Source of the DNA: Rhodococcus qingshengii
GTDB lineage: Bacteria > Actinomycetota > Actinomycetes > Mycobacteriales > Mycobacteriaceae
Length of the DNA stretch: 64,000 bases
Reading direction: 5' to 3'
Assembly: GCF_021025955.1 (NCBI RefSeq)
Contig: NZ_JAJNCL010000008.1
Span: 62,001 to 126,000 of the forward strand
Shown: positions 1 to 64,000 of the stretch, one piece after another
How the letters are laid out: each line of letters begins with the position of its first letter
Position numbering within the stretch: the stretch's first letter is position 1
Translations under genes and position numbers: made by a program
Notes under the pieces: model-generated
What the model saw: the letters and a program-made list of their open reading frames with translations, nothing else
What the model was told of the DNA's origin: nothing
Databases searched by the model: none

Positions 1-1
1 G

Positions 2-52
2 GTCGAGCGGGTCATCGCATTGTTGGAGGAGCGAGAGACCGCTCAAACCTAG
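2..52 (+). CDS. C-terminal tail of an upstream gene (partial)
   Basis: An open frame entering from the left edge reads 16 codons (VERVIALLEERETAQT) and stops with TAG at 50-52. Its stop overlaps the stop of the convergent sulfatase gene, a common arrangement for tail-to-tail genes. Too little is visible to name a family, and it could be a chance open frame. Confidence 0.45.
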   Translation, partial: VERVIALLEERETAQT

Positions 53-1419
53 GGGTTTTCGGTGTCCGACTCGAGATAGCCGCGGTCCGCGCTGTAGGCG
101 GACCGCACGTTGGGTCGGACACCGATCTTCTCGAGGTACGCCGCCATGCGGTGTACGGCCATCGCGCTACCCAGTGCTTCGTCGGGAAGTCGATCGTCGG
201 TTTCGGCGCGCCAGGTGTGAAGCTGCGAGGACAATTCCGCCTGTACCGCCGAGACTTCCGGTCGATCGATCAGATTGATCTTCTCGTTCGGGTCGGTTCG
301 TAGGTCGTACAGCTCCCGAGGTGCGCGTACCGCCAGATGCTCGGTGCCCAGCGCTTTTCCGGAAAGACTGTCCTCGATGTCGAGCGGTAGATCCAGAGCC
401 GGGCGGACAGCGTAGTTCTCGATGTAGCTGTAGTCCTTGGTGCGCACCGCACGAATGGGATCGAAGCTGTCGTGAAAGGTCTTCTCCGTGAACAAGGAAG
501 TACGGACGGGTTCGGACGGTTCAGTTCCGCGATCGACGAGGGCATCGGCGTGCGAGCGCCCTTCCACCTCGGTGGGGACGTCGATTCCGAGCAGATCGAG
601 AATGGTCGGAACGAGGTCCACACCGCTGAACAGTGTCTCGTATTCCTTTCCGCCACTGCGATACCGCGCGGGAGGCCGAGCGATCAAGGCAATACCGGTA
701 CCCGGGGCGTAGAGCGTCGACTTGGCGCGCGGGAACGCCGCGCCGTGATCAGTGAGGAAGAAGACCCAGGTGTTTTCGGCGAGCCCCTCTTCCTCGAGGG
801 TCGCGAGCAGTTCCCCCACCGCGGCGTCGGCCACCTCTACGCTGCCGTGGAATTCGGCCAGATCCTCGCGCACCTGCGGCACGTCGGGAAGGTATCCGGG
901 AACCTCGAGGGCTGCGGTGTCCGCCGGGGTGTAGCGATCCGCCGGGTACGGCCGATGCGTTTCGAAGAATCCAGTGGTGAGCAGGAACGGCTCGGGCGGG
1001 AAGCGTCGTAACCAGTTCTGGGCACGCGGAACCACGTAGTCGCAGAACGAGTTCGTGACGTCGTACTCGTGATAGCCCAGTCGCTTCGGATACGCAGTCT
1101 CGTGCTGCATGCCGAAGAGTGAGGTGTACCAACCGTTGTCGGCGAGGATCTGCGGGAGCGTCTGCACCTCCGCGTGGTACTCCCAGCCGTGGTGCGCCAA
1201 CCCGATCAGACCGTTGTTGTGCGGATACCTACCCGAGAAGAGCGAACCGCGCGAAGGCGAGCACAGCGGCGCCGTCGCGTGTGCGTCGGTGAACCGGATA
1301 CCTTCTGCTGCCAGTCGGTCGAGATGGGGGCTGTTGACCCCGGCGACACCGTAACTCGCGAGGTGTCGCCCCAGGTCGTGCCAATGAATGATCAGGACGT
1401 TATCTCGCGCAGCCGACAC
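49..1419 (-). CDS. Type I sulfatase family hydrolase
   Basis: This predicted 456-residue sulfatase would hydrolyse a sulfate or phosphonate ester; its substrate is unknown. The N-terminal metal-binding segment is followed at about residue 53 by CSPSR, the C-x-P-S-R signature whose cysteine is converted to formylglycine. A later SGRYP and a C-terminal FLTDHGAAF segment fit the alkaline-phosphatase superfamily fold. I chose the GTG at 1419 (VSAARDNVLIIHW) because the family normally begins a few residues before the NVLII strand; a TTG at 1458 would add 13 residues. No signal peptide is visible, so it is probably cytoplasmic. It lies about 55 bp behind the acyl-CoA carboxylase gene on the same strand and may be read from the same transcript. 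A palindrome overlaps the start codon. Confidence 0.85.
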   Translation of the reverse strand: MSAARDNVLIIHWHDLGRHLASYGVAGVNSPHLDRLAAEGIRFTDAHATAPLCSPSRGSLFSGRYPHNNGLIGLAHHGWEYHAEVQTLPQILADNGWYTSLFGMQHETAYPKRLGYHEYDVTNSFCDYVVPRAQNWLRRFPPEPFLLTTGFFETHRPYPADRYTPADTAALEVPGYLPDVPQVREDLAEFHGSVEVADAAVGELLATLEEEGLAENTWVFFLTDHGAAFPRAKSTLYAPGTGIALIARPPARYRSGGKEYETLFSGVDLVPTILDLLGIDVPTEVEGRSHADALVDRGTEPSEPVRTSLFTEKTFHDSFDPIRAVRTKDYSYIENYAVRPALDLPLDIEDSLSGKALGTEHLAVRAPRELYDLRTDPNEKINLIDRPEVSAVQAELSSQLHTWRAETDDRLPDEALGSAMAVHRMAAYLEKIGVRPNVRSAYSADRGYLESDTENP

Positions 1420-1449
1420 GTGGGCAAGGCTAGTTGCCCTGCCCACGTG
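1417..1449 (-). promoter_or_regulatory. Inverted repeat covering the sulfatase start
   Basis: Two perfect 10-base arms, CACGTGGGCA and TGCCCACGTG, flank 13 bases. An alternative stem GGGCAA/TTGCCC can form inside. The repeat lies between the carboxylase stop and the sulfatase GTG and includes that GTG. It could be a terminator-like attenuator, a structure hiding the start codon, or an operator; no U-run follows it, so a plain intrinsic terminator is less likely. Confidence 0.5.
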
Positions 1450-1475
1450 CGGCAACAACTCGAATCAGCAGGATC

Positions 1476-4400
1476 TCAACTGTTTCTGCCAAGCTGTCTG
1501 ATCCATCCGCGGGTATCGGCCGGATCGATGACGTCGTCCAGTTCGAACGTAGTCGCCGCCATGAGCGCCTTGCCCTGTGCGTAGGCCAGTTCCACGAACT
1601 GACCGAACAGTGTTTCCCGAGCCACCGGATCTTCGACGGACTCGAGTTCCTTGCGGAAACCGAGACGCACGGCGCCTTCCAGACCCATCGGCCCGATCTC
1701 TCCGGTCGGCCACGCCACCGTGAACTCGGGTGCGTGGAAGGAACCACCGGCCATCGCCATGGCGCCCAACCCGTAACCCTTACGCAGGATGACCGTTCCG
1801 AACGGCACGGTGAGGCGAGCACCGGCAACGAAGAATCTGCCGAACCTTCGGACCGTCGCCTCCTCCTCCGAATCCGGACCCACCATGAAACCCGGTGTGT
1901 CGCAGAGGGTCACCAGAGGGATTCGGTGCGCTTCGAGGAGTTCCAGGAAGTCCGAGGCCTTGTCCGAGGCTTCCGCGTCGATCGCTCCGCCGAGATGCTC
2001 GCTGCTGTTGGCCAGCACACCGTACGGAACTCCTTCGACACGAACGAGTGCAGTGACTACACCGCGTCCGTAATCTCGACGCAATTCCAGGACGCTGTCG
2101 ACGTCCGCGATTGCGTCGATTGCTCCACGAACGTCGTACGAGCGCAGTCGATTCTCCGGCACCACGTGCCGGGAGAGCCGCGGATCCGGAGCCGTCCAGT
2201 CCGGGCTCGCACCCTGGAAATAGCCGAGGTACTGCTTGGCCAGGGCCACCGCGTGAGCGTCGTCGTCAGCCACCAGGTGTACGACGCCGTTGCGCCGCTG
2301 CACGTCGATGGGGCCGATGTCCTCGGGACGGAAGTTTCCGAGGCCGCCGCCCTCGACCATCGCCGGTCCTCCCATGCCGATATTGGCGTCCGGTGTTGCG
2401 ATCAGCACGTCACAAGCGCCGGCCAGGGCCGCGTTGCCCGCGAAACAACGACCGGACACGACTGCGACCATGGGCACCCGGCCGCTCAGCGCCGCCATGG
2501 CGCGGAAGGTTCCCAGTTCGAGACCCGCCCCGGCGCCGGCATCGGTGTCACCCGGACGCCCGCCGCCGCCTTCGGCGAACAGCACTACCGGAACTCGCTT
2601 TCGGTCGGCGATCTCGAGCAGGCGGTCGGTCTTGGCGTGATTACGCATGCCCTGGGTACCGGCGAGCACCGAGTAGTCGTACGAGATCACGACGCTCTCG
2701 CCGCCGCTGATGGTCGCCACTCCGCCGATCAAACCGTCAGCAGGAGTGTTGGCGATCAGGTCTTCCTCGCTACGTCGACTGCGCTGCGCTGCCAACGCGA
2801 GAGCGCCGTACTCGACCAGGCTGTTGTCGTCGACCAGGTCGTAGACGTTCTCGCGAGCAGTCCGGCGTCCCAGCTTGTGACGCTTCGCCACTGCCGCGGG
2901 CCGGGCCGCGTCCAGGGTCACCTCGTGACGAGCGATGATCTCCGCGAGATCGGGACGCACGTCGTCGAGGTTCACCTCGTCGACCTCTGCGAGCTTCGAT
3001 CCCGCGCTTGCGCTACGGACGACGAGCAACGGTTCGCCCGCACCCACCGACCTCCCCGGTGACGACAGGACGCGGACTACTTCGAGATCAACGGGCGCCG
3101 AGAGCACATGCTGCATCTTCATCGCCTCGAGGACGGCAACCTGGCCACCCGCGTGGACGCCGTCACCGACGGCGGCGAGTTCGACGACGATGCCCGCCAT
3201 CTGCGCACGAACCACATCCTCGTCCGGTGCCACGTCCACAGCCGAGGAGGGCGTTTGTGGGCCGGCTTCGGGAACGAGGTCCGCCAACCGCGAACCCAAC
3301 CAATCGACGTCGACCAAGCCGTCACGGAAGTCCTTGTCGGACAGAATTGCCTGCAGGAACTCGATGTTGGTCGCTACGCCGTCGATGGCGAACTCACTCA
3401 AAGCAGCAATCGACTTGCGCACCGCGGCAGGGAAATCCGAGCGACGCGTGTGGGTGATCACCTTCGCCAGCAGCGAATCGTAACGTGCACTCGGCGAGAG
3501 CCCGACAGCGCCGAAGGTGTCCACTCGCACACCGGGCCCGCCCGGAGGAGTGAAGTTGTCGAGCGTGCCCGACGACGGCAACGCATTGCCGTCCGGCGTC
3601 ATGGTTTCCATGTTGACGCGGGCCTGGATCGCGATTCCCGATGCGATTGCCACGGATCCGACTGTCTCCGAGTCCTTCTCCACAGCGGTGATTCCGGTTG
3701 GTAGGTCCAGGTTCTCGAACGGAACTCCGTTCGCGATCGCGAGCTGCACGGCGACGAGATCTACTCCGGCGACCTCCTCGGTTACCGTGTGCTCCACCTG
3801 AATTCGCGGATTGACTTCGAGGAAGACGAAGCCGCGTTCCTCTACGAGGAACTCGACCGTCGCGATTCCGCGGTAGCCGACTTCGGCGCACAGCCTCGCG
3901 GCCGCGGCGTGCAGACGCCCGCGCAGGGCCCTCGACAGCCCCTGCGCGGGCGCTACCTCGATCAACTTCTGATGCCGACGTTGGACGCTGCAATCACGGT
4001 CACCCAGAGCGAGCGCATGGGTTCCGCCGCGCCCCGGTGCCGCCACGATCTGCACTTCGATGTGGCGAGCGTGCTCACTGAGTACCTCGGCGAACAGTGC
4101 CGAACTGCCGAATCCCGACTGGGCTTCGGCCGCACACACACGGTACGCGTCGTCGAGTGCTTTCGGGTCACGCACTGCGCGCATGCCGCGGCCACCGCCG
4201 CCGCTGAGCGCCTTGATCATGATGCCGCGGGGGTTGCGCTCGAAGAATTCGCGTACCTCGTCGAGGGCGGCGTTCGCCGATGTCGACGGCAGCACCGGTA
4301 CGCCGGAGTCGACAGCCGCAGTACGGGCACTGGCTTTGTCTCCGAAAGTCCGGAGGACCTGAGCGTCCGGACCGACGAAGACGATGCCTGCCTCGGTGCA

Positions 4401-4673
4401 CGCCTGCGCGAATTCAGCGTTTTCACTGAGGAATCCGTAGCCGGGATGCACGTGTGTGGCGCCCGTTTCGGCCGCGATCTTCAGCAAGCGGCCCTGATCG
4501 AGATACGCGGAAGCTCCCGAAGCTCCGAGCGGTACCGACTCCGTGGCTGCCGCGACGTGCGGACTGGACGCGTCGTCCTCGGCGTAGACCGACACCGTCT
4601 CGATCCCGAGTTCACGGGCAGTTCGAATGATCCGCAGCGCAATCTCGCCGCGGTTCGCAATCAGCAGTCTCAC
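1476..4673 (-). CDS. Single-chain long-chain-type acyl-CoA carboxylase (BC-BCCP-CT)
   Basis: The 1065-residue protein joins three activities on one chain. A biotin carboxylase runs from about residue 1 to 450 and starts with LLIANRGEIALRI. A biotinyl carrier domain follows with the motif EAMKM and biotin-accepting Lys519. A carboxyltransferase runs from about 570 to the end. Most acyl-CoA carboxylases split these over subunits; this order and length match the single-polypeptide LCC type described in mycobacteria. It would carboxylate an acyl-CoA at the alpha carbon using ATP and bicarbonate. The start is the GTG at 4673, whose GTGA overlaps the stop of the upstream acyl-CoA synthetase by 4 bp, so the two are probably translationally coupled and act in sequence: activate an acid, then carboxylate it. 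Confidence 0.92.
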   Translation of the reverse strand: MRLLIANRGEIALRIIRTARELGIETVSVYAEDDASSPHVAAATESVPLGASGASAYLDQGRLLKIAAETGATHVHPGYGFLSENAEFAQACTEAGIVFVGPDAQVLRTFGDKASARTAAVDSGVPVLPSTSANAALDEVREFFERNPRGIMIKALSGGGGRGMRAVRDPKALDDAYRVCAAEAQSGFGSSALFAEVLSEHARHIEVQIVAAPGRGGTHALALGDRDCSVQRRHQKLIEVAPAQGLSRALRGRLHAAAARLCAEVGYRGIATVEFLVEERGFVFLEVNPRIQVEHTVTEEVAGVDLVAVQLAIANGVPFENLDLPTGITAVEKDSETVGSVAIASGIAIQARVNMETMTPDGNALPSSGTLDNFTPPGGPGVRVDTFGAVGLSPSARYDSLLAKVITHTRRSDFPAAVRKSIAALSEFAIDGVATNIEFLQAILSDKDFRDGLVDVDWLGSRLADLVPEAGPQTPSSAVDVAPDEDVVRAQMAGIVVELAAVGDGVHAGGQVAVLEAMKMQHVLSAPVDLEVVRVLSSPGRSVGAGEPLLVVRSASAGSKLAEVDEVNLDDVRPDLAEIIARHEVTLDAARPAAVAKRHKLGRRTARENVYDLVDDNSLVEYGALALAAQRSRRSEEDLIANTPADGLIGGVATISGGESVVISYDYSVLAGTQGMRNHAKTDRLLEIADRKRVPVVLFAEGGGGRPGDTDAGAGAGLELGTFRAMAALSGRVPMVAVVSGRCFAGNAALAGACDVLIATPDANIGMGGPAMVEGGGLGNFRPEDIGPIDVQRRNGVVHLVADDDAHAVALAKQYLGYFQGASPDWTAPDPRLSRHVVPENRLRSYDVRGAIDAIADVDSVLELRRDYGRGVVTALVRVEGVPYGVLANSSEHLGGAIDAEASDKASDFLELLEAHRIPLVTLCDTPGFMVGPDSEEEATVRRFGRFFVAGARLTVPFGTVILRKGYGLGAMAMAGGSFHAPEFTVAWPTGEIGPMGLEGAVRLGFRKELESVEDPVARETLFGQFVELAYAQGKALMAATTFELDDVIDPADTRGWIRQLGRNS

Positions 4674-6367
4674 TTGTCCCCCTGAGTGCGCTCGAACAGA
4701 TCGCCCTTGCGCACCTTTCCTGTCGCAGTCATCGGAAGCGCCTCGAGCACTTCCACTTCGGGCACCTTGTACGTGGCCATGTTCTCCTTCGCCCACGAGA
4801 CGATCTCGTCGGCCGCGGTGTCGGAACCCTCAACCAGCTGGACAAACGCAAAAGCCACCTGTCCCTTGTCCGGGTCCGGTTTCGGTACCACCGCAGCCTT
4901 TTCGATCGCCGGGTGCAGCATGAGCAGCGCTTCCACCTCGGAGGGAAAGACACTCATGCCGTTGGTCTTGATCATTTCCTTGTTTCGCGCCAGGTAGTGC
5001 AAACCACCACGCTCACTGAACTTTCCGACGTCGCCGGTCTGCAGCCAGCCGTCACGGATGGCGTCGGCGGTGGCCGCCTCGTTGTGGTAGTACGCGGAAA
5101 GGATCGACGGACTGCGCACGATGATCTGTCCGTGCTCGCCGACGGGAACCGGCCTGCCGTCGTGATCGACGATCAGAACGTCGGTGCCGGGCACCGGTAT
5201 TCCGCAGAACACCGGCTCGCTTTTCAGGTCGTAGTCGCCGTCCTGGAAACCGAGGGTGATCGTGTCCGCGGTGTGGGTTTCGGTCATGCCGTAGCTCGCT
5301 TCGCGCAGAACACCGCCAGTAGCCTCGCGCCACCGCTGGCGCGTGGCCGAATCGAGTTTGAGAACAAACGAGACTGCCATGGCGTTCTGGAGTGTCGAGA
5401 GATTTCGCTCCGCGAATCCTGGTGTGTCCATCAGTTCGACGTAATTGTCGACGGTTCCGACCAGTGAGGTCACGCCGTAGGTCTCGACCGCGTCGAGCGT
5501 GGTCTCCGCATCCCAACGATTCAGCAGGACAACGGTTCCGCCGTTGACGAGCGGAACCAGAATGCCGAAGTCCTCACCCGCGATCCAGAAGATCGGCAGA
5601 AACACCAGGGATACCGGCGGATTGGCACCCACCTGGTCACCACCGGCAAGCGTCGCGGTGGCCGCGGTGTAAACCATGTGGCGCTGAGTGTGCTCACAGC
5701 CCTTGGGCATTCCCGTCGTTCCGCCCGTGTAGTTCAGGGCGGCGAGGGAATCGAGTTCTGTCGACACGGGAGTCGCGCGCTCACTGGTGATGATCGACTG
5801 CCAGTCGCTCAGGCGCGGATCATCCACCTCGAAGGGAAGTTCGACGGTGGGGATCGCGGTCAGCATGTCGGAGACCGCAGTCTTCGCGACGTGCTCGAGC
5901 GATGTCTGCGAGCGAACCTTCTTCACCAACTTCGAGAAAGTGTTCTGCGTCAGTAGGACCTTGACGCCGGCATCGTTGAGTTCGTGAATCAATTCGTGTT
6001 CACGGAAGAGCGGATTGATCGGCACGTGAACCGCACCGACCTTCAGAATGCCGAGCATCGCGATATGGAACTGCGGGCAATTGACCAGGTGTACGCCGAC
6101 GCGATCGCCGCGTTCGACGCCGAGCGAAAGCAGCCATCCGGCAAAACGATCCGAAAGCTCGTCGTATTCGGAATACGTGATGACCCTGCCGTAGAAGACG
6201 ATTGCGGGAGCATCCGGCCGCTCTGCCGCCCAATGCCGCAAGTAGTCGACAAGTCCCCCGCCTTCGAGCGGATACTCGACGGCACGGGGAATGCCGGCGG
6301 GCCAATGCGCTTGTTGCAGCGCGGAGATTTCCGCCAGAGCCGCTTCGAGCACGTCTTGTTCTGCCAC
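4670..6367 (-). CDS. AMP-forming acyl-CoA synthetase
   Basis: A 565-residue ANL-superfamily ligase that would activate a carboxylic acid to its CoA thioester through an acyl-adenylate. The phosphate-binding loop reads YTGGTTGMPKG, with Gly where Ser is more usual. The YGMTET motif, the LQTGDVG hinge region and a C-terminal TATGKVRK with the catalytic lysine are all present. It sits 25 bp after the TetR gene and overlaps the carboxylase by 4 bp, which suggests a TetR-synthetase-carboxylase operon handling one carboxylic acid. The substrate cannot be read from the sequence; medium or long acyl chains are plausible given the partner. Confidence 0.92.
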   Translation of the reverse strand: MAEQDVLEAALAEISALQQAHWPAGIPRAVEYPLEGGGLVDYLRHWAAERPDAPAIVFYGRVITYSEYDELSDRFAGWLLSLGVERGDRVGVHLVNCPQFHIAMLGILKVGAVHVPINPLFREHELIHELNDAGVKVLLTQNTFSKLVKKVRSQTSLEHVAKTAVSDMLTAIPTVELPFEVDDPRLSDWQSIITSERATPVSTELDSLAALNYTGGTTGMPKGCEHTQRHMVYTAATATLAGGDQVGANPPVSLVFLPIFWIAGEDFGILVPLVNGGTVVLLNRWDAETTLDAVETYGVTSLVGTVDNYVELMDTPGFAERNLSTLQNAMAVSFVLKLDSATRQRWREATGGVLREASYGMTETHTADTITLGFQDGDYDLKSEPVFCGIPVPGTDVLIVDHDGRPVPVGEHGQIIVRSPSILSAYYHNEAATADAIRDGWLQTGDVGKFSERGGLHYLARNKEMIKTNGMSVFPSEVEALLMLHPAIEKAAVVPKPDPDKGQVAFAFVQLVEGSDTAADEIVSWAKENMATYKVPEVEVLEALPMTATGKVRKGDLFERTQGDK

Positions 6368-6392
6368 CGATCACTCCATTCGTAAAAGAAAT

Positions 6393-7025
6393 CTATTTCG
6401 ACTCTTCGAACCCGATCAACCGCTCGGACATCGTCGTCATATCTGCGATGAACTGGTTCTGCTCGTCAGCACTCGCTTTGCTCAATCGTGCTCCACCGGC
6501 CATCTGCGCGTCCGAGATCATCTGCACGAGCACCGGGGGCGAAACGCAGGGATCTACGTCGTGAACCTGTCGAATACGTTCGACAAAGCGCACGTAGCGG
6601 CTCACGAGCTTTCCGCGGACCGCCGACCAACTGCGCTCGACCTCGGAATCCACCCGCGCCCGATGCTCGATGACCGCGAGCAGGTCCCCATAGGTGTACA
6701 CGGCCGTGATGAACGCCGACGTGGTCGTTCTGAGAACTTCGCGTAGATCCTCGGCCGCTGGCCCCTCCATGTGCTGGGCGTCGAGAAACCGTCCGCACAT
6801 CATTTCGGCGACGGCGCGGAAGACCTCATCCTTGGACGAGAAGTACGCGTAGAAGGTCGCCCGGGACACATCGGCCCTGTTCGTGATCGTCTCGACCGTC
6901 ACAGCGTCGTATCCGAGTTCGCCGAAACAGAGCGCCGCGGTGTCGAGTAGGCCGGCACGGCGTGGACCGTCCCCGAGCTTGCGGGCTGTCCGCGCTCGCT
7001 CCTGCGTTTCGCTGGTGGTCACCAT
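6393..7025 (-). CDS. TetR family transcriptional regulator
   Basis: About 210 residues with an N-terminal TetR helix-turn-helix (DAVTVETITNRADVSRATFYAYFSSKD region) and a C-terminal ligand domain. The ATG at 7025 (MVTTSETQ) is preferred because the longer open frame runs through the operator. It is the first gene of the minus-strand acyl-CoA synthetase/carboxylase series and is divergent from the M20 peptidase gene. A near-perfect palindrome about 12 bp upstream of its start is the likely autoregulatory operator. An acyl-CoA or free acid could be the inducer, judging only from the neighbours. Confidence 0.88.
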   Translation of the reverse strand: MVTTSETQERARTARKLGDGPRRAGLLDTAALCFGELGYDAVTVETITNRADVSRATFYAYFSSKDEVFRAVAEMMCGRFLDAQHMEGPAAEDLREVLRTTTSAFITAVYTYGDLLAVIEHRARVDSEVERSWSAVRGKLVSRYVRFVERIRQVHDVDPCVSPPVLVQMISDAQMAGGARLSKASADEQNQFIADMTTMSERLIGFEESK

Positions 7026-7036
7026 CACAGTGTGTG

Positions 7037-7058
7037 TTGACGTTGACGTCAATGTCAA
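7037..7058. promoter_or_regulatory. Probable TetR operator
   Basis: A 22-bp palindrome with 20 symmetric positions: TTGAC and GTCAA arms around a perfect core TTGACGTCAA. It also reads as repeated TTGACG units. It lies immediately upstream of the TetR start and about 120 bp before the divergent peptidase gene, so it most directly controls the TetR-synthetase-carboxylase transcript. Confidence 0.7.
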
Positions 7059-7178
7059 GAATCGCGGGACCGACGCCCCACTTCGAATTTTTGTTCGGGT
7101 TGCCCTTTCACAGCCCATATATCGGGTGTAAGACTCTGCCTCTAATGTTTTTCGCCTTTCCCAGAAGGAGTCAGTTCC

Positions 7179-8555
7179 GTGCCGGAAGAATCCGCGTCAC
7201 CCTCCTATTCCACGATCAAGGAAACAGTTGCCGGTTTGATGCCGACTCTGGAGTCGGAACTAGTCGAACTCGTTCGCATCCCGTCGATAGCAACCGAGGG
7301 TTTCCCCAGCGAACCCCTCTTCGAGGCCCACGATCTGATCGTTTCTCTACTGGAAAAATCCGGAGTCACGAAGATGGAGAAACTCGAAATAACAGGTAAA
7401 ACCGCGCCCGTCATCATTGCAACAGTTCCCGGCCCCGCCGGATCCCCGACGGTATTGATGTATTCGCATTACGACGTCGTTCCCGCCGACGACGTCGAAC
7501 TCTGGGATTCTCCGCCTTTCGAACCGACCAAGCGTGACGGCGCGATTTACGGCCGCGGTACGGCAGATTCGAAGGCAAATGTCATCGGCATGATCGGCGC
7601 ACTTCGAGTCTTCGACGGAAAGCCGCCGGTGACGGTCAAGCTCGTCATCGAGGGCCAGGAAGAATTCGGCAGCCCCTTCGACAACTATCCGCCGGAAGCC
7701 CCCGAATTGTTTGCGGCCGACGCAATGGTTATCGCCGACGTCGGCAGCGTTCGCCCCGGATCACCGACCCTGACCGTCGCACTGCGCGGATCCGCCCAGG
7801 TGATCGTCGAACTCACCACTCTCGGCGCCGACAAGCACAACGGCCTCTACGGCGGCGCCGCACCGGACGCCCGCCTCGCGCTCATCCGCGCACTGGCGTC
7901 GCTGCACGACGACAACGGGGACGTGGCAGTCGACGGCCTCCTACGCGAACCGTGGAACGGTAGTTCGTACACCGAGGAAGAGTTCCGCACCCTCGCCGAG
8001 ATCCGCGACGGGCTCCCCCTGCTCGGAACCGGCGGCATCGGCGAACGCATCTGGTCGGGCCCGGCAATCACCGTGACCGGTATCGACGCTCCCCCTGTGG
8101 ATGGTGCGGTCAACGCCGTCGCCAGCACCTCCCGCGCTGTGATCAATCTGCGTGTGCATCCGCGTCAGCCGGCAGTGGAGGCACAAGCTGCCCTGGTACG
8201 GCACCTGGAAGCCCTGCGCCCCTTCGGTTTGCAACTGACCGTCACCGCGGGAGAAACCGGCGACGGATTCGCGGCAGCCGAAAGTGGACCGGCCTTCGAC
8301 GCGGCACTGTCTGCACTATCGCAGTCGTGGGGTGAGCCGGCCGGGCTGATGGCAGGCGGCGGCTCGATCCCCCTCGTGATGGCCTTGGATACAGCAGTGC
8401 CCACTGCCGAGAAGCTGTTGTTCGGCGCCACCGACGGTTACGCGAACATCCACGGCCCCAATGAACGCGTCCTGCTCGACGAGCTCGAGAAGGCCGTCGT
8501 CGCCAAAGCACTGTTCTTCCAGGAGTATGCCGACACCTTCGAGGGGAAGAAATGA
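7179..8555 (+). CDS. M20 family metallopeptidase (dipeptidase-like)
   Basis: This 458-residue M20/ArgE/DapE-type zinc hydrolase shows the metal-binding SHYDVVP and GRGTADSK motifs and the catalytic glutamate pair in EGQEEFGSP. A C-terminal MAGGGSIPL segment belongs to the second half of the catalytic domain, and a dimerisation domain lies between. The GTG start at 7179 has a clear upstream AGAAGGAG ribosome site. The family removes amino acids from dipeptides or N-acyl amino acids in the cytoplasm. It overlaps the YfcC transporter gene by 4 bp, so the two probably import and hydrolyse a peptide or acylated amino acid together. Confidence 0.9.
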   Translation: MPEESASPSYSTIKETVAGLMPTLESELVELVRIPSIATEGFPSEPLFEAHDLIVSLLEKSGVTKMEKLEITGKTAPVIIATVPGPAGSPTVLMYSHYDVVPADDVELWDSPPFEPTKRDGAIYGRGTADSKANVIGMIGALRVFDGKPPVTVKLVIEGQEEFGSPFDNYPPEAPELFAADAMVIADVGSVRPGSPTLTVALRGSAQVIVELTTLGADKHNGLYGGAAPDARLALIRALASLHDDNGDVAVDGLLREPWNGSSYTEEEFRTLAEIRDGLPLLGTGGIGERIWSGPAITVTGIDAPPVDGAVNAVASTSRAVINLRVHPRQPAVEAQAALVRHLEALRPFGLQLTVTAGETGDGFAAAESGPAFDAALSALSQSWGEPAGLMAGGGSIPLVMALDTAVPTAEKLLFGATDGYANIHGPNERVLLDELEKAVVAKALFFQEYADTFEGKK

Positions 8556-10114
8556 GCACCGACACCGACACGGAATCCGCGCAAACGCCGGCCAAGAAGA
8601 AGTTCGAGTTCCCCGGTGCGGTCACGATGCTCGCGATCGTCACCATTCTGGTCTGGGTTGCGGCACTGTTCATTCCGTCCGGACGCTTCGGCGTCGACGT
8701 AGACGGCTCACCCGTTCCGGGTAGCTTCGAGACCGTCACGTCTCCGCTCTCATTCTGGGAACGAATCCAGCAACTGATCCTCTCCCCCGTGAACGGCCTG
8801 TACGGCGTACAGGATTCGCTCACCGGGTTTGTCGACACCGACAACATCGGACGGCTCTTCGGTTCGGTCGGCGTAGTCCTCTTCATCATGGCGCTCGGTG
8901 CGTTCATCTCGGTCAGCTTTGCCACCCGCAGCCTGGAAACCGCTGTCTCCCAACTCGCTACCAAGCTCAGCGACAAGGGCTGGTTGCTCATCACCGTCAT
9001 CATGGTGCTGTTCTCGCTGCTCGGTTCGACGATGGGCTTCTCGGTCGAGACGTTCGGTTTCTACGCCCTGCTCATACCGCTGATGACGGCACTGGGTTAC
9101 GACCGCATGGTCGCGGCGACGATGATCATCCTCGGCGCTCTGGTCGGAAACATGGCGTCGACCGTCAATCCGTTCTCGATCGGCGTCGCCTCCGGTGAGG
9201 CAGGCGTGTCCATCGGTGACGGCATCGTGCTGCGCGTGATCCTGTGGATCGTATTGACCGCAGTGGCAGTGGTATTCGTTCTCCGCTACGCCGCAAAGGT
9301 GAAGAAAGATCCGTCCAAGTCGCTTGTCGGTTTCGACATCGAGGACGACGAAGACGAGGAACCGGCCGAGCCGGTGGACATCGACGGCAAGCTCACCGGA
9401 ACTCAGAAACTGGTACTGCTCATCACCGGGCTCACCTTCGGACTGATGATCTTCTCCGTCATCCCGTGGTCGAGCATCTTCGGCGCCACCACCGGTCCGG
9501 CCGAGTACGACGCGTACCACGTCACGGCAACCGAGCCCTACTGGTTCGAGTTGAACTGGTGGTTCCCGCAATTGGCGATGCTGTTCATCCTCGCCGCCGT
9601 TCTCGTCGGCATAGTCGCGAAGATGGGTGAGAAGAAAATCGTCTCCCTGATCACGCGTGGAGCCGGCGACATGGTGGGCCCGGCGATCGTCATCCTGCTC
9701 GCTCGCGGCGTCTCGGTGATCATGACCAACACCGAAACCCTCGACACCATCCTCAACGCGATGGAGCAGTTGGTCAGCGGCGCTTCGGCCGGAGTATTCG
9801 CGATCCTCGTGATGCTCGTCAACATTCCGCTGGCGTTCCTGATCCCGTCCAGCTCCGGACACGCCACCCTGGCGATGCCGCTGCTCGCCCCGCTGGGCGA
9901 CTTCGCCGGAGTCAGCCGCGCCCTCGTCATCACCGCCTTCCAGATGGGCCACGGCCTGATGCTGATGGTCGCCCCGACCAACGTCGTCGTTGTCGGCGGG
10001 CTGGCGATGGCGAAGGTGGGCTACGACAAGTTCCTACGCTTCGTCTGGCCACTCCTGCTGATCAACTTCGTGATCGTTGTCGTGGTGATCGGCGCGGCAG
10101 CAGTATTCGAATAG
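8552..10114 (+). CDS. YfcC family membrane transporter
   Basis: A 520-residue integral membrane protein with about 12 predicted hydrophobic segments and a central acidic loop (EDDEDEEPAEP). Sequence and length fit the YfcC/DcuC-like ion-transporter group, many members of which sit beside peptidases. The ATG overlaps the M20 peptidase stop by 4 bp. The likely role is uptake of a dicarboxylate, amino acid or peptide-like compound that the peptidase then cleaves; the actual substrate is not evident. Confidence 0.88.
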   Translation: MSTDTDTESAQTPAKKKFEFPGAVTMLAIVTILVWVAALFIPSGRFGVDVDGSPVPGSFETVTSPLSFWERIQQLILSPVNGLYGVQDSLTGFVDTDNIGRLFGSVGVVLFIMALGAFISVSFATRSLETAVSQLATKLSDKGWLLITVIMVLFSLLGSTMGFSVETFGFYALLIPLMTALGYDRMVAATMIILGALVGNMASTVNPFSIGVASGEAGVSIGDGIVLRVILWIVLTAVAVVFVLRYAAKVKKDPSKSLVGFDIEDDEDEEPAEPVDIDGKLTGTQKLVLLITGLTFGLMIFSVIPWSSIFGATTGPAEYDAYHVTATEPYWFELNWWFPQLAMLFILAAVLVGIVAKMGEKKIVSLITRGAGDMVGPAIVILLARGVSVIMTNTETLDTILNAMEQLVSGASAGVFAILVMLVNIPLAFLIPSSSGHATLAMPLLAPLGDFAGVSRALVITAFQMGHGLMLMVAPTNVVVVGGLAMAKVGYDKFLRFVWPLLLINFVIVVVVIGAAAVFE

Positions 10115-10115
10115 T

Positions 10116-10182
10116 TCAGGCGTGGTGGGCTTCGCGTGCCGCCGTCTCGAGACGGTCGTTGTACTCGGCCCACCACGCCTGA
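10116..10182. repeat. Nested inverted repeat at the YfcC/DinB convergent end
   Basis: Perfect 15-base arms TCAGGCGTGGTGGGC (10116-10130) and its complement (10168-10182) enclose a second perfect palindrome CCGTCTCGAGACGG (10142-10155). The outer arm contains the DinB stop codon. The structure lies inside the last codons of the DinB gene and just after the YfcC stop and may serve as a two-way terminator or 3' stabiliser. Confidence 0.5.
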
Positions 10183-10703
10183 TCACCGGGAGCCAGATTG
10201 TTGTCACCCGCCTTCATCCCCGCGGCGCCGTCGATCAGTTCCCGCACGATGTCCGCGTGACCAGCGTGCCGATGGGTCTCGGCGACAACGTGAACGAGTA
10301 TCTGATGCAGCGTGACGTCGCGCCGATCCTCCGGCCACGGCTTCACGAATCCAGGCGAATCCAGATCGTGTTCTTCGATCGTGACGTCGGCGAAAGCCCA
10401 GGTGCGGCGATAGGTTTCGACGATGTCGGCCCTGGACTCATCGGCGCGGGCCCACATGTCGACGTTGAGTTCCTCCGAACGCAACCACGCAGGTAGATCG
10501 GGAACACGTCGGCCGAACGTCGGACCGAAATACCCGAGCTCGACGCCGATCATGTGTTTGACCAGACCCAACAAGTTGGTCCCTGTCCGGGTCATCGGAC
10601 GCCGAATGTCATACTCCGACAGCCCGTCGAGCTTCCAGACGAGCACGTCGCGTGCTGCCTGCAGGTACCGCTGGAGATCTTCCTTTTCCGAGTTGGTGGT
10701 CAT
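10116..10703 (-). CDS. DinB/DUF664 family protein (mycothiol-dependent type)
   Basis: A 195-residue protein of the DinB-like four-helix bundle group (DUF664). The residues H51 in LVKHMIGVE and the pair near HVVAETHRHAGH supply the histidines that bind metal in this fold. In mycothiol-producing actinomycetes such proteins are thought to be mycothiol S-transferases involved in detoxification; the specific substrate is unknown. It ends one base from the stop of the convergent YfcC gene and is divergent from the next gene with only about 30 bp between starts. Confidence 0.85.
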   Translation of the reverse strand: MTTNSEKEDLQRYLQAARDVLVWKLDGLSEYDIRRPMTRTGTNLLGLVKHMIGVELGYFGPTFGRRVPDLPAWLRSEELNVDMWARADESRADIVETYRRTWAFADVTIEEHDLDSPGFVKPWPEDRRDVTLHQILVHVVAETHRHAGHADIVRELIDGAAGMKAGDNNLAPGDQAWWAEYNDRLETAAREAHHA

Positions 10704-10733
10704 GAAACCAACCTAAACCGAGTGGAGCACACA

Positions 10734-11969
10734 TTGACAGCGGTGGAGGATCTGACCGAGGTTGCCTCCCGGGCCGTCGCCGCCGAGCGTGACGCCCGGT
10801 CGGTACGCTGGCACAACCCGGCAGCCGTCCGCAAGGCTGCCGCGTCCGTCCGTGATTCGCTCGACGACGAACGATCAGCGCTGAGCCGACCGTCGTACAG
10901 CGGGTTGTCGCCGTCGCCGCACATGGCTCGCCAACTCGAACTGATCACGACGTTGCAGCCTCCATTGCCCGCCGACGCCAGCATCAGCACTGCTGCTCAG
11001 GCCGAGGCCGACGCCGTCGCCGCGGTGACCACAGCACGGATAGCCTTGCGCGCCGCTCACCTTGCGGTTCTCGAAGCACGTGTCGCCGCTCTCGACGCCG
11101 GCGACACGGATACCGTCGCCGCTGCGATTCGCGGCTACGTCCCGTTGAACTCCGGCAACCCCTTCGTCCGGCATCTGCAGGATCTCTCCTCGCGCATCCG
11201 CGAGGAAGCAAAGCACGTCGTCGGCGGGAAGCCCCGGTCGATCGCCTTTCGCCTGGGCCTTAGCCTCGGAATGGGCTTGGCGTACCTGGCATTCATCCGC
11301 CTCTTCCAGTGGGACGCAAAGGAAGATCGACTGCCCTACCTGGCGCTGTACGCACTCTCGGGGGTCGTCGGAAGTGTCGTGTGCACCAACGCGCTCAGCT
11401 TCGACGCCGGTCGGGTCCGCGCTGCGCTCTCCGGTGGAACGAGGCTCTGGCACGTGCTCGTCGCGAAGAACGCGGTGATGCTGCTCCTCGTCGGCAGCGC
11501 CGGGTTCCTGCTCAGCGTCATCCTCGCGTGGCGGTCCGGAAGCAGTACGGATCTGGTCAAGGCCTGCGGCCAGGTGCTGACCATGATCCTGCTCTGGTTG
11601 GGGGTCGCCAACGTGATGTCGGTGAGCCTGCCGCTGCGGGCCGAACCGATGACAGCGCGGCGCCACGACGGCACGTGGAAGCAGTTTCTGCTGTCTTTTG
11701 TCATCTCGTACGGTGTCGGACTGATCGTCAATCTGATGCTCTACTGGCGGGTCTGGGCCAAGACGACGCTGCTCGAGCAGATGGGCGGACCGTGGATTCC
11801 GGTCCTGCTGCTCCTCGCGAGCGCGGCGGCGACCTGGCTGTTGCTGACCGTCCTGGCGGTACTCCTGGCCGACCAACCACGCTTCCGACGCGCCCTGCAA
11901 CGGGAGATGGTGGTCTACCGCGAAGAAACCAACCGCCCGCAGGCGACCATTCAGCACAAATCCGGCTAA
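10734..11969 (+). CDS. Multi-pass membrane protein of unknown function
   Basis: The protein is about 411 residues long. The first 180 residues are soluble, alanine-rich and probably helical. A block of six or so hydrophobic helices follows from GLSLGMGLAYLAFIRLF onward, and the protein ends in a short charged tail. The layout resembles an ABC-2 type or similar permease but I do not recognise a defined family. I chose the TTG at 10734 because GTGGAG lies 6-7 bases upstream; GTG codons at 10722 and 10743 are alternatives. It is divergent from the DinB gene and followed 69 bp later by a drug exporter. Confidence 0.7.
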   Translation: MTAVEDLTEVASRAVAAERDARSVRWHNPAAVRKAAASVRDSLDDERSALSRPSYSGLSPSPHMARQLELITTLQPPLPADASISTAAQAEADAVAAVTTARIALRAAHLAVLEARVAALDAGDTDTVAAAIRGYVPLNSGNPFVRHLQDLSSRIREEAKHVVGGKPRSIAFRLGLSLGMGLAYLAFIRLFQWDAKEDRLPYLALYALSGVVGSVVCTNALSFDAGRVRAALSGGTRLWHVLVAKNAVMLLLVGSAGFLLSVILAWRSGSSTDLVKACGQVLTMILLWLGVANVMSVSLPLRAEPMTARRHDGTWKQFLLSFVISYGVGLIVNLMLYWRVWAKTTLLEQMGGPWIPVLLLLASAAATWLLLTVLAVLLADQPRFRRALQREMVVYREETNRPQATIQHKSG

Positions 11970-12037
11970 TGTAACCGTGCGTGGCTGATCCGGGCACGTC
12001 GCGAGTACACGCAGTGTCGAGGAAGGCGTGACCCATC

Positions 12038-13684
12038 ATGACCGTAAAGCCTGGCGCGGCCGCCACATCGGCCGCCGTGAGCACCGCCTCCTGGCTGCCA
12101 CTCATCGTGGTAGTCCTCACCCAGATTCAGGCGTCGTTCGCCGTCAATGCTCTGACCGTCTCGATGGCCGGCATCACCACCGATCTCGACACGCCCGCAA
12201 CAAGTGTCGGCACCGCAATCACCGCGGGCACCTTTGCCATGGCTGCATTCATTCTGCTGGGCGCCAAGATCGGCGCCCGTTACGGCACCCGTTTGGTCTT
12301 CCAGATTGCCGTCGCGATTCACGGTCTGGCGATGGCCGCGGTCGCTCTGAGCCAGAGCCCGGCAATGCTGTTCGTGGCGCAAGCCGCGTCCGGCGCTGTG
12401 ATCGCTCTCATCGCCCCCGCGTTGACGGTTTTCATCGCCACGAACTTCAGTGGCGATCAGCAGGCAAAGGCCATCGGTTACCTGGCAGCAGCAATCCCCG
12501 CAGCCGGTGTGCTGGCACTGCTGATCGCCGGTTCCTTTGCGACGACGATCGGGTGGCGTTACTCCTTCGCCCTCGTCGTGGCGCTCGCCGTGGTCAACCT
12601 GGTCCTGAGTTTCCGTGTCAAACCTGTTCCCCCGCAGAAGGACATCACCATCGATTGGGCCGGCGCCGCACTGGCTGCCGTTGCCGTCATCCTGCTCAGC
12701 TTCGGTTTCAGCGGCCTGAACTCGTGGGGCGTCATCCTGGCCACCGACGCTGCGCCGTTCTCGGTCATCGGTGTTTCACCCGCGGCCATCCTGATCGTCC
12801 TCGGCACCATCTGCGCGCAGGGGTTCTTCCAGTGGACGCGAAGCCGCAAGGCGCAGAACAAGCCTCAGCTCTTCAACCTCGACGTCCTCAAGACCGGCGC
12901 CGAGCGCGCCACCACGATTTGCATGGCGACGATGATGTTCGTGGGAACCGCGGCCAACTTCCTCATTCCGCTGTACATGCAGATCATCCAGGGCCGCACC
13001 AGCTTGCAGACGTCGTTCTCGATCATCCCGTACACACTCTCGATCTTCATCGCGAGCACCGTCGTCGCGCGCCTGTACAAGACGTACTCCCCGCGTCTGA
13101 TCGCACGAACCGGGTTCGTCGTTGTTGCCGCTGGACTCATCCTGTTGGCCTTCACTATTCGTGGTGACTGGCATCAGATCTTTGTTGTCATCGGCCTGAT
13201 CACCCTCGGCCTCGGGCAGGGCGCCATCGTTGCGCTGGTGTTCAACACCCTCCTCACAGCAGCCCCCAAGGAACTGGCCGGTGACGTCGGTGCCTGGCGA
13301 GGACTGGTACACAACATGTCCGGCAGCGTCGGCATCGCGGTGGCCAGCGTGTTCGCCGTCGGAATCCTCGGTACCCTCGTCAGCTCGCAGCTGATCGACA
13401 ACCCCACCATCCCGGCATCGCTCAAGGTCGAGTCAGGGATCAATCTCGACCAGGTCAACTTCGTCCCCAACGATCAACTCGTCGTGACGCTCGAAAGCAC
13501 CTCCGCGACACAAGCACAGATCGATGAAGCCATCCGGATCAACACCGAAGCGCGCCTGCGCGCACTGCGAACCTCGCTGCTCGTACTCGCCGGGCTCTCT
13601 CTGCTCGCCATCATTCCGGCCGGGCGCATGCCCAACGAAGTACCTGCTCTGGAAGAACCGCAACCCACGAAGGGCAAGAAGTAA
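12038..13684 (+). CDS. MFS transporter, DHA2 (14-helix) drug exporter type
   Basis: A 548-residue major-facilitator protein with about 14 hydrophobic segments. The loop GAKIGARYGTR fits motif A between helices 2 and 3, and the length fits the DHA2 proton-antiport multidrug family. A periplasmic segment near the C-terminus (SGINLDQVNFVPNDQ) is common in the family. A GGAAGG ribosome site precedes the ATG. It is followed after 3 bp by a DUF6325 gene and then a SHOCT gene, which appear to form one operon. The drug or metabolite exported is unknown. Confidence 0.88.
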   Translation: MTVKPGAAATSAAVSTASWLPLIVVVLTQIQASFAVNALTVSMAGITTDLDTPATSVGTAITAGTFAMAAFILLGAKIGARYGTRLVFQIAVAIHGLAMAAVALSQSPAMLFVAQAASGAVIALIAPALTVFIATNFSGDQQAKAIGYLAAAIPAAGVLALLIAGSFATTIGWRYSFALVVALAVVNLVLSFRVKPVPPQKDITIDWAGAALAAVAVILLSFGFSGLNSWGVILATDAAPFSVIGVSPAAILIVLGTICAQGFFQWTRSRKAQNKPQLFNLDVLKTGAERATTICMATMMFVGTAANFLIPLYMQIIQGRTSLQTSFSIIPYTLSIFIASTVVARLYKTYSPRLIARTGFVVVAAGLILLAFTIRGDWHQIFVVIGLITLGLGQGAIVALVFNTLLTAAPKELAGDVGAWRGLVHNMSGSVGIAVASVFAVGILGTLVSSQLIDNPTIPASLKVESGINLDQVNFVPNDQLVVTLESTSATQAQIDEAIRINTEARLRALRTSLLVLAGLSLLAIIPAGRMPNEVPALEEPQPTKGKK

Positions 13685-13687
13685 CCG

Positions 13688-14125
13688 ATGTCCAACCAAG
13701 ACCAATTCGGTCCGATCGAATACGTTGCCGTCGAGTTTCCCGGCGGTGCACCGACCTCCGCGGGATTCGAGCAGCTGCTCGCTCTCGTCGACTCCGGAGT
13801 GATCCGCATCCTCGACCTCGAGTTCGTCACCAAAGCCGCCGACGGAACGGTATCCGTCGTACCCGCGTCCACCTTCGAACTCGCAGACTTCGATCTGGCG
13901 CAGTTCGACGGCGCTGCCTCCGGACTGCTCGACGCCGGCGACATCGCTGCCGTTGGTGACGAGTTGGCCGCCGGAAGTGTTGCCGCCGTGCTCGTCTACG
14001 AGGAACTGGCCATACTTCCGGTGATCGATGCTTGGACCCGCAGCGGGGCAAAGGTTGTCACCGAAGGTCACCTGACCTTGGACGAACTTGCTGTTGCACT
14101 CGACAATACGGAGAAGGACGCATGA
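13688..14125 (+). CDS. DUF6325 family protein
   Basis: A 145-residue acidic protein beginning GPIEYVAVEFPG and containing VIRILDLEFVTKAADG, which is typical of the DUF6325 (formerly DUF1269-like) family of small actinobacterial proteins. It has no clear membrane segment or signal peptide. It lies between the exporter and a SHOCT protein with tight spacing; proteins of this pair often travel together, but their role is not established. Confidence 0.8.
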   Translation: MSNQDQFGPIEYVAVEFPGGAPTSAGFEQLLALVDSGVIRILDLEFVTKAADGTVSVVPASTFELADFDLAQFDGAASGLLDAGDIAAVGDELAAGSVAAVLVYEELAILPVIDAWTRSGAKVVTEGHLTLDELAVALDNTEKDA

Positions 14126-14406
14126 GTTTCTTGAGGCGAGCCGGCCGGGTAGCTGTCGCAAGCTCCATTCACGGCAATGTTCAGCGCCGTCAGCGCACGC
14201 GTTGGGCGGCCGAAGATCAGGCCCGCGCAGCACAGGCCCAGCCGGTGCCACCGATTCCCGATCTACCACCCCTGCCGCCGCAGGCAGCTCCGACAGCATC
14301 GATGGACGCAAAGCTCGAACAGCTCACCAAGCTCGGGGAACTCAAGAACGCCGGCGTGTTGACGGACGTCGAGTTCGAGATCCAGAAGGCGCGCATCCTC
14401 GCCTGA
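14122..14406 (+). CDS. SHOCT domain small protein
   Basis: A 94-residue protein with a basic N-terminus, a proline-rich linker (PIPDLPPLPPQ) and a C-terminal SHOCT domain (LTKLGELKNAGVLTDVEFEIQKARIL). The ATG at 14122 overlaps the previous stop by 4 bp and sets the start, although the open frame extends further upstream. SHOCT domains are short helical hairpins thought to mediate oligomerisation or membrane association. It is probably co-expressed with the DHA2 exporter and DUF6325. Confidence 0.85.
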   Translation: MSFLRRAGRVAVASSIHGNVQRRQRTRWAAEDQARAAQAQPVPPIPDLPPLPPQAAPTASMDAKLEQLTKLGELKNAGVLTDVEFEIQKARILA

Positions 14407-14407
14407 A

Positions 14408-15091
14408 CTAGTTGGGTCGTCCCAAGGCAAAAGCCATGACGGGAAGCTGCGTCGTCGCGAGATTCAACAGAGATGCCACGCGCACATCCGTGAATCCTGC
14501 GACGGCGCAGCCGGCAAGTCCCAGCGCCTCGGTCACGAGGTACAGATTCTGAACCAGCACACCGGCATCCACGTGCATCGTGCGGTAGTGCCGCATCGCG
14601 TACTTCTCCAGCGGCGCTTCCACGTTCGCGACGACGAACAGAAGAACCGGAAACACCTCCGCGAACTCGGGCTGGAGAAGGCTCGCACGAAGGTGCTTTC
14701 GCACGTCGCCGAGCCGGACAACCTCGGCCCGGCCTCGGGCGTATCGGTACACCCCGGCTCCAAGCGAGTGTCCGGGTTGGCTGACAACAAACGACAGCGT
14801 CAGTTCGCGCATCCCGCCCGCCGTCGGGCTGCTGACAAGACTGTGGTACAGCACATTTGACAGTTCGTCGGCTCCCAACGCATCTGCCGCCGGGTTGTAG
14901 CGGCTCCGTCGCGCCTGCAAGACCTCCGGGAACCCGCAGGCCGGCAGTGGCGTCGGGGCCAGCAGTTCCACGGATTCACACGTAATCGGCGGCAGTGCGT
15001 CCTCGTCGAACGGGAGCTCCGACGGACTCACCGTCCGGTCCAGCGCAGCATGCAGCGATACGACGGCCTCGATCCGCGCGAGCGCGGTCAC
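14408..15091 (-). CDS. SagB/ThcOx-type nitroreductase-fold dehydrogenase
   Basis: A 227-residue FMN-dependent nitroreductase-fold protein. The region EVLQARRSRYNP, the later YHSLVSSPTAGGMRE and the C-terminal LVTEALGLAGCAVAGF match the SagB/ThcOx oxidoreductases that oxidise azolines to azoles in ribosomal peptides. The GTG at 15091 overlaps the stop of the binding-protein gene by 4 bp (GTGA), which excludes the longer open frame and makes it the fourth gene of the ABC transporter operon. The YcaO genes that would supply its substrate lie 5 kb away in the opposite orientation. It could instead act on the transported compound. The family call is firm and the substrate is inferred. Confidence 0.82.
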   Translation of the reverse strand: MTALARIEAVVSLHAALDRTVSPSELPFDEDALPPITCESVELLAPTPLPACGFPEVLQARRSRYNPAADALGADELSNVLYHSLVSSPTAGGMRELTLSFVVSQPGHSLGAGVYRYARGRAEVVRLGDVRKHLRASLLQPEFAEVFPVLLFVVANVEAPLEKYAMRHYRTMHVDAGVLVQNLYLVTEALGLAGCAVAGFTDVRVASLLNLATTQLPVMAFALGRPN

Positions 15092-16068
15092 GAACCCGGG
15101 TGCAGCAGGCGAGACACCTCGGCAGCCCCGTCGATCGAGACCAACTCGCCGGCGAACCACGCCTCCGGAACGGCAAAGATCGCATTCGACGCTGCGGCCG
15201 GGGTCCCGGCAAATGCCGTGCGCGCAGCCTCGAGCGTGGATTCCCGCGTCGACTCGGTGGAGTAGACGACGAGGAGCGCCTGTGGCGACTTCGCGAGCAC
15301 CGATTCGGTGGCTACCTGGCCGAAGTACTTTCCGTCGGGGAGATCGCTCTCGAAGAGATTGCTTCCCCCGGCGGCCTCGAGCACACTGCTGTAGAGGCCT
15401 CTCGCCAGAGCGTAGGACTGTCCCTCCGAAACCTGAACCATCACAGTGGGAACCGGCTCCCTCACGGCCGCAGATGCCTCGGTTGCAGCGAGCGACTTCT
15501 TGCCGTCTGCCAGGAGAGTTGCTGCCTCGTCACTTGTTCCCGTCAGGGTACCGAGACCTTCGATGTCGGACCAGACGTCGTCGATCCGTCCCTCGGTGAC
15601 TGCCTTGTGGCAATACCCGCTGTTCACGAAGATCGGGATGCCGAGGTCGCGCAATTCGTCCATGCTCTGCAATCGGTCACCGTCGAACCAGTACTCGCCG
15701 TCGGAGACGATCAGATCTGGGCGGGCGTCGAGCAGTGCTTCTTTCGCTGGAACTCCGGTGCTCAGTACCGGCACGGCGGCGAACTGTTGCGCGAGATCGG
15801 GGCTCGGTGGCGAGAGGTCGATATTCGACTGTCCGACAATGCGGTCGGCGGCACCGAGCTGAATGAGAAGCTCCGTCATCGACGGATACAGCGAGACTAT
15901 CCTTTCGGCCGTCTTGGGCAACGTGATGTCGCGATCACAATTGGTGACCGTGATCTTCTCGGACGAGGCCGCAGCCGAATCGGCAGTGGAGTTCCCGCAC
16001 GCGTTCAGTACGGCGGTGGCGGCCACGGCCGAGCAGAACAGCGCGGCAGTACGTATCGAGGTTTTCAA
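15088..16068 (-). CDS. Lipoprotein substrate-binding protein, FepB/BtuF type
   Basis: A 326-residue binding protein of the periplasmic-binding family used for siderophores, haem and corrinoids. The signal peptide ends in a lipobox-like LNAC around residue 25, so it should be a membrane-anchored lipoprotein. The helical-backbone family motif ERIVSLYPSMTELLIQLGA is clear. The TTG at 16068 is chosen because it overlaps the ATPase stop as TTGA, matching the coupling of the other genes in the operon. The ligand is unknown; the co-transcribed SagB-type enzyme and adjacent RiPP genes suggest a modified peptide-metal complex. A corrinoid or deazaflavin-type ligand is an alternative. Confidence 0.88.
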   Translation of the reverse strand: MKTSIRTAALFCSAVAATAVLNACGNSTADSAAASSEKITVTNCDRDITLPKTAERIVSLYPSMTELLIQLGAADRIVGQSNIDLSPPSPDLAQQFAAVPVLSTGVPAKEALLDARPDLIVSDGEYWFDGDRLQSMDELRDLGIPIFVNSGYCHKAVTEGRIDDVWSDIEGLGTLTGTSDEAATLLADGKKSLAATEASAAVREPVPTVMVQVSEGQSYALARGLYSSVLEAAGGSNLFESDLPDGKYFGQVATESVLAKSPQALLVVYSTESTRESTLEAARTAFAGTPAAASNAIFAVPEAWFAGELVSIDGAAEVSRLLHPGS

Positions 16069-16859
16069 GACACTACTTCTTTCGTAGGTAGGAGAGGAGG
16101 GGCGAACGAGAGCAAGGGGCGCCCGGTCAACGGATGAGTGCCGAGATGCACCTGAACCCCGAAGACTTCGGACAGCAGATCCTCGGTCAGGACCTCGCCG
16201 GTGGGTCCCGATGCGAGAACTGCACCCTCTGAAAGCAGGCACACGTAGTCGCAATATGCGGCGGCCAGCGCAAGTTCATGGATCGCAACCACCGTCGTGG
16301 TGCCGAGTTCAGTGACCAGTTCCATCAATTCGAGCTGAGCACGGATGTCGAGGTGGTTGGTGGGCTCGTCCAGGACCAACACCGACGGCTGCTGGGCGAT
16401 CGCCCTGGCCAACATCACACGCTGCTTCTCACCGCCCGACAATTCGGCGAAGAGTCGTGATCCAAAGCCCTGCATGCCGGTTCGTGCCAGCGCTGCGCTG
16501 ACGATGTCCCGGTCGATCTCACCGAGTCGAGAAAATGCGCTGTGATGCGGCGTCCGACCCGTTGCAACAACCTCGCGGACACTGAAAGAGAAATCGGATG
16601 AATGCTCTTGCCCCACAACACCGATGATGCGTGCTGCCGATCGTGGCGAGAGATCGCCCCACACGTTCACCTCGTCCACCTTCACGATTCCGCTTTGCGG
16701 CTTCATCGAGCGGTACAACGCGCGCAGGAGGGAGGACTTTCCACTGCCGTTCGGTCCGACGAGCCCGACCACACTTCCCTCCGGCGCTTCCAGGTCTACA
16801 CCCGAAACCACCAGGCGTCCGCCCCGAACGACGTGAATTCCGCTGGCCGACAATCTCAT
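16065..16859 (-). CDS. FecE/BtuD-type ABC transporter ATPase
   Basis: A 264-residue ATPase with Walker A GPNGSGKSS, signature LSGGEKQR, Walker B VLVLDEPTNHLD and the switch histidine in AIHELALA, characteristic of the FecCDE/BtuCD importer family. The ATG at 16859 overlaps the permease stop by 4 bp; a much longer open frame upstream only shadows the permease. It energises uptake through the adjacent permease and binding protein. Confidence 0.93.
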   Translation of the reverse strand: MRLSASGIHVVRGGRLVVSGVDLEAPEGSVVGLVGPNGSGKSSLLRALYRSMKPQSGIVKVDEVNVWGDLSPRSAARIIGVVGQEHSSDFSFSVREVVATGRTPHHSAFSRLGEIDRDIVSAALARTGMQGFGSRLFAELSGGEKQRVMLARAIAQQPSVLVLDEPTNHLDIRAQLELMELVTELGTTTVVAIHELALAAAYCDYVCLLSEGAVLASGPTGEVLTEDLLSEVFGVQVHLGTHPLTGRPLLSFAPPLLPTKEVVS

Positions 16860-17923
16860 GACTGCGCACCGCCGTCCCGTCGTAGCAACCAGAGGAAAAA
16901 CGGGGCGCCCAATCCGGCGGTGATGATCCCGAGTGGTAATTCGTTGGGCGCATCCAACATTCGAGCCGCAAGATCGACGATCACCAGGAAGGTGGCTCCA
17001 ACCAGCGCGGTCGTGGGGAGCAGCTTGCCGTGATCGGATCCGACCAGGAGTCGTACGGCATGCGGCACGAGCAATCCCACGAAACCGATTCCGCCGGCAA
17101 CGGATACAACAACCGCGGTCAACAACGACGCAATCACCAGTAGTAGCAACCTGGTCCGACGCACGTCGACGCCTACCGATTGTGCGCTCTCGTCTCCCAT
17201 AGCCAGCGCGTTGAGTTGGCGCGATTGCGTCAACAGCACCGCAGCACACATGGTGATCACCGCGGCGGGCACACCAAGATCCGACCAACTTGCCCCGCTT
17301 ACCGAGCCCAGCAACCAGAAGAGCACTCCCGAAAGCTGGCTCGGATCGGCGCGCAACTGGACAAAACTTGTTGCAGCCGAGAGCAGATAGCCGATGGCAA
17401 CTCCCGCCAGGACCATGCGCAGCGGGACAAGCATTCCCTCTCGCCTTCCCAGGACGAGAACCGCGATCAGGGAGACCATGGCTCCCAGGAACGCTGCCAC
17501 GGGGACGCCGATCGACAGACCGGTTCCGATGCCGGTCGTCATGATCAGTACTGCGCCGAAGGATGCTCCGGAACCCACGCCCAGAATGTATGGATCGGCA
17601 ATCGGGTTGCGCACCAACGCTTGCAGCACGGCGCCGGCCAACGACAACCCGGCGCCCGCCAATGCCGCAATCAGAATGCGCGGTACCCGCAATCCCCACA
17701 CGATCCGATCGAGCAGCGGGTCGACCAGCGGACCGCCGACGTGCGCGTACAACACCGCGAATACATCGGCAAAGGACACCGACGCGGCACCCGACCACAC
17801 CGCGACGGTGGAGACCGCGGCAAGCACAACCGCCGTGGCCAACAGAAACGGGACGTACCCGCGCTCGCCGACGGGATGCGCGCGCGACGGCACTCGTGGT
17901 GCTGCCTCGCTGGTCAGCGTCAT
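16856..17923 (-). CDS. FecCD-type ABC importer permease
   Basis: A 355-residue integral membrane permease with about 10 hydrophobic helices and family motifs RVPRILIAALAGAGLSLAG and NPIADPYILGVGSGASFGA. It forms a dimer that carries the ligand handed over by the binding protein. An AGGAG site lies just upstream of the ATG at 17923. It is the first gene of the four-gene operon permease-ATPase-binding protein-SagB. A Zur-box-like sequence lies about 52 bp upstream of its start. Confidence 0.93.
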   Translation of the reverse strand: MTLTSEAAPRVPSRAHPVGERGYVPFLLATAVVLAAVSTVAVWSGAASVSFADVFAVLYAHVGGPLVDPLLDRIVWGLRVPRILIAALAGAGLSLAGAVLQALVRNPIADPYILGVGSGASFGAVLIMTTGIGTGLSIGVPVAAFLGAMVSLIAVLVLGRREGMLVPLRMVLAGVAIGYLLSAATSFVQLRADPSQLSGVLFWLLGSVSGASWSDLGVPAAVITMCAAVLLTQSRQLNALAMGDESAQSVGVDVRRTRLLLLVIASLLTAVVVSVAGGIGFVGLLVPHAVRLLVGSDHGKLLPTTALVGATFLVIVDLAARMLDAPNELPLGIITAGLGAPFFLWLLRRDGGAQS

Positions 17924-17974
17924 CGCACTCCTGAGTAGGTGGGGTTCGCAGTCATGAACAGGTGGATCTAACCA

Positions 17975-17995
17975 TAACGACAGTCGTTTTCATTA
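17975..17995 (-). promoter_or_regulatory. Zur-box-like operator before the ABC/SagB operon
   Basis: On the minus strand the site begins TAATGAAAACGAC and ends GTCGTTA, with a perfect core AACGAC-A-GTCGTT. As I remember the actinobacterial Zur consensus (TGAAAATGATTTTCA with TAA/TTA flanks), 17 of 21 positions agree. It shares 14 of 21 positions with the second box at 19325-19345. It sits in the only intergenic space upstream of the permease gene, a position suited to repression under zinc sufficiency. Confidence 0.55.
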
Positions 17996-18007
17996 ATAGT
18001 CACATGC

Positions 18008-19267
18008 TCATCTGTGCGGGTAAGGGTCGGTCCGCAGCGCACTCGCCCACGCGAAGAGCGCCCCGACCAGCGCAGAGATGCACGCAACGAGGTAGGCGGT
18101 GCCGATGTCCCAGCGTCCTGCGATTACCCCCGCAAGCAACGCGCCGACCGGCGAACCACCCCAGGCGACCATCCTCGCCGTAGTGTTCACCCGGCCCTGA
18201 AGACGATCCGGAGTCAGACGCTGACGTGCACCGATGCCGTTGAGGATGGTGACGGTCGCACAGCCGGAGTAGACAGCGAGTGCCGTGATCGCGGCGCCGG
18301 TGTTGCCGGTTGTCGCAACGACGAACAGCACCACCGGGGCGATGGTCAGCGCACCGATCGTGATCGCCCCCACCGGCCACCGCGCCGGCAGCCGTGGAAG
18401 CACGAGAGCGCCGACCACTCCACCCACGGAGACCGCCGTCCACACGGCGCCGATCATCGGACTCGACGTCGAAATCCCCAGCCTCTCGGACGCGTACACC
18501 ACGAGGAGAGCCGTAACTGCACCCTGCGTCAGCGAATTGACGAAGCCGACGCCGGTCAAGGCTCTCAGAAGCGGCGACTGCCAAAGGAAGCTGAGGCCTT
18601 CGCGTATGTCACGCGCAATTCCGGGTTCCGACCGCTGCGCCGCTGCAGGGGCAACCGAGAACGAGGCTCCGATCGACGCCATGGCCAGTCCGGCCACTAC
18701 GTACGCCAGCGCATCAGCGCCTAATGCGTAGGCCGGGCCGATCGAGGCCACAAGCACGCCGGCTATCGCCGGAAAGACAACATCGATCAGCGTGCTGGAC
18801 GTCCACAGCGCACTGTTGGCGGCCGGTATCCTCTGCCGACCGACCAGAGCAGACAGCGCTCCGAAAGCAGCGCCGTCGAACCACACGAAACACGTTCCGA
18901 TGCACATCGATACGCCGACGGCATGCCACGCCGTCAGTACGCCTAGCGCCTGCGCTGCCGGAATACTCGCCAAAGCAAGTGCAGCAACGGCCTGCGCAGA
19001 CAGGATGACCGTCCGCCGGTTGACTCGGTCTGCCACGGCGCCGGCAAACAAGCCGAACACGAGGTACGGCAGTACCGTCCCCGCAGCCGCGAGCGAGGTG
19101 AGAAACGGAGACCGACTGATGTCGAACACCAGGATCGGCATGGCCACTCCGGTGACCGCCGCACCGGCTACGGCAATCGTACGAGCCGTGAAGAACAATC
19201 GAAACGATCTGTCCCGAAAGACATGTGGTTGCGCTTCGACGGATCCCGTCGTCGGGGTCTCGCTCAT
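18008..19267 (-). CDS. MFS transporter, EntS-like exporter
   Basis: A 419-residue major-facilitator protein with about 12 hydrophobic helices. The N-terminal FRDRSFRLFFTARTIAVAG and the loop GAVADRVNRRTVI fit the MFS_3/EntS group, which includes siderophore exporters. The ATG at 19267 is preceded by a GAGAG site. It ends about 85 bp before the permease gene on the same strand and is divergent from the precursor peptide gene, with a strong palindrome between them. It is the natural candidate for exporting the mature product of the RiPP genes. Confidence 0.85.
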   Translation of the reverse strand: MSETPTTGSVEAQPHVFRDRSFRLFFTARTIAVAGAAVTGVAMPILVFDISRSPFLTSLAAAGTVLPYLVFGLFAGAVADRVNRRTVILSAQAVAALALASIPAAQALGVLTAWHAVGVSMCIGTCFVWFDGAAFGALSALVGRQRIPAANSALWTSSTLIDVVFPAIAGVLVASIGPAYALGADALAYVVAGLAMASIGASFSVAPAAAQRSEPGIARDIREGLSFLWQSPLLRALTGVGFVNSLTQGAVTALLVVYASERLGISTSSPMIGAVWTAVSVGGVVGALVLPRLPARWPVGAITIGALTIAPVVLFVVATTGNTGAAITALAVYSGCATVTILNGIGARQRLTPDRLQGRVNTTARMVAWGGSPVGALLAGVIAGRWDIGTAYLVACISALVGALFAWASALRTDPYPHR

Positions 19268-19288
19268 GTATGCACTCTCTTGTACCTG

Positions 19289-19317
19289 TTGCTCTCCGTC
19301 GCGATCTTTCGTACGGT
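19289..19317 (+). promoter_or_regulatory. Candidate promoter of the precursor peptide gene
   Basis: A TTGCTC element at 19289-19294 is followed after 17 bases by TACGGT at 19312-19317. Transcription would begin near 19323-19325, at the left edge of the 25-bp palindrome, so a protein bound there would block initiation or early elongation. The elements match sigma-70 consensus only moderately. Confidence 0.35.
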
Positions 19318-19322
19318 GGCAT

Positions 19323-19347
19323 CGTAATGGAAATGGTTTCCATTACG
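19323..19347. promoter_or_regulatory. Perfect 25-bp palindrome, Zur-box-like, at the divergent promoter
   Basis: Perfect 11-base arms CGTAATGGAAA and TTTCCATTACG surround TGG. The inner part TGGAAATGGTTTCCA differs from the remembered Zur core TGAAAATGATTTTCA at three positions, and the TAA/TTA flanks agree. It ends 12 bp before the precursor ATG and 56 bp upstream of the MFS start, so it can control both genes. A strong Fur-superfamily operator is the best reading; zinc specificity is inferred. Confidence 0.65.
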
Positions 19348-19359
19348 GAAGGGATGACA

Positions 19360-19548
19360 ATGAGCAACATTTCGTTCGACAGCGTCTCCAACTCGGCTCC
19401 GGCCAATGCACTCCAGGGCGTCGGCACCAACGCTCTCGTCGACAACCCGTTCACCTTCGAGCCGGTTGCCGAGGCAACGTCCGCACACGCTCTGCAGGGT
19501 GTGGGCACCAACGCCCTCGTCGACAACCCGTTCAGCTTCCAGAGCTGA
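19360..19548 (+). CDS. Putative RiPP precursor peptide with duplicated motif
   Basis: A 62-residue peptide starting MSNISFDSVSNSAPAN. It carries two copies of ALQGVGTNALVDNPF followed by TF or SF (residues 17-33 and 44-60), separated by EPVAEATSAH and ending QS. It contains no cysteine, so heterocycles, if any, would come from Ser/Thr. The ATG at 19360 has GGAAGGG at 6 bases; an ATG at 19354 is too close to that site. Codons differ silently between the two repeats, so the protein sequence is what is conserved. Its position directly before an E1-like leader-binding protein and two YcaO genes makes it the likely substrate. Which part is leader and which is core cannot be told. Confidence 0.8.
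   Translation: MSNISFDSVSNSAPANALQGVGTNALVDNPFTFEPVAEATSAHALQGVGTNALVDNPFSFQS
19408..19539 (+). repeat. Two 51-bp direct repeats within the precursor gene
   Basis: Units 19408-19458 and 19489-19539, period 81 bp, encode 17-residue repeats identical except Thr/Ser at position 16. The nucleotide differences that I see between the units are otherwise silent (for example CTC/CTG, GGC/GGT, GTC/GTG, GCT/GCC). This indicates an old duplication kept by selection on the peptide. Confidence 0.85.
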
Positions 19549-19599
19549 AACCTTTCCTGATCCAGACTGTTTCGACAGCCTGATCTGCCGATGACCCCG

Positions 19600-19625
19600 C
19601 CCGCATCCGACTCGTCGGGTGCGGG
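19600..19625 (+). terminator. Hairpin between precursor and biosynthetic genes
   Basis: CCCGCA-T-CCGA pairs with TCGG-G-TGCGGG around a CTCG loop, giving an 11-bp stem with one G-U pair. No U-run follows, and the AAGGAG site of the next gene starts 8 bases later. It could be a partial terminator or RNA stabiliser that keeps precursor message in excess over enzyme message, as in many RiPP operons. Confidence 0.5.
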
Positions 19626-19642
19626 CACCGACAAGGAGATCC

Positions 19643-20455
19643 GTGTACGCCCTCGCCGACGGACACCAGCTGTATCCCACACCGGACGGTATCTGGCACT
19701 ACCTGACACCGGACGAGAACGCAGTCACGATCGGTGCTCCTGCCGAAGATCTCGCAGAACTCGACAACTTCCTCCGGCGGTCGAGTTCGCTGCTCGGTGC
19801 CGGAGCGAGCGAGATCGCCGACGCTCTCGTCGCTCGCGGCGTGCTGGCTGTTCCAGGTCGAGCGCCGGAGATTCCGGGTCCACAGCGTGTGCTGATGGAC
19901 GGCATCGGACCCGTAGTCGATGCCTGCATCGCTCTGCTCTCCAAGGCTCTTCCGGATCTCGAAGTCGTATCCACCACTGCGCCTGACGAAAACGACGTGG
20001 CATCTTCAGACCTCGTATTCTCGGTGGCCGATGCTCCTCCTCATGACGAGTGGTCGGAACTCGATACCTGGTGCCGCCGAAACCGAACACCGTGGCAACG
20101 CGTCCACGCGGAGCTGGGTGAGATCTGCATCGGGCCCTTCTTCGACGGTATCGACAGCGCAAGCTACCGGGACGTCTGCGGTCGACGGCTTGCCGCGTCG
20201 CGTGTGCCGGATCATCTGCAGGCGCTGTGGAATCACCTCGCCGGCAGCGAACCTCGCCCGCTTGAACTTTCACCCACCGCAGCCGCAATGGCCAGTGCGC
20301 TCGCATGTTCGGACGTCGTGGCTGGTACCCGTGGCGCACCGCCATCACACCTTCATCACCAGATCCGGATGAATCCGCGAACCCTCATGATGACTCGCCA
20401 TCCCGTGCTACCTCTGCCAGGCGGCGTTCTCGAACCTTCGCCGACGCTCCGGTGA
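19643..20455 (+). CDS. E1-like TOMM leader-peptide-binding protein
   Basis: A 270-residue protein. Residues 1-75 (HQLYPTPDGIWHYLTPDE onward) look like a winged-helix RiPP recognition element. Residues 85-250 resemble the inactive E1/ThiF-like domain of cyclodehydratase C proteins, and the end RMNPRTLMMTRHPVLPLPG is typical of the family. The segment IGPFFDGIDSASYRDVCGRRL matches the usual zinc-binding strand, but only Cys179 remains of the normal C-x2-C. The GTG at 19643 is chosen for the AAGGAG at 19633-19638. It should bind the precursor and present it to the YcaO proteins. The downstream CocE gene overlaps it by 4 bp. Confidence 0.78.
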   Translation: MYALADGHQLYPTPDGIWHYLTPDENAVTIGAPAEDLAELDNFLRRSSSLLGAGASEIADALVARGVLAVPGRAPEIPGPQRVLMDGIGPVVDACIALLSKALPDLEVVSTTAPDENDVASSDLVFSVADAPPHDEWSELDTWCRRNRTPWQRVHAELGEICIGPFFDGIDSASYRDVCGRRLAASRVPDHLQALWNHLAGSEPRPLELSPTAAAMASALACSDVVAGTRGAPPSHLHHQIRMNPRTLMMTRHPVLPLPGGVLEPSPTLR

Positions 20456-21882
20456 TCTCACTCGGAGTGACGATCCCAGCGGCAGACGGATCCTCGCTGG
20501 CTACGGATGTTCTTCTCCCACCAGAGTCTTCACCTCGAGGTCTGATCGTGATCCGCACCCCATACGGGCGCGGGTGGCATCTGGCCGAGGGAATCGAATG
20601 GCGATCGCGAGGAATTGCATTCATCTGTCAGGACGTACGTGGACGGCACGATTCCGCCGGTTCTTGGGAACCGTACGTTCACGAGCGCGAGGACGCCGCC
20701 GCCCTCGCCGAGTGGCTGCAGGATCAGCCGTGGACCCCGAACTGCGTCATCGCCAGCGGGGCTTCATACGCGGCTGGAACTGCCTGGGCGTTTACTGCCG
20801 AGACCAACAGCGCCGATCGGCCCTTTCACGTTGGCGGCGTCGTCTCCAAAGTGCCGACCATCGGAAGCGATCGCGTCAAACGTGATCCCTCGGGGATACT
20901 TCTCCTCGCCGAGCATCTGGCGTGGTGGGGCGAGCACGGAGATTCGGCTTCGTCCCGTGAAGGTTTCATCCCTGCCCTGATGCGTTCGAATTCGTCTTTG
21001 CTGGAACATCTCCCGGTGCAGTCGATGATCGAGAAAGTCGGCCTGACTTGCGATTCACCAGGTTGGGTGACGCCGATCAGCCGGGCTCGTGAACGCGAAC
21101 TGTACGGCAGCGACGATCTCGTCTCCGCAGACGAATTGTCCGAGCTCGACGTCGCCGGACTGCACATCGGAGGCTGGGACGATGCGATGATTCGGGAGAC
21201 GCTACGACACTTCGCATCCGTGGGGCGCGGGCCACAAAGTTTGATCGTGGGCCCCTGGGCGCATGACCTCCGCCCTGGAATGGTCGGCGAGACAAGTTTC
21301 GGCGGCCTTCAGGTCGAGTGGATGGAATCGATATTCTCGGCGCGGCCCCTGACTGTCAATCGGGTGTTCGACCGGGGTGTGGGCGAATGGTCGACCGAGC
21401 CGTATGTCACGGGTGCGAATCGCGTTCGTCTGGAACCAGACCTGGCGCGCGAACCGTACAGTTTCTGGTACGACGCGGCAGACAACCGAAACGACTGTGT
21501 TGTCTCGACTTTCGACATGCAGCTCGAGTGTGTGCTGTCCGGAACACCTTCGGTGGAGCTGAACGTGCACTCGCCCGAGGGCGAAGCCGATTGGATCGTC
21601 GAGCTGAGCGTCGTCGATACCGCTGGAGTCACCAGGTCGATCGCACGCGGCGCTGGCGTCAGCCTTCGATCCGGCACGCAGACCATCGATCTCGATCCTG
21701 TGCTCCACACCGTGCGCCCCGGTGACGTTCTGTCATTGCGGATCTCGGGTGCGGACTTCCCACGGCTCGCACGCAATCTCGGAGACGGCGATCGCTATCG
21801 AGGAACACGCAGTATCGCACTGCACCAATCATTTTCCGGGTCGCTGACCCTGCCGATGCTCGGAGGAACCGACGATGAATGA
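20452..21882 (+). CDS. CocE/NonD-type alpha/beta hydrolase in the RiPP operon
   Basis: A 476-residue S15/CocE-like hydrolase. The nucleophile motif is GASYAA with Ser105. Candidate acids are Asp243/Asp244 in GGWDD, and His271 lies in GPWAH. A C-terminal jelly-roll domain follows from about residue 330. Relatives cleave X-Pro peptides, cocaine esters or acylated antibiotics. The GTG at 20452 overlaps the preceding stop as GTGA. In this setting it could cut the modified precursor, for instance near NPF, or open a heterocycle or ester; an unrelated self-resistance role is also possible. It overlaps the first YcaO gene by 8 bp. Confidence 0.82.
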   Translation: MISLGVTIPAADGSSLATDVLLPPESSPRGLIVIRTPYGRGWHLAEGIEWRSRGIAFICQDVRGRHDSAGSWEPYVHEREDAAALAEWLQDQPWTPNCVIASGASYAAGTAWAFTAETNSADRPFHVGGVVSKVPTIGSDRVKRDPSGILLLAEHLAWWGEHGDSASSREGFIPALMRSNSSLLEHLPVQSMIEKVGLTCDSPGWVTPISRARERELYGSDDLVSADELSELDVAGLHIGGWDDAMIRETLRHFASVGRGPQSLIVGPWAHDLRPGMVGETSFGGLQVEWMESIFSARPLTVNRVFDRGVGEWSTEPYVTGANRVRLEPDLAREPYSFWYDAADNRNDCVVSTFDMQLECVLSGTPSVELNVHSPEGEADWIVELSVVDTAGVTRSIARGAGVSLRSGTQTIDLDPVLHTVRPGDVLSLRISGADFPRLARNLGDGDRYRGTRSIALHQSFSGSLTLPMLGGTDDE

Positions 21883-23215
21883 CGTGCTCGTCGACGCCCG
21901 GAGCGGCGTACTGACCTCACTGGAACCACACATTCGCTCGGACATGCCGACAGGCTGGGTCGGGTGGGCCGCGAAGGTGGCCGACACCCGCAACTTCGGC
22001 GGGAGTGGTTCGCGGTTTCGCGCCGACCCCTACGGATTCGGGGCTTCGATACGCGACGATGCCGCGGCACGCGGGGCGGCAACCGGTGAGGCCGCCGAAA
22101 GATACTGCGGCAACGTGGTCCCCGAAGATCTGGTCCACAGCAGTGCATCAGCGCTGGCACTGGCCGGCTCATGGGTCGTCGATCCGGCGAGTTTCGCGCT
22201 GTACAGCGAGGACCAGTACCGCCTTCCCGGATTCCCCTTCGTCCCCTTCACCTCTGCTCTGGATGTCCGCTGGGCACTGGGTCACACTATGGACGAGGGA
22301 GTGCCCACCTATGTGCCGGCCGCCCTGACCTATCTCGGGTACTACACGGGCACCCGTCGCCACGAACCACCGATCGCGTCGTTGCAGTACGCCGGAATCG
22401 CTGCTGGGCGCTCACGCGCCGAAGCCGAGATGTCAGCTCTGCTGGAACTTCTCGAACGCGATGCCACCGCACTGTGGTGGTGCGGAGACCGGTCACAGCC
22501 GGCAATCGAACTTTCCGACTGGGAGCGGTTGCCCGCGCACCGCCACCTCGGGGACCTGGAGAGCGAGACCCGGGGCGTTCGAGTGCTGCTGCTTCCTTCC
22601 CCCTTCGGCATTCCCGTCGCCGCAGTGTGGATCCGGGATGACCGACGTGGATTGGTCGCCCTGGGCACCGCTTGTCGACCAACGGTGGAAGCGGCCGTGT
22701 CGAAGGCTCTTGTCGAGGCGTACGCGGTACTGGCCATCACCATCGACCTCGCCGACCCCGACGGGCCGACCTGGCGCAGCGTGGCTGACGGAACGCTGCC
22801 GGCGCACCTGTACAAACCCTTTCGGGCCGACCGTCGTTACCGAGACGAGTTCGATCCGCAATGGAAGGACGTCGTCGATCTGCCGACCGTCGCCCAACTC
22901 TATCTCGACCCCGTGATGGCTCGCGCGGCGGAAGAGCATCTTTTCGACTACACCGAAACACGTTCGGTATCAGAGATTCCCGATGAAGCGCCGTTGAATC
23001 TGGATTCTCTCGTAGCGCTTCTGACGTCTCGAGGGCACCAGCCGATTTCCGTCGATCTCACCACCCGCGACATCTCGATTGCCGGGTTGCACGTCGTCCG
23101 TGTCCTGACACCCGGTCTGTTCAACAATGCCCCGGCAGCTTTTCCTCTCCTTGGAGGTAGCAGATTGACCAGCGCATCGACCACCCATCTGCATCTGCCG
23201 GTTCCTCTCGCATGA
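21875..23215 (+). CDS. YcaO domain protein 1
   Basis: A 446-residue YcaO protein. GEAAERYCG (residues 71-79) and AEMSALLELLERDA (about 184-197) are the ATP/magnesium-binding glutamate motifs of the family. The C-terminal HVVRVLTPGLFNNAPAAFPLLGG segment also fits. YcaO enzymes phosphorylate backbone amides to form azolines, thioamides or amidines. The protein ends HLPVPLA, close to but not the full PxPxP tail of azoline-forming members. The ATG at 21875 lies inside the end of the CocE gene, and its stop overlaps the second YcaO gene by 4 bp. Confidence 0.88.
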   Translation: MNDVLVDARSGVLTSLEPHIRSDMPTGWVGWAAKVADTRNFGGSGSRFRADPYGFGASIRDDAAARGAATGEAAERYCGNVVPEDLVHSSASALALAGSWVVDPASFALYSEDQYRLPGFPFVPFTSALDVRWALGHTMDEGVPTYVPAALTYLGYYTGTRRHEPPIASLQYAGIAAGRSRAEAEMSALLELLERDATALWWCGDRSQPAIELSDWERLPAHRHLGDLESETRGVRVLLLPSPFGIPVAAVWIRDDRRGLVALGTACRPTVEAAVSKALVEAYAVLAITIDLADPDGPTWRSVADGTLPAHLYKPFRADRRYRDEFDPQWKDVVDLPTVAQLYLDPVMARAAEEHLFDYTETRSVSEIPDEAPLNLDSLVALLTSRGHQPISVDLTTRDISIAGLHVVRVLTPGLFNNAPAAFPLLGGSRLTSASTTHLHLPVPLA

Positions 23216-24504
23216 GGTCTTTGCTCGTCGACCGCCGAACTGGGATCATTCGAGAGTTGGTCGACGCCGTTGTTCCCCAGCACTTTCCGCCGGAGTTCAA
23301 GCTGATTCACTCGTATGCCAGCGATTCAACTCGCTTTTCACCCTGGTCCAGTGACTCGGCAGGTGCCGGATACTGCTTCGATCTCGGTGACCGTGCGCGG
23401 CCCACCGCGGCTGCAATAGGCGAAGCGGTGGAACGATATTGCGGCAACATCGTCGCCAAACCGATCGTCCGAGGGTTGGGCAGAGCGTTGATCGGAACGA
23501 GCATCGACCTGTCTCAACTCGCACGTTTCGACGCCGCCCAGTACGCGCGGCCACAGTTCCCGTTTGTCGAACCTACCGAGAATCTCGAGATCGACTGGAC
23601 TCGCGGAGTCGACCTGATCGCGGGTTCCGATATCTGGGTACCGGCCGAACTCGTCTGGGGTTCGTATCCTCACTATGTCGCCCGGACCGGGCCCGTGATC
23701 TCGCCAGTGGCTCAGGCGGGTCTCGCCGCCGGGCCCACGACGGAATTCGCGATACGGAATGCATTGCGCGAGATAGTCGAGCGCGACGCGATGACGCTGT
23801 CCTGGACCGGGCGGCGTGGTGTTCGGATTGTCACCGGCGTTCCCGAGGCGTTGCTTCGACTGGGCGATCACGAAACCCTGTCGACCAGATGGCTGGCATT
23901 CGAGAGTGATTTCGGCATCCCGGTACTTGGCGCCCTCGTCCTCGACCACCGCACCGGATACTCGACCATGGGAACGGCCTGCCACGAGGACGCGCAGACC
24001 GCTGCGTTCAAGTCGCTCGGGGAAGCGCTTCAGCTGCAACTTCTTTCCGCCGATTACGACGACCCGGAGAGCGGCATCGGTCGAGCCGCATCATCCCCGA
24101 CGAGCCCGCTTGCGCCGTGGCGAGCCGACCGACGCTACGCGGACGTCTACCGATCGGACTTTGCCGACGTCATGGATTACGGGTGCCATTTGCAGCTCCA
24201 CCTGGACCCGGAGATCCAAACACGGTTCGACAGCGAGTTGGCCGATGCCGTCGTCGGCGAGGTGCAACTGGACTCTCTGACGTCACACGCGGACACCGAA
24301 AGCGTACTGACTACAGCTGGTTTCAGGCCGGCATGGGTCGATCTCACCACAACTGATGTTCTCCGCGCCGGCCTGCATGTCGTCCGCGTCGTCGTTCCCG
24401 GTTGTCTCACCAATGCGGCCGCCGGATTACCGTTCCTCGGCTCGTCCCGACTAGTCGACAGTCTTGCCGGACGCGCTGCTCGCACCATCCCATTGCCGCA
24501 CTGA
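23212..24504 (+). CDS. YcaO domain protein 2
   Basis: A 430-residue second YcaO protein, similar along its length to the first. GEAVERYCGN (residues 70-79) and ALREIVERDAMTLSW (about 184-198) supply the nucleotide-binding glutamates, and HVVRVVVPGCLTNAAAGLPFLGSSRL matches the first copy's C-terminus. It ends ARTIPLPH. Tandem YcaO genes could give a hetero-oligomer or two reactions on different residues. It is the last gene of the right arm and its final 54 bp overlap the end of the convergent dehydrogenase-like gene. Confidence 0.88.
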   Translation: MRSLLVDRRTGIIRELVDAVVPQHFPPEFKLIHSYASDSTRFSPWSSDSAGAGYCFDLGDRARPTAAAIGEAVERYCGNIVAKPIVRGLGRALIGTSIDLSQLARFDAAQYARPQFPFVEPTENLEIDWTRGVDLIAGSDIWVPAELVWGSYPHYVARTGPVISPVAQAGLAAGPTTEFAIRNALREIVERDAMTLSWTGRRGVRIVTGVPEALLRLGDHETLSTRWLAFESDFGIPVLGALVLDHRTGYSTMGTACHEDAQTAAFKSLGEALQLQLLSADYDDPESGIGRAASSPTSPLAPWRADRRYADVYRSDFADVMDYGCHLQLHLDPEIQTRFDSELADAVVGEVQLDSLTSHADTESVLTTAGFRPAWVDLTTTDVLRAGLHVVRVVVPGCLTNAAAGLPFLGSSRLVDSLAGRAARTIPLPH

Positions 24505-25422
24505 CAGTTCGGGAACAGCAGCTTGCAACGACTCCGCGGTCTCCACCGAGTGGAACCACGTCGGCTTCGAGATCGCGGCGTCTCGAAGCACCTGCACGGC
24601 TCGTGCGGCGATGGTTGCCGTCGCAGCCGACTGGCTGCGTCCCGAAACCCAGAGCGCCGTAACGGTATCCGTTCTGGCCATCGCGACCCAACGATCCGAG
24701 CCCCACAGCTTCTTCGGTACTACCTTCTGGAGCGCGGGTGCCCACGTCATGGCGGCGAGCCCGAGCGTCGCAGCGGACGTGTCCAATCGCAGGTACGTCC
24801 TGACCGGCACGCCGAGGTCGCGCGTCAACACATGCTGGTCCGAGAAATCTGCCCGCACAGCAGGACCGGTGCGGTACCCGGTCGCGTCGGCCGGCATCCG
24901 AAACGTCTTCATCCCGGTGTAGTTCCGGATCGATCGGCCGTCGGGGTCTGGAAACCTGGTGCCCAACATCCGGTACGTCCACGCCGTCGCGGCCGGTCCG
25001 TGTAGTTCTCCGCCGCCAAGTCCGATCACGATGTCCACGGGCCCGGCGCCGAGTCGATGTGCCTCGGTTGCAAGGACACTGGTCAATCCCGGCGCCAACC
25101 CGACGCCGATCAGAACGGGTCCTTCGACCGCTTCCAATTCTTCGCAGTAGCTCGAGGTCGCCGTGACGTCGACAAATGCCGCCCCACTACGTACCGCTTC
25201 TTCGGCCAGGCGCACGTCCTCGAAACCCGACGCATTCAGCACGACATCGAAGTCTCGAACCACAGCCGAATACGCGCCTGGTTCTTCAAGATCAACGACG
25301 ACGTCCGCGCGGGCACGATCGCGCCCGGCGGAGTACGCGGAGATTTCGGGGACCTTCGCGAGCTGTTTCATCAGGGGAATCCCGACGGCACCGTAGCCAC
25401 CGAGTACAAGAACCTTCGCCAT
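24451..25422 (-). CDS. Saccharopine dehydrogenase-like NAD(P)-binding protein
   Basis: A 323-residue protein with an N-terminal Rossmann motif VLVLGGYGAVGIPL and the DVVLNASGFED segment typical of the saccharopine dehydrogenase/LOR-like group. The reaction is unknown; members include saccharopine reductases and trans-acting enoyl reductases. It is divergent from a TetR gene that shares a paired operator with it, so it is probably the TetR target. It does not look like part of the RiPP operon despite the convergent overlap. Confidence 0.85.
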   Translation of the reverse strand: MAKVLVLGGYGAVGIPLMKQLAKVPEISAYSAGRDRARADVVVDLEEPGAYSAVVRDFDVVLNASGFEDVRLAEEAVRSGAAFVDVTATSSYCEELEAVEGPVLIGVGLAPGLTSVLATEAHRLGAGPVDIVIGLGGGELHGPAATAWTYRMLGTRFPDPDGRSIRNYTGMKTFRMPADATGYRTGPAVRADFSDQHVLTRDLGVPVRTYLRLDTSAATLGLAAMTWAPALQKVVPKKLWGSDRWVAMARTDTVTALWVSGRSQSAATATIAARAVQVLRDAAISKPTWFHSVETAESLQAAVPELSVRQWDGASSASGKTVD

Positions 25423-25442
25423 TATTTCGCCTCCCGAGTCGC

Positions 25443-25470
25443 TAGAGTTCGACTCTAGAGTTAAACTCTA
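25443..25470. promoter_or_regulatory. Paired operator palindromes between dehydrogenase and TetR genes
   Basis: TAGAGT-TCG-ACTCTA (25443-25457) overlaps by two bases with TAGAGTT-A-AACTCTA (25456-25470). The centres are 13 bp apart. The second copy ends 3 bp before the TetR ATG. This is the probable binding site for two TetR dimers controlling both divergent genes. Confidence 0.75.
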
Positions 25471-25473
25471 ATC

Positions 25474-26100
25474 ATGACTGAGGTTCTTCGGGAAGACACG
25501 TCGGCGCGGCGCAAGATCATCGCGGCAGCGCGTGAAGTTTTTGTCGATCCCGGCTACGCGGCCGCCACGATCAAACAGCTTGCCGCGGCGGCGGGCGTGT
25601 CGGTGCAGAGTGTCTATTTCGTGTTCGGCAACAAGCCGAGCGTGCTGTCAGCACTACTCGACGTGGCCGTTGCGGGCGACGAGGAAAAGACAGCAACTCT
25701 GGACCGACCGTGGGTGGCGGCAGCACTCGGCGCCCCACATCCCCTCGGGCAACTCCGGATTCAGGTTCACCACGGACGACTCATCCTCGAGCGCACCGCA
25801 GACATCCTGCTGGCGCTGCGGGCCGCCGCTTCCGCGGACGACGACGCCGCCCGCTTGTGGCAAATCAACCGCACGCAGCGACGCACGGTGCAGGAACATC
25901 TGATGGTCGGCATTGTCGAAAAAGCGCCGACGGTCGACCTCGAAACAGCCGTGAACGTGTCACTCACGCTGCTCAGTCCCGAGACGTACACAGACCTCGT
26001 GGTCGGCGCGGGTTGGACCGGCCAACAGTACGAAGAATGGGTGGTCAACACCCTTGCCGCCACGCTCGGCCTGGACCGAACCGTCACATCCAGGAAGTAA
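25474..26100 (+). CDS. TetR family transcriptional regulator
   Basis: A 208-residue regulator. The TetR helix-turn-helix (AAATIKQLAAAAGVSVQSVY followed by FVFGNKPSV) occupies residues 15-60 and the remainder is a helical ligand domain. The ATG follows immediately after the paired palindrome, consistent with autoregulation. The divergent saccharopine-dehydrogenase-like gene is the likely regulated partner. The inducer is unknown. Confidence 0.88.
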   Translation: MTEVLREDTSARRKIIAAAREVFVDPGYAAATIKQLAAAAGVSVQSVYFVFGNKPSVLSALLDVAVAGDEEKTATLDRPWVAAALGAPHPLGQLRIQVHHGRLILERTADILLALRAAASADDDAARLWQINRTQRRTVQEHLMVGIVEKAPTVDLETAVNVSLTLLSPETYTDLVVGAGWTGQQYEEWVVNTLAATLGLDRTVTSRK

Positions 26101-26106
26101 CTCGAT

Positions 26107-26547
26107 CTACTTGGTGGGCTTGTCGTCGATGTGCCGTGGGTTGTTCCACAGGCGCTCCGTCAGATCGTGGAGGACGGCAAGGGTGATCGTGTCGTCGTCA
26201 CGGCGAAGCAGCGACTGGCTGACCGTGGCCCGCACCAAAGTGCTGTCGGAGTGCACGAACTCCTTGACCGAGCCCGGTTCGGAACTCAGTTCGCGATGGG
26301 CCTGCTCGGCACTGACGTCGTCGGCATCCTTGTCGTAAAGAATGTCCTGCAAACGCAACGCCGAGACGGCCTTCTTGGGGTATCCCAGCATGTCAGCGAA
26401 GGACGGATTGGCAAAAACGATGCTGCCGTCGCGGTGAACGGCCATGACCGGCACCGGAAGCCTGTCGAGGAGAATCAGGGCAGGCATCTGCTCCAGATCC
26501 GCAATCGGCGATCGTGGCGGCTGCGCAACGTTGCGGCGGCGTTCCAT
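26107..26547 (-). CDS. PAS domain protein
   Basis: A 146-residue protein made essentially of one PAS domain (LPVPVMAVHRDGSIVFANPS onward) with a short N-terminal stretch. No kinase, GGDEF or DNA-binding output domain is attached. The ATG at 26547 is preceded by AGAGGA. Stand-alone PAS proteins may sense a ligand or redox state and act by contact with a partner; no partner is obvious here. It converges with the TetR gene. Confidence 0.8.
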   Translation of the reverse strand: MERRRNVAQPPRSPIADLEQMPALILLDRLPVPVMAVHRDGSIVFANPSFADMLGYPKKAVSALRLQDILYDKDADDVSAEQAHRELSSEPGSVKEFVHSDSTLVRATVSQSLLRRDDDTITLAVLHDLTERLWNNPRHIDDKPTK

Positions 26548-26658
26548 AACACGTCCTCTCAAGTTGCCCGAGTCGACAACAGTCTAACTGCCCAGCAAAT
26601 CGCGGGTTGACTTCCCGCCCGGATGCAGTGACGAATGCCCGAATCGTGCCCGCCTGAG

Positions 26659-27399
26659 TTACGCCGCGAGCGCCTCCTGGTCCTCCGCCAAGGAACCGTC
26701 AACAACACGATAGACAGTATCCATCCGAGACAGGTGACTTCGGTCGTGTGTCACGAGAAGGGTTGCCGCCTCGTGTTCCCGCACCACCCCGATGATCAGA
26801 TCCATGACGGCAGCACCGCGCTCCTGATCGAGCGCGCTGGTGGGCTCGTCGACAACCAGAAGCTGCGGATCGTTCATCAATGACCGCGCGAGATTGACCC
26901 GCTGCCGCTGCCCGCCCGACAGCTGGGACGGCCGTTTTCCGCTCTGATCCGCCAGTCCGACAGCGTCCAGCAAATCCATCGCTTTTGATTTCACGGCCTT
27001 GCGACGGGCCCGCGACGTGAACACGGACTGCCCCAAATGCGCCATCACCTCGAGCTGCTCCAGTGCCGTCAACGACGACACCAGGTTGGACTGCTGAAAG
27101 ACGATCCCGATGGACGAGCGTCGCAGCTCCGACGCCGCCCGCCGACTCAGCGCCGCGATGTCGGTGCTGCCCTCCGGCGTCCGAAGGTAGACGTGCCCGG
27201 AATCCGGACGGATCAGGGTCGACGCCACCGCCAACAGGCTGGACTTACCTGAACCCGAGGGCCCGGTGATCGCGGCGATCTCGCCGCGGTGCAGCCGCAG
27301 GGAAACGTCGTCCAGCGCCGTCACCCGCGATTGTCCGTCGGGAAACGTCAGGTCGACGTTCTGGATATCGAGAACTGTGGTGCCGGTAGTCATGGTCAT
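26659..27399 (-). CDS. ABC transporter ATPase, MacB/LolD type
   Basis: A 246-residue ATPase with Walker A GPSGSGKSS, a signature LSGGQRQRVNLARSL, Walker B LLVVDEPTSALD and a His switch in LLVTHDRSH. The FtsX-type permease precedes it with a 4-bp overlap. Such pairs export peptides, lipids or antibiotics, or act mechanically at the envelope. The divergent two-component system is a likely regulator. Confidence 0.92.
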   Translation of the reverse strand: MTMTTGTTVLDIQNVDLTFPDGQSRVTALDDVSLRLHRGEIAAITGPSGSGKSSLLAVASTLIRPDSGHVYLRTPEGSTDIAALSRRAASELRRSSIGIVFQQSNLVSSLTALEQLEVMAHLGQSVFTSRARRKAVKSKAMDLLDAVGLADQSGKRPSQLSGGQRQRVNLARSLMNDPQLLVVDEPTSALDQERGAAVMDLIIGVVREHEAATLLVTHDRSHLSRMDTVYRVVDGSLAEDQEALAA

Positions 27400-28442
27400 C
27401 GTGCGCTCCCCAATGCTGTGAGTGGATCGGTGGTCGAGAGGAATCGAAGTGCAAAGGCCGCGCCGAGCAGACCGCGTCCGATCAATGCCACGGCAGGTAC
27501 GACGGTCGTAGATGCGTCCAGGACGAACGGCATGGCGTCACCGATCAGCGAACCGGCCACCGCTGTCAGCCCGATCCCGACGGTGACGCCGGCGATCAGC
27601 ACGATGAGTGCCTGACCCAATGCGTCGCGCACCAGCGAACCGGTAGTCGCGCCCAGTGCTTTCAGCGTCGCGATGTCCGGGGTTCGCTGGATCGTCCACA
27701 CCGTGAAGAACGCACCTATCACCAGGGCCGAGATCGCGAACAGCATGAGCGTCATCAACGTCAACGACCCGTTCTCCGACTTGTACGAACCGATCGCGTC
27801 GAGCGAGCCGCTGACCGTAGTCGACGTCGTCGCAGCCGACTTGTCGGTTGCGGAAGCGTCAGAGGCTCCGCTGACAGCCAGCACCGTCGCGACTCCGCCG
27901 CGCGGGTTGGCCGCCTGCCAGTCGTCAAGTGTCATCCAGACGACGGGTGAATGGCTGTACCAGTCGTCACCGCGAACGGCGCTGACGGTGAACTGCTGCG
28001 TACCTACGCTCACCTGATCGCCGGCGCTCGCCGCCAGATCGCGGGCGGCACCTTCGCTCAACACCACCGTGCCTTGCGCCGACGGCGTCACGTCCCCGAA
28101 ACCGCCGTCAGCACCGAACAGGGCGACCGACTTCTGATTTCCGCCGGCCAATCCTGCTTTCCCACGACCGATTCCGATGGGATCGACGTCCTTCGACGTG
28201 GAGGTCCAGGCGTTGACCTGGTCCTGCGTGAGCGCCGACTCGTCGAACGACGCACCTGCTCCGGTGTCGGCGAACACGACCGTGTCGGCATTCATGGCCT
28301 CGATGGCGGACACGTTCTGATGGCGAAGCCCCGCAGTCAAACCGCTGAGAAAACTGACCAGAAGTGCAACCAACAGAACCACGACGGAGATCAACGCGAA
28401 TCGACCTCGCGCTGCCCGTAAGTCCCTCATTGCGACAAACAC
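27396..28442 (-). CDS. FtsX/MacB-type ABC transporter permease
   Basis: A 348-residue permease. One N-terminal helix (ALISVVVLLVALLVSFLSG) is followed by a large extracellular domain and three C-terminal helices, including LMTLMLFAISALVIGAFFTVW. The GTG at 28442 is preferred because AAGGA lies 7-8 bases upstream; a longer open frame reaches 28538. A 4-bp overlap couples it to the ATPase gene. About 110 bp separates it from the divergent histidine kinase. Confidence 0.87.
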   Translation of the reverse strand: MFVAMRDLRAARGRFALISVVVLLVALLVSFLSGLTAGLRHQNVSAIEAMNADTVVFADTGAGASFDESALTQDQVNAWTSTSKDVDPIGIGRGKAGLAGGNQKSVALFGADGGFGDVTPSAQGTVVLSEGAARDLAASAGDQVSVGTQQFTVSAVRGDDWYSHSPVVWMTLDDWQAANPRGGVATVLAVSGASDASATDKSAATTSTTVSGSLDAIGSYKSENGSLTLMTLMLFAISALVIGAFFTVWTIQRTPDIATLKALGATTGSLVRDALGQALIVLIAGVTVGIGLTAVAGSLIGDAMPFVLDASTTVVPAVALIGRGLLGAAFALRFLSTTDPLTALGSAR

Positions 28443-28556
28443 TGTGAATTCCTTTCCTGTGCTTGCCTCTACGCTCCCGCGGATGCAGACTCTTTCCATC
28501 GCACCTCGGATCGACTTTCCAGCGCTCGAAAGAACCATGCCGGTTTACAACTTTTG

Positions 28557-29759
28557 ATGGATGATCCGAGGCCGAACCTCGCTAAGCTGGGCGAGATGCA
28601 CAGATCTCCGCTCACGCCTGTCTTCGCCGGCCTACAACTGGGTCTGCATGTCCTTGTCATGGCGCTGGCCGGGGTCGTGTTTCTCCGAGCGCTGATCGAC
28701 GAATCCGACCTGACCGCAACCATCACCGCGCTGTCCGTGATCTTTGTTGCCGTCTATCTGTTCGGGGTCGCCAAAAGGCTGCGCGGCAATGCTGCCCGCT
28801 GGTGGTTAGCCGCGCTGACCCTCGTGTGGATCGCGACGATGGCGGTATCCGCCGACGCCGCCTACCTCGCGTTCGGACTCTTCTTCCTCTATCTCCATCT
28901 TCTGCGACGCCCCTGGAGCCTTCTTGCGGTCACCGCGGCAACGGCTGTCGCCGTGATCGGCACCGGACTCCATCGTGGATGGACGATTGCCGGCGCCGTC
29001 GGTCCGATCATCGGCGCTGCCGTAGCGGTTGCAATCGGTCTCGGATATCAAGCGCTGTACCGCGAGGCAGCTGAGCGCGGACGTCTCATCGACGAATTGA
29101 TGAATACCCGCGAAGAATTGGCGTCGACGTCCCGCGATGCGGGGAAGTTCGCAGAACGCGAAAGGCTCGCGGCCGAGATTCACGACACCGTGGCCCAAGG
29201 ACTTTCGAGCATCCAGATGCTCCTTCACGCTGCCGAGCGCGCCGATCCGGACAGCCCGGCCATCCGACAGATCAGCCTCGCGCGCGAAACTGCCGCAGAC
29301 AGTCTTGCCGAAACCCGCCAACTCATAGCCGAATTGACGCCGGCGGCCCTGGACGGTCAGTCGCTCGCCGACGCGCTTCGTCGAATCTGCGAACGCGCGA
29401 GCAGCCCGGAACTGGACGCTCGCTCCGTGGTCGAAGGCGAGGCGGTCCGGCTGCCGATGCCCCTCGAAGCAACATTGGTGCGTATCGCTCAGGGCGCGGT
29501 GTCCAATGTTCTCCGCCATGCGGATGCAACCAGAATGGCTGTGACACTGACGTATTCCGACGACACCGTCAGCCTCGACGTGGTCGATAACGGTCACGGC
29601 TTCGACGTGGCAGTTCTCGAACGCGGGCCGGCGGAATCTTTTGGCCTCAATGCAATTCGTCGACGCGTCGAACTGCAGGGCGGAACGTTCTCCATCGAGT
29701 CCGAGGCGGGACACACGGCCGTCGCAGTGACGTTTCCCCTCGAAGTCGGCGAACAGTGA
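28557..29759 (+). CDS. Sensor histidine kinase, NarL-family partner (HisKA_3)
   Basis: A roughly 400-residue kinase. About six hydrophobic helices form the sensor part. A HisKA_3 domain follows with the phosphorylated histidine in ERERLAAEIHDTVAQG. The HATPase_c domain carries NVLRHADAT and DNGHGF. It overlaps the response regulator by 4 bp. The ATG at 28557 is a possible start; the ATG at 28596 (MHRSPLTPV) is equally plausible because ribosome sites are weak at both. It probably senses an envelope signal or a substrate of the divergent ABC pair. Confidence 0.88.
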   Translation: MDDPRPNLAKLGEMHRSPLTPVFAGLQLGLHVLVMALAGVVFLRALIDESDLTATITALSVIFVAVYLFGVAKRLRGNAARWWLAALTLVWIATMAVSADAAYLAFGLFFLYLHLLRRPWSLLAVTAATAVAVIGTGLHRGWTIAGAVGPIIGAAVAVAIGLGYQALYREAAERGRLIDELMNTREELASTSRDAGKFAERERLAAEIHDTVAQGLSSIQMLLHAAERADPDSPAIRQISLARETAADSLAETRQLIAELTPAALDGQSLADALRRICERASSPELDARSVVEGEAVRLPMPLEATLVRIAQGAVSNVLRHADATRMAVTLTYSDDTVSLDVVDNGHGFDVAVLERGPAESFGLNAIRRRVELQGGTFSIESEAGHTAVAVTFPLEVGEQ

Positions 29760-30373
29760 TCCGCCTGCTGCTCGCCGACGATCACGCGATCGTGCGCGCC
29801 GGGCTACGAGCGCTACTCGAAAGCGAATCCGACATCGAGGTGGTCGGCGAAGCAGGGACCGCCGAGGAAGCCATAGCTTTCTGCGCCACCACGCCGGTCG
29901 ACCTCGTGCTCATGGACCTGCGGTTCGGGCCAGGCAAGACGGGGGTCGACGCCACCCGCGCGGTATGCGCGCTGCCGAATCCGCCGCACGTGCTCGTCGT
30001 GACCAACTACGACACGGACGCCGATATCTTGAGCGCCGTCGAAGCTGGAGCCAGCGGCTATCTGCTCAAGGACACACCCCCGGTCGAGTTGCTGTCGGCC
30101 GTCCGTGCCGCTGCGAGCGGGGACAGCGTTCTCTCCCCCGCGATCGCGTCGAAGCTCATGACTCGCGTACGTAAGCCCGAAACCAGCCTCAGCCCAAGGG
30201 AAATCGAAGTGCTGAAGCTGGTCGCAGCGGGTCGGTCCAACCGAGAGATCGGTAAAGAACTGTTCCTCAGTGAGACCACGGTCAAATCGCATCTGGTCCA
30301 CATCTTCGGCAAGCTGGGAGTGAAGTCGAGGACGTCGGCCGTCGCCCGTGCGCGGGAGTTGGGTTCGATCTGA
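29756..30373 (+). CDS. NarL/LuxR-family response regulator
   Basis: A 205-residue regulator. The receiver domain has DD at residues 8-9, phosphoacceptor Asp54 in VLMDLRFG and Lys near YLLKDTPP. A LuxR-type helix-turn-helix follows (LSPREIEVLKLVAAGRSNRE, then TTVKSHLVHIF). Its GTG overlaps the kinase stop as GTGA. It likely controls the divergent ABC permease/ATPase operon. Confidence 0.93.
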   Translation: MIRLLLADDHAIVRAGLRALLESESDIEVVGEAGTAEEAIAFCATTPVDLVLMDLRFGPGKTGVDATRAVCALPNPPHVLVVTNYDTDADILSAVEAGASGYLLKDTPPVELLSAVRAAASGDSVLSPAIASKLMTRVRKPETSLSPREIEVLKLVAAGRSNREIGKELFLSETTVKSHLVHIFGKLGVKSRTSAVARARELGSI

Positions 30374-30675
30374 GGCTTCGGACAATTCAGTCGGGGCAAA
30401 TTGAGGTCGGCAACCCAACCGGACTAGGTACCGGGGCCCAACATGACCGATCAACATCTTCGCCGCCAACGTTCTCAGTCGGACAGTCTGATACGCCGAA
30501 TTCTCCAACAAACGCATAGAAACGAACCGGCGCTCTCTCCACGAGCGAATACGCGGGTGGCGTGAATATCTTGCTCGAATAGTGATGCATTTCAACAGCT
30601 CTCGAATAGCTACGGTTTCCGAAGTTGTCCGTTTTGTCTCTGGTTATCGAAAGTGTGTTCGATTAGACTTTCGGT
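30374..30675. other. 302-bp intergenic region without a recognised gene
   Basis: Both strands show only short, unconvincing open frames here. The last 80 bases are AT-richer (GTCTCTGGTTATCGAAAGTG) and probably hold the promoter of the HNH gene. No hairpin terminator for the response regulator was obvious. Confidence 0.5.
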
Positions 30676-31914
30676 ATGGACGGTCGGGATGCGTGGCAGC
30701 TGGATGGTGAGGGCCTCAAGGGTGAGGTTCTGGATCTGGTGCGTGTCCGGCATGAGTTGCAGTCGCGGATGGTGTTGTTGATCGTGGAGATGTTTTCCCG
30801 TGAGGTTCTCGGCGGGAAGGGTTTTCGGGTGATCGCGCAGTGGTTGCACGGTTCGACGAATTTGGAGATCGGTGAGTGCAGTCTGCTGGTCGGGTTGGCG
30901 CGGTTGTTGATGCTCGAACCTGTTGTCGGGGATGCGTTTCACCGCGGGGATGTGGATGCGTTGAAGGCTCGTCAGGTGGCGTCGTTTTGTCAGCATCCGC
31001 CGAAGAACATGACGCCGGCGGAGGTGGACAAGGCTCGCGGGATCTTGTTGGGGTTGGCGTCGAAGAACATTGCCGATTGTGATGCGGTGCGGGCAGCGAT
31101 TCGGCGGATTGAGAAGCAGTACGGCAAGCGTGAGGACGGTGTTCCGGTCGGCGAGGATTCCGAACGTAACGAGTTTTACGCCTCGAAAGGCTTGTACGGC
31201 AGAGTAACTGTGAAGGGTGATCTGGATGCGATCAACGGGGCCCGCCTGATCACGTTACTGTCGAGTCTGTCGGCTCCGACGCCGGAGAAGGACGGCGTCA
31301 AGGACACCCGCACTCCGGCATTACGGCGGGCGGACGGGTTTTGCGAACTGTTGCGCCGTTACGAGCGGGCGGGGTTGGGCCCGATCGAAGGCGGAGTGAA
31401 ACCACACATCACCGTTACGGCCAGCGCCAAAGACATGACGGATCTGCAGGCCTTGAAGGACTTGCTGCCGTCCACTCAGGAACTCGGATTTGCGTGGACA
31501 GATTGGGCGGGCCCGATCAGTATCGACACCGCACGGATGCTCGCCTGCGACTGCACCGTGACGCGGATCTTGTTGGATGAGAATGGTGTTCCGCTCGACT
31601 GCGGCAAGGAAGCGAGAACGGCGACGGTGCCGCAGCGGCGGGCGTTGGCGGTTCGTGATGGCGGGTGTGCGTTTCCGGGGTGCGGGACTCCGTCGGGGTG
31701 GTGCGATGCTCATCATATCGTTCACTGGAGTGATGGTGGCCCAACGGATCTCGACAACCTGATCTTGTTGTGCGGTCATCACCACCGGACACTGCACCAC
31801 ACCGAATGGCGGGTCGAGATCGGCCCCGATCGAAAGACGGTGTTCTACCCGCCGATGTCCGTTGATCCGTATCAGCATCCGATCGGCGGGAACAGCCCAC
31901 CGACAGCGGCGTGA
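30676..31914 (+). CDS. 13E12-type DUF222/HNH endonuclease family protein
   Basis: A 412-residue protein with an N-terminal DUF222 region and a C-terminal HNH motif (GCAFPGCG, then CDAHHIVHW, LDNLILLCGHHH). This is the actinobacterial 13E12 repeat family, present in many dispersed copies and suspected to be a mobile or selfish nuclease. Both zinc-binding cysteine pairs and HNH residues are present, so the nuclease is probably intact. Codon use here is visibly less C-rich at third positions (many ttg, ggt, gat) than in neighbouring genes, a sign of separate history. Confidence 0.88.
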   Translation: MDGRDAWQLDGEGLKGEVLDLVRVRHELQSRMVLLIVEMFSREVLGGKGFRVIAQWLHGSTNLEIGECSLLVGLARLLMLEPVVGDAFHRGDVDALKARQVASFCQHPPKNMTPAEVDKARGILLGLASKNIADCDAVRAAIRRIEKQYGKREDGVPVGEDSERNEFYASKGLYGRVTVKGDLDAINGARLITLLSSLSAPTPEKDGVKDTRTPALRRADGFCELLRRYERAGLGPIEGGVKPHITVTASAKDMTDLQALKDLLPSTQELGFAWTDWAGPISIDTARMLACDCTVTRILLDENGVPLDCGKEARTATVPQRRALAVRDGGCAFPGCGTPSGWCDAHHIVHWSDGGPTDLDNLILLCGHHHRTLHHTEWRVEIGPDRKTVFYPPMSVDPYQHPIGGNSPPTAA

Positions 31915-31927
31915 ACCGACATAACTG

Positions 31928-31985
31928 AAAAGGCCAGCGTGTGCACCGGGGAAGAATCATGCTCCGGGGCATACGCTGGCCTTTT
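31928..31985. terminator. Strong bidirectional terminator after the HNH gene
   Basis: AAAAGGCCAGCGT pairs exactly with ACGCTGGCCTTTT, and four further inner pairs (one G-U) extend the stem. The loop contains a second small CCGG hairpin. A U-run flanks the stem on both strands. It separates the HNH gene from the siderophore-interacting protein gene. Confidence 0.85.
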
Positions 31986-32058
31986 CGACTGCGCTCGATG
32001 TCCGTCTTGCGACAGCATCTGTCTCCACTTCGACACGCCGGACCAATAGGGTCGAGGC

Positions 32059-32874
32059 ATGTCTTTCTGCGAACCCGCCCGCGTCGTCACCGTCGCGTCC
32101 CTGACCCCGCACATGCGGCGAATCAGCATCGAGGCAGAAGGCGACTGGCATTGGCCGACCGGCGGACAGGGCGATGAGCGCATCGACCTCGCGTTCCCGA
32201 AACCCGGTGAAACGGAAGCAGAATACAACTACTTCAACAATCCCGACTACGGCAAGGCCGATCTCGGAACCGAGCCACCGTGGCGGCATTACACCGTGCG
32301 CAAGGTGCACGACGGCGGCCGACGTCTGGACATCGACTTCGTCGTGCACCCTGGCGGTATTGCAGCGGATTGGGCCCTGCGGGCCGAACCAGGTCACCTA
32401 CTCGGCGTCTTCTGGTCGGACAGTTCTCGTTCCCATTACCAGGCTCCGGCGGGTCCTCGCTGGCAGCTGCTGGTCGCAGACGCCACGGGTCTCCCCGGAC
32501 TGGGCAGGATTGTCGAAGAACTTCGTGAAGGCGATGTCGCACAAGCGATCATCGAGGTCGAAACCGAAGAGGATCGACAGGAATTTGTCACTCGCGGCGA
32601 CGTCACATACACGTGGCTCGTGGGGAGTGGTCTCGGAAAGGCGCCGAGCGCTCTATTCGAGGCTGTGGAGAAGGTCGAGTTTCCCGAATCCGAATCGGCC
32701 GACGTCTACGCGTGGGTGGCGTGCGAAAGCGCAACCAGCCGTCGTATTCGTAAGCATCTGAGGGAAGTTCGAGGAATTGCTCGCGACAAGCACAATGTTG
32801 TCGGGTACTGGCGAGAGGGCGCCGACGGCCACGTTTCCGGCATGAACAGCGAGGAAGTCACCGTCGGCGCCTGA
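32059..32874 (+). CDS. Siderophore-interacting protein (FAD-dependent ferric reductase family)
   Basis: A 271-residue SIP-family flavoprotein. The FAD-binding motif reads RHYTVR (residues about 76-81). The C-terminal half has a NAD(P)H-binding region, with LLVADATGLPGLGRIVEE and YTWLVGSGLGKA. These enzymes reduce iron in imported ferric siderophores in the cytoplasm. No IdeR-type box is apparent upstream. It stands alone between a terminator and a convergent gene. Confidence 0.85.
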   Translation: MSFCEPARVVTVASLTPHMRRISIEAEGDWHWPTGGQGDERIDLAFPKPGETEAEYNYFNNPDYGKADLGTEPPWRHYTVRKVHDGGRRLDIDFVVHPGGIAADWALRAEPGHLLGVFWSDSSRSHYQAPAGPRWQLLVADATGLPGLGRIVEELREGDVAQAIIEVETEEDRQEFVTRGDVTYTWLVGSGLGKAPSALFEAVEKVEFPESESADVYAWVACESATSRRIRKHLREVRGIARDKHNVVGYWREGADGHVSGMNSEEVTVGA

Positions 32875-32883
32875 GCGCCGTGA

Positions 32884-33312
32884 TCACTCTGCCGGCAGTG
32901 TGTCGGTAGCTTCTGCGTCAGTCGGTTCTACATCGGCCGGCTTTTCCGCCAGCATCTCGAACAGTGCTCGGCGTGCCTCGGCAAGGATTGCCTCTGCCTT
33001 GGCGACCTGCTCAGCGCTCCCACCTGCGGCTACCGCGACGGCAGCTCCGCGGAGTAGACCCATCGCAGGACGGAGAATTGCGCCGGCTTCACCGAAGTGA
33101 GGGCGGCCGAATCCGCGCTGGTCGGGCCGGCCGAATCCGCGCTGACCTCCGCGACTGCGTCGGCCTTCGGGGCGTCCTTCTGCTCGGTCTTCGAAGCGAC
33201 CCTCGGGCCTCTCTCCCTCGAATCCTCGACGGAAACCATGTCCACGATGCGGACCTCGACGGCCGTGCTCGCGACGTTCTTGCATTTCTGGGTTGTTGTG
33301 TGGGGCGTACAT
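32884..33312 (-). CDS. Arg/Gly-rich hypothetical protein
   Basis: A 142-residue protein. The N-terminal two thirds is low-complexity and rich in Arg, Gly, Glu and Phe (GFGRPDQRGFGRPHFG repeats). The C-terminus is helical (AILRPAMGLLRGAAVAVAAG, then AEAILAEARRALFEML). The ATG at 33312 (MYAPHNN) has a clear AGGAGG upstream. The N-terminal style recalls the disordered arms of some actinobacterial PadR regulators, but no winged-helix domain is present. I do not recognise its function. A palindrome lies 35 bp upstream. Confidence 0.65.
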   Translation of the reverse strand: MYAPHNNPEMQERREHGRRGPHRGHGFRRGFEGERPEGRFEDRAEGRPEGRRSRGGQRGFGRPDQRGFGRPHFGEAGAILRPAMGLLRGAAVAVAAGGSAEQVAKAEAILAEARRALFEMLAEKPADVEPTDAEATDTLPAE

Positions 33313-33346
33313 GTTGTCCTCCTGGACTGTCTGTGTTTGTTTGACG

Positions 33347-33368
33347 TATCGACGATATATCGACAATA
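33347..33368. promoter_or_regulatory. AT-rich operator palindrome upstream of the Arg/Gly-rich gene
   Basis: The 22-bp site is symmetric at 18 positions around the perfect core CGATATATCG, flanked by TATCGA and CGACAATA. It lies 35 bp before the ATG at 33312 and about 60 bp before proline dehydrogenase, where it could control either. No regulator gene of a fitting family is adjacent. Confidence 0.55.
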
Positions 33369-33427
33369 GATCGAACGCAAGGGTCCGGAGAATAATTCCC
33401 GCCCCCTCATCCGGATAGGCTGAATCC

Positions 33428-34384
33428 GTGAACACGGATCTACAAGCCCAGGCCGCCGACGTCCTACGCCGCCTCGCACTCGACGAATCCCTGAAAGAAC
33501 GCACCATGGCGGACGCTGCGACGGCAGCACTCGCACGGAAAGTCGCCGCTCGCTACATCGGCGGCGAAACCATCGACGACGCTTTCGACCGCCTCCCCTC
33601 GATCTTCGCGCGAGGACACAAGGCGAGCATCGAATACACCGGGGAAAGCGTCCGGGATCCCGATCTCGCGAACGCCGAAACCGATGTTTTCGTGGAACTC
33701 GCGGAACGGATCGGCACGTCGGGTATCGACAGCACCGTGTCGTTCGACCTGTCGCACATCGGCTTGGTGATCGATCCGGAGCAGTGCTTTCGCAATGTCG
33801 TGCGCCTGGCCGAGACCACGGAACGCGCAGGTGCCGAGCTGATCATCTCCGCCGAAGCCTCCGATCGCACCGACCTGGTCCTCGACATGCACGCGCGCCT
33901 GGCCGAGCGGTTCACTCACGTGGGAATCACCGTTCAGGCCCGACTGCACCGCACGGCAAAGGATCTCGCCGCGCTGCTCGACCGACCCGGTCGCATTCGG
34001 TTGGTGAAGGGCGCCTTCCTCGAAGCCGAGTCCGTCGCCTACCCGCGCGGCAGTGCCGAACTGCGCGACGCGTATCTCGACTACGCAGCCCGGATCGTCG
34101 ACTCGGGTCACCAGGTTTCCATCGCGACGCATGACCGCGACATCCTCGAAGCGTTACGCGCCGAGCATGATTCGAAGCTCAGAGGCGAGCACGTCGAGTT
34201 CGAGATGCTGCTCGGCCTCGGCACCGAACAGCTGGACGCCCTCCGAGCAGCGGGCTTCACCACACGCGAATACGTCATCTTCGGAACACAGTGGTGGCTG
34301 TACGTACTCAACCGCATCGCCGAAGAACCGGAGCGTGTCTACACCGCGCTCATCGACGCTGCGCTTATCAGCACTGCAAGCTAG
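33428..34384 (+). CDS. Proline dehydrogenase
   Basis: A 318-residue monofunctional FAD proline dehydrogenase, which oxidises proline to pyrroline-5-carboxylate. The family motifs RLVKGAF (about residues 190-196), SIATHDRDI and EFEMLLGLG are present, and the length equals that of mycobacterial enzymes. Usually a pyrroline-5-carboxylate dehydrogenase gene lies next to it; here the next gene is a convergent SRPBCC protein, so the partner is elsewhere. A strong terminator follows 10 bp after the stop. Confidence 0.9.
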   Translation: MNTDLQAQAADVLRRLALDESLKERTMADAATAALARKVAARYIGGETIDDAFDRLPSIFARGHKASIEYTGESVRDPDLANAETDVFVELAERIGTSGIDSTVSFDLSHIGLVIDPEQCFRNVVRLAETTERAGAELIISAEASDRTDLVLDMHARLAERFTHVGITVQARLHRTAKDLAALLDRPGRIRLVKGAFLEAESVAYPRGSAELRDAYLDYAARIVDSGHQVSIATHDRDILEALRAEHDSKLRGEHVEFEMLLGLGTEQLDALRAAGFTTREYVIFGTQWWLYVLNRIAEEPERVYTALIDAALISTAS

Positions 34385-34394
34385 ATCGCCAACA

Positions 34395-34439
34395 ACACAA
34401 GTGGGGCTGCACTCGATTCGAGTGCAGCCCCACTTGTGT
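34395..34439. terminator. Perfect 45-bp palindromic bidirectional terminator
   Basis: Two perfectly complementary 22-base arms (starting ACACAAGTGGGGCTGCACTC) surround a single T. It lies between the convergent proline dehydrogenase and SRPBCC genes and ends 6 bp before the latter's stop. Neither flank has a long U-run but the stem is exceptionally stable. Confidence 0.8.
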
Positions 34440-34445
34440 AAGTTT

Positions 34446-34889
34446 CTAGCTCTCCAGAAACGCCTTGATGCGCGCCAGCGTGGTTTCCATTCCGGTCTGC
34501 ATCAGCTGATCTCGACCCCGACCGAGCAGGCCGCTACCCGACATCATGCGCACGTAAAGCGCAGGCGTCGCATAGATTTCACGAGTCTCGGTAAGCACAG
34601 TGCCCGTTCCCGAAGGCTCGACCACGTACGTCCACCGCGCCTTCGGCTCATCCGATTCGAAGGAGAACTTCCGGCAGTCGACCACGTCGACCACCGTGCA
34701 GTGCGTGCTCCACCGAATCAGGCCGTGCTTGTTGGTGCCCTTGAACTTTGCACCCACGGTGCCCGGGGTTCCGGAAGTCCATGCTCCGCCGGTGTTTTCA
34801 GGACTGAAGCGACCCATACCCTCGATGTCGCTGACAACCTTCCACACCGATACCGGCGTTGCCTCGATGTACGCGCTGGCGGTTTCCAC
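34446..34889 (-). CDS. SRPBCC family protein (polyketide cyclase/START-like)
   Basis: A 147-residue protein with the SRPBCC fold: ASAYIEATPVSVWKVVSDIE at the start and the C-terminal helix of the family (LMQTGMETTLARIKAFLES). These proteins bind hydrophobic ligands in a helix-grip pocket. The GTG start is 3 bp after the stop of the aldehyde dehydrogenase, so the two are probably co-transcribed. The ligand is unknown. Confidence 0.85.
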   Translation of the reverse strand: METASAYIEATPVSVWKVVSDIEGMGRFSPENTGGAWTSGTPGTVGAKFKGTNKHGLIRWSTHCTVVDVVDCRKFSFESDEPKARWTYVVEPSGTGTVLTETREIYATPALYVRMMSGSGLLGRGRDQLMQTGMETTLARIKAFLES

Positions 34890-34892
34890 CCG

Positions 34893-36446
34893 TTACCGGC
34901 CCGGAACCCAGGACATGACCTTGATGGCGTGAGGCATGAGCTTTGCCCACACCTTGGCCGGAAGTCCGCGCGGTCCACCGAGATTCATGACGCGAGTGGT
35001 AGCAACGGTCTGCGGTTCGGTGTACTTGATCAGACCCTCGGCGCCGTGACGACGACCGACGCCCGAGGCACCCATGCCGCCCATCGGTGCAGCGGTGCTG
35101 CCCCAGGTGGGAGCGTAACCCTCGTCGACGTTGACGGTGCCGGCGTGGATACGCGCTGCGATAGCTTCACCGGCGGCCTTGCTTCCCGCCCACACACTGG
35201 CATTGAGGCCGTATTCGGTGTCGTTGGCCTGAGCGATGGCCTCCTCGACGTCCTTGACCGGGTAGATCGAGACGAGCGGCCCGAAGGTCTCGTCGCGGTA
35301 GCACTCGGCGTCCTCGGGAACCCCGGTCAGCAGGGTGGGCTCGTAGAACAGCGGTCCGATGTCCGGGCGGGCCTTGCCGCCGGCAATGACGGTGGCGCCC
35401 TTGACGACTGCGTCGTCGACATGAGCGGAGATTGCCTTGACCTGCGCCTCGGAGACGAGACTGCCCATCTCGATTCCGAATTCGTAACCGGCGGCGAGGT
35501 TCATCTTCTTGACGCGATCACCGAACATGCGGATGAACTCGGGAGCGATGGACTCTTCGACGTAGATGCGCTCGATGGAGATGCACAGCTGACCGGAGTT
35601 GGAGAAGCACGCACGTACAGCCGCGTCGGTGACCTCGCGCAGGTCTGCGCCGGCGGCGACGATCATCGGGTTCTTGCCACCGAGTTCGGCGGAGAAGCCG
35701 ATCAGTCGACGGCCGGCCTGCTCGGCGAGGAGCTGACCGGTCGCGGTGGAACCGGTGAACATGAGGTAATCGGTGTTCTCGACCAGGGCGGTGCCGACGA
35801 CGGAGCCCGGTCCGGGAACCACGGCGAAAAGGTCGCGGGGCAGACCCGCCTTGTAGAGCAGTTCGACGCAGGCGAGCGCGCAGTACGGCGTCTGGCTGTC
35901 CGGCTTGAGAACAACAGCGTTACCGGCGAGCAGCGCGGCGATGGCGTCGGACACGGCCAGCGTCATCGGGTAGTTCCACGGCGAGATGACGCCGACGACA
36001 CCCTTGGGCTGGTAGCGGACGACGGTCTTCGTCAGGCCCGGAAGCATGCCGGAGACGCGACGCGGACGCAGCAGCTTCGGCGCCACGCGTGCGTAATGAC
36101 GCGACGTCATCGAGATGTCGAGGACTTCTTCCTGAGCTGCGGTACGCGACTTTCCGGTCTCGGCCTGGGCCATGTCCATGAGTGCGTCGCGGTTCTCGAG
36201 GATGAGGTCGCGGTAGCGGTGGAAGACGGCAGCGCGATCGAGGACGGAGCGCTTGGCCCATTCCTTCTGGGCGACGCGCGCACGGGCGATGGCCGCAAGT
36301 GCGTCGTCGGCGGTGCCGACGGGGATGGTCGCCAGCTCCTTGCCGGTGAACACCTCGGTGATGGACTTCGTCGGGCGATCGGCAACATTGTCGATGGCGA
36401 TCAGATCGGCGAGCCGCGAGAAGGTCGCAGCGGACGGAGCAGGCAT
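34893..36446 (-). CDS. Succinate-semialdehyde dehydrogenase (GabD2-like)
   Basis: A 517-residue aldehyde dehydrogenase. It has the catalytic glutamate motif AELGGKNP, the catalytic cysteine region FSNSGQLCIS and the NAD-binding ISPWNYPMT. Length and sequence style match mycobacterial GabD2 succinate-semialdehyde dehydrogenase, which feeds succinate to the TCA cycle. Other aldehyde substrates cannot be excluded. It is followed by an SRPBCC gene; the next gene upstream on the same strand is an MFS transporter about 80 bp away. Confidence 0.88.
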   Translation of the reverse strand: MPAPSAATFSRLADLIAIDNVADRPTKSITEVFTGKELATIPVGTADDALAAIARARVAQKEWAKRSVLDRAAVFHRYRDLILENRDALMDMAQAETGKSRTAAQEEVLDISMTSRHYARVAPKLLRPRRVSGMLPGLTKTVVRYQPKGVVGVISPWNYPMTLAVSDAIAALLAGNAVVLKPDSQTPYCALACVELLYKAGLPRDLFAVVPGPGSVVGTALVENTDYLMFTGSTATGQLLAEQAGRRLIGFSAELGGKNPMIVAAGADLREVTDAAVRACFSNSGQLCISIERIYVEESIAPEFIRMFGDRVKKMNLAAGYEFGIEMGSLVSEAQVKAISAHVDDAVVKGATVIAGGKARPDIGPLFYEPTLLTGVPEDAECYRDETFGPLVSIYPVKDVEEAIAQANDTEYGLNASVWAGSKAAGEAIAARIHAGTVNVDEGYAPTWGSTAAPMGGMGASGVGRRHGAEGLIKYTEPQTVATTRVMNLGGPRGLPAKVWAKLMPHAIKVMSWVPGR

Positions 36447-36524
36447 TTCAGTACCCCTACTGGTGAGTAGTTCTTGGAGTTACACACAACTTACCCCGTC
36501 GGTGGTACCGATCACAGTGCCGAA

Positions 36525-37841
36525 TCAGACAGAGTCAACCAATACTGCCTCTTTCGGACGTTTTGCGATCAACAACGACATGACCGCAGCGATCGCACAC
36601 AGTGCGCCGGCCACGAAGAAGGCGGCGTCGTACGAGCCGATCTGATCACGAACGAGGCCGGCCAAGAAGGCCACCAGACCCGCACCGATCTGGTGCGATG
36701 CCAGCACCCAACCGAACACGATGGGAGCGTCGGCACCGAAGTGCTGACGGCACAGCGCGACGGTCGGTGGAACCGTCGCCACCCAATCGAGCCCGTAGAA
36801 GATGACAAACGTGATCATCGGCGGATTAACGGTGTTGGCGAGCAACAACGGCAGAAACAGCAGTGAGATTCCGCGGAACAGGTAGTAGATGCCGAGAAGT
36901 TTTCGCGAGTCCATGCGGTCGGTGAACCAACCCGAAGCGATGGTGCCGACCATGTCGAGGATTCCGATCAACGCCAACAGTGACGCGGCCGTGGTGATCG
37001 GCATTCCGTGATCGTGCGACGCCGGAACGAAGTGCGTTCCGATCAGGCCGTTGGTGCTCGCGCCGCAGATCGCGAAGGTACCGGCGAGAAGCCAGAACAC
37101 CTTGGTCTTCGACGCCATCACCAGCACCGAGATCGCCCGGCCTCCGGCACCGCCGCGCTGGTAGGCAGGCTTGGCGGGTGGGGCGTAGTCGGCGGGGGCG
37201 CCGTAAGGCGTCGTACCCACGTCTGACGGATAGTTACGCAGGAACAGCAGAACGAACGGCACGACGGCCAGTGCGGCGAACGAGACCGTGAATGCGACGC
37301 TCTTCCAGTCGTAGGTTTCAGCGATCTTCGCCAGGACAGGCAGGAACACCAACTGACCGGCCGCACCACCGGCCGTCAGGATGCCGGTCACGAGACCACG
37401 CTTCTCGACGAACCAGCGATCGACGACGGTGGCGACAAACGCCAGCGCCATCGAACCGGTACCGAGGCCGACGAACACGCCCCACAGCAGGATGAGCTGC
37501 CAACTCGAGGTCATGAAGATCGTGAGACCACTGCCGAGCGAGATGAGCGCCAACGCCGAAGTGACGACCGCCCGGATACCGAACCTTTCCATCAGGGCAG
37601 CAGCGAACGGCGAGGTCAGCCCGTACAGAATCAGGTTGACCGAGACTGCGGCCGAGATGCTGGCGCGGGACCAACCGAAATCCTCGTGCAGCGGATCGAT
37701 CAGGACCGACGGGGCGGCGCGGAAGCTCGCCGCTCCGACCAACGCCAGAAATGCCACGATCGCGACGGACCAGGCGCGGTGAAAGCGCGGCGGGCTTACC
37801 TGCTGTGGGCCCGATTCGGGGAGAGCGGTCTCAGAAGTCAC
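36525..37841 (-). CDS. MFS transporter (monocarboxylate/oxalate type)
   Basis: A 438-residue major-facilitator protein with 12 predicted helices. The region GWSRASISAAVSVNLILYGL and the RFGIRAVV loop fit the monocarboxylate/oxalate-formate-like group. It may share a transcript with the downstream aldehyde dehydrogenase. It is divergent from a GlxA-type regulator 71 bp away, which is the probable controller. The substrate is not evident. Confidence 0.87.
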   Translation of the reverse strand: MTSETALPESGPQQVSPPRFHRAWSVAIVAFLALVGAASFRAAPSVLIDPLHEDFGWSRASISAAVSVNLILYGLTSPFAAALMERFGIRAVVTSALALISLGSGLTIFMTSSWQLILLWGVFVGLGTGSMALAFVATVVDRWFVEKRGLVTGILTAGGAAGQLVFLPVLAKIAETYDWKSVAFTVSFAALAVVPFVLLFLRNYPSDVGTTPYGAPADYAPPAKPAYQRGGAGGRAISVLVMASKTKVFWLLAGTFAICGASTNGLIGTHFVPASHDHGMPITTAASLLALIGILDMVGTIASGWFTDRMDSRKLLGIYYLFRGISLLFLPLLLANTVNPPMITFVIFYGLDWVATVPPTVALCRQHFGADAPIVFGWVLASHQIGAGLVAFLAGLVRDQIGSYDAAFFVAGALCAIAAVMSLLIAKRPKEAVLVDSV

Positions 37842-37912
37842 AGAGAAGATTCTGCAGTTCGGATTCGATCGAGAACAGTGGCCGGATTGCCAATATATGA
37901 AAGAATCGAGCC

Positions 37913-38884
37913 ATGTCTGGTCCGCATCGCGTCGTCGTACTGGCGCTGAACGGAGTCATCCCCTTCGAACTCGGGATCCCCGCGCGCATCTTCGGGCGCG
38001 CCCTCGACGTCGAGGATCGGCCGCTGTACGAGATCCTGACGTGCACCGTCGACGGCAATCCCGTGCAGACAGACGCAGACTTCAGCATCTCGGTCGACCA
38101 CGGGAAGGAGCTGCTCGCCACCGCCGACACCGTCGTCATCCCCGCGTCATACGAACTAGGCCCGGCGTACGAAGACGGCTACCTCTCCCCCGAGTTGGCC
38201 GCAGCGTTCCAACACATCCGCCCGGGCACTCGACTGGTCTCGATCTGCACCGGTTCGTACATCCTCGCCGCGGCGGGTTTGCTCGACGGACTCCGCGCCA
38301 CCACGCACTGGCGCAACACCGACCATTTCCAGCGCGTCTACCCCAAGGTGAACGTGGACCCCGACGTGCTGTTCGTCGACGAAGGCCACATCCTGACCTC
38401 GGCCGGGGTGGCGTCAGGGGTCGACCTCTGCCTGCACATCGTCAGGCGCGACCACGGCATGGAAGTGGCGAACACCGTCGCGAGGCGTTGCGTCGTACCG
38501 CCGTGGCGCGACGGTGGCCAAGCGCAGTACATCCGCCGCCCACTGGCCGACAAGCCTTCGGAATCGACTGCCGACGCTCGGCACTGGGCCCTCGAACATC
38601 TCGACGACCCGATCACGCTGGCGGACCTGGCGGCGTGCGCCAACATGAGTGTCCGTACGTTCAGCCGTCGATTCCGCGACGAAGTCGGAACGACGCCGAA
38701 CCGCTGGTTGACCAGCAGACGCGTCGATCGGGCGCGGGAACTCCTGGAGGAATCCGACCTGTCGATCGATGCGATTGCTGCTCGAACCGGCTTCGGGACT
38801 GCGACATCCATGCGTCAACACATGAACGAGGCCCTCGGCGTTTCACCGAGCGCCTACCGACGCACGTTCAAGGCACCGGTGTAA
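37913..38884 (+). CDS. GlxA family AraC-type regulator (DJ-1/PfpI plus HTH)
   Basis: A 323-residue regulator. The N-terminal DJ-1/PfpI-like amidotransferase domain (about residues 1-180) contains the nucleophile-elbow-like SICTGSYILAAAGLL. The C-terminal AraC helix-turn-helix pair covers residues 220-320, with ITLADLAACANMSVRTFSRR and DAIAARTGFGTATSMRQH. It is divergent from the MFS gene and likely regulates it. Confidence 0.9.
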   Translation: MSGPHRVVVLALNGVIPFELGIPARIFGRALDVEDRPLYEILTCTVDGNPVQTDADFSISVDHGKELLATADTVVIPASYELGPAYEDGYLSPELAAAFQHIRPGTRLVSICTGSYILAAAGLLDGLRATTHWRNTDHFQRVYPKVNVDPDVLFVDEGHILTSAGVASGVDLCLHIVRRDHGMEVANTVARRCVVPPWRDGGQAQYIRRPLADKPSESTADARHWALEHLDDPITLADLAACANMSVRTFSRRFRDEVGTTPNRWLTSRRVDRARELLEESDLSIDAIAARTGFGTATSMRQHMNEALGVSPSAYRRTFKAPV

Positions 38885-38914
38885 GCGGCAGTACCAGGCA
38901 CTATCCTGGAGGCC

Positions 38915-39292
38915 ATGGCCGAACAGACTCGCCCGAACTTTCCCCAGTACTGCGGATACCTCCTGGGAAAGACACTCCCCGACCGGTACCAGGACTGGGT
39001 GCGAAACGATCTGGTCGGACCGGGCGCGCAGGCTCGCTACATCATTCGTTTCACCGTGCCGGCCACGCTGATCCTGCTCTTGTTCCTGTTGATTCCGGGA
39101 CCGATCTGGATTCCCTTGGCCATGATGGCCTTGTTGCTCATCCCGCTCGCGTACTTCGTCGTGGCGCTCGGCACCATCTACCGCCGCCACCGCCTGCTGA
39201 GCCACGGACTCGATCCCGAACTGCTCGACGAGAAGGCCCAGCGCCGCGCCGATCGCACTCGCGAGGACTACGAGAAGCGGCACGGTCGCTGA
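38915..39292 (+). CDS. DUF5313 family membrane protein
   Basis: A 125-residue protein with the N-terminal motif RPNFPQYCGYLLGKTLPDRYQDWV and two adjacent hydrophobic helices (residues about 45-90), matching DUF5313. The C-terminal tail is strongly charged. Function unknown; this family is common in mycolic-acid actinomycetes. Confidence 0.82.
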   Translation: MAEQTRPNFPQYCGYLLGKTLPDRYQDWVRNDLVGPGAQARYIIRFTVPATLILLLFLLIPGPIWIPLAMMALLLIPLAYFVVALGTIYRRHRLLSHGLDPELLDEKAQRRADRTREDYEKRHGR

Positions 39293-39299
39293 GCACCCC

Positions 39300-40502
39300 T
39301 CAGCGGAACATCGTCACTGCGGCCTTGGCGAGAACCTTCGGGTCCTTCTCGTAGTGATGCATCTTGGTGAGCTTGTCTTCCGGAATCCCCAGGAACTTGT
39401 AAACGGCCACCTGAGCACAGCGCACCGAGTGCTGCTCGGTGAACACCATGTCGAACGGCAGCTCCGCGAACTAACTGATGAACGCCAGGCGTAAGGCATG
39501 TGGCTGGGAATCGAATTGACGACGCTGTCCATGATCTCTTGTCTGCGCGTGGTAGTGCGGCTGATGGTGGACCACGATCGACAGAAGCACGTTCGAGTCC
39601 ACGAACATGTTGAGCGCATTTCCGGGGAGCTGCTTGGTGATTCGGGAAATCTCGTTGATGAGCTCGTGTGACGACGTGGTGACGGTGAAGCTGGTCCACT
39701 CACTCTGCGCCCGGTCCCCGACGAACTTGTCAGGATTCCCGAGATCGTGGAAATGCTCGGTGGCCTGCTTCCACAGCAGCGCACTCGGTGGGTTTCTCAT
39801 GTCTTCTGCGATCGGGGTATCCAGATCGCCGATCGACGAACTGTCGGTGATGCTGTCGTTGGTGTCGAAGACGAAATCGCCCTCCGCTGCGTCGATTCGG
39901 CCCTTCTCGCCGGTGCGGACGTTTTCGTAATCGAGTCCCGTCACGATGATCTCGTCTCGAAGCGGGGTGTCCTTGAACACGAACTCCGTGATCTTCAGTT
40001 CGTTGACGAACTTCACCCCCTTACCTTCGAGGAAGGTACGCATCGGCGAGATGATGCTCTCGTACTGGTTGTACGCGGACCTGGTGATACCCGCGAGAGT
40101 CTGAATGCGACTGAACTCGAGAATCATTCGGTTCATGCACCGGCGAAGCTCATCAGCTTCGCCAACAGGTATCGATCGTTGTTGTCGAATTGCATGTGCT
40201 TGTAATCGTTCTCGCCGGGACGGAACCACACTCAGCCCGTCCCGAAGGTTCTCGTAGGTCTCCTCGTTGAGCATGCGACCACCACGGTTGATGAAGCCCG
40301 CGTCGTCGCCTAGCTCGCGATGGCCGTACTGACGCTGGACGGTAGCGGCAGATTCGCCGCCATTCGCTCCATGCATGTCCAGGTCCATGATGGTGATGTC
40401 CTCACCGTTCCACTCACCGTCTCGAATCAAATAGACGGCAGCCGAGAGGTTTCCGATGCCGGCACCGATCACGTAGGCCTTGTGAGACAGCTTGGAAGAC
40501 AT
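39300..40502 (-). pseudogene. Oleate hydratase (MCRA family) remnant
   Basis: The N-terminus is a convincing oleate hydratase, with an FAD-binding GAGIGNLSAAVYL and the NRGGRMLNEETYENL segment. The family is about 550-590 residues; only about 400 codons remain. After DGLSVVPS the expected sequence (ENDYKHMQFDNNDRYLL) is found in another frame, and the original frame resumes at LRRCMNRM. After HHQPHYHAQ the segment RRQEIMDSVVNSIPSHMPYA is again out of frame, and the frame returns at LAFIS. There an in-frame TAG at 39471-39473 interrupts LAFIS-stop-FAELPFDMVFTE, and the tail continues to MFR at the TGA. At least two pairs of deletions and one nonsense codon make it inactive. Confidence 0.85.
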
Positions 40503-40538
40503 TGTGTTTCGTTCCTTACTCGAACCGGATGACGTCCG

Positions 40539-41417
40539 TCACGGTCGATCGCAGCGCACCAGATCGAGCGCAAAACGCGCATAGTCGCGTGCAATTTCCT
40601 CGGGCGTTTGCGGTCCGCTCGGCCGATACCATTGCGCGACAGAGACACACATCACGACGATTGCACGCGCAGCCTGTCGCGGTCGATCCGTCCCGAACAC
40701 ACCCGCGGCAATTCCGTCGTCGACTTGCTTCGTCATCAACCATTGCTGGTAGTTGCGTGATTCCGTGATGCGCAACCTGTTCTCGTCTGTGAGACTGCGC
40801 ATTTCGCTGGCACCGAGGAATCCTTGATCGCGGCGATAGATATGGAACAAGGTCACACATTCGACAAGGAAAGCCAGCCTTTCGTCGGGACTTCCACCCT
40901 CGTCGATAGCCGCCAACGATCTCGTGTTGAGCTCGGCCATGGTGAGCTCGAGAATCTCGGCCAACATCTGTTGCTTACTCGAATAGTGGTGATACAGACC
41001 CGGAACACTCATCTGCGCACGTTTGGCGATCTCACGCATCGCAGCGCCGTGATACCCGGTCTTCACCATCTCCGCGAGCGCCGCCGCCAACACCGGATCG
41101 AACGAACTCGAGCCGAACCTTCGCCACTCGTTCGGGCGAAAATGTGCATCCGGGTCGGCGTCGTCGCCTCCCCATCGCGGCTGCTCTGCGGGGCGCACTA
41201 TCGCAGCCGGAAGCAGAGCGTCGAAACGCACTCCCAGGATCCCTCCGATTGCCGCCAACCTGTCGACGCTGACTCTGGTCTTTCCGGTCTCGACAGCACT
41301 GAGCGTCGCCGGGCTGACATCGAGACGCCTGGCCAATTCGCGCAGCGAGAGCCCGCTGTGACGCCGCGCTTGCCGGATCGACGCCCCGATCAGGACGGCG
41401 TTCTCGAATTCGGTCAT
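40539..41417 (-). CDS. XRE-TetR fusion transcriptional regulator
   Basis: A 292-residue protein with two DNA-binding modules. Residues about 10-70 form an XRE/Cro helix-turn-helix (GLSLRELARRLDVSPATLSA). Residues about 105-160 are a TetR helix-turn-helix (YHGAAMREIAKRAQMSVPGL, then YHHYSSK), followed by a TetR ligand domain. The ATG at 41417 (MTEFENAVLIG) is preferred over the upstream in-frame ATG at 41465. It precedes the broken oleate hydratase gene on the same strand and is divergent from the cyclase/acyl-CoA synthetase operon, with a palindrome in between. Confidence 0.85.
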   Translation of the reverse strand: MTEFENAVLIGASIRQARRHSGLSLRELARRLDVSPATLSAVETGKTRVSVDRLAAIGGILGVRFDALLPAAIVRPAEQPRWGGDDADPDAHFRPNEWRRFGSSSFDPVLAAALAEMVKTGYHGAAMREIAKRAQMSVPGLYHHYSSKQQMLAEILELTMAELNTRSLAAIDEGGSPDERLAFLVECVTLFHIYRRDQGFLGASEMRSLTDENRLRITESRNYQQWLMTKQVDDGIAAGVFGTDRPRQAARAIVVMCVSVAQWYRPSGPQTPEEIARDYARFALDLVRCDRP

Positions 41418-41537
41418 AGTGTTCAGTATTCCCGAACATAGGATTTCCAACAATGCGATGACCACGGCAATCGTCGATCCTGTTGACTACTGATTATCGG
41501 CCTGAACATGATGTCAATCACAAAAACCCAGGTCCGC

Positions 41538-41553
41538 CCGAGCGATCGTTCGG
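41538..41553. promoter_or_regulatory. Candidate operator before the cyclase operon
   Basis: CCGAGCGATCGTTCGG is symmetric at 14 of 16 positions around CGATCG. It lies 28 bp before the cyclase ATG and about 120 bp from the divergent XRE-TetR gene, where either DNA-binding module could use it. Confidence 0.45.
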
Positions 41554-41580
41554 TGTCGGTAGCGAGAGGATCGAATCACC

Positions 41581-42534
41581 ATGACCGAGGCGCCATATCT
41601 AGGAGAACTCCTGCGCGACGCACCCAGCAACTGGGGCAAGTGGGGAGAGTCCGACGAGGTCGGTTCACTGAACTACCTCGACGCCGGACAGGTTCTTCGT
41701 GGCGTCGGAACCATCAAGCAGGGTTCCGTGTTCACACTCCAACGTCTTATCGGCGATCCCAAGGGTGATCCGGTGTGGCCGGGACGCAGCCCCGCCGAGC
41801 GCACACAGATCTTCGACGAGAGCAGCTGGGACGGCGACGACGCCCCCAACTTCCCCGGTGGTCTGCATTACGCGGACGACAAGATCGATGCGTTCCTGCA
41901 GGGCTCGACGCAGTACGACGCACTCGGCCACGTCTGGTACGACGGTGCCCTGTGGAACGGATACTCGGCTGATACCACTGTCGGCGGCCTGGAGAAGGCC
42001 AGCGTCGAACCGATTGCCGACCGCGGCGTCGTCGGGCGGGCGGTACTGCTCGACATGGCGAAGTTCCGCGGCAAGGAAAACCTCGACAAGGCCGAAACCT
42101 TCACGCACCATGACCTTTTGGCGTGCGCAAAGTCGCAGGGCGTGACTATCGAGAAGCGTGACATCCTCGTCATACGTACCAACTTCCTCAAGCTGTTCTT
42201 CGACCAGGGTGAAGCTTTCTACGAGGGCTTCTGCGAGCCCGGCTTGATCTACAGCCCCGAACTCGTCCAGTGGTTCCAAGACATGGAGATTCCGAACCTG
42301 GTCACCGACACCATTGCCAACGAGGTCACCACCGACCCCGAAAACGGTGTGGCACTGGTTCTCCACAACGCATTGATGCGCAATCTCGGCGTGGTTTTCA
42401 CCGAGATCTGCGATCTGGAGAAGCTGGCTGCAGACTGCGCATCCGACGGCCAATACACGTTCTTGTACGTCGCCGCACCGCTCAAGGTTGCCAAGGCCAG
42501 CGGCTCTCCCGTGAATCCGGTTGCCATCAAATGA
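41581..42534 (+). CDS. Cyclase family protein (kynurenine-formamidase-like)
   Basis: A 317-residue protein of the metal-dependent cyclase/formamidase fold. It starts with NWGKWGESDEVGSLNYL and has the metal-site region QYDALGHVWYDG in place of the usual HxGTHxDxPxH, as in one divergent clade of the family. It should hydrolyse an amide or lactone, but the substrate is unknown. It overlaps the acyl-CoA synthetase by 4 bp, which suggests the two act on one aromatic or aliphatic acid pathway. Confidence 0.82.
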   Translation: MTEAPYLGELLRDAPSNWGKWGESDEVGSLNYLDAGQVLRGVGTIKQGSVFTLQRLIGDPKGDPVWPGRSPAERTQIFDESSWDGDDAPNFPGGLHYADDKIDAFLQGSTQYDALGHVWYDGALWNGYSADTTVGGLEKASVEPIADRGVVGRAVLLDMAKFRGKENLDKAETFTHHDLLACAKSQGVTIEKRDILVIRTNFLKLFFDQGEAFYEGFCEPGLIYSPELVQWFQDMEIPNLVTDTIANEVTTDPENGVALVLHNALMRNLGVVFTEICDLEKLAADCASDGQYTFLYVAAPLKVAKASGSPVNPVAIK

Positions 42535-44180
42535 CATACGAAGATCGCCCTTGGTTGGCGTTGTACCGCAACGACGTTCCCCCCGACATCGACGTCGAAC
42601 ATCCCACAATGCTCGAAATGTTGGCGGCCACGGTTCGCTTTGATCCGGACGCCACGGCCGTGAAGTACTTCGACGGTCAACTCAGTTTCGCCGAACTGGA
42701 TCAGCAGAGTGACGCCCTGGCCCGCGCACTCCGAGCAGGTGGCCTGGCGAAGGGAGACCGTGTCGCGCTCTTCCTGCAGAACGTTCCGCAATTCGTACTC
42801 GCCCTCGCCGGGATCTGGAAAGCCGGCGGCGTCGCAGTCTCGATCAATCCCATGAGCCGTGAACGAGAACTGGGATACCAACTCGAAGATTCCGGAGCAG
42901 CGGTTCTGATCGCTCTCGAGGGGCTCTACGAGTCCGTCGGCCGCAATGTCGTCGCCGACTCGCCGGTCAGGCGAGTCATCACCACCTCGGAACTCGAGTA
43001 CCAAAGTCGCAACGATCCGAGGATTTTCGACGGAATCGTGAAGAAGGATCTCGGTACCGACGATCTCGCGACACTGATCGACGAGCATCGTCTCGGCGAT
43101 CCGATCACTACCGACGCTGCACCGGAAGACATTGCGGTACTGACATATACGTCGGGAACCACAGGTCCGCCGAAGGGAGCGATGACCTCTCATGCGAACA
43201 TGACTTTCAACGCCCAGGTCTACCGTGACTGGCTAGGGCTCACCCCGAAAGACACGGTTCTCGGCGTCGCACCGCTCTTCCACATCACTGGGTTGATCGG
43301 TCACATCGCGGTGTCGGTGCTGGCGAGAATGCCGCTGGTGCTGGCCTACCGCTTCCAGCCCGAGGTAATGCTCGACGCGATTCGTGAGCACCGCCCGACA
43401 TTCACAGTCGGCGCGATCACCGCGTTCACCGCACTGCTCAACACTCCGGGTTGCGCGCCGGAAGACTTCACCTCCATGCGGTTGCTGTATTCCGGCGGCG
43501 CACCCATCTCGCCGACAGCCGCTGAGGCCGTCCGAGCCATGACCGGTGCTGCGCTGCACAACATCTACGGGCTGACCGAGACGACGTCGCCGACCCATGC
43601 CGTTCCCGTCGGCGCGGATACTCCGGTCGATCCCACGTCCGGCGCACTGTCCGTCGGCGTTCCGGTGCCGAACACCGTCGTCCGCATCGAAGACGAGGGC
43701 GGTGCGGTCCTGCCGATCGGAGAGATCGGCGAACTGGTCGTCCGTGGTCCACAGGTTGTGCGCGGTTACTGGAACAAGCCGGAGGAGAGTGCGTCGGCCA
43801 TTCGCGATGGGTGGTTCCACACCGGCGACGTTGGGTTCATGGACGAAGCGGGCTGGTTCTACGTCGTCGACCGTAAGAAGGACATGATCATCGCGTCCGG
43901 CTACAAGGTGTGGCCACGCGAGGTCGAGGACGTCCTTGCCGAGCACCCCGCAGTCCGGGAGGCGGCCGTCGTCGGGATCGCCGACGAATACCGCGGTGAG
44001 ACCGTGAAGGCGTTCGTCAGCCTCGTCGCGGGGGCCTCGGTGACGCCGGACGAACTGATCGATCACTGCAAGCAGCGGATGGCGGCGTACAAATACCCAC
44101 GATCCGTGGTGCTCGTGGAGGAACTGCCCAAGACCGTCACCGGCAAGATCCTGCGACGGGAATTGCGCACGACCTCCTGA
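42531..44180 (+). CDS. AMP-forming acyl-CoA synthetase (fatty-acid/aromatic type)
   Basis: A 549-residue ANL ligase with the P-loop YTSGTTGPPKG, the YGLTETTS motif, GWFHTGDVG and the C-terminal catalytic lysine in PKTVTGKILRREL. It activates a carboxylic acid to its CoA ester. The ATG at 42531 overlaps the cyclase stop by 4 bp; the longer open frame upstream shadows the cyclase. The operon is divergent from the XRE-TetR regulator. Confidence 0.92.
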   Translation: MTYEDRPWLALYRNDVPPDIDVEHPTMLEMLAATVRFDPDATAVKYFDGQLSFAELDQQSDALARALRAGGLAKGDRVALFLQNVPQFVLALAGIWKAGGVAVSINPMSRERELGYQLEDSGAAVLIALEGLYESVGRNVVADSPVRRVITTSELEYQSRNDPRIFDGIVKKDLGTDDLATLIDEHRLGDPITTDAAPEDIAVLTYTSGTTGPPKGAMTSHANMTFNAQVYRDWLGLTPKDTVLGVAPLFHITGLIGHIAVSVLARMPLVLAYRFQPEVMLDAIREHRPTFTVGAITAFTALLNTPGCAPEDFTSMRLLYSGGAPISPTAAEAVRAMTGAALHNIYGLTETTSPTHAVPVGADTPVDPTSGALSVGVPVPNTVVRIEDEGGAVLPIGEIGELVVRGPQVVRGYWNKPEESASAIRDGWFHTGDVGFMDEAGWFYVVDRKKDMIIASGYKVWPREVEDVLAEHPAVREAAVVGIADEYRGETVKAFVSLVAGASVTPDELIDHCKQRMAAYKYPRSVVLVEELPKTVTGKILRRELRTTS

Positions 44181-44310
44181 TCGACAACGGCAGGCGGGCC
44201 TCTTTCGGTCCGCCTGCTGTCTGATCGCGCACAGTTCCCGGTCGACCGCGCCATCGGGGTAATGGAACAGTAATATGTGCTGAGTACCCACGGAGAAACG
44301 GGAGACATCA

Positions 44311-44427
44311 GTGAGCAAGTTCGGACGTAAGAAGCAGCCGACGCCCAAGAGCTACCAGTGGCTGGCCATGACACTCATCGCGTTGTCGCTGTCCGTGTCG
44401 ATCGGAATTGCTGCCAAACCCTCCTGA
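44311..44427 (+). CDS. Small single-helix membrane protein
   Basis: A 38-residue open frame starting at a GTG with GGGAG 7-8 bases upstream. It begins with a basic segment (SKFGRKKQPTPKSYQW) and continues with a hydrophobic helix (LAMTLIALSLSVSIGIAA), ending KPS. The ribosome site, the positive-inside layout and the compact form argue that it is real. Function unknown. Confidence 0.6.
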   Translation: MSKFGRKKQPTPKSYQWLAMTLIALSLSVSIGIAAKPS

Positions 44428-44565
44428 GCTCCTCGGATCCGAAACTTGTAACCCCGCGTCCATCCGCACATGGGCAAAGGCAAATAGGTGCAATTCGGAC
44501 GCTTAGCTGTTCTAACTTTCCTTCCGTCGTGCCACCTCGGCACCGACGGAGAGGACTCACACACC

Positions 44566-45533
44566 ATGCGAAGCCCACGCTTCGGTTTGCTGGCGGCTGC
44601 CGGCGCGCTCGGACTCGTGCTTGTCACCTGTGGCGCTCAGTCCATCGCCACGGCGTCGCCCTTGGGCTCGCTCGACGCTGGTTCGAGTTCCGGCTCGGCC
44701 GAGACTCCGGCGTCGACCGACGGCGGCTTCACGTCCAAGACGCCGTACTCCCCCGGCCAACGCGTCGCCGACTATCAGGCCCCGCCGACGGGATACTCCC
44801 CGGTGTACACGGAAAGCGTTGCACGCCACGGTTCCCGGGCGCTGTCGAGCCTGAAGTACGACGACCTGAGTCTGCAGCTGTGGGAAATCGCAGAAGCCGA
44901 GAACGCATTGACTCCCGTCGGCAAGGAGTTCGGTCCGGCGCTTCGTGATCTCATGGCCGCCAACAAAAAGCTCGGATACGGCAACCTCAGCGGGCTCGGG
45001 GTCACCGAACATCGGCAGCTCGGGGCGCGGGTCACCGAACGCCTCCCCCAACTGTTCGACGCCATCGCAGCGCAACAGGGAGCCATCACGTTGACCTCGT
45101 CGGGTGTCGACCGTGCTGTGGACAGCGCTGAGAACTTCGCTCAGGGCCTGACCGGTGCGTTTCCAGCCGTCGCCGGCGATGTTGCACCGGCGACGCCGCC
45201 GTCCCGGGAGCGGACTTCCGGTTTGCACACGCAGAAACGATCATCCCCTTCGCGGCGCTCTTGAAACTGCCGGGAAGCACCGTCTCACAAGCCGAGGGCG
45301 ATCTCTACACCTACGCGAACAATCTCTGGCGCGGAGCGAATGTCAGCCCGATGGCCGCCAACGTGCAGTGGGACGTGTTCGGCGGACCGGACGGTAAGCG
45401 CGTGGTCCGAATGCTCTACAACGAGCGCGAGACAGCATTCGCGGCACCGTGCGCTCCGGTGAGCGCCGGGAGTTTCTTCTTCACGCCGGACGAACTGGCC
45501 CGCTGCCTACCGGAGATTTCACCGGCGGCCTGA
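44566..45533 (+). pseudogene. Secreted histidine acid phosphatase remnant
   Basis: The ATG at 44566 opens a signal peptide (GLLAAAGALGLVLVTCGAQS). The catalytic RHG motif of the histidine acid phosphatases follows in VARHGSRAL. The frame runs off at 45262-45264, after GDVAPA. The second catalytic region [18 protein letters not shown] and the C-terminus ([13 protein letters not shown]) are in a different frame from about 45205 onward. Intact relatives are about 450-500 residues; roughly 200 residues between the two halves are missing. One internal deletion that also shifted frame explains both features. The enzyme should be inactive. Confidence 0.78.
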
Positions 45534-45883
45534 GGTCCGGACCGAGGTCGACGAGGGCGCGCCCATGCCTGGTGCAACGCCAGCATGCGCGCCTTCTCGT
45601 CGTCTTCCATCAACAAGGCGTCGCAGATACGTCCGATGACCGGAGCCGAAACACCAACGGACGTACCCTGTTCCAGCCGCTGATAGTGATTGAAACTGAT
45701 GTCGGCGATCTGTGCGACATCACGCCGACTGAGGCCGTGCATGCGGCGAGAACCCTCGCAGCGCATGCCGACCTTTTCGGGCGCAAGACTGTTTCGTTTC
45801 TCGACGAGCATCTGGCTCATCAACTGACGCGCGCTCGACCCGTTCACGTCGCCACCTTTTCCATCCCTGAAATATGCCTTCAC
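45416..45883 (-). pseudogene. Truncated XRE/MmyB-type HTH regulator
   Basis: A 155-residue open frame. Residues about 45-105 form an XRE helix-turn-helix (GLSRRDVAQIADISFNHYQRL) with the DDDEKARMLALHQAW tail typical of MmyB-like regulators. The expected C-terminal ligand domain is missing, and the last 40 codons lie antisense to the phosphatase remnant. It is probably the N-terminal remnant of a longer gene, cut by the same rearrangement; a functional short DNA-binding protein is possible. Confidence 0.55.
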
Positions 45884-45986
45884 CTAACATGTTTCAGAAT
45901 ATGGGATGGGACGGGCACGGCGGTATCTCCGAGATGACAGATAATCACGCGATACCGCCAACCCTTGCCTGTTCGGGCTGTGACGA

Positions 45987-46445
45987 TCAGGCTATGAACC
46001 TGCCGATAGTCGGATTCGACTGGCAGATCGGACTACTGCCCCAGTTGATCGAACCGAACGCCGTCGCAACGACATTGCCGACGCCGGTATTCACCGTCGC
46101 GGACAGATACGGGTACGTCCCTACCAGGTCGACGATTCCGGACTTGCCGGTGTCTGTGTTAACCCACGCAACAGTGACCTGACCGGCCGCCGGGATAGGC
46201 GCAGCTGCCGGGAACGAATCGAAGCGAATGTCGCCCTTGGCAATGGGCGGATTGGCCTCTGGTCCGGACTGGCCGGTGAGACCGGTCAACGAAGCCAGCG
46301 ACCCCTGATTCGGACACCCGATGGTGACGGCGGCGCCGCCGAAAGGATGGGGCGGATCAGCCGAGGCGACTCCGGCGAACATGACGCTCGCGGCAATCGG
46401 TAGTCCGATGGCCGCAAAAACCCCGGCCGTGCGTGTGACGCTCAT
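45987..46445 (-). CDS. Secreted hypothetical protein
   Basis: A 152-residue protein with a clear Sec signal peptide ending SVMFAGVASA-DPP. The mature part is small, rich in Gly, Ala and Thr, and has two cysteines (IGCPNQGS and SPICQS) that could form a disulfide. The ATG at 46445 has AGGAGC upstream. It resembles other small secreted proteins of mycolic-acid bacteria but I cannot assign a family. Confidence 0.75.
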   Translation of the reverse strand: MSVTRTAGVFAAIGLPIAASVMFAGVASADPPHPFGGAAVTIGCPNQGSLASLTGLTGQSGPEANPPIAKGDIRFDSFPAAAPIPAAGQVTVAWVNTDTGKSGIVDLVGTYPYLSATVNTGVGNVVATAFGSINWGSSPICQSNPTIGRFIA

Positions 46446-46616
46446 AGCTGCTCCTCGGGTCGACAACACTTTCCGGATACCCCTGGTACAACGCCCGAAA
46501 CGAAGGAAAGACGACTATTCACACCCCCTAGACAACGCGTGTTGTCAGAACTACAGTCGGTGGTGCAGCTCACACCTACCTCTGCCGCGCGCAGACCAGT
46601 CTCAGGGAGTGTTCAG

Positions 46617-47513
46617 ATGAAGCGCTACGACCTCCGCAGTCGCACGGATCGACTCGATCCCGAAACCGATTACGAAGAGATGTCGCGCATTCTCGCGGCG
46701 CAGGAGTTTCCCTGGGACATCAATCAAGCGCTCAGCTTCGCGCTGTTTCGTACGTACGCAGTCCCCTCCATCGGCAAGCTCCTTTTCTCCACGGGCGAGT
46801 TCACCGACAAGGTTCAGAAACGCTACGACGACACCAGCCTGATCCTCGACGCCATCCTCGAGCACGGCCTCAGCAGCACCGAAGGCCGCAAGAGCGTCCG
46901 TCGAATGAATCAGATGCACGGCTCGTACGACATCTCCAACGACGACATGCTCTACGTCCTGGCCACCTTCGTCGTCACGCCGGTCAGATGGCTCGACGAG
47001 TACGGCTGGCGAAAAATGACCGAGAACGAGATCGTCGGGTCGACGAACTATTACCGCCACTTGGGCAGGTACATGAACATCAAAGACACTCCTGACACCT
47101 ACGCAGGATTCGTCAAACTTCTCGACGACTATGAGCGCGAACACTTTTCATTCGATCCCGGCGCCCGGGCCGTCGCTGATTCCACCCTCGACCTGATGTG
47201 CACCTTCCCGCCCAACAACCTGGCGCCGAAGGCTCTGGTCAAGGGATTCGCGTTCGCCCTCATGGACGATCACCTACTCGACGCCTTCCACTACAAGCAC
47301 CCGAGCACTGCGATGCGCGTCGTCTCACGCGGTGCGCTGAAGGTCCGTGCGCGTCTGCTGCGCTTCTTCCCGGTACGCACGAAGCGGAAATTCGCCCGCG
47401 AGCTGCCCAACATCCGCAGCTACCCGACCGGATACAAGGTCGAAGACCTCGGCACCTTCCCCGCCGGATGTCCGGTCAAGCACCTCCAGGCAGACCAGCA
47501 GGCCAAAGCGTAA
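46617..47513 (+). CDS. MpaB-type oxygenase family protein (DUF2236)
   Basis: A 298-residue protein of the MpaB/latex-clearing oxygenase family. The regions YDDTSLILDAILEHGLSS, RRMNQMHGSYDISNDDMLYVLATF and the helical remainder match the all-helical haem-binding fold, with candidate ligand histidines in that central region. The ATG at 46617 (MKRYDLRS) follows GGGAGTG. Members oxidise isoprenoid or other lipid substrates; its substrate is unknown. Confidence 0.85.
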   Translation: MKRYDLRSRTDRLDPETDYEEMSRILAAQEFPWDINQALSFALFRTYAVPSIGKLLFSTGEFTDKVQKRYDDTSLILDAILEHGLSSTEGRKSVRRMNQMHGSYDISNDDMLYVLATFVVTPVRWLDEYGWRKMTENEIVGSTNYYRHLGRYMNIKDTPDTYAGFVKLLDDYEREHFSFDPGARAVADSTLDLMCTFPPNNLAPKALVKGFAFALMDDHLLDAFHYKHPSTAMRVVSRGALKVRARLLRFFPVRTKRKFARELPNIRSYPTGYKVEDLGTFPAGCPVKHLQADQQAKA

Positions 47514-47565
47514 TCGCGCTAGGACACCCTGCTGACAGAACTCGACAACTGTCAGCGATCTGGCG

Positions 47566-48174
47566 TCAGTACCAGTACGGCGGGACGATATCCGGGTCGT
47601 CGAGCACGGCGTCGATCCGCGTATCGGCCACAATTCGTGTGATCGCTTCCTCGGGGGCGGCGATGATCGCGAAATGTGGATCGACATCATTGGTAATGCA
47701 CCAGGCATGATCAGCCGGCCAGATGAAGGCCGGATCAGGGGAAGAACCCCACGGCCAACGAGCTGAGTTTTCCACGCTCCAATCGGCGTAGTCGGCAAGC
47801 GTTCCACGAAAGAGCCAGTAGTCGCGATTGGGGATCTCGAACCGCGGAACGTCATCACCGACCGCCGACTCCCACCCGGTCCACATACAGAAATAGCACT
47901 CGTCAGGTGTGGTTGTGTAACTGGACAACACATCCAGGGCATAGCCGATCAGCACTTTCTCTTCCGGCCCGGTTTGATCGAAATCGACATCATTGGATTT
48001 CTGACCAGGAAAGCTCGGATCGGGGATGAACCGCAAGCGCGCATACTTCGGAAATCCGATCGGGCCGCGCCCTGCCAATTGATACCAAGGCAAATCCTGA
48101 TCGACCAGCCAATCGGTAGCCGTCAGATCGGTGCACAATGTCAGGCCCGTGCTGGGCTGATCCGTATCTCTCAT
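47566..48174 (-). CDS. Hypothetical protein (immunity-like, unassigned)
   Basis: A 202-residue soluble, acidic protein rich in Trp, Asp and Pro (FCMWTGWESAVGDDVPRFEI, then DYWLFRGTLADYADW). No signal peptide or membrane helix is present. I have seen similar sequences in actinobacteria without a named function. Its stop-side ends 50 bp from the MpaB gene (convergent), and its start overlaps the GNAT gene by 4 bp. Confidence 0.7.
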   Translation of the reverse strand: MRDTDQPSTGLTLCTDLTATDWLVDQDLPWYQLAGRGPIGFPKYARLRFIPDPSFPGQKSNDVDFDQTGPEEKVLIGYALDVLSSYTTTPDECYFCMWTGWESAVGDDVPRFEIPNRDYWLFRGTLADYADWSVENSARWPWGSSPDPAFIWPADHAWCITNDVDPHFAIIAAPEEAITRIVADTRIDAVLDDPDIVPPYWY

Positions 48175-48635
48175 GCCGGCGCGAAGGATGAGTCTCGACC
48201 CGTGCGACGCAGGGTGATCAATTCGTGGTTCGTCTCGGCGTCGAGTCGACGCCCCTCTTCTTCGAACTCCATCAGCTCATAGAACCTGCGGGCGCGATCG
48301 TTGAGGGTGTAAACCTCGAGTGTCACCTCGCCGTGCATTGTGGAAGCGTGTTCGACCAACGCCCGCCCGACACCCAACCCTTGTGATGCCGGCGCGACGA
48401 ACAGTCCCCCGATTTCGGAGCCGATCATTCCCAACAGGCCAACGACTTCGGACTTGTGTTCAGCCACCCAATTGTCGGCCTGAATCAGATAAACCTCTCG
48501 CATCTTCTGCTCCCGTTCACCGGTCCCCTCACCCGCAAGGAACGGGTGGGCTCCGCGGGCTGCACGAGACCACAGGTCGACGACCACGTCCTCATCCGAG
48601 GGCTGGTAGCGGCGAATGATCAGATCCTGGTTCAC
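48171..48635 (-). CDS. GNAT family N-acetyltransferase
   Basis: A 154-residue acetyltransferase. The acetyl-CoA binding segment is IGGLFVAPASQGLGVGRALVEHA (the R/Q-x-x-G-x-G/A type loop), and NDRARRFYELMEFEEEG is the terminal GNAT motif. It precedes and overlaps the hypothetical gene at 47566-48174 by 4 bp, forming an operon. The acceptor substrate is unknown. Confidence 0.88.
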   Translation of the reverse strand: MNQDLIIRRYQPSDEDVVVDLWSRAARGAHPFLAGEGTGEREQKMREVYLIQADNWVAEHKSEVVGLLGMIGSEIGGLFVAPASQGLGVGRALVEHASTMHGEVTLEVYTLNDRARRFYELMEFEEEGRRLDAETNHELITLRRTGRDSSFAPA

Positions 48636-48784
48636 AATCCGACCATACCCTCAGGCGATAGAGGACTGGCCGGCACCGGAAATGTTCAATTCTCGGATCT
48701 ACGCACGACGACTCCGCCGTATATCAGTGGAACAATTCCATTCATTGCAGCTCCGCAGTTACTGCGTTGTGCAAGGGTTATCCG

Positions 48785-49360
48785 ATGACTAGCGGCGATC
48801 CGATGACCGACGGTGGAGGCCCGGCATCTTGGTGGAAGGTGACAGCGATTGTCACCGCAGTGCTTGTCGCCCTCACGTGCGGGGTCATCGTGTGGTCCTT
48901 CATGCCGCCGGTTGTGTACTTTCCGTTCTTTGCGCTCGCCACCTCAGTATTGCTCGGTTTGGGTGGAGTGTGGTTGATACTCAGCCTGATTGGTTGGATG
49001 AAGTACAAGACACTGCGTTTGAGCACAATCGCGCCGGTGATAGTCCTCGTCACCGGCGCGCTCGTGACGTTGTCCGTCCCTTCGCATGTTGCGTTTGCAT
49101 TGTCGAAAGATTCCCTCGAAGCAGTCGCCGCGGATTGCCAGAAGTCGATGGACAACCAAACAATTGGCGTCTATCGGGTCTTACAGATCTGGCCCGTCGG
49201 CAACGGGTGCCGCTTCCACATCGAGGGCGGTCTGATCGATTCGATCGGATTGGCGTACTTACCTGACGGCGCACCATATCTCGGCAAGCCCCGCCGCGAC
49301 GGCGAGATCGGTTGCCAGGAGTTCGACGGCGACTGGTACACGTTCGTTCAAGCGTTTTAA
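48785..49360 (+). CDS. Membrane protein of unknown function
   Basis: A 191-residue protein with three hydrophobic helices in the first 110 residues, followed by a soluble extracellular domain with two cysteines (AADCQKSM and GNGCRFHIEGG) and a third near the end. The ATG at 48785 is preferred; a GTG at 48767 is an alternative. No family recognised. Confidence 0.7.
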   Translation: MTSGDPMTDGGGPASWWKVTAIVTAVLVALTCGVIVWSFMPPVVYFPFFALATSVLLGLGGVWLILSLIGWMKYKTLRLSTIAPVIVLVTGALVTLSVPSHVAFALSKDSLEAVAADCQKSMDNQTIGVYRVLQIWPVGNGCRFHIEGGLIDSIGLAYLPDGAPYLGKPRRDGEIGCQEFDGDWYTFVQAF

Positions 49361-49370
49361 CAGCGTGAAA

Positions 49371-50315
49371 CTAGCCGACCAGCTTGGCCTTCAGAAGCGC
49401 GATCGTGTCCGGAGTGAGTCCGAGACCTTCGGTGAGATAACCGTCGACGGTTCCGTAATCGCTGACTATCTGCGCGAGTCCAGCTTCCAAGTACGACGCA
49501 TCGACACCGAGGGCCGGCTCGAGATTGGTCGCTACCTGCGGGCTCAGGGCCTGAGAGATCTGCGCAAGGATCTTCTCGTTGGTCGCCTGAAGGTAGGTGT
49601 TGCTCAACAGATAGTCGTCCATGATCGTCTGTGCGGGAACACCGGCGATGGACTGCAGCAACATCGCGGTCCAACCCGTGCGGTCCTTGCCCGAGGTGCA
49701 ATGGAACAACTGCACACCGTCACTCGCAGCGATGTCCGAAAGAACCTGCTTGAAGCCGGCCCGGCGCACGGGATCGGTGACAAAACTACGGTTGGTATCG
49801 ACCAAGAACTGCATGGCCTCCTCCGGCGACTTGATCGTTGTCGCGAGCTGGGTGAGATCCTTGAACTCGATCGGGATATTCGTGTACGTTACGCCGTCCG
49901 GGAGCTTGTCTGCGCCACCGATGAACGGATTGGAGATCTCGGTTGCGCCGCGCAGGTCATAGGCGTCGGCAAGTCCGAGGCCGGCGAGCGTCGTCTTGTC
50001 TGCGTCGCTGGTCGCGGTCAGCGCATTGGACCGGTAGATGACGCCGCGCTTGAGGTGTGAGCCGTCGACGGTGGCGTATCCCTTACCGTCGTTACCGGCG
50101 ATGTCGCGAAAATTGGCCACGGAGGCCAAGTTCGGTGTCGGCGCGAGCACAGGATCGAGCGAGCCGAGATCGACCGATCCGAGCGATCCCGTGTTCAGAG
50201 AACCCAGGTCGAGCGGGATGGCCGTGGCGGGAGCGGCAAACAACAGACCTCCGGTGACAACAAGGGCGGCGGCCTTCGCAGTGCGAGCAAACAACATTCG
50301 TGATCGTGTGGACAT
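49371..50315 (-). CDS. Secreted tyrosine/serine phosphatase (dual-specificity type)
   Basis: A 314-residue protein with a signal peptide (AKAAALVVTGGLLFAAPATA). The catalytic P-loop HCTSGKDRTG (C-x5-R) of the PtpB-like tyrosine/serine phosphatase family is intact, and the N-terminal NFRDIAGNDGKGYATVDG fits. The ATG at 50315 is chosen for the signal sequence. It lies 37 bp behind the gene at 50353 on the same strand. It may dephosphorylate proteins or phosphoinositides outside the membrane. Confidence 0.88.
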   Translation of the reverse strand: MSTRSRMLFARTAKAAALVVTGGLLFAAPATAIPLDLGSLNTGSLGSVDLGSLDPVLAPTPNLASVANFRDIAGNDGKGYATVDGSHLKRGVIYRSNALTATSDADKTTLAGLGLADAYDLRGATEISNPFIGGADKLPDGVTYTNIPIEFKDLTQLATTIKSPEEAMQFLVDTNRSFVTDPVRRAGFKQVLSDIAASDGVQLFHCTSGKDRTGWTAMLLQSIAGVPAQTIMDDYLLSNTYLQATNEKILAQISQALSPQVATNLEPALGVDASYLEAGLAQIVSDYGTVDGYLTEGLGLTPDTIALLKAKLVG

Positions 50316-50352
50316 GTGGCAGCACCTCTCTTTGTGGTTTGGTGAGCTGTGG

Positions 50353-51516
50353 TTACGGTGCGACGTCACCGATTCCGGTGAATCCGTATCGCTGGTGAGG
50401 TCCGATCACTGCTACCTCGAACAGGCCTGTCCCGGTGCGCGTTACGCCGTCCTCGACGAGGGTGAACCGGGCCAAGTTGTCGACTGGGCACAGCATCTTC
50501 TTCCACGGTTCGATGTCCGAAACCTTTTCTCGCAGGCCTTGAACCACCAGTTCGCCCTGCCACATCCCGTGGCGCCAATCCTGCTCGAGTCCGTAGCCTG
50601 TGCCGACACCGATGTAATTGGGCAGTATTGGTTCACAGGTGATCTCCAGGATGTGGTCGGATTCGCCTGGTGCACCGGTGCGCCGGAAGTACAGAGTTCC
50701 GCTCTTCACCTCGCGTGTACCGGAAATGAAGGTGAGTTGGTGGTCGGGTCGACCCAACCACTCCGGCTCCCGCGAACGGTCCGCCCAGACGCGTGTCGCA
50801 TCCTCGAGGATTCGGCGTCCCTGCTGATCTTCTTGAACGACCGTGACGATGGTGAAGTCACCGAATTGCATGATCGAGTAGATCCAGAAGAAGTTCTGAC
50901 TGCCGGCGATCGACGGATCCGCCTTGCGTCCAGGAGGTTCCGCTTCGCCGACCGGTCGAACACCCCAGGATCGGTCGCGATTACCCCGCCACGTCGCCGG
51001 GGTGACTGGGATGACGTCGCCGTCGACGGTCAGTGATCCGGACCATGTTCCGGTCTGCACGAATCGTTGAGTGTCGAAGGTGACTCGTTCCAGCTGACGG
51101 TGAAAATGCCTGGCCTCGAGATTGGCAGGGCCGTCGGACTCGAATGTGAGGTCGAAGCTCAGGTCCGGCGCTTCGGGACTCGGGTCCAACATCACCCGCA
51201 GACGGTGCAGACCCTCGATGATCTCAATCCTCAACGGGCCTACTGACAGGTCCATACGATCGTCGCCCAAGGCTCGGGATGCCCGGAAGACTATGTGGTC
51301 TTCGCCGCGCCGAAGAACCGCAAAGCCATCGCACACACCGAGATTGGGGTACTGACCGAGACCGATGATGAGAAACAGCGGCTCGGTGTCGCCGTCGACG
51401 CCTGCATGGCAGTTGAAGTAGTAGCGGTCGTAGAAGTTTCGATCCGAGGTGCCCACGTGGCGGATGGTCTCGGCGATCTGATGTACGGGGTAGTCGTCGA
51501 GCGGGGACAGTGTCAT
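50353..51516 (-). CDS. Unnamed family protein paired with phosphotransferase
   Basis: A 387-residue soluble protein. Segments such as FYDRYYFNCHAG, LGQYPNLGVCDGFAVLRRG and WRGNRDRSWGVRPVG are characteristic of a beta-rich family (CrtC/lipocalin-like in appearance) found in Rhodococcus and Mycobacterium next to ACAD10-like phosphotransferases. The ATG at 51516 overlaps the phosphotransferase stop and replaces a much longer open frame. The function is unknown; a role in steroid or lipid catabolism is a guess from the neighbours in related genomes. Confidence 0.72.
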   Translation of the reverse strand: MTLSPLDDYPVHQIAETIRHVGTSDRNFYDRYYFNCHAGVDGDTEPLFLIIGLGQYPNLGVCDGFAVLRRGEDHIVFRASRALGDDRMDLSVGPLRIEIIEGLHRLRVMLDPSPEAPDLSFDLTFESDGPANLEARHFHRQLERVTFDTQRFVQTGTWSGSLTVDGDVIPVTPATWRGNRDRSWGVRPVGEAEPPGRKADPSIAGSQNFFWIYSIMQFGDFTIVTVVQEDQQGRRILEDATRVWADRSREPEWLGRPDHQLTFISGTREVKSGTLYFRRTGAPGESDHILEITCEPILPNYIGVGTGYGLEQDWRHGMWQGELVVQGLREKVSDIEPWKKMLCPVDNLARFTLVEDGVTRTGTGLFEVAVIGPHQRYGFTGIGDVAP

Positions 51517-52736
51517 CGTGCTTCTCCTGTTGTGACCGGGGCTGTTGCGAGCGGCGCCGTTGCGAGCGATGCCCAATAAGTGCCGTCGAGCATGGCTTCG
51601 AGTGTCTTGTGGTGCAGGATCATCTCGTCCGGGTTGTCGGGGAATTCGGCCTGCCCGAAAGCCACTGCGCGGCTTTGGACTCGGAACATGATCACCGCAT
51701 GCCGCAACGCGGCGTACACGATGTAGAAATCGAGATCCGATACCTGGTGGCCGGACAGCGAGCGGTAGGCATCTGCCACGTCCTCGCGACGCAGGAAGTC
51801 CGGCATTCCGGGAAGGCCGGCCATGGCCGCAAGATCCTCGAAGAACCTGTGCTGGAAGATCATCCATCCGAGGTCCAGCTCACGCGGCCCCAGTGCAGCC
51901 ATCTCCCAGTCGAGGACCGCCGCCGGTTCGAAGTCGCGGTAGATGACATTTCCGATCCGCGAGTCTCCCCAGCACAGCACTGCGGAACCGGCATCGGTGG
52001 GGAAGTTCGCCTCGATCCAGTCGAAACCGCGCTCGATCAACGGGGATCCAGGTCCGTCAGCGGTTGCCCACTCGTAATAGCTTCGCTGGTCCTCGATGTG
52101 CGTGCGAAGTGCTTCTGCCCCAGTCGGTTCGGCACCGCCGCCGCGCAACTCGGGGAGAGCCAGGTGTGGATCGGCCATAGCGTGCAACTCCGTGAGCACC
52201 CGGACCGATGACTGCTGGAGTCGAGAACAGTCGTCGACTGAGGCCTCCGAGAGCCAGGATCCGAACGTGTACGGCATGACGTCTGGCGGGATTTCGCCGT
52301 CACGCCGTTCCATCACGAAGAACTCGCCGCCGAGCGCGTCCGGGTTGCTCTCGGACCAGTACACCCGCGGGACCGGCACCGACGTGTGAGCTGCGACGGC
52401 GCTCATGACCCGAAACTGCTGGTCCAGGTTGTACGTCGGGAAGATCGGTACCGCACTGTCTCGCGGGGCGATGCGGGCGACCAGGCGATGCTCGGCTCGA
52501 ATCCCGTCCTCGATCCACGTCGCGTCGAAAAGCACAGTTTCGTTGGACATGCCGTTCGCGGCCGGTATCTCGACCGAGGTCACGGAGGGTTTCGAGCCTC
52601 GCCACAGCACGGTCGCGAGCCAGACTTCGAGGCTGCGCCGCATTTCGGCCGGGTCGTTGCGGGATTCGCCGGGTCTGGCGAATTCGGCGTAGTCGGGATC
52701 TTCGCCTGAGGTTTCTGTTTCGGTTCGAAGGTTCAT
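51513..52736 (-). CDS. Aminoglycoside-phosphotransferase-fold kinase (ACAD10-like)
   Basis: A 407-residue APH-fold protein. The catalytic loop reads CWGDSRIGNVIY, where Asp and Asn are kept but the usual His is replaced by Trp-adjacent Cys. The metal-binding AVLDWEMAALG follows. Related proteins phosphorylate hydroxyacyl-CoA or similar substrates rather than antibiotics. The ATG at 52736 follows GAGGAG. First gene of a three-gene minus-strand set, divergent from a TetR gene with a shared palindrome. Confidence 0.85.
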   Translation of the reverse strand: MNLRTETETSGEDPDYAEFARPGESRNDPAEMRRSLEVWLATVLWRGSKPSVTSVEIPAANGMSNETVLFDATWIEDGIRAEHRLVARIAPRDSAVPIFPTYNLDQQFRVMSAVAAHTSVPVPRVYWSESNPDALGGEFFVMERRDGEIPPDVMPYTFGSWLSEASVDDCSRLQQSSVRVLTELHAMADPHLALPELRGGGAEPTGAEALRTHIEDQRSYYEWATADGPGSPLIERGFDWIEANFPTDAGSAVLCWGDSRIGNVIYRDFEPAAVLDWEMAALGPRELDLGWMIFQHRFFEDLAAMAGLPGMPDFLRREDVADAYRSLSGHQVSDLDFYIVYAALRHAVIMFRVQSRAVAFGQAEFPDNPDEMILHHKTLEAMLDGTYWASLATAPLATAPVTTGEAR

Positions 52737-52779
52737 CACCACTCCTCGTGGTTCGGTGGCGCCGATGCGCACGTGCCGA

Positions 52780-52804
52780 TAGTCGATACAATATGTATCG
52801 ACTA
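52780..52804. promoter_or_regulatory. Perfect TetR operator between phosphotransferase and TetR genes
   Basis: Perfect 11-base arms TAGTCGATACA and TGTATCGACTA around ATA. It lies 44 bp from the phosphotransferase start and about 57 bp from the TetR ATG. It is the probable binding site of the adjacent TetR protein and regulates both directions. Confidence 0.8.
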
Positions 52805-52860
52805 AAGCCGTGACAGAATGTAACGGCCATCACAGCGATACCGCAAGGGATTTGCCCAAA

Positions 52861-53481
52861 ATGTCCAAAGATTCCGAAACTCAGCACCGCCTGGGCCCGC
52901 AGCGAAACCCTGCAATCGACGACGCAGTACTGGACGCGACCAGGCAACTGTTGGAGGAAAAGGGGTATGCAGGCACGTCCATCGACGCCATCGCCACCCG
53001 TGCGGGAGTGGGGCGCCCGGCGATCTACCGTCGGTGGCCTTCTAAGGCGCACATCGTCAACGACGCGATCTATCCGGTGCTCGACGTCGAACAGGGCGCG
53101 GACATCGACACCGAACTCGGCACCGAAGGCACGATCGCGGATCAGATCCGCGCGCTGGTGCACGGCGCGGTTGCACTGTTCGCAGCTCCTGCCACGCGAG
53201 CCGCTGCACCCGGGCTGATGAGCGAGGTGCGAACAAACGCGGAATTGCGTGAGGTTCTGGTGGTGCGGCAACTGGCCGGAGTCCGCGTCGAACTGAACCG
53301 TCGACTGGAAGCGGCGAGGGAGCGAGGCGACATCCGAAACGGCGTCGACGCCGACGCTCTTCTCGACATCATGGCGGGCGCGGCCATCTTCGCGATGTCG
53401 GTTCGGGACGTCCCGGACCCGGGGCCGTTCGCCGACTCACTCGCCGACATAGTGCTGAACGGCATACTCCCCGGTTGCTAA
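52861..53481 (+). CDS. TetR family transcriptional regulator
   Basis: About 206 residues. The TetR helix-turn-helix (TSIDAIATRAGVGRPAIYRR) is followed by WPSKAHIV, then a TetR_C-type ligand domain. The ATG at 52861 (MSKDSE) is chosen because the upstream in-frame start at 52810 lies next to the operator. Likely represses the divergent phosphotransferase operon. Confidence 0.88.
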   Translation: MSKDSETQHRLGPQRNPAIDDAVLDATRQLLEEKGYAGTSIDAIATRAGVGRPAIYRRWPSKAHIVNDAIYPVLDVEQGADIDTELGTEGTIADQIRALVHGAVALFAAPATRAAAPGLMSEVRTNAELREVLVVRQLAGVRVELNRRLEAARERGDIRNGVDADALLDIMAGAAIFAMSVRDVPDPGPFADSLADIVLNGILPGC

Positions 53482-54464
53482 TCCGCTGGCGCCGTACTGG
53501 TTTGGCCTACCCAGTCGAGGAACTGCCCATGGCCACCGGCTAGTCCCTGGGGTGTGCCGTCAAGAGAGACAACAAATTTGCCGCGACATTCCTCGGGTGC
53601 CACGGTCAGCTTGGCGTCGAGTTCAGACAGAACTCCAATACCTTCGTTGGCGATCCAGTGACATGGCAAAGCGCGAACAACTTCTGTGAATTCCATTCTG
53701 GCAGTGGGGATCAGATAGTTGAGGACTGCGCTGTGAAAGACGACGATCGTGGTGTCGAGTGGCGCACGCTCGACGAGAGCGGCAACAGCCGACGTGAGAT
53801 CTCCGCGAACCAGACGAGGCGGATCCGCACGCGCGAGGGCAGCAGCGTGGCGCAATCGCTGACGGCGATGGTCCTGTTCCGGCCACACAAGACTCTCCAA
53901 CCATCCCATGTCGTCGGTATCGCTTACATCGAGTGGATTGAGGTCGATACCCGCCCGGTAGACCACGTCTGGGACTTTCTCCGGAATCGGCGGATTGCCA
54001 GTCGTCGCGCACTTGAGCAACACAGTGGACGGACCTTCTACTGGATGCAGGTACCTTTCCCTGCCATAGAGATAGCTGTAGCGGTCCGGATAGAGGCACA
54101 GGCCCGCCGAGGCACCGACTTCGATAAGTGAGAGCGGCCCTTTCAACAATCCGAGGACGGGAACCAGGACGGCAGCGCGGCCGGCTTCATTGGTCTGCGT
54201 AGTCCGGATCCGCGCGAGTTGTTCCACCTCGGACCAGTTCTCCCTCAGCCACCGGCGAAACGACGCATACGGCGCGACCGGGGCACCGAGGTGACGGCTC
54301 GCCCCGAATATCAGGTTGGGTTGCCTGCGGGGTTCTGGAAGTCGATCGATCAGAGCGAGGACTGCTGGATCCTCCGATACGCCGAGGCCCCATTCCTCGT
54401 AGGTCGCTGAGTTCCCTCGAGCCTCCACTTCCGCGAACGATCGGTACCAGCGCGATGTGTCCAC
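53478..54464 (-). CDS. DUF2332 domain protein
   Basis: A 328-residue protein. The motifs LPEPRRQPNLIFGASRHLGAP and LLIEVGASAGLCLYPDRY-like segments, with later DLNPLDVSD, define DUF2332, which resembles an S-adenosylmethionine-dependent methyltransferase fold but lacks a known activity. It converges on the TetR gene with a 4-bp overlap of ends. Confidence 0.85.
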   Translation of the reverse strand: MDTSRWYRSFAEVEARGNSATYEEWGLGVSEDPAVLALIDRLPEPRRQPNLIFGASRHLGAPVAPYASFRRWLRENWSEVEQLARIRTTQTNEAGRAAVLVPVLGLLKGPLSLIEVGASAGLCLYPDRYSYLYGRERYLHPVEGPSTVLLKCATTGNPPIPEKVPDVVYRAGIDLNPLDVSDTDDMGWLESLVWPEQDHRRQRLRHAAALARADPPRLVRGDLTSAVAALVERAPLDTTIVVFHSAVLNYLIPTARMEFTEVVRALPCHWIANEGIGVLSELDAKLTVAPEECRGKFVVSLDGTPQGLAGGHGQFLDWVGQTSTAPAD

Positions 54465-54536
54465 CGTCGATGTCTACCGGATGCGGTCTAGGTCTGGGAA
54501 CCCGTGGTCGGCTCGCTGCCGACTATTCTGTGGGGC

Positions 54537-55013
54537 ATGACCGAGCCTGTAGCGACCGCTGACCTTGCCGACGAGATCGGACCCGACATCCGCAGCTGCG
54601 ACACGCAGTTCACCCAGTTCGGTGGACGTGAGGTCTTTGCCGGCCCCATCACCACCATCAAGTGCTTCCAGGACAACCTGCTCGTAAAGCAGACGCTCAG
54701 CGAACCGGGCAACGGCGGAGTCCTCGTCGTCGACGGCGACGCGAGCATCCACACCGCGCTGGTCGGCGACATCATCGCCGGCCGCGGCGTCGACAACGGC
54801 TGGGCCGGCGTCATCGTCAACGGAGCTGTCCGCGACTCGGCGATCCTGCGCACCCTCGACATCGGCGTCAAGGCTTTGGGTACTAACCCGCGAAAGAGCA
54901 CTCAGACCGGTTCGGGTGAGAAGAACGTGCCGATCGAAATCGGCGGCGTCACCTTCAACCCAGGCGAGATCGTCAACAGCGACCAGGACGGCGTCGTCGT
55001 TCGCGAAAGCTAG
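54537..55013 (+). CDS. rraA: RraA family protein (RNase E regulator-like/HMG aldolase)
   Basis: A 158-residue RraA-fold protein with the [22 protein letters not shown] and AVRDSAIL segments, where the aldolase members bind Mg and substrate (R and D of GAVRD). Actinobacterial proteins annotated RraA may be 4-hydroxy-4-methyl-2-oxoglutarate/oxaloacetate aldolases rather than RNase E inhibitors; the sequence does not decide. The ATG at 54537 replaces a longer GTG-starting frame. Confidence 0.85.
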
Positions 55014-55028
55014 TCAGAAGTCGCGGGA

Positions 55029-55256
55029 TCAGGCGGGGGCTTCCACTTTGGCGGCCATCCCGCCGATCTCGACGACATCGCCGTCACGAAGCTGACGGCC
55101 ACGGCGATCTTCGACCTCACCGTTGACCGACACCATGCCGTCGGCGATCACTTCCTTGGCCTCCGCGCCCGATTCGATGAGGTTCGCGAGCTTCAGAAAC
55201 TGACCGAGCCGAATCATTTCGTCGCGGATGGGTACTGCTGGAATGTTGTCGGTCAT
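55029..55256 (-). CDS. S4 domain RNA-binding protein
   Basis: A 75-residue protein consisting of one S4 RNA-binding domain (IRLGQFLKLANLIESGAEAK, then GMVSVNGEVEDRRGRQL). It is similar to the YbcJ/YaaA-like small S4 proteins, which bind structured RNA near the ribosome. An ATG at 55265 would add three residues. It is divergent from lysX with about 90 bp between starts. Confidence 0.85.
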   Translation of the reverse strand: MTDNIPAVPIRDEMIRLGQFLKLANLIESGAEAKEVIADGMVSVNGEVEDRRGRQLRDGDVVEIGGMAAKVEAPA

Positions 55257-55344
55257 GTCAATCATCTTCCTCCTCCCACAAAACTGGACACGACAGACCA
55301 CACTTAGCGTGAGGATCTGATCGACCGGTAGGAGAGGAAGCTCG

Positions 55345-58300
55345 ATGGCACCATTGACCGAGGTATCGGACACCACTGCAGAGTTGGTGGAATCGCCACC
55401 CGAAAATCCGCGCCAGGCGCGTCGATTCCGCAAAGGGCGGTTCAGCCAGGTTCCCCATATCTCGGGACTGATCCTCGGAGTCTTCTCGGTACTGGTGTTC
55501 CTGTGGAGCATCTCGCCGGTACTGCGGCACATCCTCCGCGTCCCACGCGAATACATCGACAATTACTACTTCGACGCACCGGATACGAGCCTGTCGTGGG
55601 CGCTCGTCGTCGCCCTGCTCGCCGCGGCCCTCGCGAGCCGCAAGCGCATCGCCTGGTGGCTGTTGACGATCTACCTGTCCCTGATCACCCTCACCAACAT
55701 CGCCTCCGCGATCGTCGACAAGAACCCGAACAACGCCGTGGCCGTTGTCGTTCTACTGATCGTGATCGGAATCCTGATCGCCGCGAGGCCCGAGTTCTAC
55801 ACACGCGTACGACGCGGCGCCGGCTGGAAAGCTCTCGGCGTGCTGATCGGCGGCATGGCTGTAGCGACCGTGATCGGTTGGGGCCTGGTCGAGCTCTTCC
55901 CAGGTGACCTGCCGCAGAACCAAAGATTCCTGTGGGCACTGAACCGCGTCACCGCCGCGGCTTCGGTCGACAACGAGGTGTTCGACGGTCATCCACGCGT
56001 CTTCGTCAACACGATCCTCGGTCTCCTCGGCGCCATCGCACTACTCGCCGCCGTCATGACGCTCTTCCGCGCGCAACGCTCCAACAACGCCCTCACCGGA
56101 AACGACGAGTCCGCGATCCGCGGTCTGATCCAGAACTTCGGCGCCGACGACTCACTCGCCTACTTCGCCACCCGACGCGACAAGGCGGTCATCTTCGCGC
56201 CGAGCGGCAAGGCCGCGATCACGTATCGCGTCGAAATCGGCGTCTGCCTCGCCAGTGGTGACCCGATCGGCGATCCCGAAGCCTGGCCGCACGCCATCGA
56301 AGCCTGGCAGGGACTCGCGTCGCAGTACGGCTGGGCGACGGCCGTCATGGGCGCCAGCGAAACCGGAGCGACGGCGTACAAAAAGGCGGGCTTGAGCGTC
56401 CTGCAACTCGGCGACGAAGCGATCCTGCGTACCCGCGAGTTCAATCTCAACGGACGCGATATGCGTCCGGTCCGTCAGGCCGTCACCCGTGTGAGACGCC
56501 ACGGCGTCACCGTCCGGATGCGACGCCATCGCGACATCCCGCCCGAGGACATGGCGGCCGTCATCATCCGCGCCGACGACTGGCGCGACACCGACACCGA
56601 GCGCGGCTTCTCCATGGCGCTCGGCCGATTGGGCGATCACCTCGACGGCGACTGCCTCCTCGTCGAGGCCGTCATGGGTGAAGGCACCGAGGACGAAAGC
56701 GTCGTCGGCATGCTCTCGCTCGTGCCGTGGGGTCCGAACGGCGTGTCGCTCGACCTGATGCGCCGCAAGCCGACTGCGCCCAACGGAGTCGTCGAACTGA
56801 TGGTCGCGGAGTTGGCCACACGTTCGGACGAGATCGGCGTCGTACGGGTCTCGCTCAACTTCGCCGTGTTCCGCTCGGTATTCGAGGAAGGTTCGCGCAT
56901 CGGCGCCGGCCCGATCCTCCGCATTTGGCGCTCGGTGCTCGTCTTCTTCTCGCGCTGGTGGCAGCTCGAAGCCCTGTACCGCTCGAATGTGAAGTACCAG
57001 CCTGATTGGGAGCCACGCTTCCTCTGCTTCGAAGACAACCGCGAACTGCCGCGCGTCGGATTCGCGTCGGCCATCGCCGAAGGCTTTGTGGTGCTGCCCA
57101 GTTTCGGGCGCAAGTCGAGCCAGGTCGTCAAACACACCGGCACGCATGTGGCGGTGCCCGCCGCTCTGGTGACGTCCGAAGGACTGCACGCCGACGGCAG
57201 TCCGCCGGACTCGGCGCCGTCGTTCACGACCAACGGCCCGCGTCGACCCGAGCAGGTCCGGGTGCGCATGAACAAGCTCGCGCAACTGGCCGACGAAGGA
57301 ATCGCCGCGTACCCCGTCGCCTATCCGCCGACGCACACGATCGCGGCGGCAGCGAAGTCACCGGAGGGCACCCGCGTGCGAATCGCGGGACGCCTCCTGC
57401 GGGTCCGCGACTACGGCGGAGTGGTGTTCACGGACGTGCGCGATTGGTCCGGCGACATTCAGGTCCTGGTCGACCAGGACAACGTCGGCCGCGAGAAATT
57501 GGCGGAGTTCGCCGCCGAGTTCGATCTCGGTGACCTTATCGAGGTCAGCGGAACCATCGGCCGCAGCCGCAAGGGCGAACTGTCGCTCATCGCCGTCGAA
57601 TGGCGCATGAACGGCAAGTGCCTGCACCCGCTGCCGGACAAGTGGAAGGGCCTCTCGGATCCCGAGACCCGTGTCCGCCAGCGATACCTCGACATCGCTC
57701 TCAACCCGAAGGCCCGCGAACTGCTCGAGGCCCGAAGCGCCGTCGTGAAATCGCTGCGCGATTCACTCGGTGGTCGCGGATACCTCGAAGTCGAGACCCC
57801 GATCCTGCAGCAGGTGCACGGCGGTGCCAATGCCGCACCGTTCCTGACACACATCAACGCGTACAACCTCGACCTCTATCTCCGCATCGCACCCGAGCTG
57901 TACCTGAAGCGCCTGTGCGTCGCGGGTATGGAAAAGGTGTTCGAGATCGGCCGCGTGTTCCGCAACGAGGGCGTCGACTTCAAACACAATCCCGAGTTCA
58001 CGATCCTCGAGGCGTACGAGGCGCACAGTGACTACGAGGGCATGATGCGGATGTGCCGCGAGCTGATCCAGGCGGCGGCCGTCGCAGCGTTCGGTCGCGA
58101 GATCATCATGCGACCCGGCCCGGACGGAGAACTGGTCGAGGTCGACATCTCCGGCGAGTGGCCGGTGAAAACGATGCACGGCGCCGTCGCCGAAAAACTT
58201 GGCGTCGACGTCTCCCCCGAGACGAGTCTCGAAGACCTGCAGAAGCTGTGCGACGCCAACGAGATTCCGTACCAGTCCAGCTGGGATACCGGCGCCATTG

Positions 58301-58701
58301 CGCAGGAAATGTACGAGCACCTGGTCGAGGACTACACCGAGTTCCCGACGTTCTACACCAACTTCCCCACCTCGATGTCGCCGCTCACCCGGCCGCACCG
58401 CAGCATCCCCGGCGTCGCCGAGAAGTGGGACCTGGTGGCGTGGGGCGTCGAACTCGGAACCGCGTACAGCGAGCTGACGGACCCCGTGGATCAACGCAAC
58501 CGGCTCACCGAGCAGTCGATGCTCGCGGCCGGCGGCGACCCAGAAGCGATGGAATTGGACGAGGACTTCCTCCAAGCCCTCGAACACGCGATGCCGCCGA
58601 CGGGTGGTCTCGGGATGGGCGTGGACCGAATCGTCATGCTGATCACGGGTGGCAGCATCCGCGAGACGCTGGCCTTCCCCCTCGCAAAACCGCGTCAGTA
58701 G
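55345..58701 (+). CDS. lysX: Bifunctional lysylphosphatidylglycerol synthetase/lysyl-tRNA synthetase LysX
   Basis: An 1118-residue fusion. The N-terminal part (about 1-250) has 6-7 membrane helices; residues 250-580 are an MprF-type DUF2156 lysyl transferase domain. A class II lysyl-tRNA synthetase follows from about 630, with an OB domain, motif 2 [19 protein letters not shown] and motif 3 [17 protein letters not shown]. It charges tRNA-Lys and moves lysine to phosphatidylglycerol, which makes the membrane more cationic and helps resist antimicrobial peptides. A separate housekeeping LysRS is expected elsewhere. Organisation matches mycobacterial LysX. Confidence 0.94.
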
Positions 58702-58714
58702 TCCGGATTCTCGC

Positions 58715-59605
58715 GTGCCGGAATTGTTCCACGTGAAACCACCGGGCGAAATCTTGCAGGTCGGCGAGAACCGGCTGCATGTTCTAGCCGAAGGCGACGG
58801 CCCCGTCGTGGTCCTGTGCGGCGGGCTGGCGGGCAACTGGTTCGACTGGGATGACTGCGCACGTCATCTCCAGTCGGACCACACCGTCGTCCGCTTCGAT
58901 CGCCCGGGTTTCGGACTCAGTGAGCCGTCGTCCGAAGTGCCGACCGTGCACGGTGAAGCTCAGCGGATCCTCGATGTTCTCGACGCTCTGGGGTTGGCGG
59001 AGCCCGCGGTGGTGGTCGGCCACTCCATCGCCGGCTTCTACGTCGAAGGCTTCGCGCGCCTGTTCCCCGATCGCGCAGCGGGCATGCTCCTCCTCGATTC
59101 CAGTGCCGAGAAAGAGCCGAAACGTCTTTTCCCCCGTGACCTGCTGCTGATCGCCTCCCGGGCCGCCGCGGCCTCGTTCAGCACCACCGGGCTGCAACGT
59201 CTCCTCGGCACCACGACGCGCAAGATCCTCAACCAGTCCGTGCCGCCGAGCGGCTCCTCGGACGCGACGCTCGAATGGGTCCGGAAGATCTACCGCGAGC
59301 CTCATTATCTGGAAGCGGCGATGGTCGAATACGTCGCATACACCGATATGGCGTTGGAGCTCACCGCTTTACGACGGTCGAGCGCGCACCCCCTACCCGA
59401 CATCGACCGTAGCGTCGTCGCCGCGCACACGGGCCACACCACCCCCTGGTCCATCGCCTGGATGGCGAAACAGCAGAAACTCGCCACCTACCTCGGCGGA
59501 AGCTTTCACGTACTACGCCCGGCGCATCACCACGCCATGATCGATCAGCCCGAGGAGTTGGCGGAATTGATCCGGCGCCTCACGCAGCCGAACCGTCGAG
59601 AGTGA
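58715..59605 (+). CDS. Alpha/beta hydrolase
   Basis: A 296-residue alpha/beta-fold hydrolase with the nucleophile motif GHSIAG (Ser in VVVGHSIAGFYVEGFARL), oxyanion-region LCGGLAGNWFDW and a C-terminal His in PAHHHAMI. The GTG at 58715 starts 13 bp after the lysX stop; a GTG at 58733 is an alternative and would lie within the parS-like site. The substrate is unknown. It is probably co-transcribed with lysX. Confidence 0.85.
   Translation: MPELFHVKPPGEILQVGENRLHVLAEGDGPVVVLCGGLAGNWFDWDDCARHLQSDHTVVRFDRPGFGLSEPSSEVPTVHGEAQRILDVLDALGLAEPAVVVGHSIAGFYVEGFARLFPDRAAGMLLLDSSAEKEPKRLFPRDLLLIASRAAAASFSTTGLQRLLGTTTRKILNQSVPPSGSSDATLEWVRKIYREPHYLEAAMVEYVAYTDMALELTALRRSSAHPLPDIDRSVVAAHTGHTTPWSIAWMAKQQKLATYLGGSFHVLRPAHHHAMIDQPEELAELIRRLTQPNRRE
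58725..58740. promoter_or_regulatory. parS-like sequence
   Basis: TGTTCCACGTGAAACC differs from the ParB-binding consensus TGTTTCACGTGAAACA at two of 16 positions, one of which is variable in known sites. It lies inside the first codons of the hydrolase gene. Coding parS sites are known in other bacteria, but a single chance match in GC-rich DNA is possible. Confidence 0.4.
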
Positions 59606-59683
59606 CACCTAAAGTTACAACTCGGACAGTAGCCGGATCATTGCTAGTCTCGGACAGCTTCTGCTTTCTACGACAGGCTGACC

Positions 59684-61093
59684 ATGGACCGTTCGACACG
59701 TCAGGTGCGCTCGTGCCTGATTTTCGTGGCGATCCTCGTTGTCGCCCTGGCGGGCATCGCCGCCCGTCCGCCCGGGTTTCTCTCGACCTTCTGGCCCGCC
59801 AACGCGATCCTTCTGGGCATTCTCCTTCGTAACCCTCGCTCGTTTGCGCCGATCGGACTGGCTGTCGGCGGCGCCGCGCTGATGACAGCGGATCTTGCGA
59901 CCGGAAGCCCCGTGCAGCGGGCCTTCGAACTGAATGCGATCAACCTGATCGGAGTCACGACGGGATTGATCGCCGCGAACTTGCTCGGCTGCTTTCCACA
60001 GCGAGTCTCCGAAGCGAAGTACACCACCAGAGTCTTTCTCGTTTCGGTTCTGGCATCTCTGACGGCCGGGTCCGCCAGCGCACTCCGCACTCAACTCCAC
60101 GAAGGAAGCGGTGCGGCAACGGAATTGGTGGGGTGGTTCTTCGCCGACCTGTGTACGTATCTGATCGTGCTGCCGATCGTTCTGTCGGCACCGACGCTCG
60201 AACACATTCGTAGAACCTTCGGGCCGTCTGTGCGGCAGAGTCTACGCGTGAGGCGGCTCACACAGATCCTTGCGCCGCTAGCCGCACTCCTGGTCTGTCT
60301 GCCGTTCGCCTTGGAGGTGCAGGGTGCTCTTGCGCTACTGCTCCCGATGCCGGCGCTCCTGTGGTGCGCGATGCGCGTCTCACTGTTCAGCACTTCGCTA
60401 CTGGCAGCCGGATGGAGTGCCTGGGCACTGGTCATGGCGGGCAAGGGGCGACTGGCACTGGCAGATCCGATTCACCTGCTGAGCGAAGGCGTGACCACCA
60501 GAATCTCCGTCATCTTGATGGCACTCTCCCCCATCGCCGTGGCCGTCGCGACGGGCGCACAGCGACGCGCTGAGCGAGAACTCCAACGAATCGCCGAATG
60601 CGACGCCTTGACCGGAACGCTGAGTCGCCACGCGTTCTGGACCCAATCGCAGGAACTCCTCGACGCCCAGCACGCGGCGCAACGACCGATCGCCGTCATG
60701 ATGCTCGATCTCGACCACTTCAAATCCATCAACGACAACCTCGGTCACCTCACCGGCGATTCGGTCCTCGAACAATTCGGAAACACCCTCCTCGCCACTA
60801 CCGAAGGACTGGGACTGTCCGGTCGACTGGGTGGTGAAGAATTTGCCGTCGCGATAGGCGACTGCACCTTCGAGGAAGCCATCCAGCTCGCGGAGCGGAT
60901 TCGGCAGACCCAGGAGGCTCACGCGCGATCCATTCGCGGTTTCGCGGGAACGGTCAGTATCGGCGTCGCCTGGGTCGATCGTGCGATGCCGGGCATGGAG
61001 ACTCTGCTCGACATCGCCGACAACGCGATGTACCAGGCAAAACGCGACGGCCGAAACCTCGTGGTGGCGTTCGATCTCTACATGGCAAGGTGA
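59684..61093 (+). CDS. MASE1-GGDEF diguanylate cyclase
   Basis: A 469-residue protein with about eight N-terminal membrane helices in MASE1 arrangement (FLSTFWPANAILLGILL is typical). A GGDEF domain follows, with active site RLGGEEFAVAI and substrate residues in MLDLDHFKSINDNLGH. It would make cyclic di-GMP from two GTP. The RxxD inhibitory site expected five residues before GGEEF is absent (TEGLGLSG), so product inhibition may be weak. No EAL domain is attached. Confidence 0.9.
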   Translation: MDRSTRQVRSCLIFVAILVVALAGIAARPPGFLSTFWPANAILLGILLRNPRSFAPIGLAVGGAALMTADLATGSPVQRAFELNAINLIGVTTGLIAANLLGCFPQRVSEAKYTTRVFLVSVLASLTAGSASALRTQLHEGSGAATELVGWFFADLCTYLIVLPIVLSAPTLEHIRRTFGPSVRQSLRVRRLTQILAPLAALLVCLPFALEVQGALALLLPMPALLWCAMRVSLFSTSLLAAGWSAWALVMAGKGRLALADPIHLLSEGVTTRISVILMALSPIAVAVATGAQRRAERELQRIAECDALTGTLSRHAFWTQSQELLDAQHAAQRPIAVMMLDLDHFKSINDNLGHLTGDSVLEQFGNTLLATTEGLGLSGRLGGEEFAVAIGDCTFEEAIQLAERIRQTQEAHARSIRGFAGTVSIGVAWVDRAMPGMETLLDIADNAMYQAKRDGRNLVVAFDLYMAR

Positions 61094-61098
61094 CGTAG

Positions 61099-61698
61099 GT
61101 GCAACTACTTCTGATCCGACACGCGCTCCCCGAACTGGCCGAGGTCACCGAAGGCCGCGCCGATCCCTCGCTGACCGACGAAGGCCACGCTCAGGCACTA
61201 CGGCTGCCCGCAGCACTGGCGCCGTACCGGATCACCGGGCTCTTCAGCAGCCCGCAGAAGCGCGCACTCGAGACCGCGGTCCCAGTAGCGCAGGTATTGG
61301 ATCTTCCGGTCACCCAGCTCGAGGGCCTGGCGGAATACGACTACGAGCAACCGCACTACATCCCGATGCACGAGGTCTTGGAACGCGCACCGGAAACATA
61401 TGCGCGCATCAAAGCCGGCTGGCTACCCGAGTCGGTGGACGCCGACGCTTTTCGTGCGCGAGTCCTCGGTGCGATCGACGAGATAGTCGCGGCAACCGAC
61501 AACGACGCCACCGTCGCGATCTTCTGCCACGGCGGCGTCGTCAACATCGTTTTGCAGGAACTACTCGGGCTGGAGCGTCCGTTGACCTTCCCGATCGAGT
61601 ACGTCTCCGTGACGCGAATTCTTGTTTCCCGTAATGGAAGCCGCAGGGTCGGCTCGATCAACGAAACCGGTCACGTACGCAACATGCTTCGCGTGTAG
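61099..61698 (+). CDS. Histidine phosphatase family protein (phosphoglycerate-mutase fold)
   Basis: A 199-residue histidine phosphatase. The catalytic LIRHALPE (R-H-A rather than R-H-G) is near the N-terminus, followed by FSSPQKRALETA and a C-terminal AIFCHGGVVN. The GTG start lies 5 bp after the cyclase stop, so the two are probably one transcript. The substrate is unknown; broad phosphomonoester hydrolysis is expected. It converges on the peptide transporter genes with abutting ends. Confidence 0.9.
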   Translation: MQLLLIRHALPELAEVTEGRADPSLTDEGHAQALRLPAALAPYRITGLFSSPQKRALETAVPVAQVLDLPVTQLEGLAEYDYEQPHYIPMHEVLERAPETYARIKAGWLPESVDADAFRARVLGAIDEIVAATDNDATVAIFCHGGVVNIVLQELLGLERPLTFPIEYVSVTRILVSRNGSRRVGSINETGHVRNMLRV

Positions 61699-62688
61699 TC
61701 ACACGTTGTGGCACGCCACCTGATGGCCGCCCTCGACGAGACGGAGTTCGGGAACTTCCTCCGCGCAGAGATCCGTGGCCAGCGGGCACCGGGTACGAAA
61801 CCGGCAGCCACTGGGCGGATTGAGCGGCGACGGCAGTTCGATGACCTTCTGCTCGACGTTCTGCGCCGCGGTCACGGTGGCGTCGGGATCGGGAATCGAA
61901 GCCAGCAGTAGCTGCGTATACGGGTGCAGCGCACGGTTCTGCATGTCTTCTGCGGGAACGATTTCGCAGACGCGACCCAGATACATGATCATCACGCGGT
62001 CACTGATGTTCTTCACGACGGCCATGTTGTGCGCGATGAACAGCAAAGACAGCCCGTGACGCTTCTTCGCGTCCTCGAGCAGGTTCAGAATCTGCGCCTG
62101 CACGGACACGTCGAGGCTCGAGACCGGCTCGTCACAGATCAGGACCTTGGGGTCGAGCATCAACGCGCGGGCGATGCACACGCGCTGACACTGTCCGCCC
62201 GAGAGCTCGCGCGGGGTCCGGTCCCACACCATGTCCGGGTCCAACCCGACCTCGGCGAGAACCTCGCGCGCCCGAGCTTCGATGGCGGCCTTGTCTTTTC
62301 CGCCCCAGATCGACGGACCCTCGGTGATGAGAGCCTTGACCTTGCGTCGCGGGTTCAGCGAGGAGATCGGATCCTGAAAGATCATCTGCAACTGGGTGCG
62401 GCTGCGACGCAACTCCTCCGCGCCCAGTGCCGTCATCTCCGTCCGTCCCAGGCGAATGGAACCCGACGTCGGCGAAGGCAACTGCATGATCGCCCGGCCC
62501 GCCGTGGACTTGCCGCAGCCGGATTCACCGACCACACCCAAGGTTTCACCCGGGGCGACGGTGAAGCTGATCCCGGATACAGCATGAACCGTCTGACCCT
62601 TGCCGACGTTGAATTCGACGACCAGGTCCTCGACCGTCAAGGCCGCGTCCACCGTCTCGGGCTTTCTGGTATCCACTGATGCAGTCAT
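61699..62688 (-). CDS. Oligopeptide/dipeptide ABC transporter ATPase (OppF/DppF)
   Basis: A 329-residue ATPase with Walker A GESGCGKST, signature LSGGQCQRVCIARAL, Walker B VLICDEPVSSLD and a C-terminal oligopeptide-type cysteine cluster (CRFRTRCP) that may bind Fe-S. The ATG at 62688 shares one base with the OppD stop and is preferred over the longer frame. Works with OppD and the permease to import peptides. Confidence 0.92.
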   Translation of the reverse strand: MTASVDTRKPETVDAALTVEDLVVEFNVGKGQTVHAVSGISFTVAPGETLGVVGESGCGKSTAGRAIMQLPSPTSGSIRLGRTEMTALGAEELRRSRTQLQMIFQDPISSLNPRRKVKALITEGPSIWGGKDKAAIEARAREVLAEVGLDPDMVWDRTPRELSGGQCQRVCIARALMLDPKVLICDEPVSSLDVSVQAQILNLLEDAKKRHGLSLLFIAHNMAVVKNISDRVMIMYLGRVCEIVPAEDMQNRALHPYTQLLLASIPDPDATVTAAQNVEQKVIELPSPLNPPSGCRFRTRCPLATDLCAEEVPELRLVEGGHQVACHNV

Positions 62689-63785
62689 CAGACCATCTCC
62701 TTCACCGCGAGCGTCAGGCCCGCTGCGGTCGTGCCGGCCTTCTCGTTGGCGACCAATGCCGTTGTGCCTTCCGGGGTATCGACCGGGTAGTGGCACGCGA
62801 ACGTATGACTTTCGGTTGTGTTGTCCCCAGGGCCGCCGGGAGCCAGAGCCGGGTCGCCGGTCAGGCAGTCGTCCTGGGCGTACCGGCAGCGAGCGGCGAA
62901 GCGGCAACCGGTGATCGGCTTCGTCATGTCCGGGAGCCCACCCGGAATTGTCTGCAGCACTGTGTGCGTCGGCGATTCGAGTCGCGGAATCGCGGCCATC
63001 AGCGCTTCGGTGTACGGATGACGCGGACGAGTGAACAACTCTTCGGTCGCCGACGTTTCCACGACGGAACCGGCGTACATGACGGCGACACGATCCGATC
63101 GACCCGACACCACACCGAGGTCGTGGCTGATCAGGATGACGGCCATGTTGAGCTTGTCGTTGAGTGAGGCGAGCAGATCGAGGATCTGCTTCTGTACCGT
63201 CACGTCGAGAGCGGTCGTCGGCTCGTCCGCGATCAGCAGTTTCGGCTCGCAGGCCAGGGCCATCGCGATGACCACGCGCTGTCGCATACCGCCCGACAGT
63301 TCGTGCGGGTACTGATCGAGCCGACGCTTGGGCTCGGGGATACCCACCATCGACAGGAGTTCCGCAGCGCGATCGCGGGCCGCGTCCTTCTTCAGACCCA
63401 GGTGGAACTTCAAGGATTCGGTGATGTGGGTGCCGATGCGCTTGAACGGATTGAGCGAGGTCATCGGATCCTGGAAGACCATGGCGATCTCGGGTCCCCA
63501 GAAGTGCTTCATCTCCGACTTCTTCATCGTCGACATGTCGCGGCCGGCAAACGTCACCGTCCCGCTGATGTCGAGGGCTGGACCCTTCTGGAGCAGACCC
63601 ATGATGGTGCGCCCGAGAACCGACTTGCCGGAACCGGATTCGCCGACGATGCCGAGAGTTTCACCAGCGGAGACGTGGATCGAGACACCGTCGACTGCTC
63701 GCAACTGGCCACGCGGAGTGGCGAATACGGTTCTGATGTTGTCCGCCTGCAGCAGCGGAACGCCGTTCTGAGCTGAAGTGGTCAC
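62688..63785 (-). CDS. Oligopeptide/dipeptide ABC transporter ATPase (OppD/DppD)
   Basis: A 365-residue ATPase. Walker A GESGSGKSV, signature LSGGMRQRV and Walker B LLIADEPTTALD are present, with the oligopeptide-type cysteine tail CRFAARCRYAQDDC. It overlaps the permease by 4 bp and the next ATPase by 1 bp. The peptide substrate is unknown. Confidence 0.93.
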   Translation of the reverse strand: MTTSAQNGVPLLQADNIRTVFATPRGQLRAVDGVSIHVSAGETLGIVGESGSGKSVLGRTIMGLLQKGPALDISGTVTFAGRDMSTMKKSEMKHFWGPEIAMVFQDPMTSLNPFKRIGTHITESLKFHLGLKKDAARDRAAELLSMVGIPEPKRRLDQYPHELSGGMRQRVVIAMALACEPKLLIADEPTTALDVTVQKQILDLLASLNDKLNMAVILISHDLGVVSGRSDRVAVMYAGSVVETSATEELFTRPRHPYTEALMAAIPRLESPTHTVLQTIPGGLPDMTKPITGCRFAARCRYAQDDCLTGDPALAPGGPGDNTTESHTFACHYPVDTPEGTTALVANEKAGTTAAGLTLAVKEMV

Positions 63786-64000
63786 AGCTTACTCCGATAC
63801 TTCTCGCCGATGAGGTTGAAGGAGAACACCGTCAGGAAGAGGAAGACGCCTGGTACCAGGACGATGAACGGATGCTTCTCCACGATCCCGCCCTGACCTT
63901 CGGCAATCATGTTGCCCCAGGTCGGATCGGGTTGTGCGATACCGAGTCCGAGGAAGCTCAGTGAGGCTTCCGCGACGATCAGACCGGAGACGGCCACCAA
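63782..64000 (-). CDS. Oligopeptide ABC transporter permease, OppC/DppC type (partial)
   Basis: The C-terminal 72 residues of a permease cut by the window end. IVAEASLSFLGLGIAQPDPTWG is the EAA-loop region of OppC/DppC proteins, and LVPGVFLFLTVFSFNLIGE is the last helix. It is the first visible gene of the minus-strand series that continues with OppD and OppF. Confidence 0.9.
   Translation of the reverse strand: MVAVSGLIVAEASLSFLGLGIAQPDPTWGNMIAEGQGGIVEKHPFIVLVPGVFLFLTVFSFNLIGEKYRSKL

Follow-up and report, generated by a model that had tools for sequence, protein, structure and literature searches.

A streptamidine-family gene cluster of Rhodococcus qingshengii with putative Zur boxes, probably encoding a zincophore made under zinc starvation

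The window, a 64,000-nucleotide stretch of DNA from the soil bacterium Rhodococcus qingshengii, a relative of R. erythropolis, holds two divergent arms of genes at 14408-24504. On the minus strand lie a SagB-type flavin dehydrogenase of AmiE-like role (14408-15160; TIGR03605, 87.9 bits, cut-off 78.4), whose true start is probably the GTG at 15094, 4 bp over the upstream stop; the substrate-binding lipoprotein of a FecCD-type importer (15091 to c.16065, start inferred; Peripla_BP_2, 82.1 bits; lipobox LNAC); the importer's ATPase (c.16065-16862; ABC_tran, 108.4 bits); a FecCD permease (16859-17923; PF01032, 318.8 bits); and an MFS exporter (18008-19267; MFS_3, 109.7 bits). On the plus strand lie a streptamidine-related precursor with two motif-B repeats (19360-19548; NF040715, 105 bits, cut-off 45), an E1-like, leader-binding protein resembling AmiB (19619-20455, with a start that may be the GTG at 19643; TIGR03882, 27.8 bits, under the cut-off of 36.9), a CocE/S15-type hydrolase resembling AmiC and proposed to remove the leader (20305-21882; TIGR00976, 148.3 bits, cut-off 66.3), and two YcaO proteins (YcaO 1, 21875-23215; YcaO 2, 23212-24504; PF02624, 177.5 and 159.8 bits), both above the cut-off of TIGR03604 (TOMM_cyclo_SagD). 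The first-pass annotation had named the small repeat-bearing peptide, the E1-like and CocE-type proteins, the YcaO pair, the importer and SagB, and every gene is present on the strand that it gave. Its description of the importer and dehydrogenase genes as a 4-bp-overlapped operon holds for the FecCD/ATPase (ATGA) and binding protein/SagB (GTGA) junctions, but no clear overlap was read between the ATPase and binding-protein genes; YcaO 1 and YcaO 2 likewise overlap at ATGA.

Dedicated export (MFS) and import (FecCD, ATPase, binding protein) genes are present, with the peptide as their putative substrate. The exporter noted between the arms in the first pass is there, but the EntS model gives it 106 bits, far under the cut-off of 324, and we therefore limit its name to EntS-like. 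Among the matches listed for the ATPase, F420-0, corrinoid and siderophore ATPase models appear, none above cut-off. By sequence, the nearest solved chains to the lipoprotein are the periplasmic binding proteins 4mlz and 4n01, the hydroxamate-transport component 5cr9 and BtuF, and those nearest to YcaO 1 are MusD, TruD and LynD; such closest-structure searches, which also took in YcaO 2, returned general relatives. Nine of the ten genes gave at least one dN/dS pair with Rhodococcus sp. P-2 or R. erythropolis NBRC 15567, and dN was well under dS wherever obtained; YcaO 2, with gapped alignments, gave no pair. In the precursor, the repeat ALQGVGTNALVDNPF occurs twice, as does NALV.NPF, and the gene differs from those of the same two relatives by seven and three synonymous changes and no amino acid change. 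NF040715 matches occur in two of the 397 genomes of the order (this one and G012), and a profile search of genome contigs with a two-row precursor alignment returned only P-2 and NBRC 15567. A relative of YcaO 1 at E 1e-40 or better is found in 16 of the 18 genomes of the class that have an NF040714 match, the exceptions being G703 and G741.

Judged by its sequence, the cluster belongs to the streptamidine (ami) family, among the members with motif B and a pair of YcaO proteins: it has an AmiA-related precursor (by NF040715), an AmiC-like hydrolase, a FecBCDE-like importer and an AmiB-like protein that falls below the TIGR03882 cut-off. The first-pass annotation had known of no ribosomal zincophore with this gene set, and the set itself is in fact published: the text of Russell et al. 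2021 (PMC8442711) describes more than 230 streptamidine-type clusters, two-YcaO Rhodococcus members included, with a Frankia/Rhodococcus/Clavibacter subset in which YcaO is doubled and motif B is the usual one. As described there, the streptamidine ami clusters share with the Rhodococcus locus the precursor family with its ALV motif, YcaO, AmiB-, AmiC- and AmiE-like genes (AmiB being predicted TruD-like and reported to show weak similarity) and the FecBCDE-like importer. The Rhodococcus cluster departs from the Streptomyces model cluster in its precursor, which carries two motif-B repeats and lacks an HLSATH core, in its second YcaO protein, in an MFS gene that stands in for the two ABC exporters, and in its single permease gene (PMC8442711). 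The kind of cluster is therefore already known, and what appears to be new is its Zur-type control.

Two putative boxes bear out, at the level of sequence, the Zur-like control proposed in the first pass, one before each arm. The box at 19323-19347 (21-bp core 19325-19345), in the divergent promoter region between the arms, is a perfect inverted repeat, CGTAATGGAAA/TTTCCATTACG, with 11-bp arms, and its core is identical in Rhodococcus sp. P-2 and R. erythropolis NBRC 15567; the other, TAACGACAGTCGTTTTCATTA at 17975-17995, precedes the permease operon. Scored against the published actinobacterial Zur consensus (PMC5472717/PMC12161575) at 2 per upper-case and 1 per lower-case letter, to a maximum of 23, they reach 21 and 19, the two highest scores in the 64-kb window, the next being 18 at 47133. 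Matches at znuA are partly expected, since the available text derives that consensus from znuA genes. A search around the boxes for a sigma-70-like promoter found none. Across the whole 6.48-Mb genome, a pattern built from the window box and a known Zur box gave four sites at three or fewer mismatches, and a reversed-pattern control none; two are the window boxes, one stands before a ZnuA gene (PF01297, 195.7 bits), and the last before a gene for a CobW/ZigA-like GTPase. A further pattern, whose reversed control gave two sites, added one inside a gene (L007), which we take to be chance. None of the genome's other FecCD matches (eight above cut-off, one weak) lies at any of the four sites. No zur gene was seen within the cluster, and the likely zur of the genome lies on another contig. 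The genome carries three FUR proteins, and one FUR gene follows an ArsR gene, an order that we take to be the smtB-zur order of mycobacteria; the Zur name of this candidate rests on gene order, and it scores under every NCBIfam cut-off, with Fur models fitting it better than the Zur model does.

For relatives, 36 regions of 20 kb were fetched, and 34 are treated as ami regions after leaving out L105 (G741; a precursor match with an inner stop and no YcaO match) and L090 (G636), where YcaO is matched but both FecCD and a motif precursor are missing. G473 contributes one region of three precursor copies, G703 is not among the regions, and a recognised precursor is absent from four of the 34 (L074, L076, L079, L091). 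For 29 of the 34 ami regions (29 of 35 when L090 is counted), the best site anywhere in the 20 kb, promoter or not, scores at least 19, versus 0 of 20 other YcaO regions, the latter hand-picked among the matches listed, 14 of them in genomes where ami regions occur too. Three of the remaining ami regions reach 18, which is the level of the best control, and two reach 17. The score thresholds were set after region scores had been inspected, and the regions are non-independent, several coming from one genus. Closer to the precursor, a site scoring 17 or more lies in an adjoining 300-bp window for 21 of the 23 precursors that the motif by itself identified; this window was placed from the precursor stop codon and may take in the start of the ORF. 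Of random windows, 3.2% at the same loci and 0.4% at control loci reach that score. Adding nine ORFs picked by eye (L073, L085, L088, L093, L094, L095, L099, L101, L102), chosen near boxes or before the E1-like gene, gives 28 of 32, a count biased toward boxes by that choice, so that 21 of 23 is the unbiased one. Within this window, the precursors of L072, L073, L089 (16) and L099 fall short of 17; a site scoring 21 lies about 360 bp before the ORF in L099, and one scoring 17 precedes the FecCD gene in L073. Over 37 regions (L070-L104 with L090, plus L038 and L039), 63 sites score 18 or more, where shuffled sequence would be expected to give 0.8. Nine ami genomes hold 22 exact 15-mer sites, five at ami and 17 elsewhere: 11 of these 17 flank znuA, znuB/C, L31/L28 (including type B L31), aztD or fur genes, two lie at CbiM or SBP_bac_5, and four were not placed; G433 has no exact 15-mer site. 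Zur-type control across the family is, on these sites, strongly supported. We counted against it the four precursors under 17, the five ami regions at 17-18, G433, and the candidate Zur's closeness to Fur models.

The two arms also co-occur in relatives, a test that the first-pass annotation had set for its own reading: a FecCD gene is present in 34 of the 35 fetched regions with YcaO, a denominator kept because 34 of 34 would be circular, L090, which lacks both FecCD and a motif precursor, having been left out. An ABC-SagB operon as a conserved unit, also part of that reading, does not hold up. The window SagB, used as query, detected SagB in four of the 34 ami regions, though it would miss more distant AmiE-type dehydrogenases. 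The gene adjoins the ABC genes in L077 and L078 and YcaO 2 in L073 and L095, and we rejected the operon as a fixed unit.

Zur-type control and the co-occurrence of the arms fit an exported and re-imported metallophore, and the boxes before this cluster and most sampled relatives suggest that the peptide helps these bacteria to obtain zinc. The reading we favour, and consider more probable than not, is of an ami-family cluster under Zur control whose product is a ribosomally made zincophore. When zinc is sufficient, Zur-Zn would bind 19325-19345 and 17975-17995, silencing the precursor, enzymes, exporter and importer; under zinc starvation, both arms would switch on. The E1-like protein would then bind the precursor, the YcaO pair cyclise it and the CocE-type hydrolase cut the modified form, enzyme steps that we propose on the model of the gene deletions reported for the Streptomyces ami cluster. 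The MFS protein would export the peptide, and the zinc-loaded form would return through the binding lipoprotein and the FecCD transporter. Metal import had already been proposed for the family by its discoverers (PMC8442711). We counted against a zincophore three results in the text of that paper: purified streptamidine bound none of the seven metal ions assayed, zinc included; an amiD mutant had no phenotype under metal starvation; and streptamidine was produced in fermentation media by the wild type and a heterologous host (PMC8442711).

Zur control is by itself no proof that the peptide carries zinc. Released under Zur control in zinc starvation, the peptide could instead act as a signal or antimetabolite, or inhibit an enzyme, with the importer recovering it or giving self-protection, and the regulatory evidence fits this equally well; zinc ligands are not obvious in the motif-B repeat, which contains no His or Cys. 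The usual cargo of FecCD-type importers, however, is a metal complex or a B12-like compound, and such an importer accompanies YcaO in nearly every region. In the tests reported for streptamidine, the lack of metal binding favours such a role, whereas the lack of antibacterial or antifungal activity speaks against it (PMC8442711), and on balance we consider it rather unlikely. Less likely still is a metallophore for cobalt, nickel or copper induced by zinc shortage. In G473, a Zur-type box precedes a CbiM-type cobalt uptake gene, and the binding protein of the window is similar to BtuF and also to siderophore receptors, but most non-ami exact boxes have genes for zinc uptake, L31/L28, aztD or fur beside them, and the failure of streptamidine to bind any of the seven ions counts here too (PMC8442711).

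Two further readings would detach the peptide from zinc altogether. YcaO, E1-like and SagB proteins together are the gene set for azole formation, and the cluster could be that of a classical azole RiPP antibiotic, a chance neighbour of an unrelated iron-siderophore importer. The first-pass annotation had likewise expected an azole-type RiPP. Such a product is unlikely because the repeat, with a single Thr and without Cys, lacks the Cys/Ser/Thr-rich core of azole-forming TOMMs, and because the family's one solved product has an amidine ring and no azole (PMC8442711). With importer and biosynthesis genes together in most sampled relatives and Zur-type boxes before both arms as well, we regard an azole antibiotic as highly improbable and rejected it. 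The boxes might also serve another FUR-family regulator, of iron or peroxide, and the peptide be tied to iron; none of the three FUR proteins scores above a Zur cut-off, and the candidate favours Fur models. Against this, the sites fit the actinobacterial Zur consensus as published in the available text, and sites of this class lie beside genes for znuA, znuB/C, type B L31, L28 and aztD. We rejected the iron siderophore on these grounds, and another FUR regulator seems to us barely credible. We thus return to a peptide of zinc starvation, probably a ribosomal zincophore.

Methanobactins are metal-carrying ribosomal peptides with their own export and import genes; they carry copper, through Cys-based ligands, and are made by other enzymes, with no YcaO. 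Coelibactin and [S,S]-EDDS are not ribosomal peptides, whereas the Rhodococcus scaffold is gene-encoded. To our knowledge, no Zur-controlled FecCD importer occurs in the clusters of bottromycin or klebsazolicin, which are antibiotics with other precursors. The likeness of these last two lies in YcaO-made amidine rings and, for bottromycin, in two YcaO proteins (PMC8442711), and that of coelibactin (Streptomyces coelicolor) and [S,S]-EDDS (Amycolatopsis japonicum) in the actinobacterial Zur sites tied to their metallophore biosynthesis genes (PMC5472717, PMC12161575).

The streptamidine family spans many actinobacterial families, with diverse precursor cores, and the text of the 2021 paper left its more than 230 clusters without a known function (PMC8442711). 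The main text contains neither 'Zur' nor 'promoter', and the literature searched, with subscription journals mostly outside it, holds no link of the family to Zur or to a function, and none between RiPPs, Zur and YcaO. We think the chances evenly balanced that the whole family consists of Zur-repressed zincophores, which would be the first zinc-carrying RiPPs, with zinc acquisition as the missing function; a zinc role would then have been missed because tests were made without knowledge of the zinc-starvation trigger, or because the molecule tested was a fragment of the active one. The boxes at most sampled members indicate when the peptide is probably made and how its production might be induced. 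If the peptides do carry zinc, actinobacteria of soil and other habitats would possess ribosomal zincophores with sequences directly readable in their DNA.

The cluster at 14408-24504 is a member of the published ami (streptamidine) RiPP family: its motif-B precursor (19360-19548, forward strand) scores 105 bits against the NCBIfam model NF040715, 'streptamidine-related RiPP repeat protein' (cut-off 45). The sections of Russell et al., 2021 (PMC8442711) consulted here report 237 such precursors spread over eight orders, a major subset of which lies with FecBCDE-like genes (amiF1-F4), AmiB, the AmiC hydrolase, a YcaO, a dehydrogenase, and two ABC transporters. Since that work both described the family and suspected metal import, the cluster type was already known, as was the idea of a metallophore. 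The genes named in the first-pass annotation were recovered by family model searches at their positions and in their families, confirming its observation of the cluster, with some softening of detail: the MFS protein resembles EntS but scores far under the EntS cut-off, the E1-like protein matches TIGR03882 but below cut-off, and in the supposedly 4-bp-overlapped operon the ATPase/binding-protein junction, as read, has no clear overlap.

Within the 6.48 Mb host genome, the small precursor gene is very probably real, judging from codon-level comparison, because it shows only synonymous changes (7 and 3, with 0 amino-acid changes) against two relatives. Scanning named genomes turned up the same peptide, residue for residue, in Rhodococcus sp. 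P-2 and R. erythropolis NBRC 15567. Nine of the ten cluster genes (all except YcaO2) yield a dN/dS pair when compared with one or more Rhodococcus relatives, and dN is well below dS in every pair obtained. Across 394 genomes of the class, relatives of YcaO1 occur in 35 (own genome counted), and the motif-A model NF040714 has matches in 18, 17 of them over cut-off. We fetched 36 regions, 34 from the YcaO1 list plus one each from genomes G012 and G741. The expected co-occurrence of the two arms is borne out, a FecCD gene being present in 34 of the 35 regions having a YcaO match; eight (L071, L073, L075, L089, L093, L095, L097, and L104) hold the window's full set of FecCD, ATPase, binding protein, MFS, E1-like, CocE, and two YcaO genes. 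In G741, the region L031/L105 has a Zur-type box (19) together with FecCD and ATPase matches and a match resembling the precursor but interrupted by an inner TAG; it shows no YcaO match within the 20 kb fetched. The 3.5 Mb genome G473 has three ami precursor copies (L029 on contig C1; L035 and L037/L072 on C5), the one near a contig end being without a Zur-type box.

The proposed Zur-like control agrees with the placement of the window's two best matches to the published actinobacterial Zur box, taaTGaNAANNNTTNtCANta (as given in the part of PMC5472717 consulted), at the cluster arms. A perfect inverted repeat between the divergent arms (19323-19347; 11-bp arms, 3-bp spacer) scores 21 of a maximum 23, and a second box some 50 bp upstream of the permease (17975-17995) scores 19/23; the next match in the 64 kb scores 18. 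A related pattern allowing at most 3 mismatches has four sites in the whole genome (the reversed pattern has none): the two window boxes, one that precedes a CobW/COG0523 GTPase gene (best model ZigA, 499.8 bits vs a cut-off of 600), and one ahead of a ZnuA lipoprotein gene (195.7 bits). Among the genome's FecCD genes (nine matches over cut-off and one weak), only the cluster's own adjoins one of these sites. Of three FUR proteins in the genome, one is encoded after an ArsR gene and followed by ORFs, one UppS-like by eye, as in the gene order of smtB-zur in mycobacteria; no NCBIfam model over cut-off names this protein.

With scoring by the published consensus, sites of 19 or more occur in 29 of 34 ami regions (29/35 if L090 is included), the other five having none above 18, and in none of 20 control YcaO regions, unrelated to these and comparable in GC content (0.726 for ami, 0.721 for controls; best control site 18), although the ami regions are related to one another and thresholds were fixed after a first look. 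Sites scoring 18 or more number 63 across 37 regions, where dinucleotide shuffles lead one to expect 0.8. A site of at least 17 lies within a 300-bp window by the start of 21 of the 23 precursors that were identified purely from their motif; adding nine ORFs chosen by eye, partly for boxes nearby, gives 28/32 (340-bp window), with no site over threshold at the other four, and random windows reach the same threshold in 3.2% (same loci) and 0.4% (control loci) of cases. In regions of family f32, additional strong Zur-type boxes lie kilobases ahead of the precursor (L097 15104, 15656, and 16805; L089 16773 and 18543; L075 16072).

Nine ami genomes together contain 22 exact copies of the 15-mer TGANAANNNTTNTCA, with 0 to 6 in any one genome; five of the copies are at ami clusters. 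Eleven of the 17 others flank genes for ZnuA (six sites, two at one gene), a ZnuB/C pair, type B L31 with L28, type B L31, AztD, and a FUR protein (one each); of the rest, one precedes CbiM, one precedes an SBP_bac_5 protein gene, and four have no gene assigned to them. The genes so flanked are mostly those of known Zur regulons. The CbiM site is a Zur-type box ahead of a CbiM-type cobalt uptake gene, at G473 C1:2170238 (L109).

From these sites and this gene content, both read from sequence, we infer Zur binding and all that would follow. In the most likely scheme, zinc shortage would free both boxes of Zur, and precursor, modifying enzymes, exporter, and importer would then be produced together; by analogy with Streptomyces deletions, the E1-like protein would bind the leader, the YcaO pair cyclise, and the hydrolase trim, after which the mature peptide would be exported, take up zinc, and be re-imported. 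Motif B, per the sections of PMC8442711 consulted, lacks a heterocycle-forming residue in the equivalent region. The weakest point of this zinc reading is that neither His nor Cys is present in the repeat of the window precursor. Two His are kept in the motif-A cores read (HLSATH, HLSASH, HASATH, HDSASH, and THSAGH). In four ami-like regions, Zur-type boxes precede (at a distance of about 360 bp in L099) small ORFs with VHSSNHAT that end in V.WR and come before the E1-like gene: L094 13553-13648 (-), L101 12985-13080 (-), L099 6710-6805 (+), and L102 about 12817-12909 (-). As L094, the only one of them scanned, has no match among the NCBIfam models, these may represent a type of precursor, with two His, that is not yet described. 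Two further candidate precursors sit just downstream of boxes: AHPTCNHALV, with Cys and His (L088 13206-13325 (-); box 20; no NCBIfam model match), and the His-rich NSNHHSHSTVG (L085 11745-11858 (-); box 18).

The main counter-evidence to the zinc reading comes from streptamidine, the model product, which derives from HLSATH and bears an amidine ring: the consulted sections of PMC8442711 report no metal binding by CAS assay or by LC-MS with seven ions, and no phenotype of an amiD mutant under metal starvation. These negatives may be owing to conditions (no known trigger, acid LC-MS, or redundant ZnuABC) or to a fragment having been tested, an explanation argued here rather than demonstrated. 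A further possible point against is the production of streptamidine in fermentation media, which need not have been short of zinc. The interpretation of the first-pass annotation is thus partly supported, in its Zur-type control and in arms kept together, its gene set being already published as the ami family. We found no paper linking that family to Zur in the literature searched, and the Zur link seems to be the new, directly testable part of this work.
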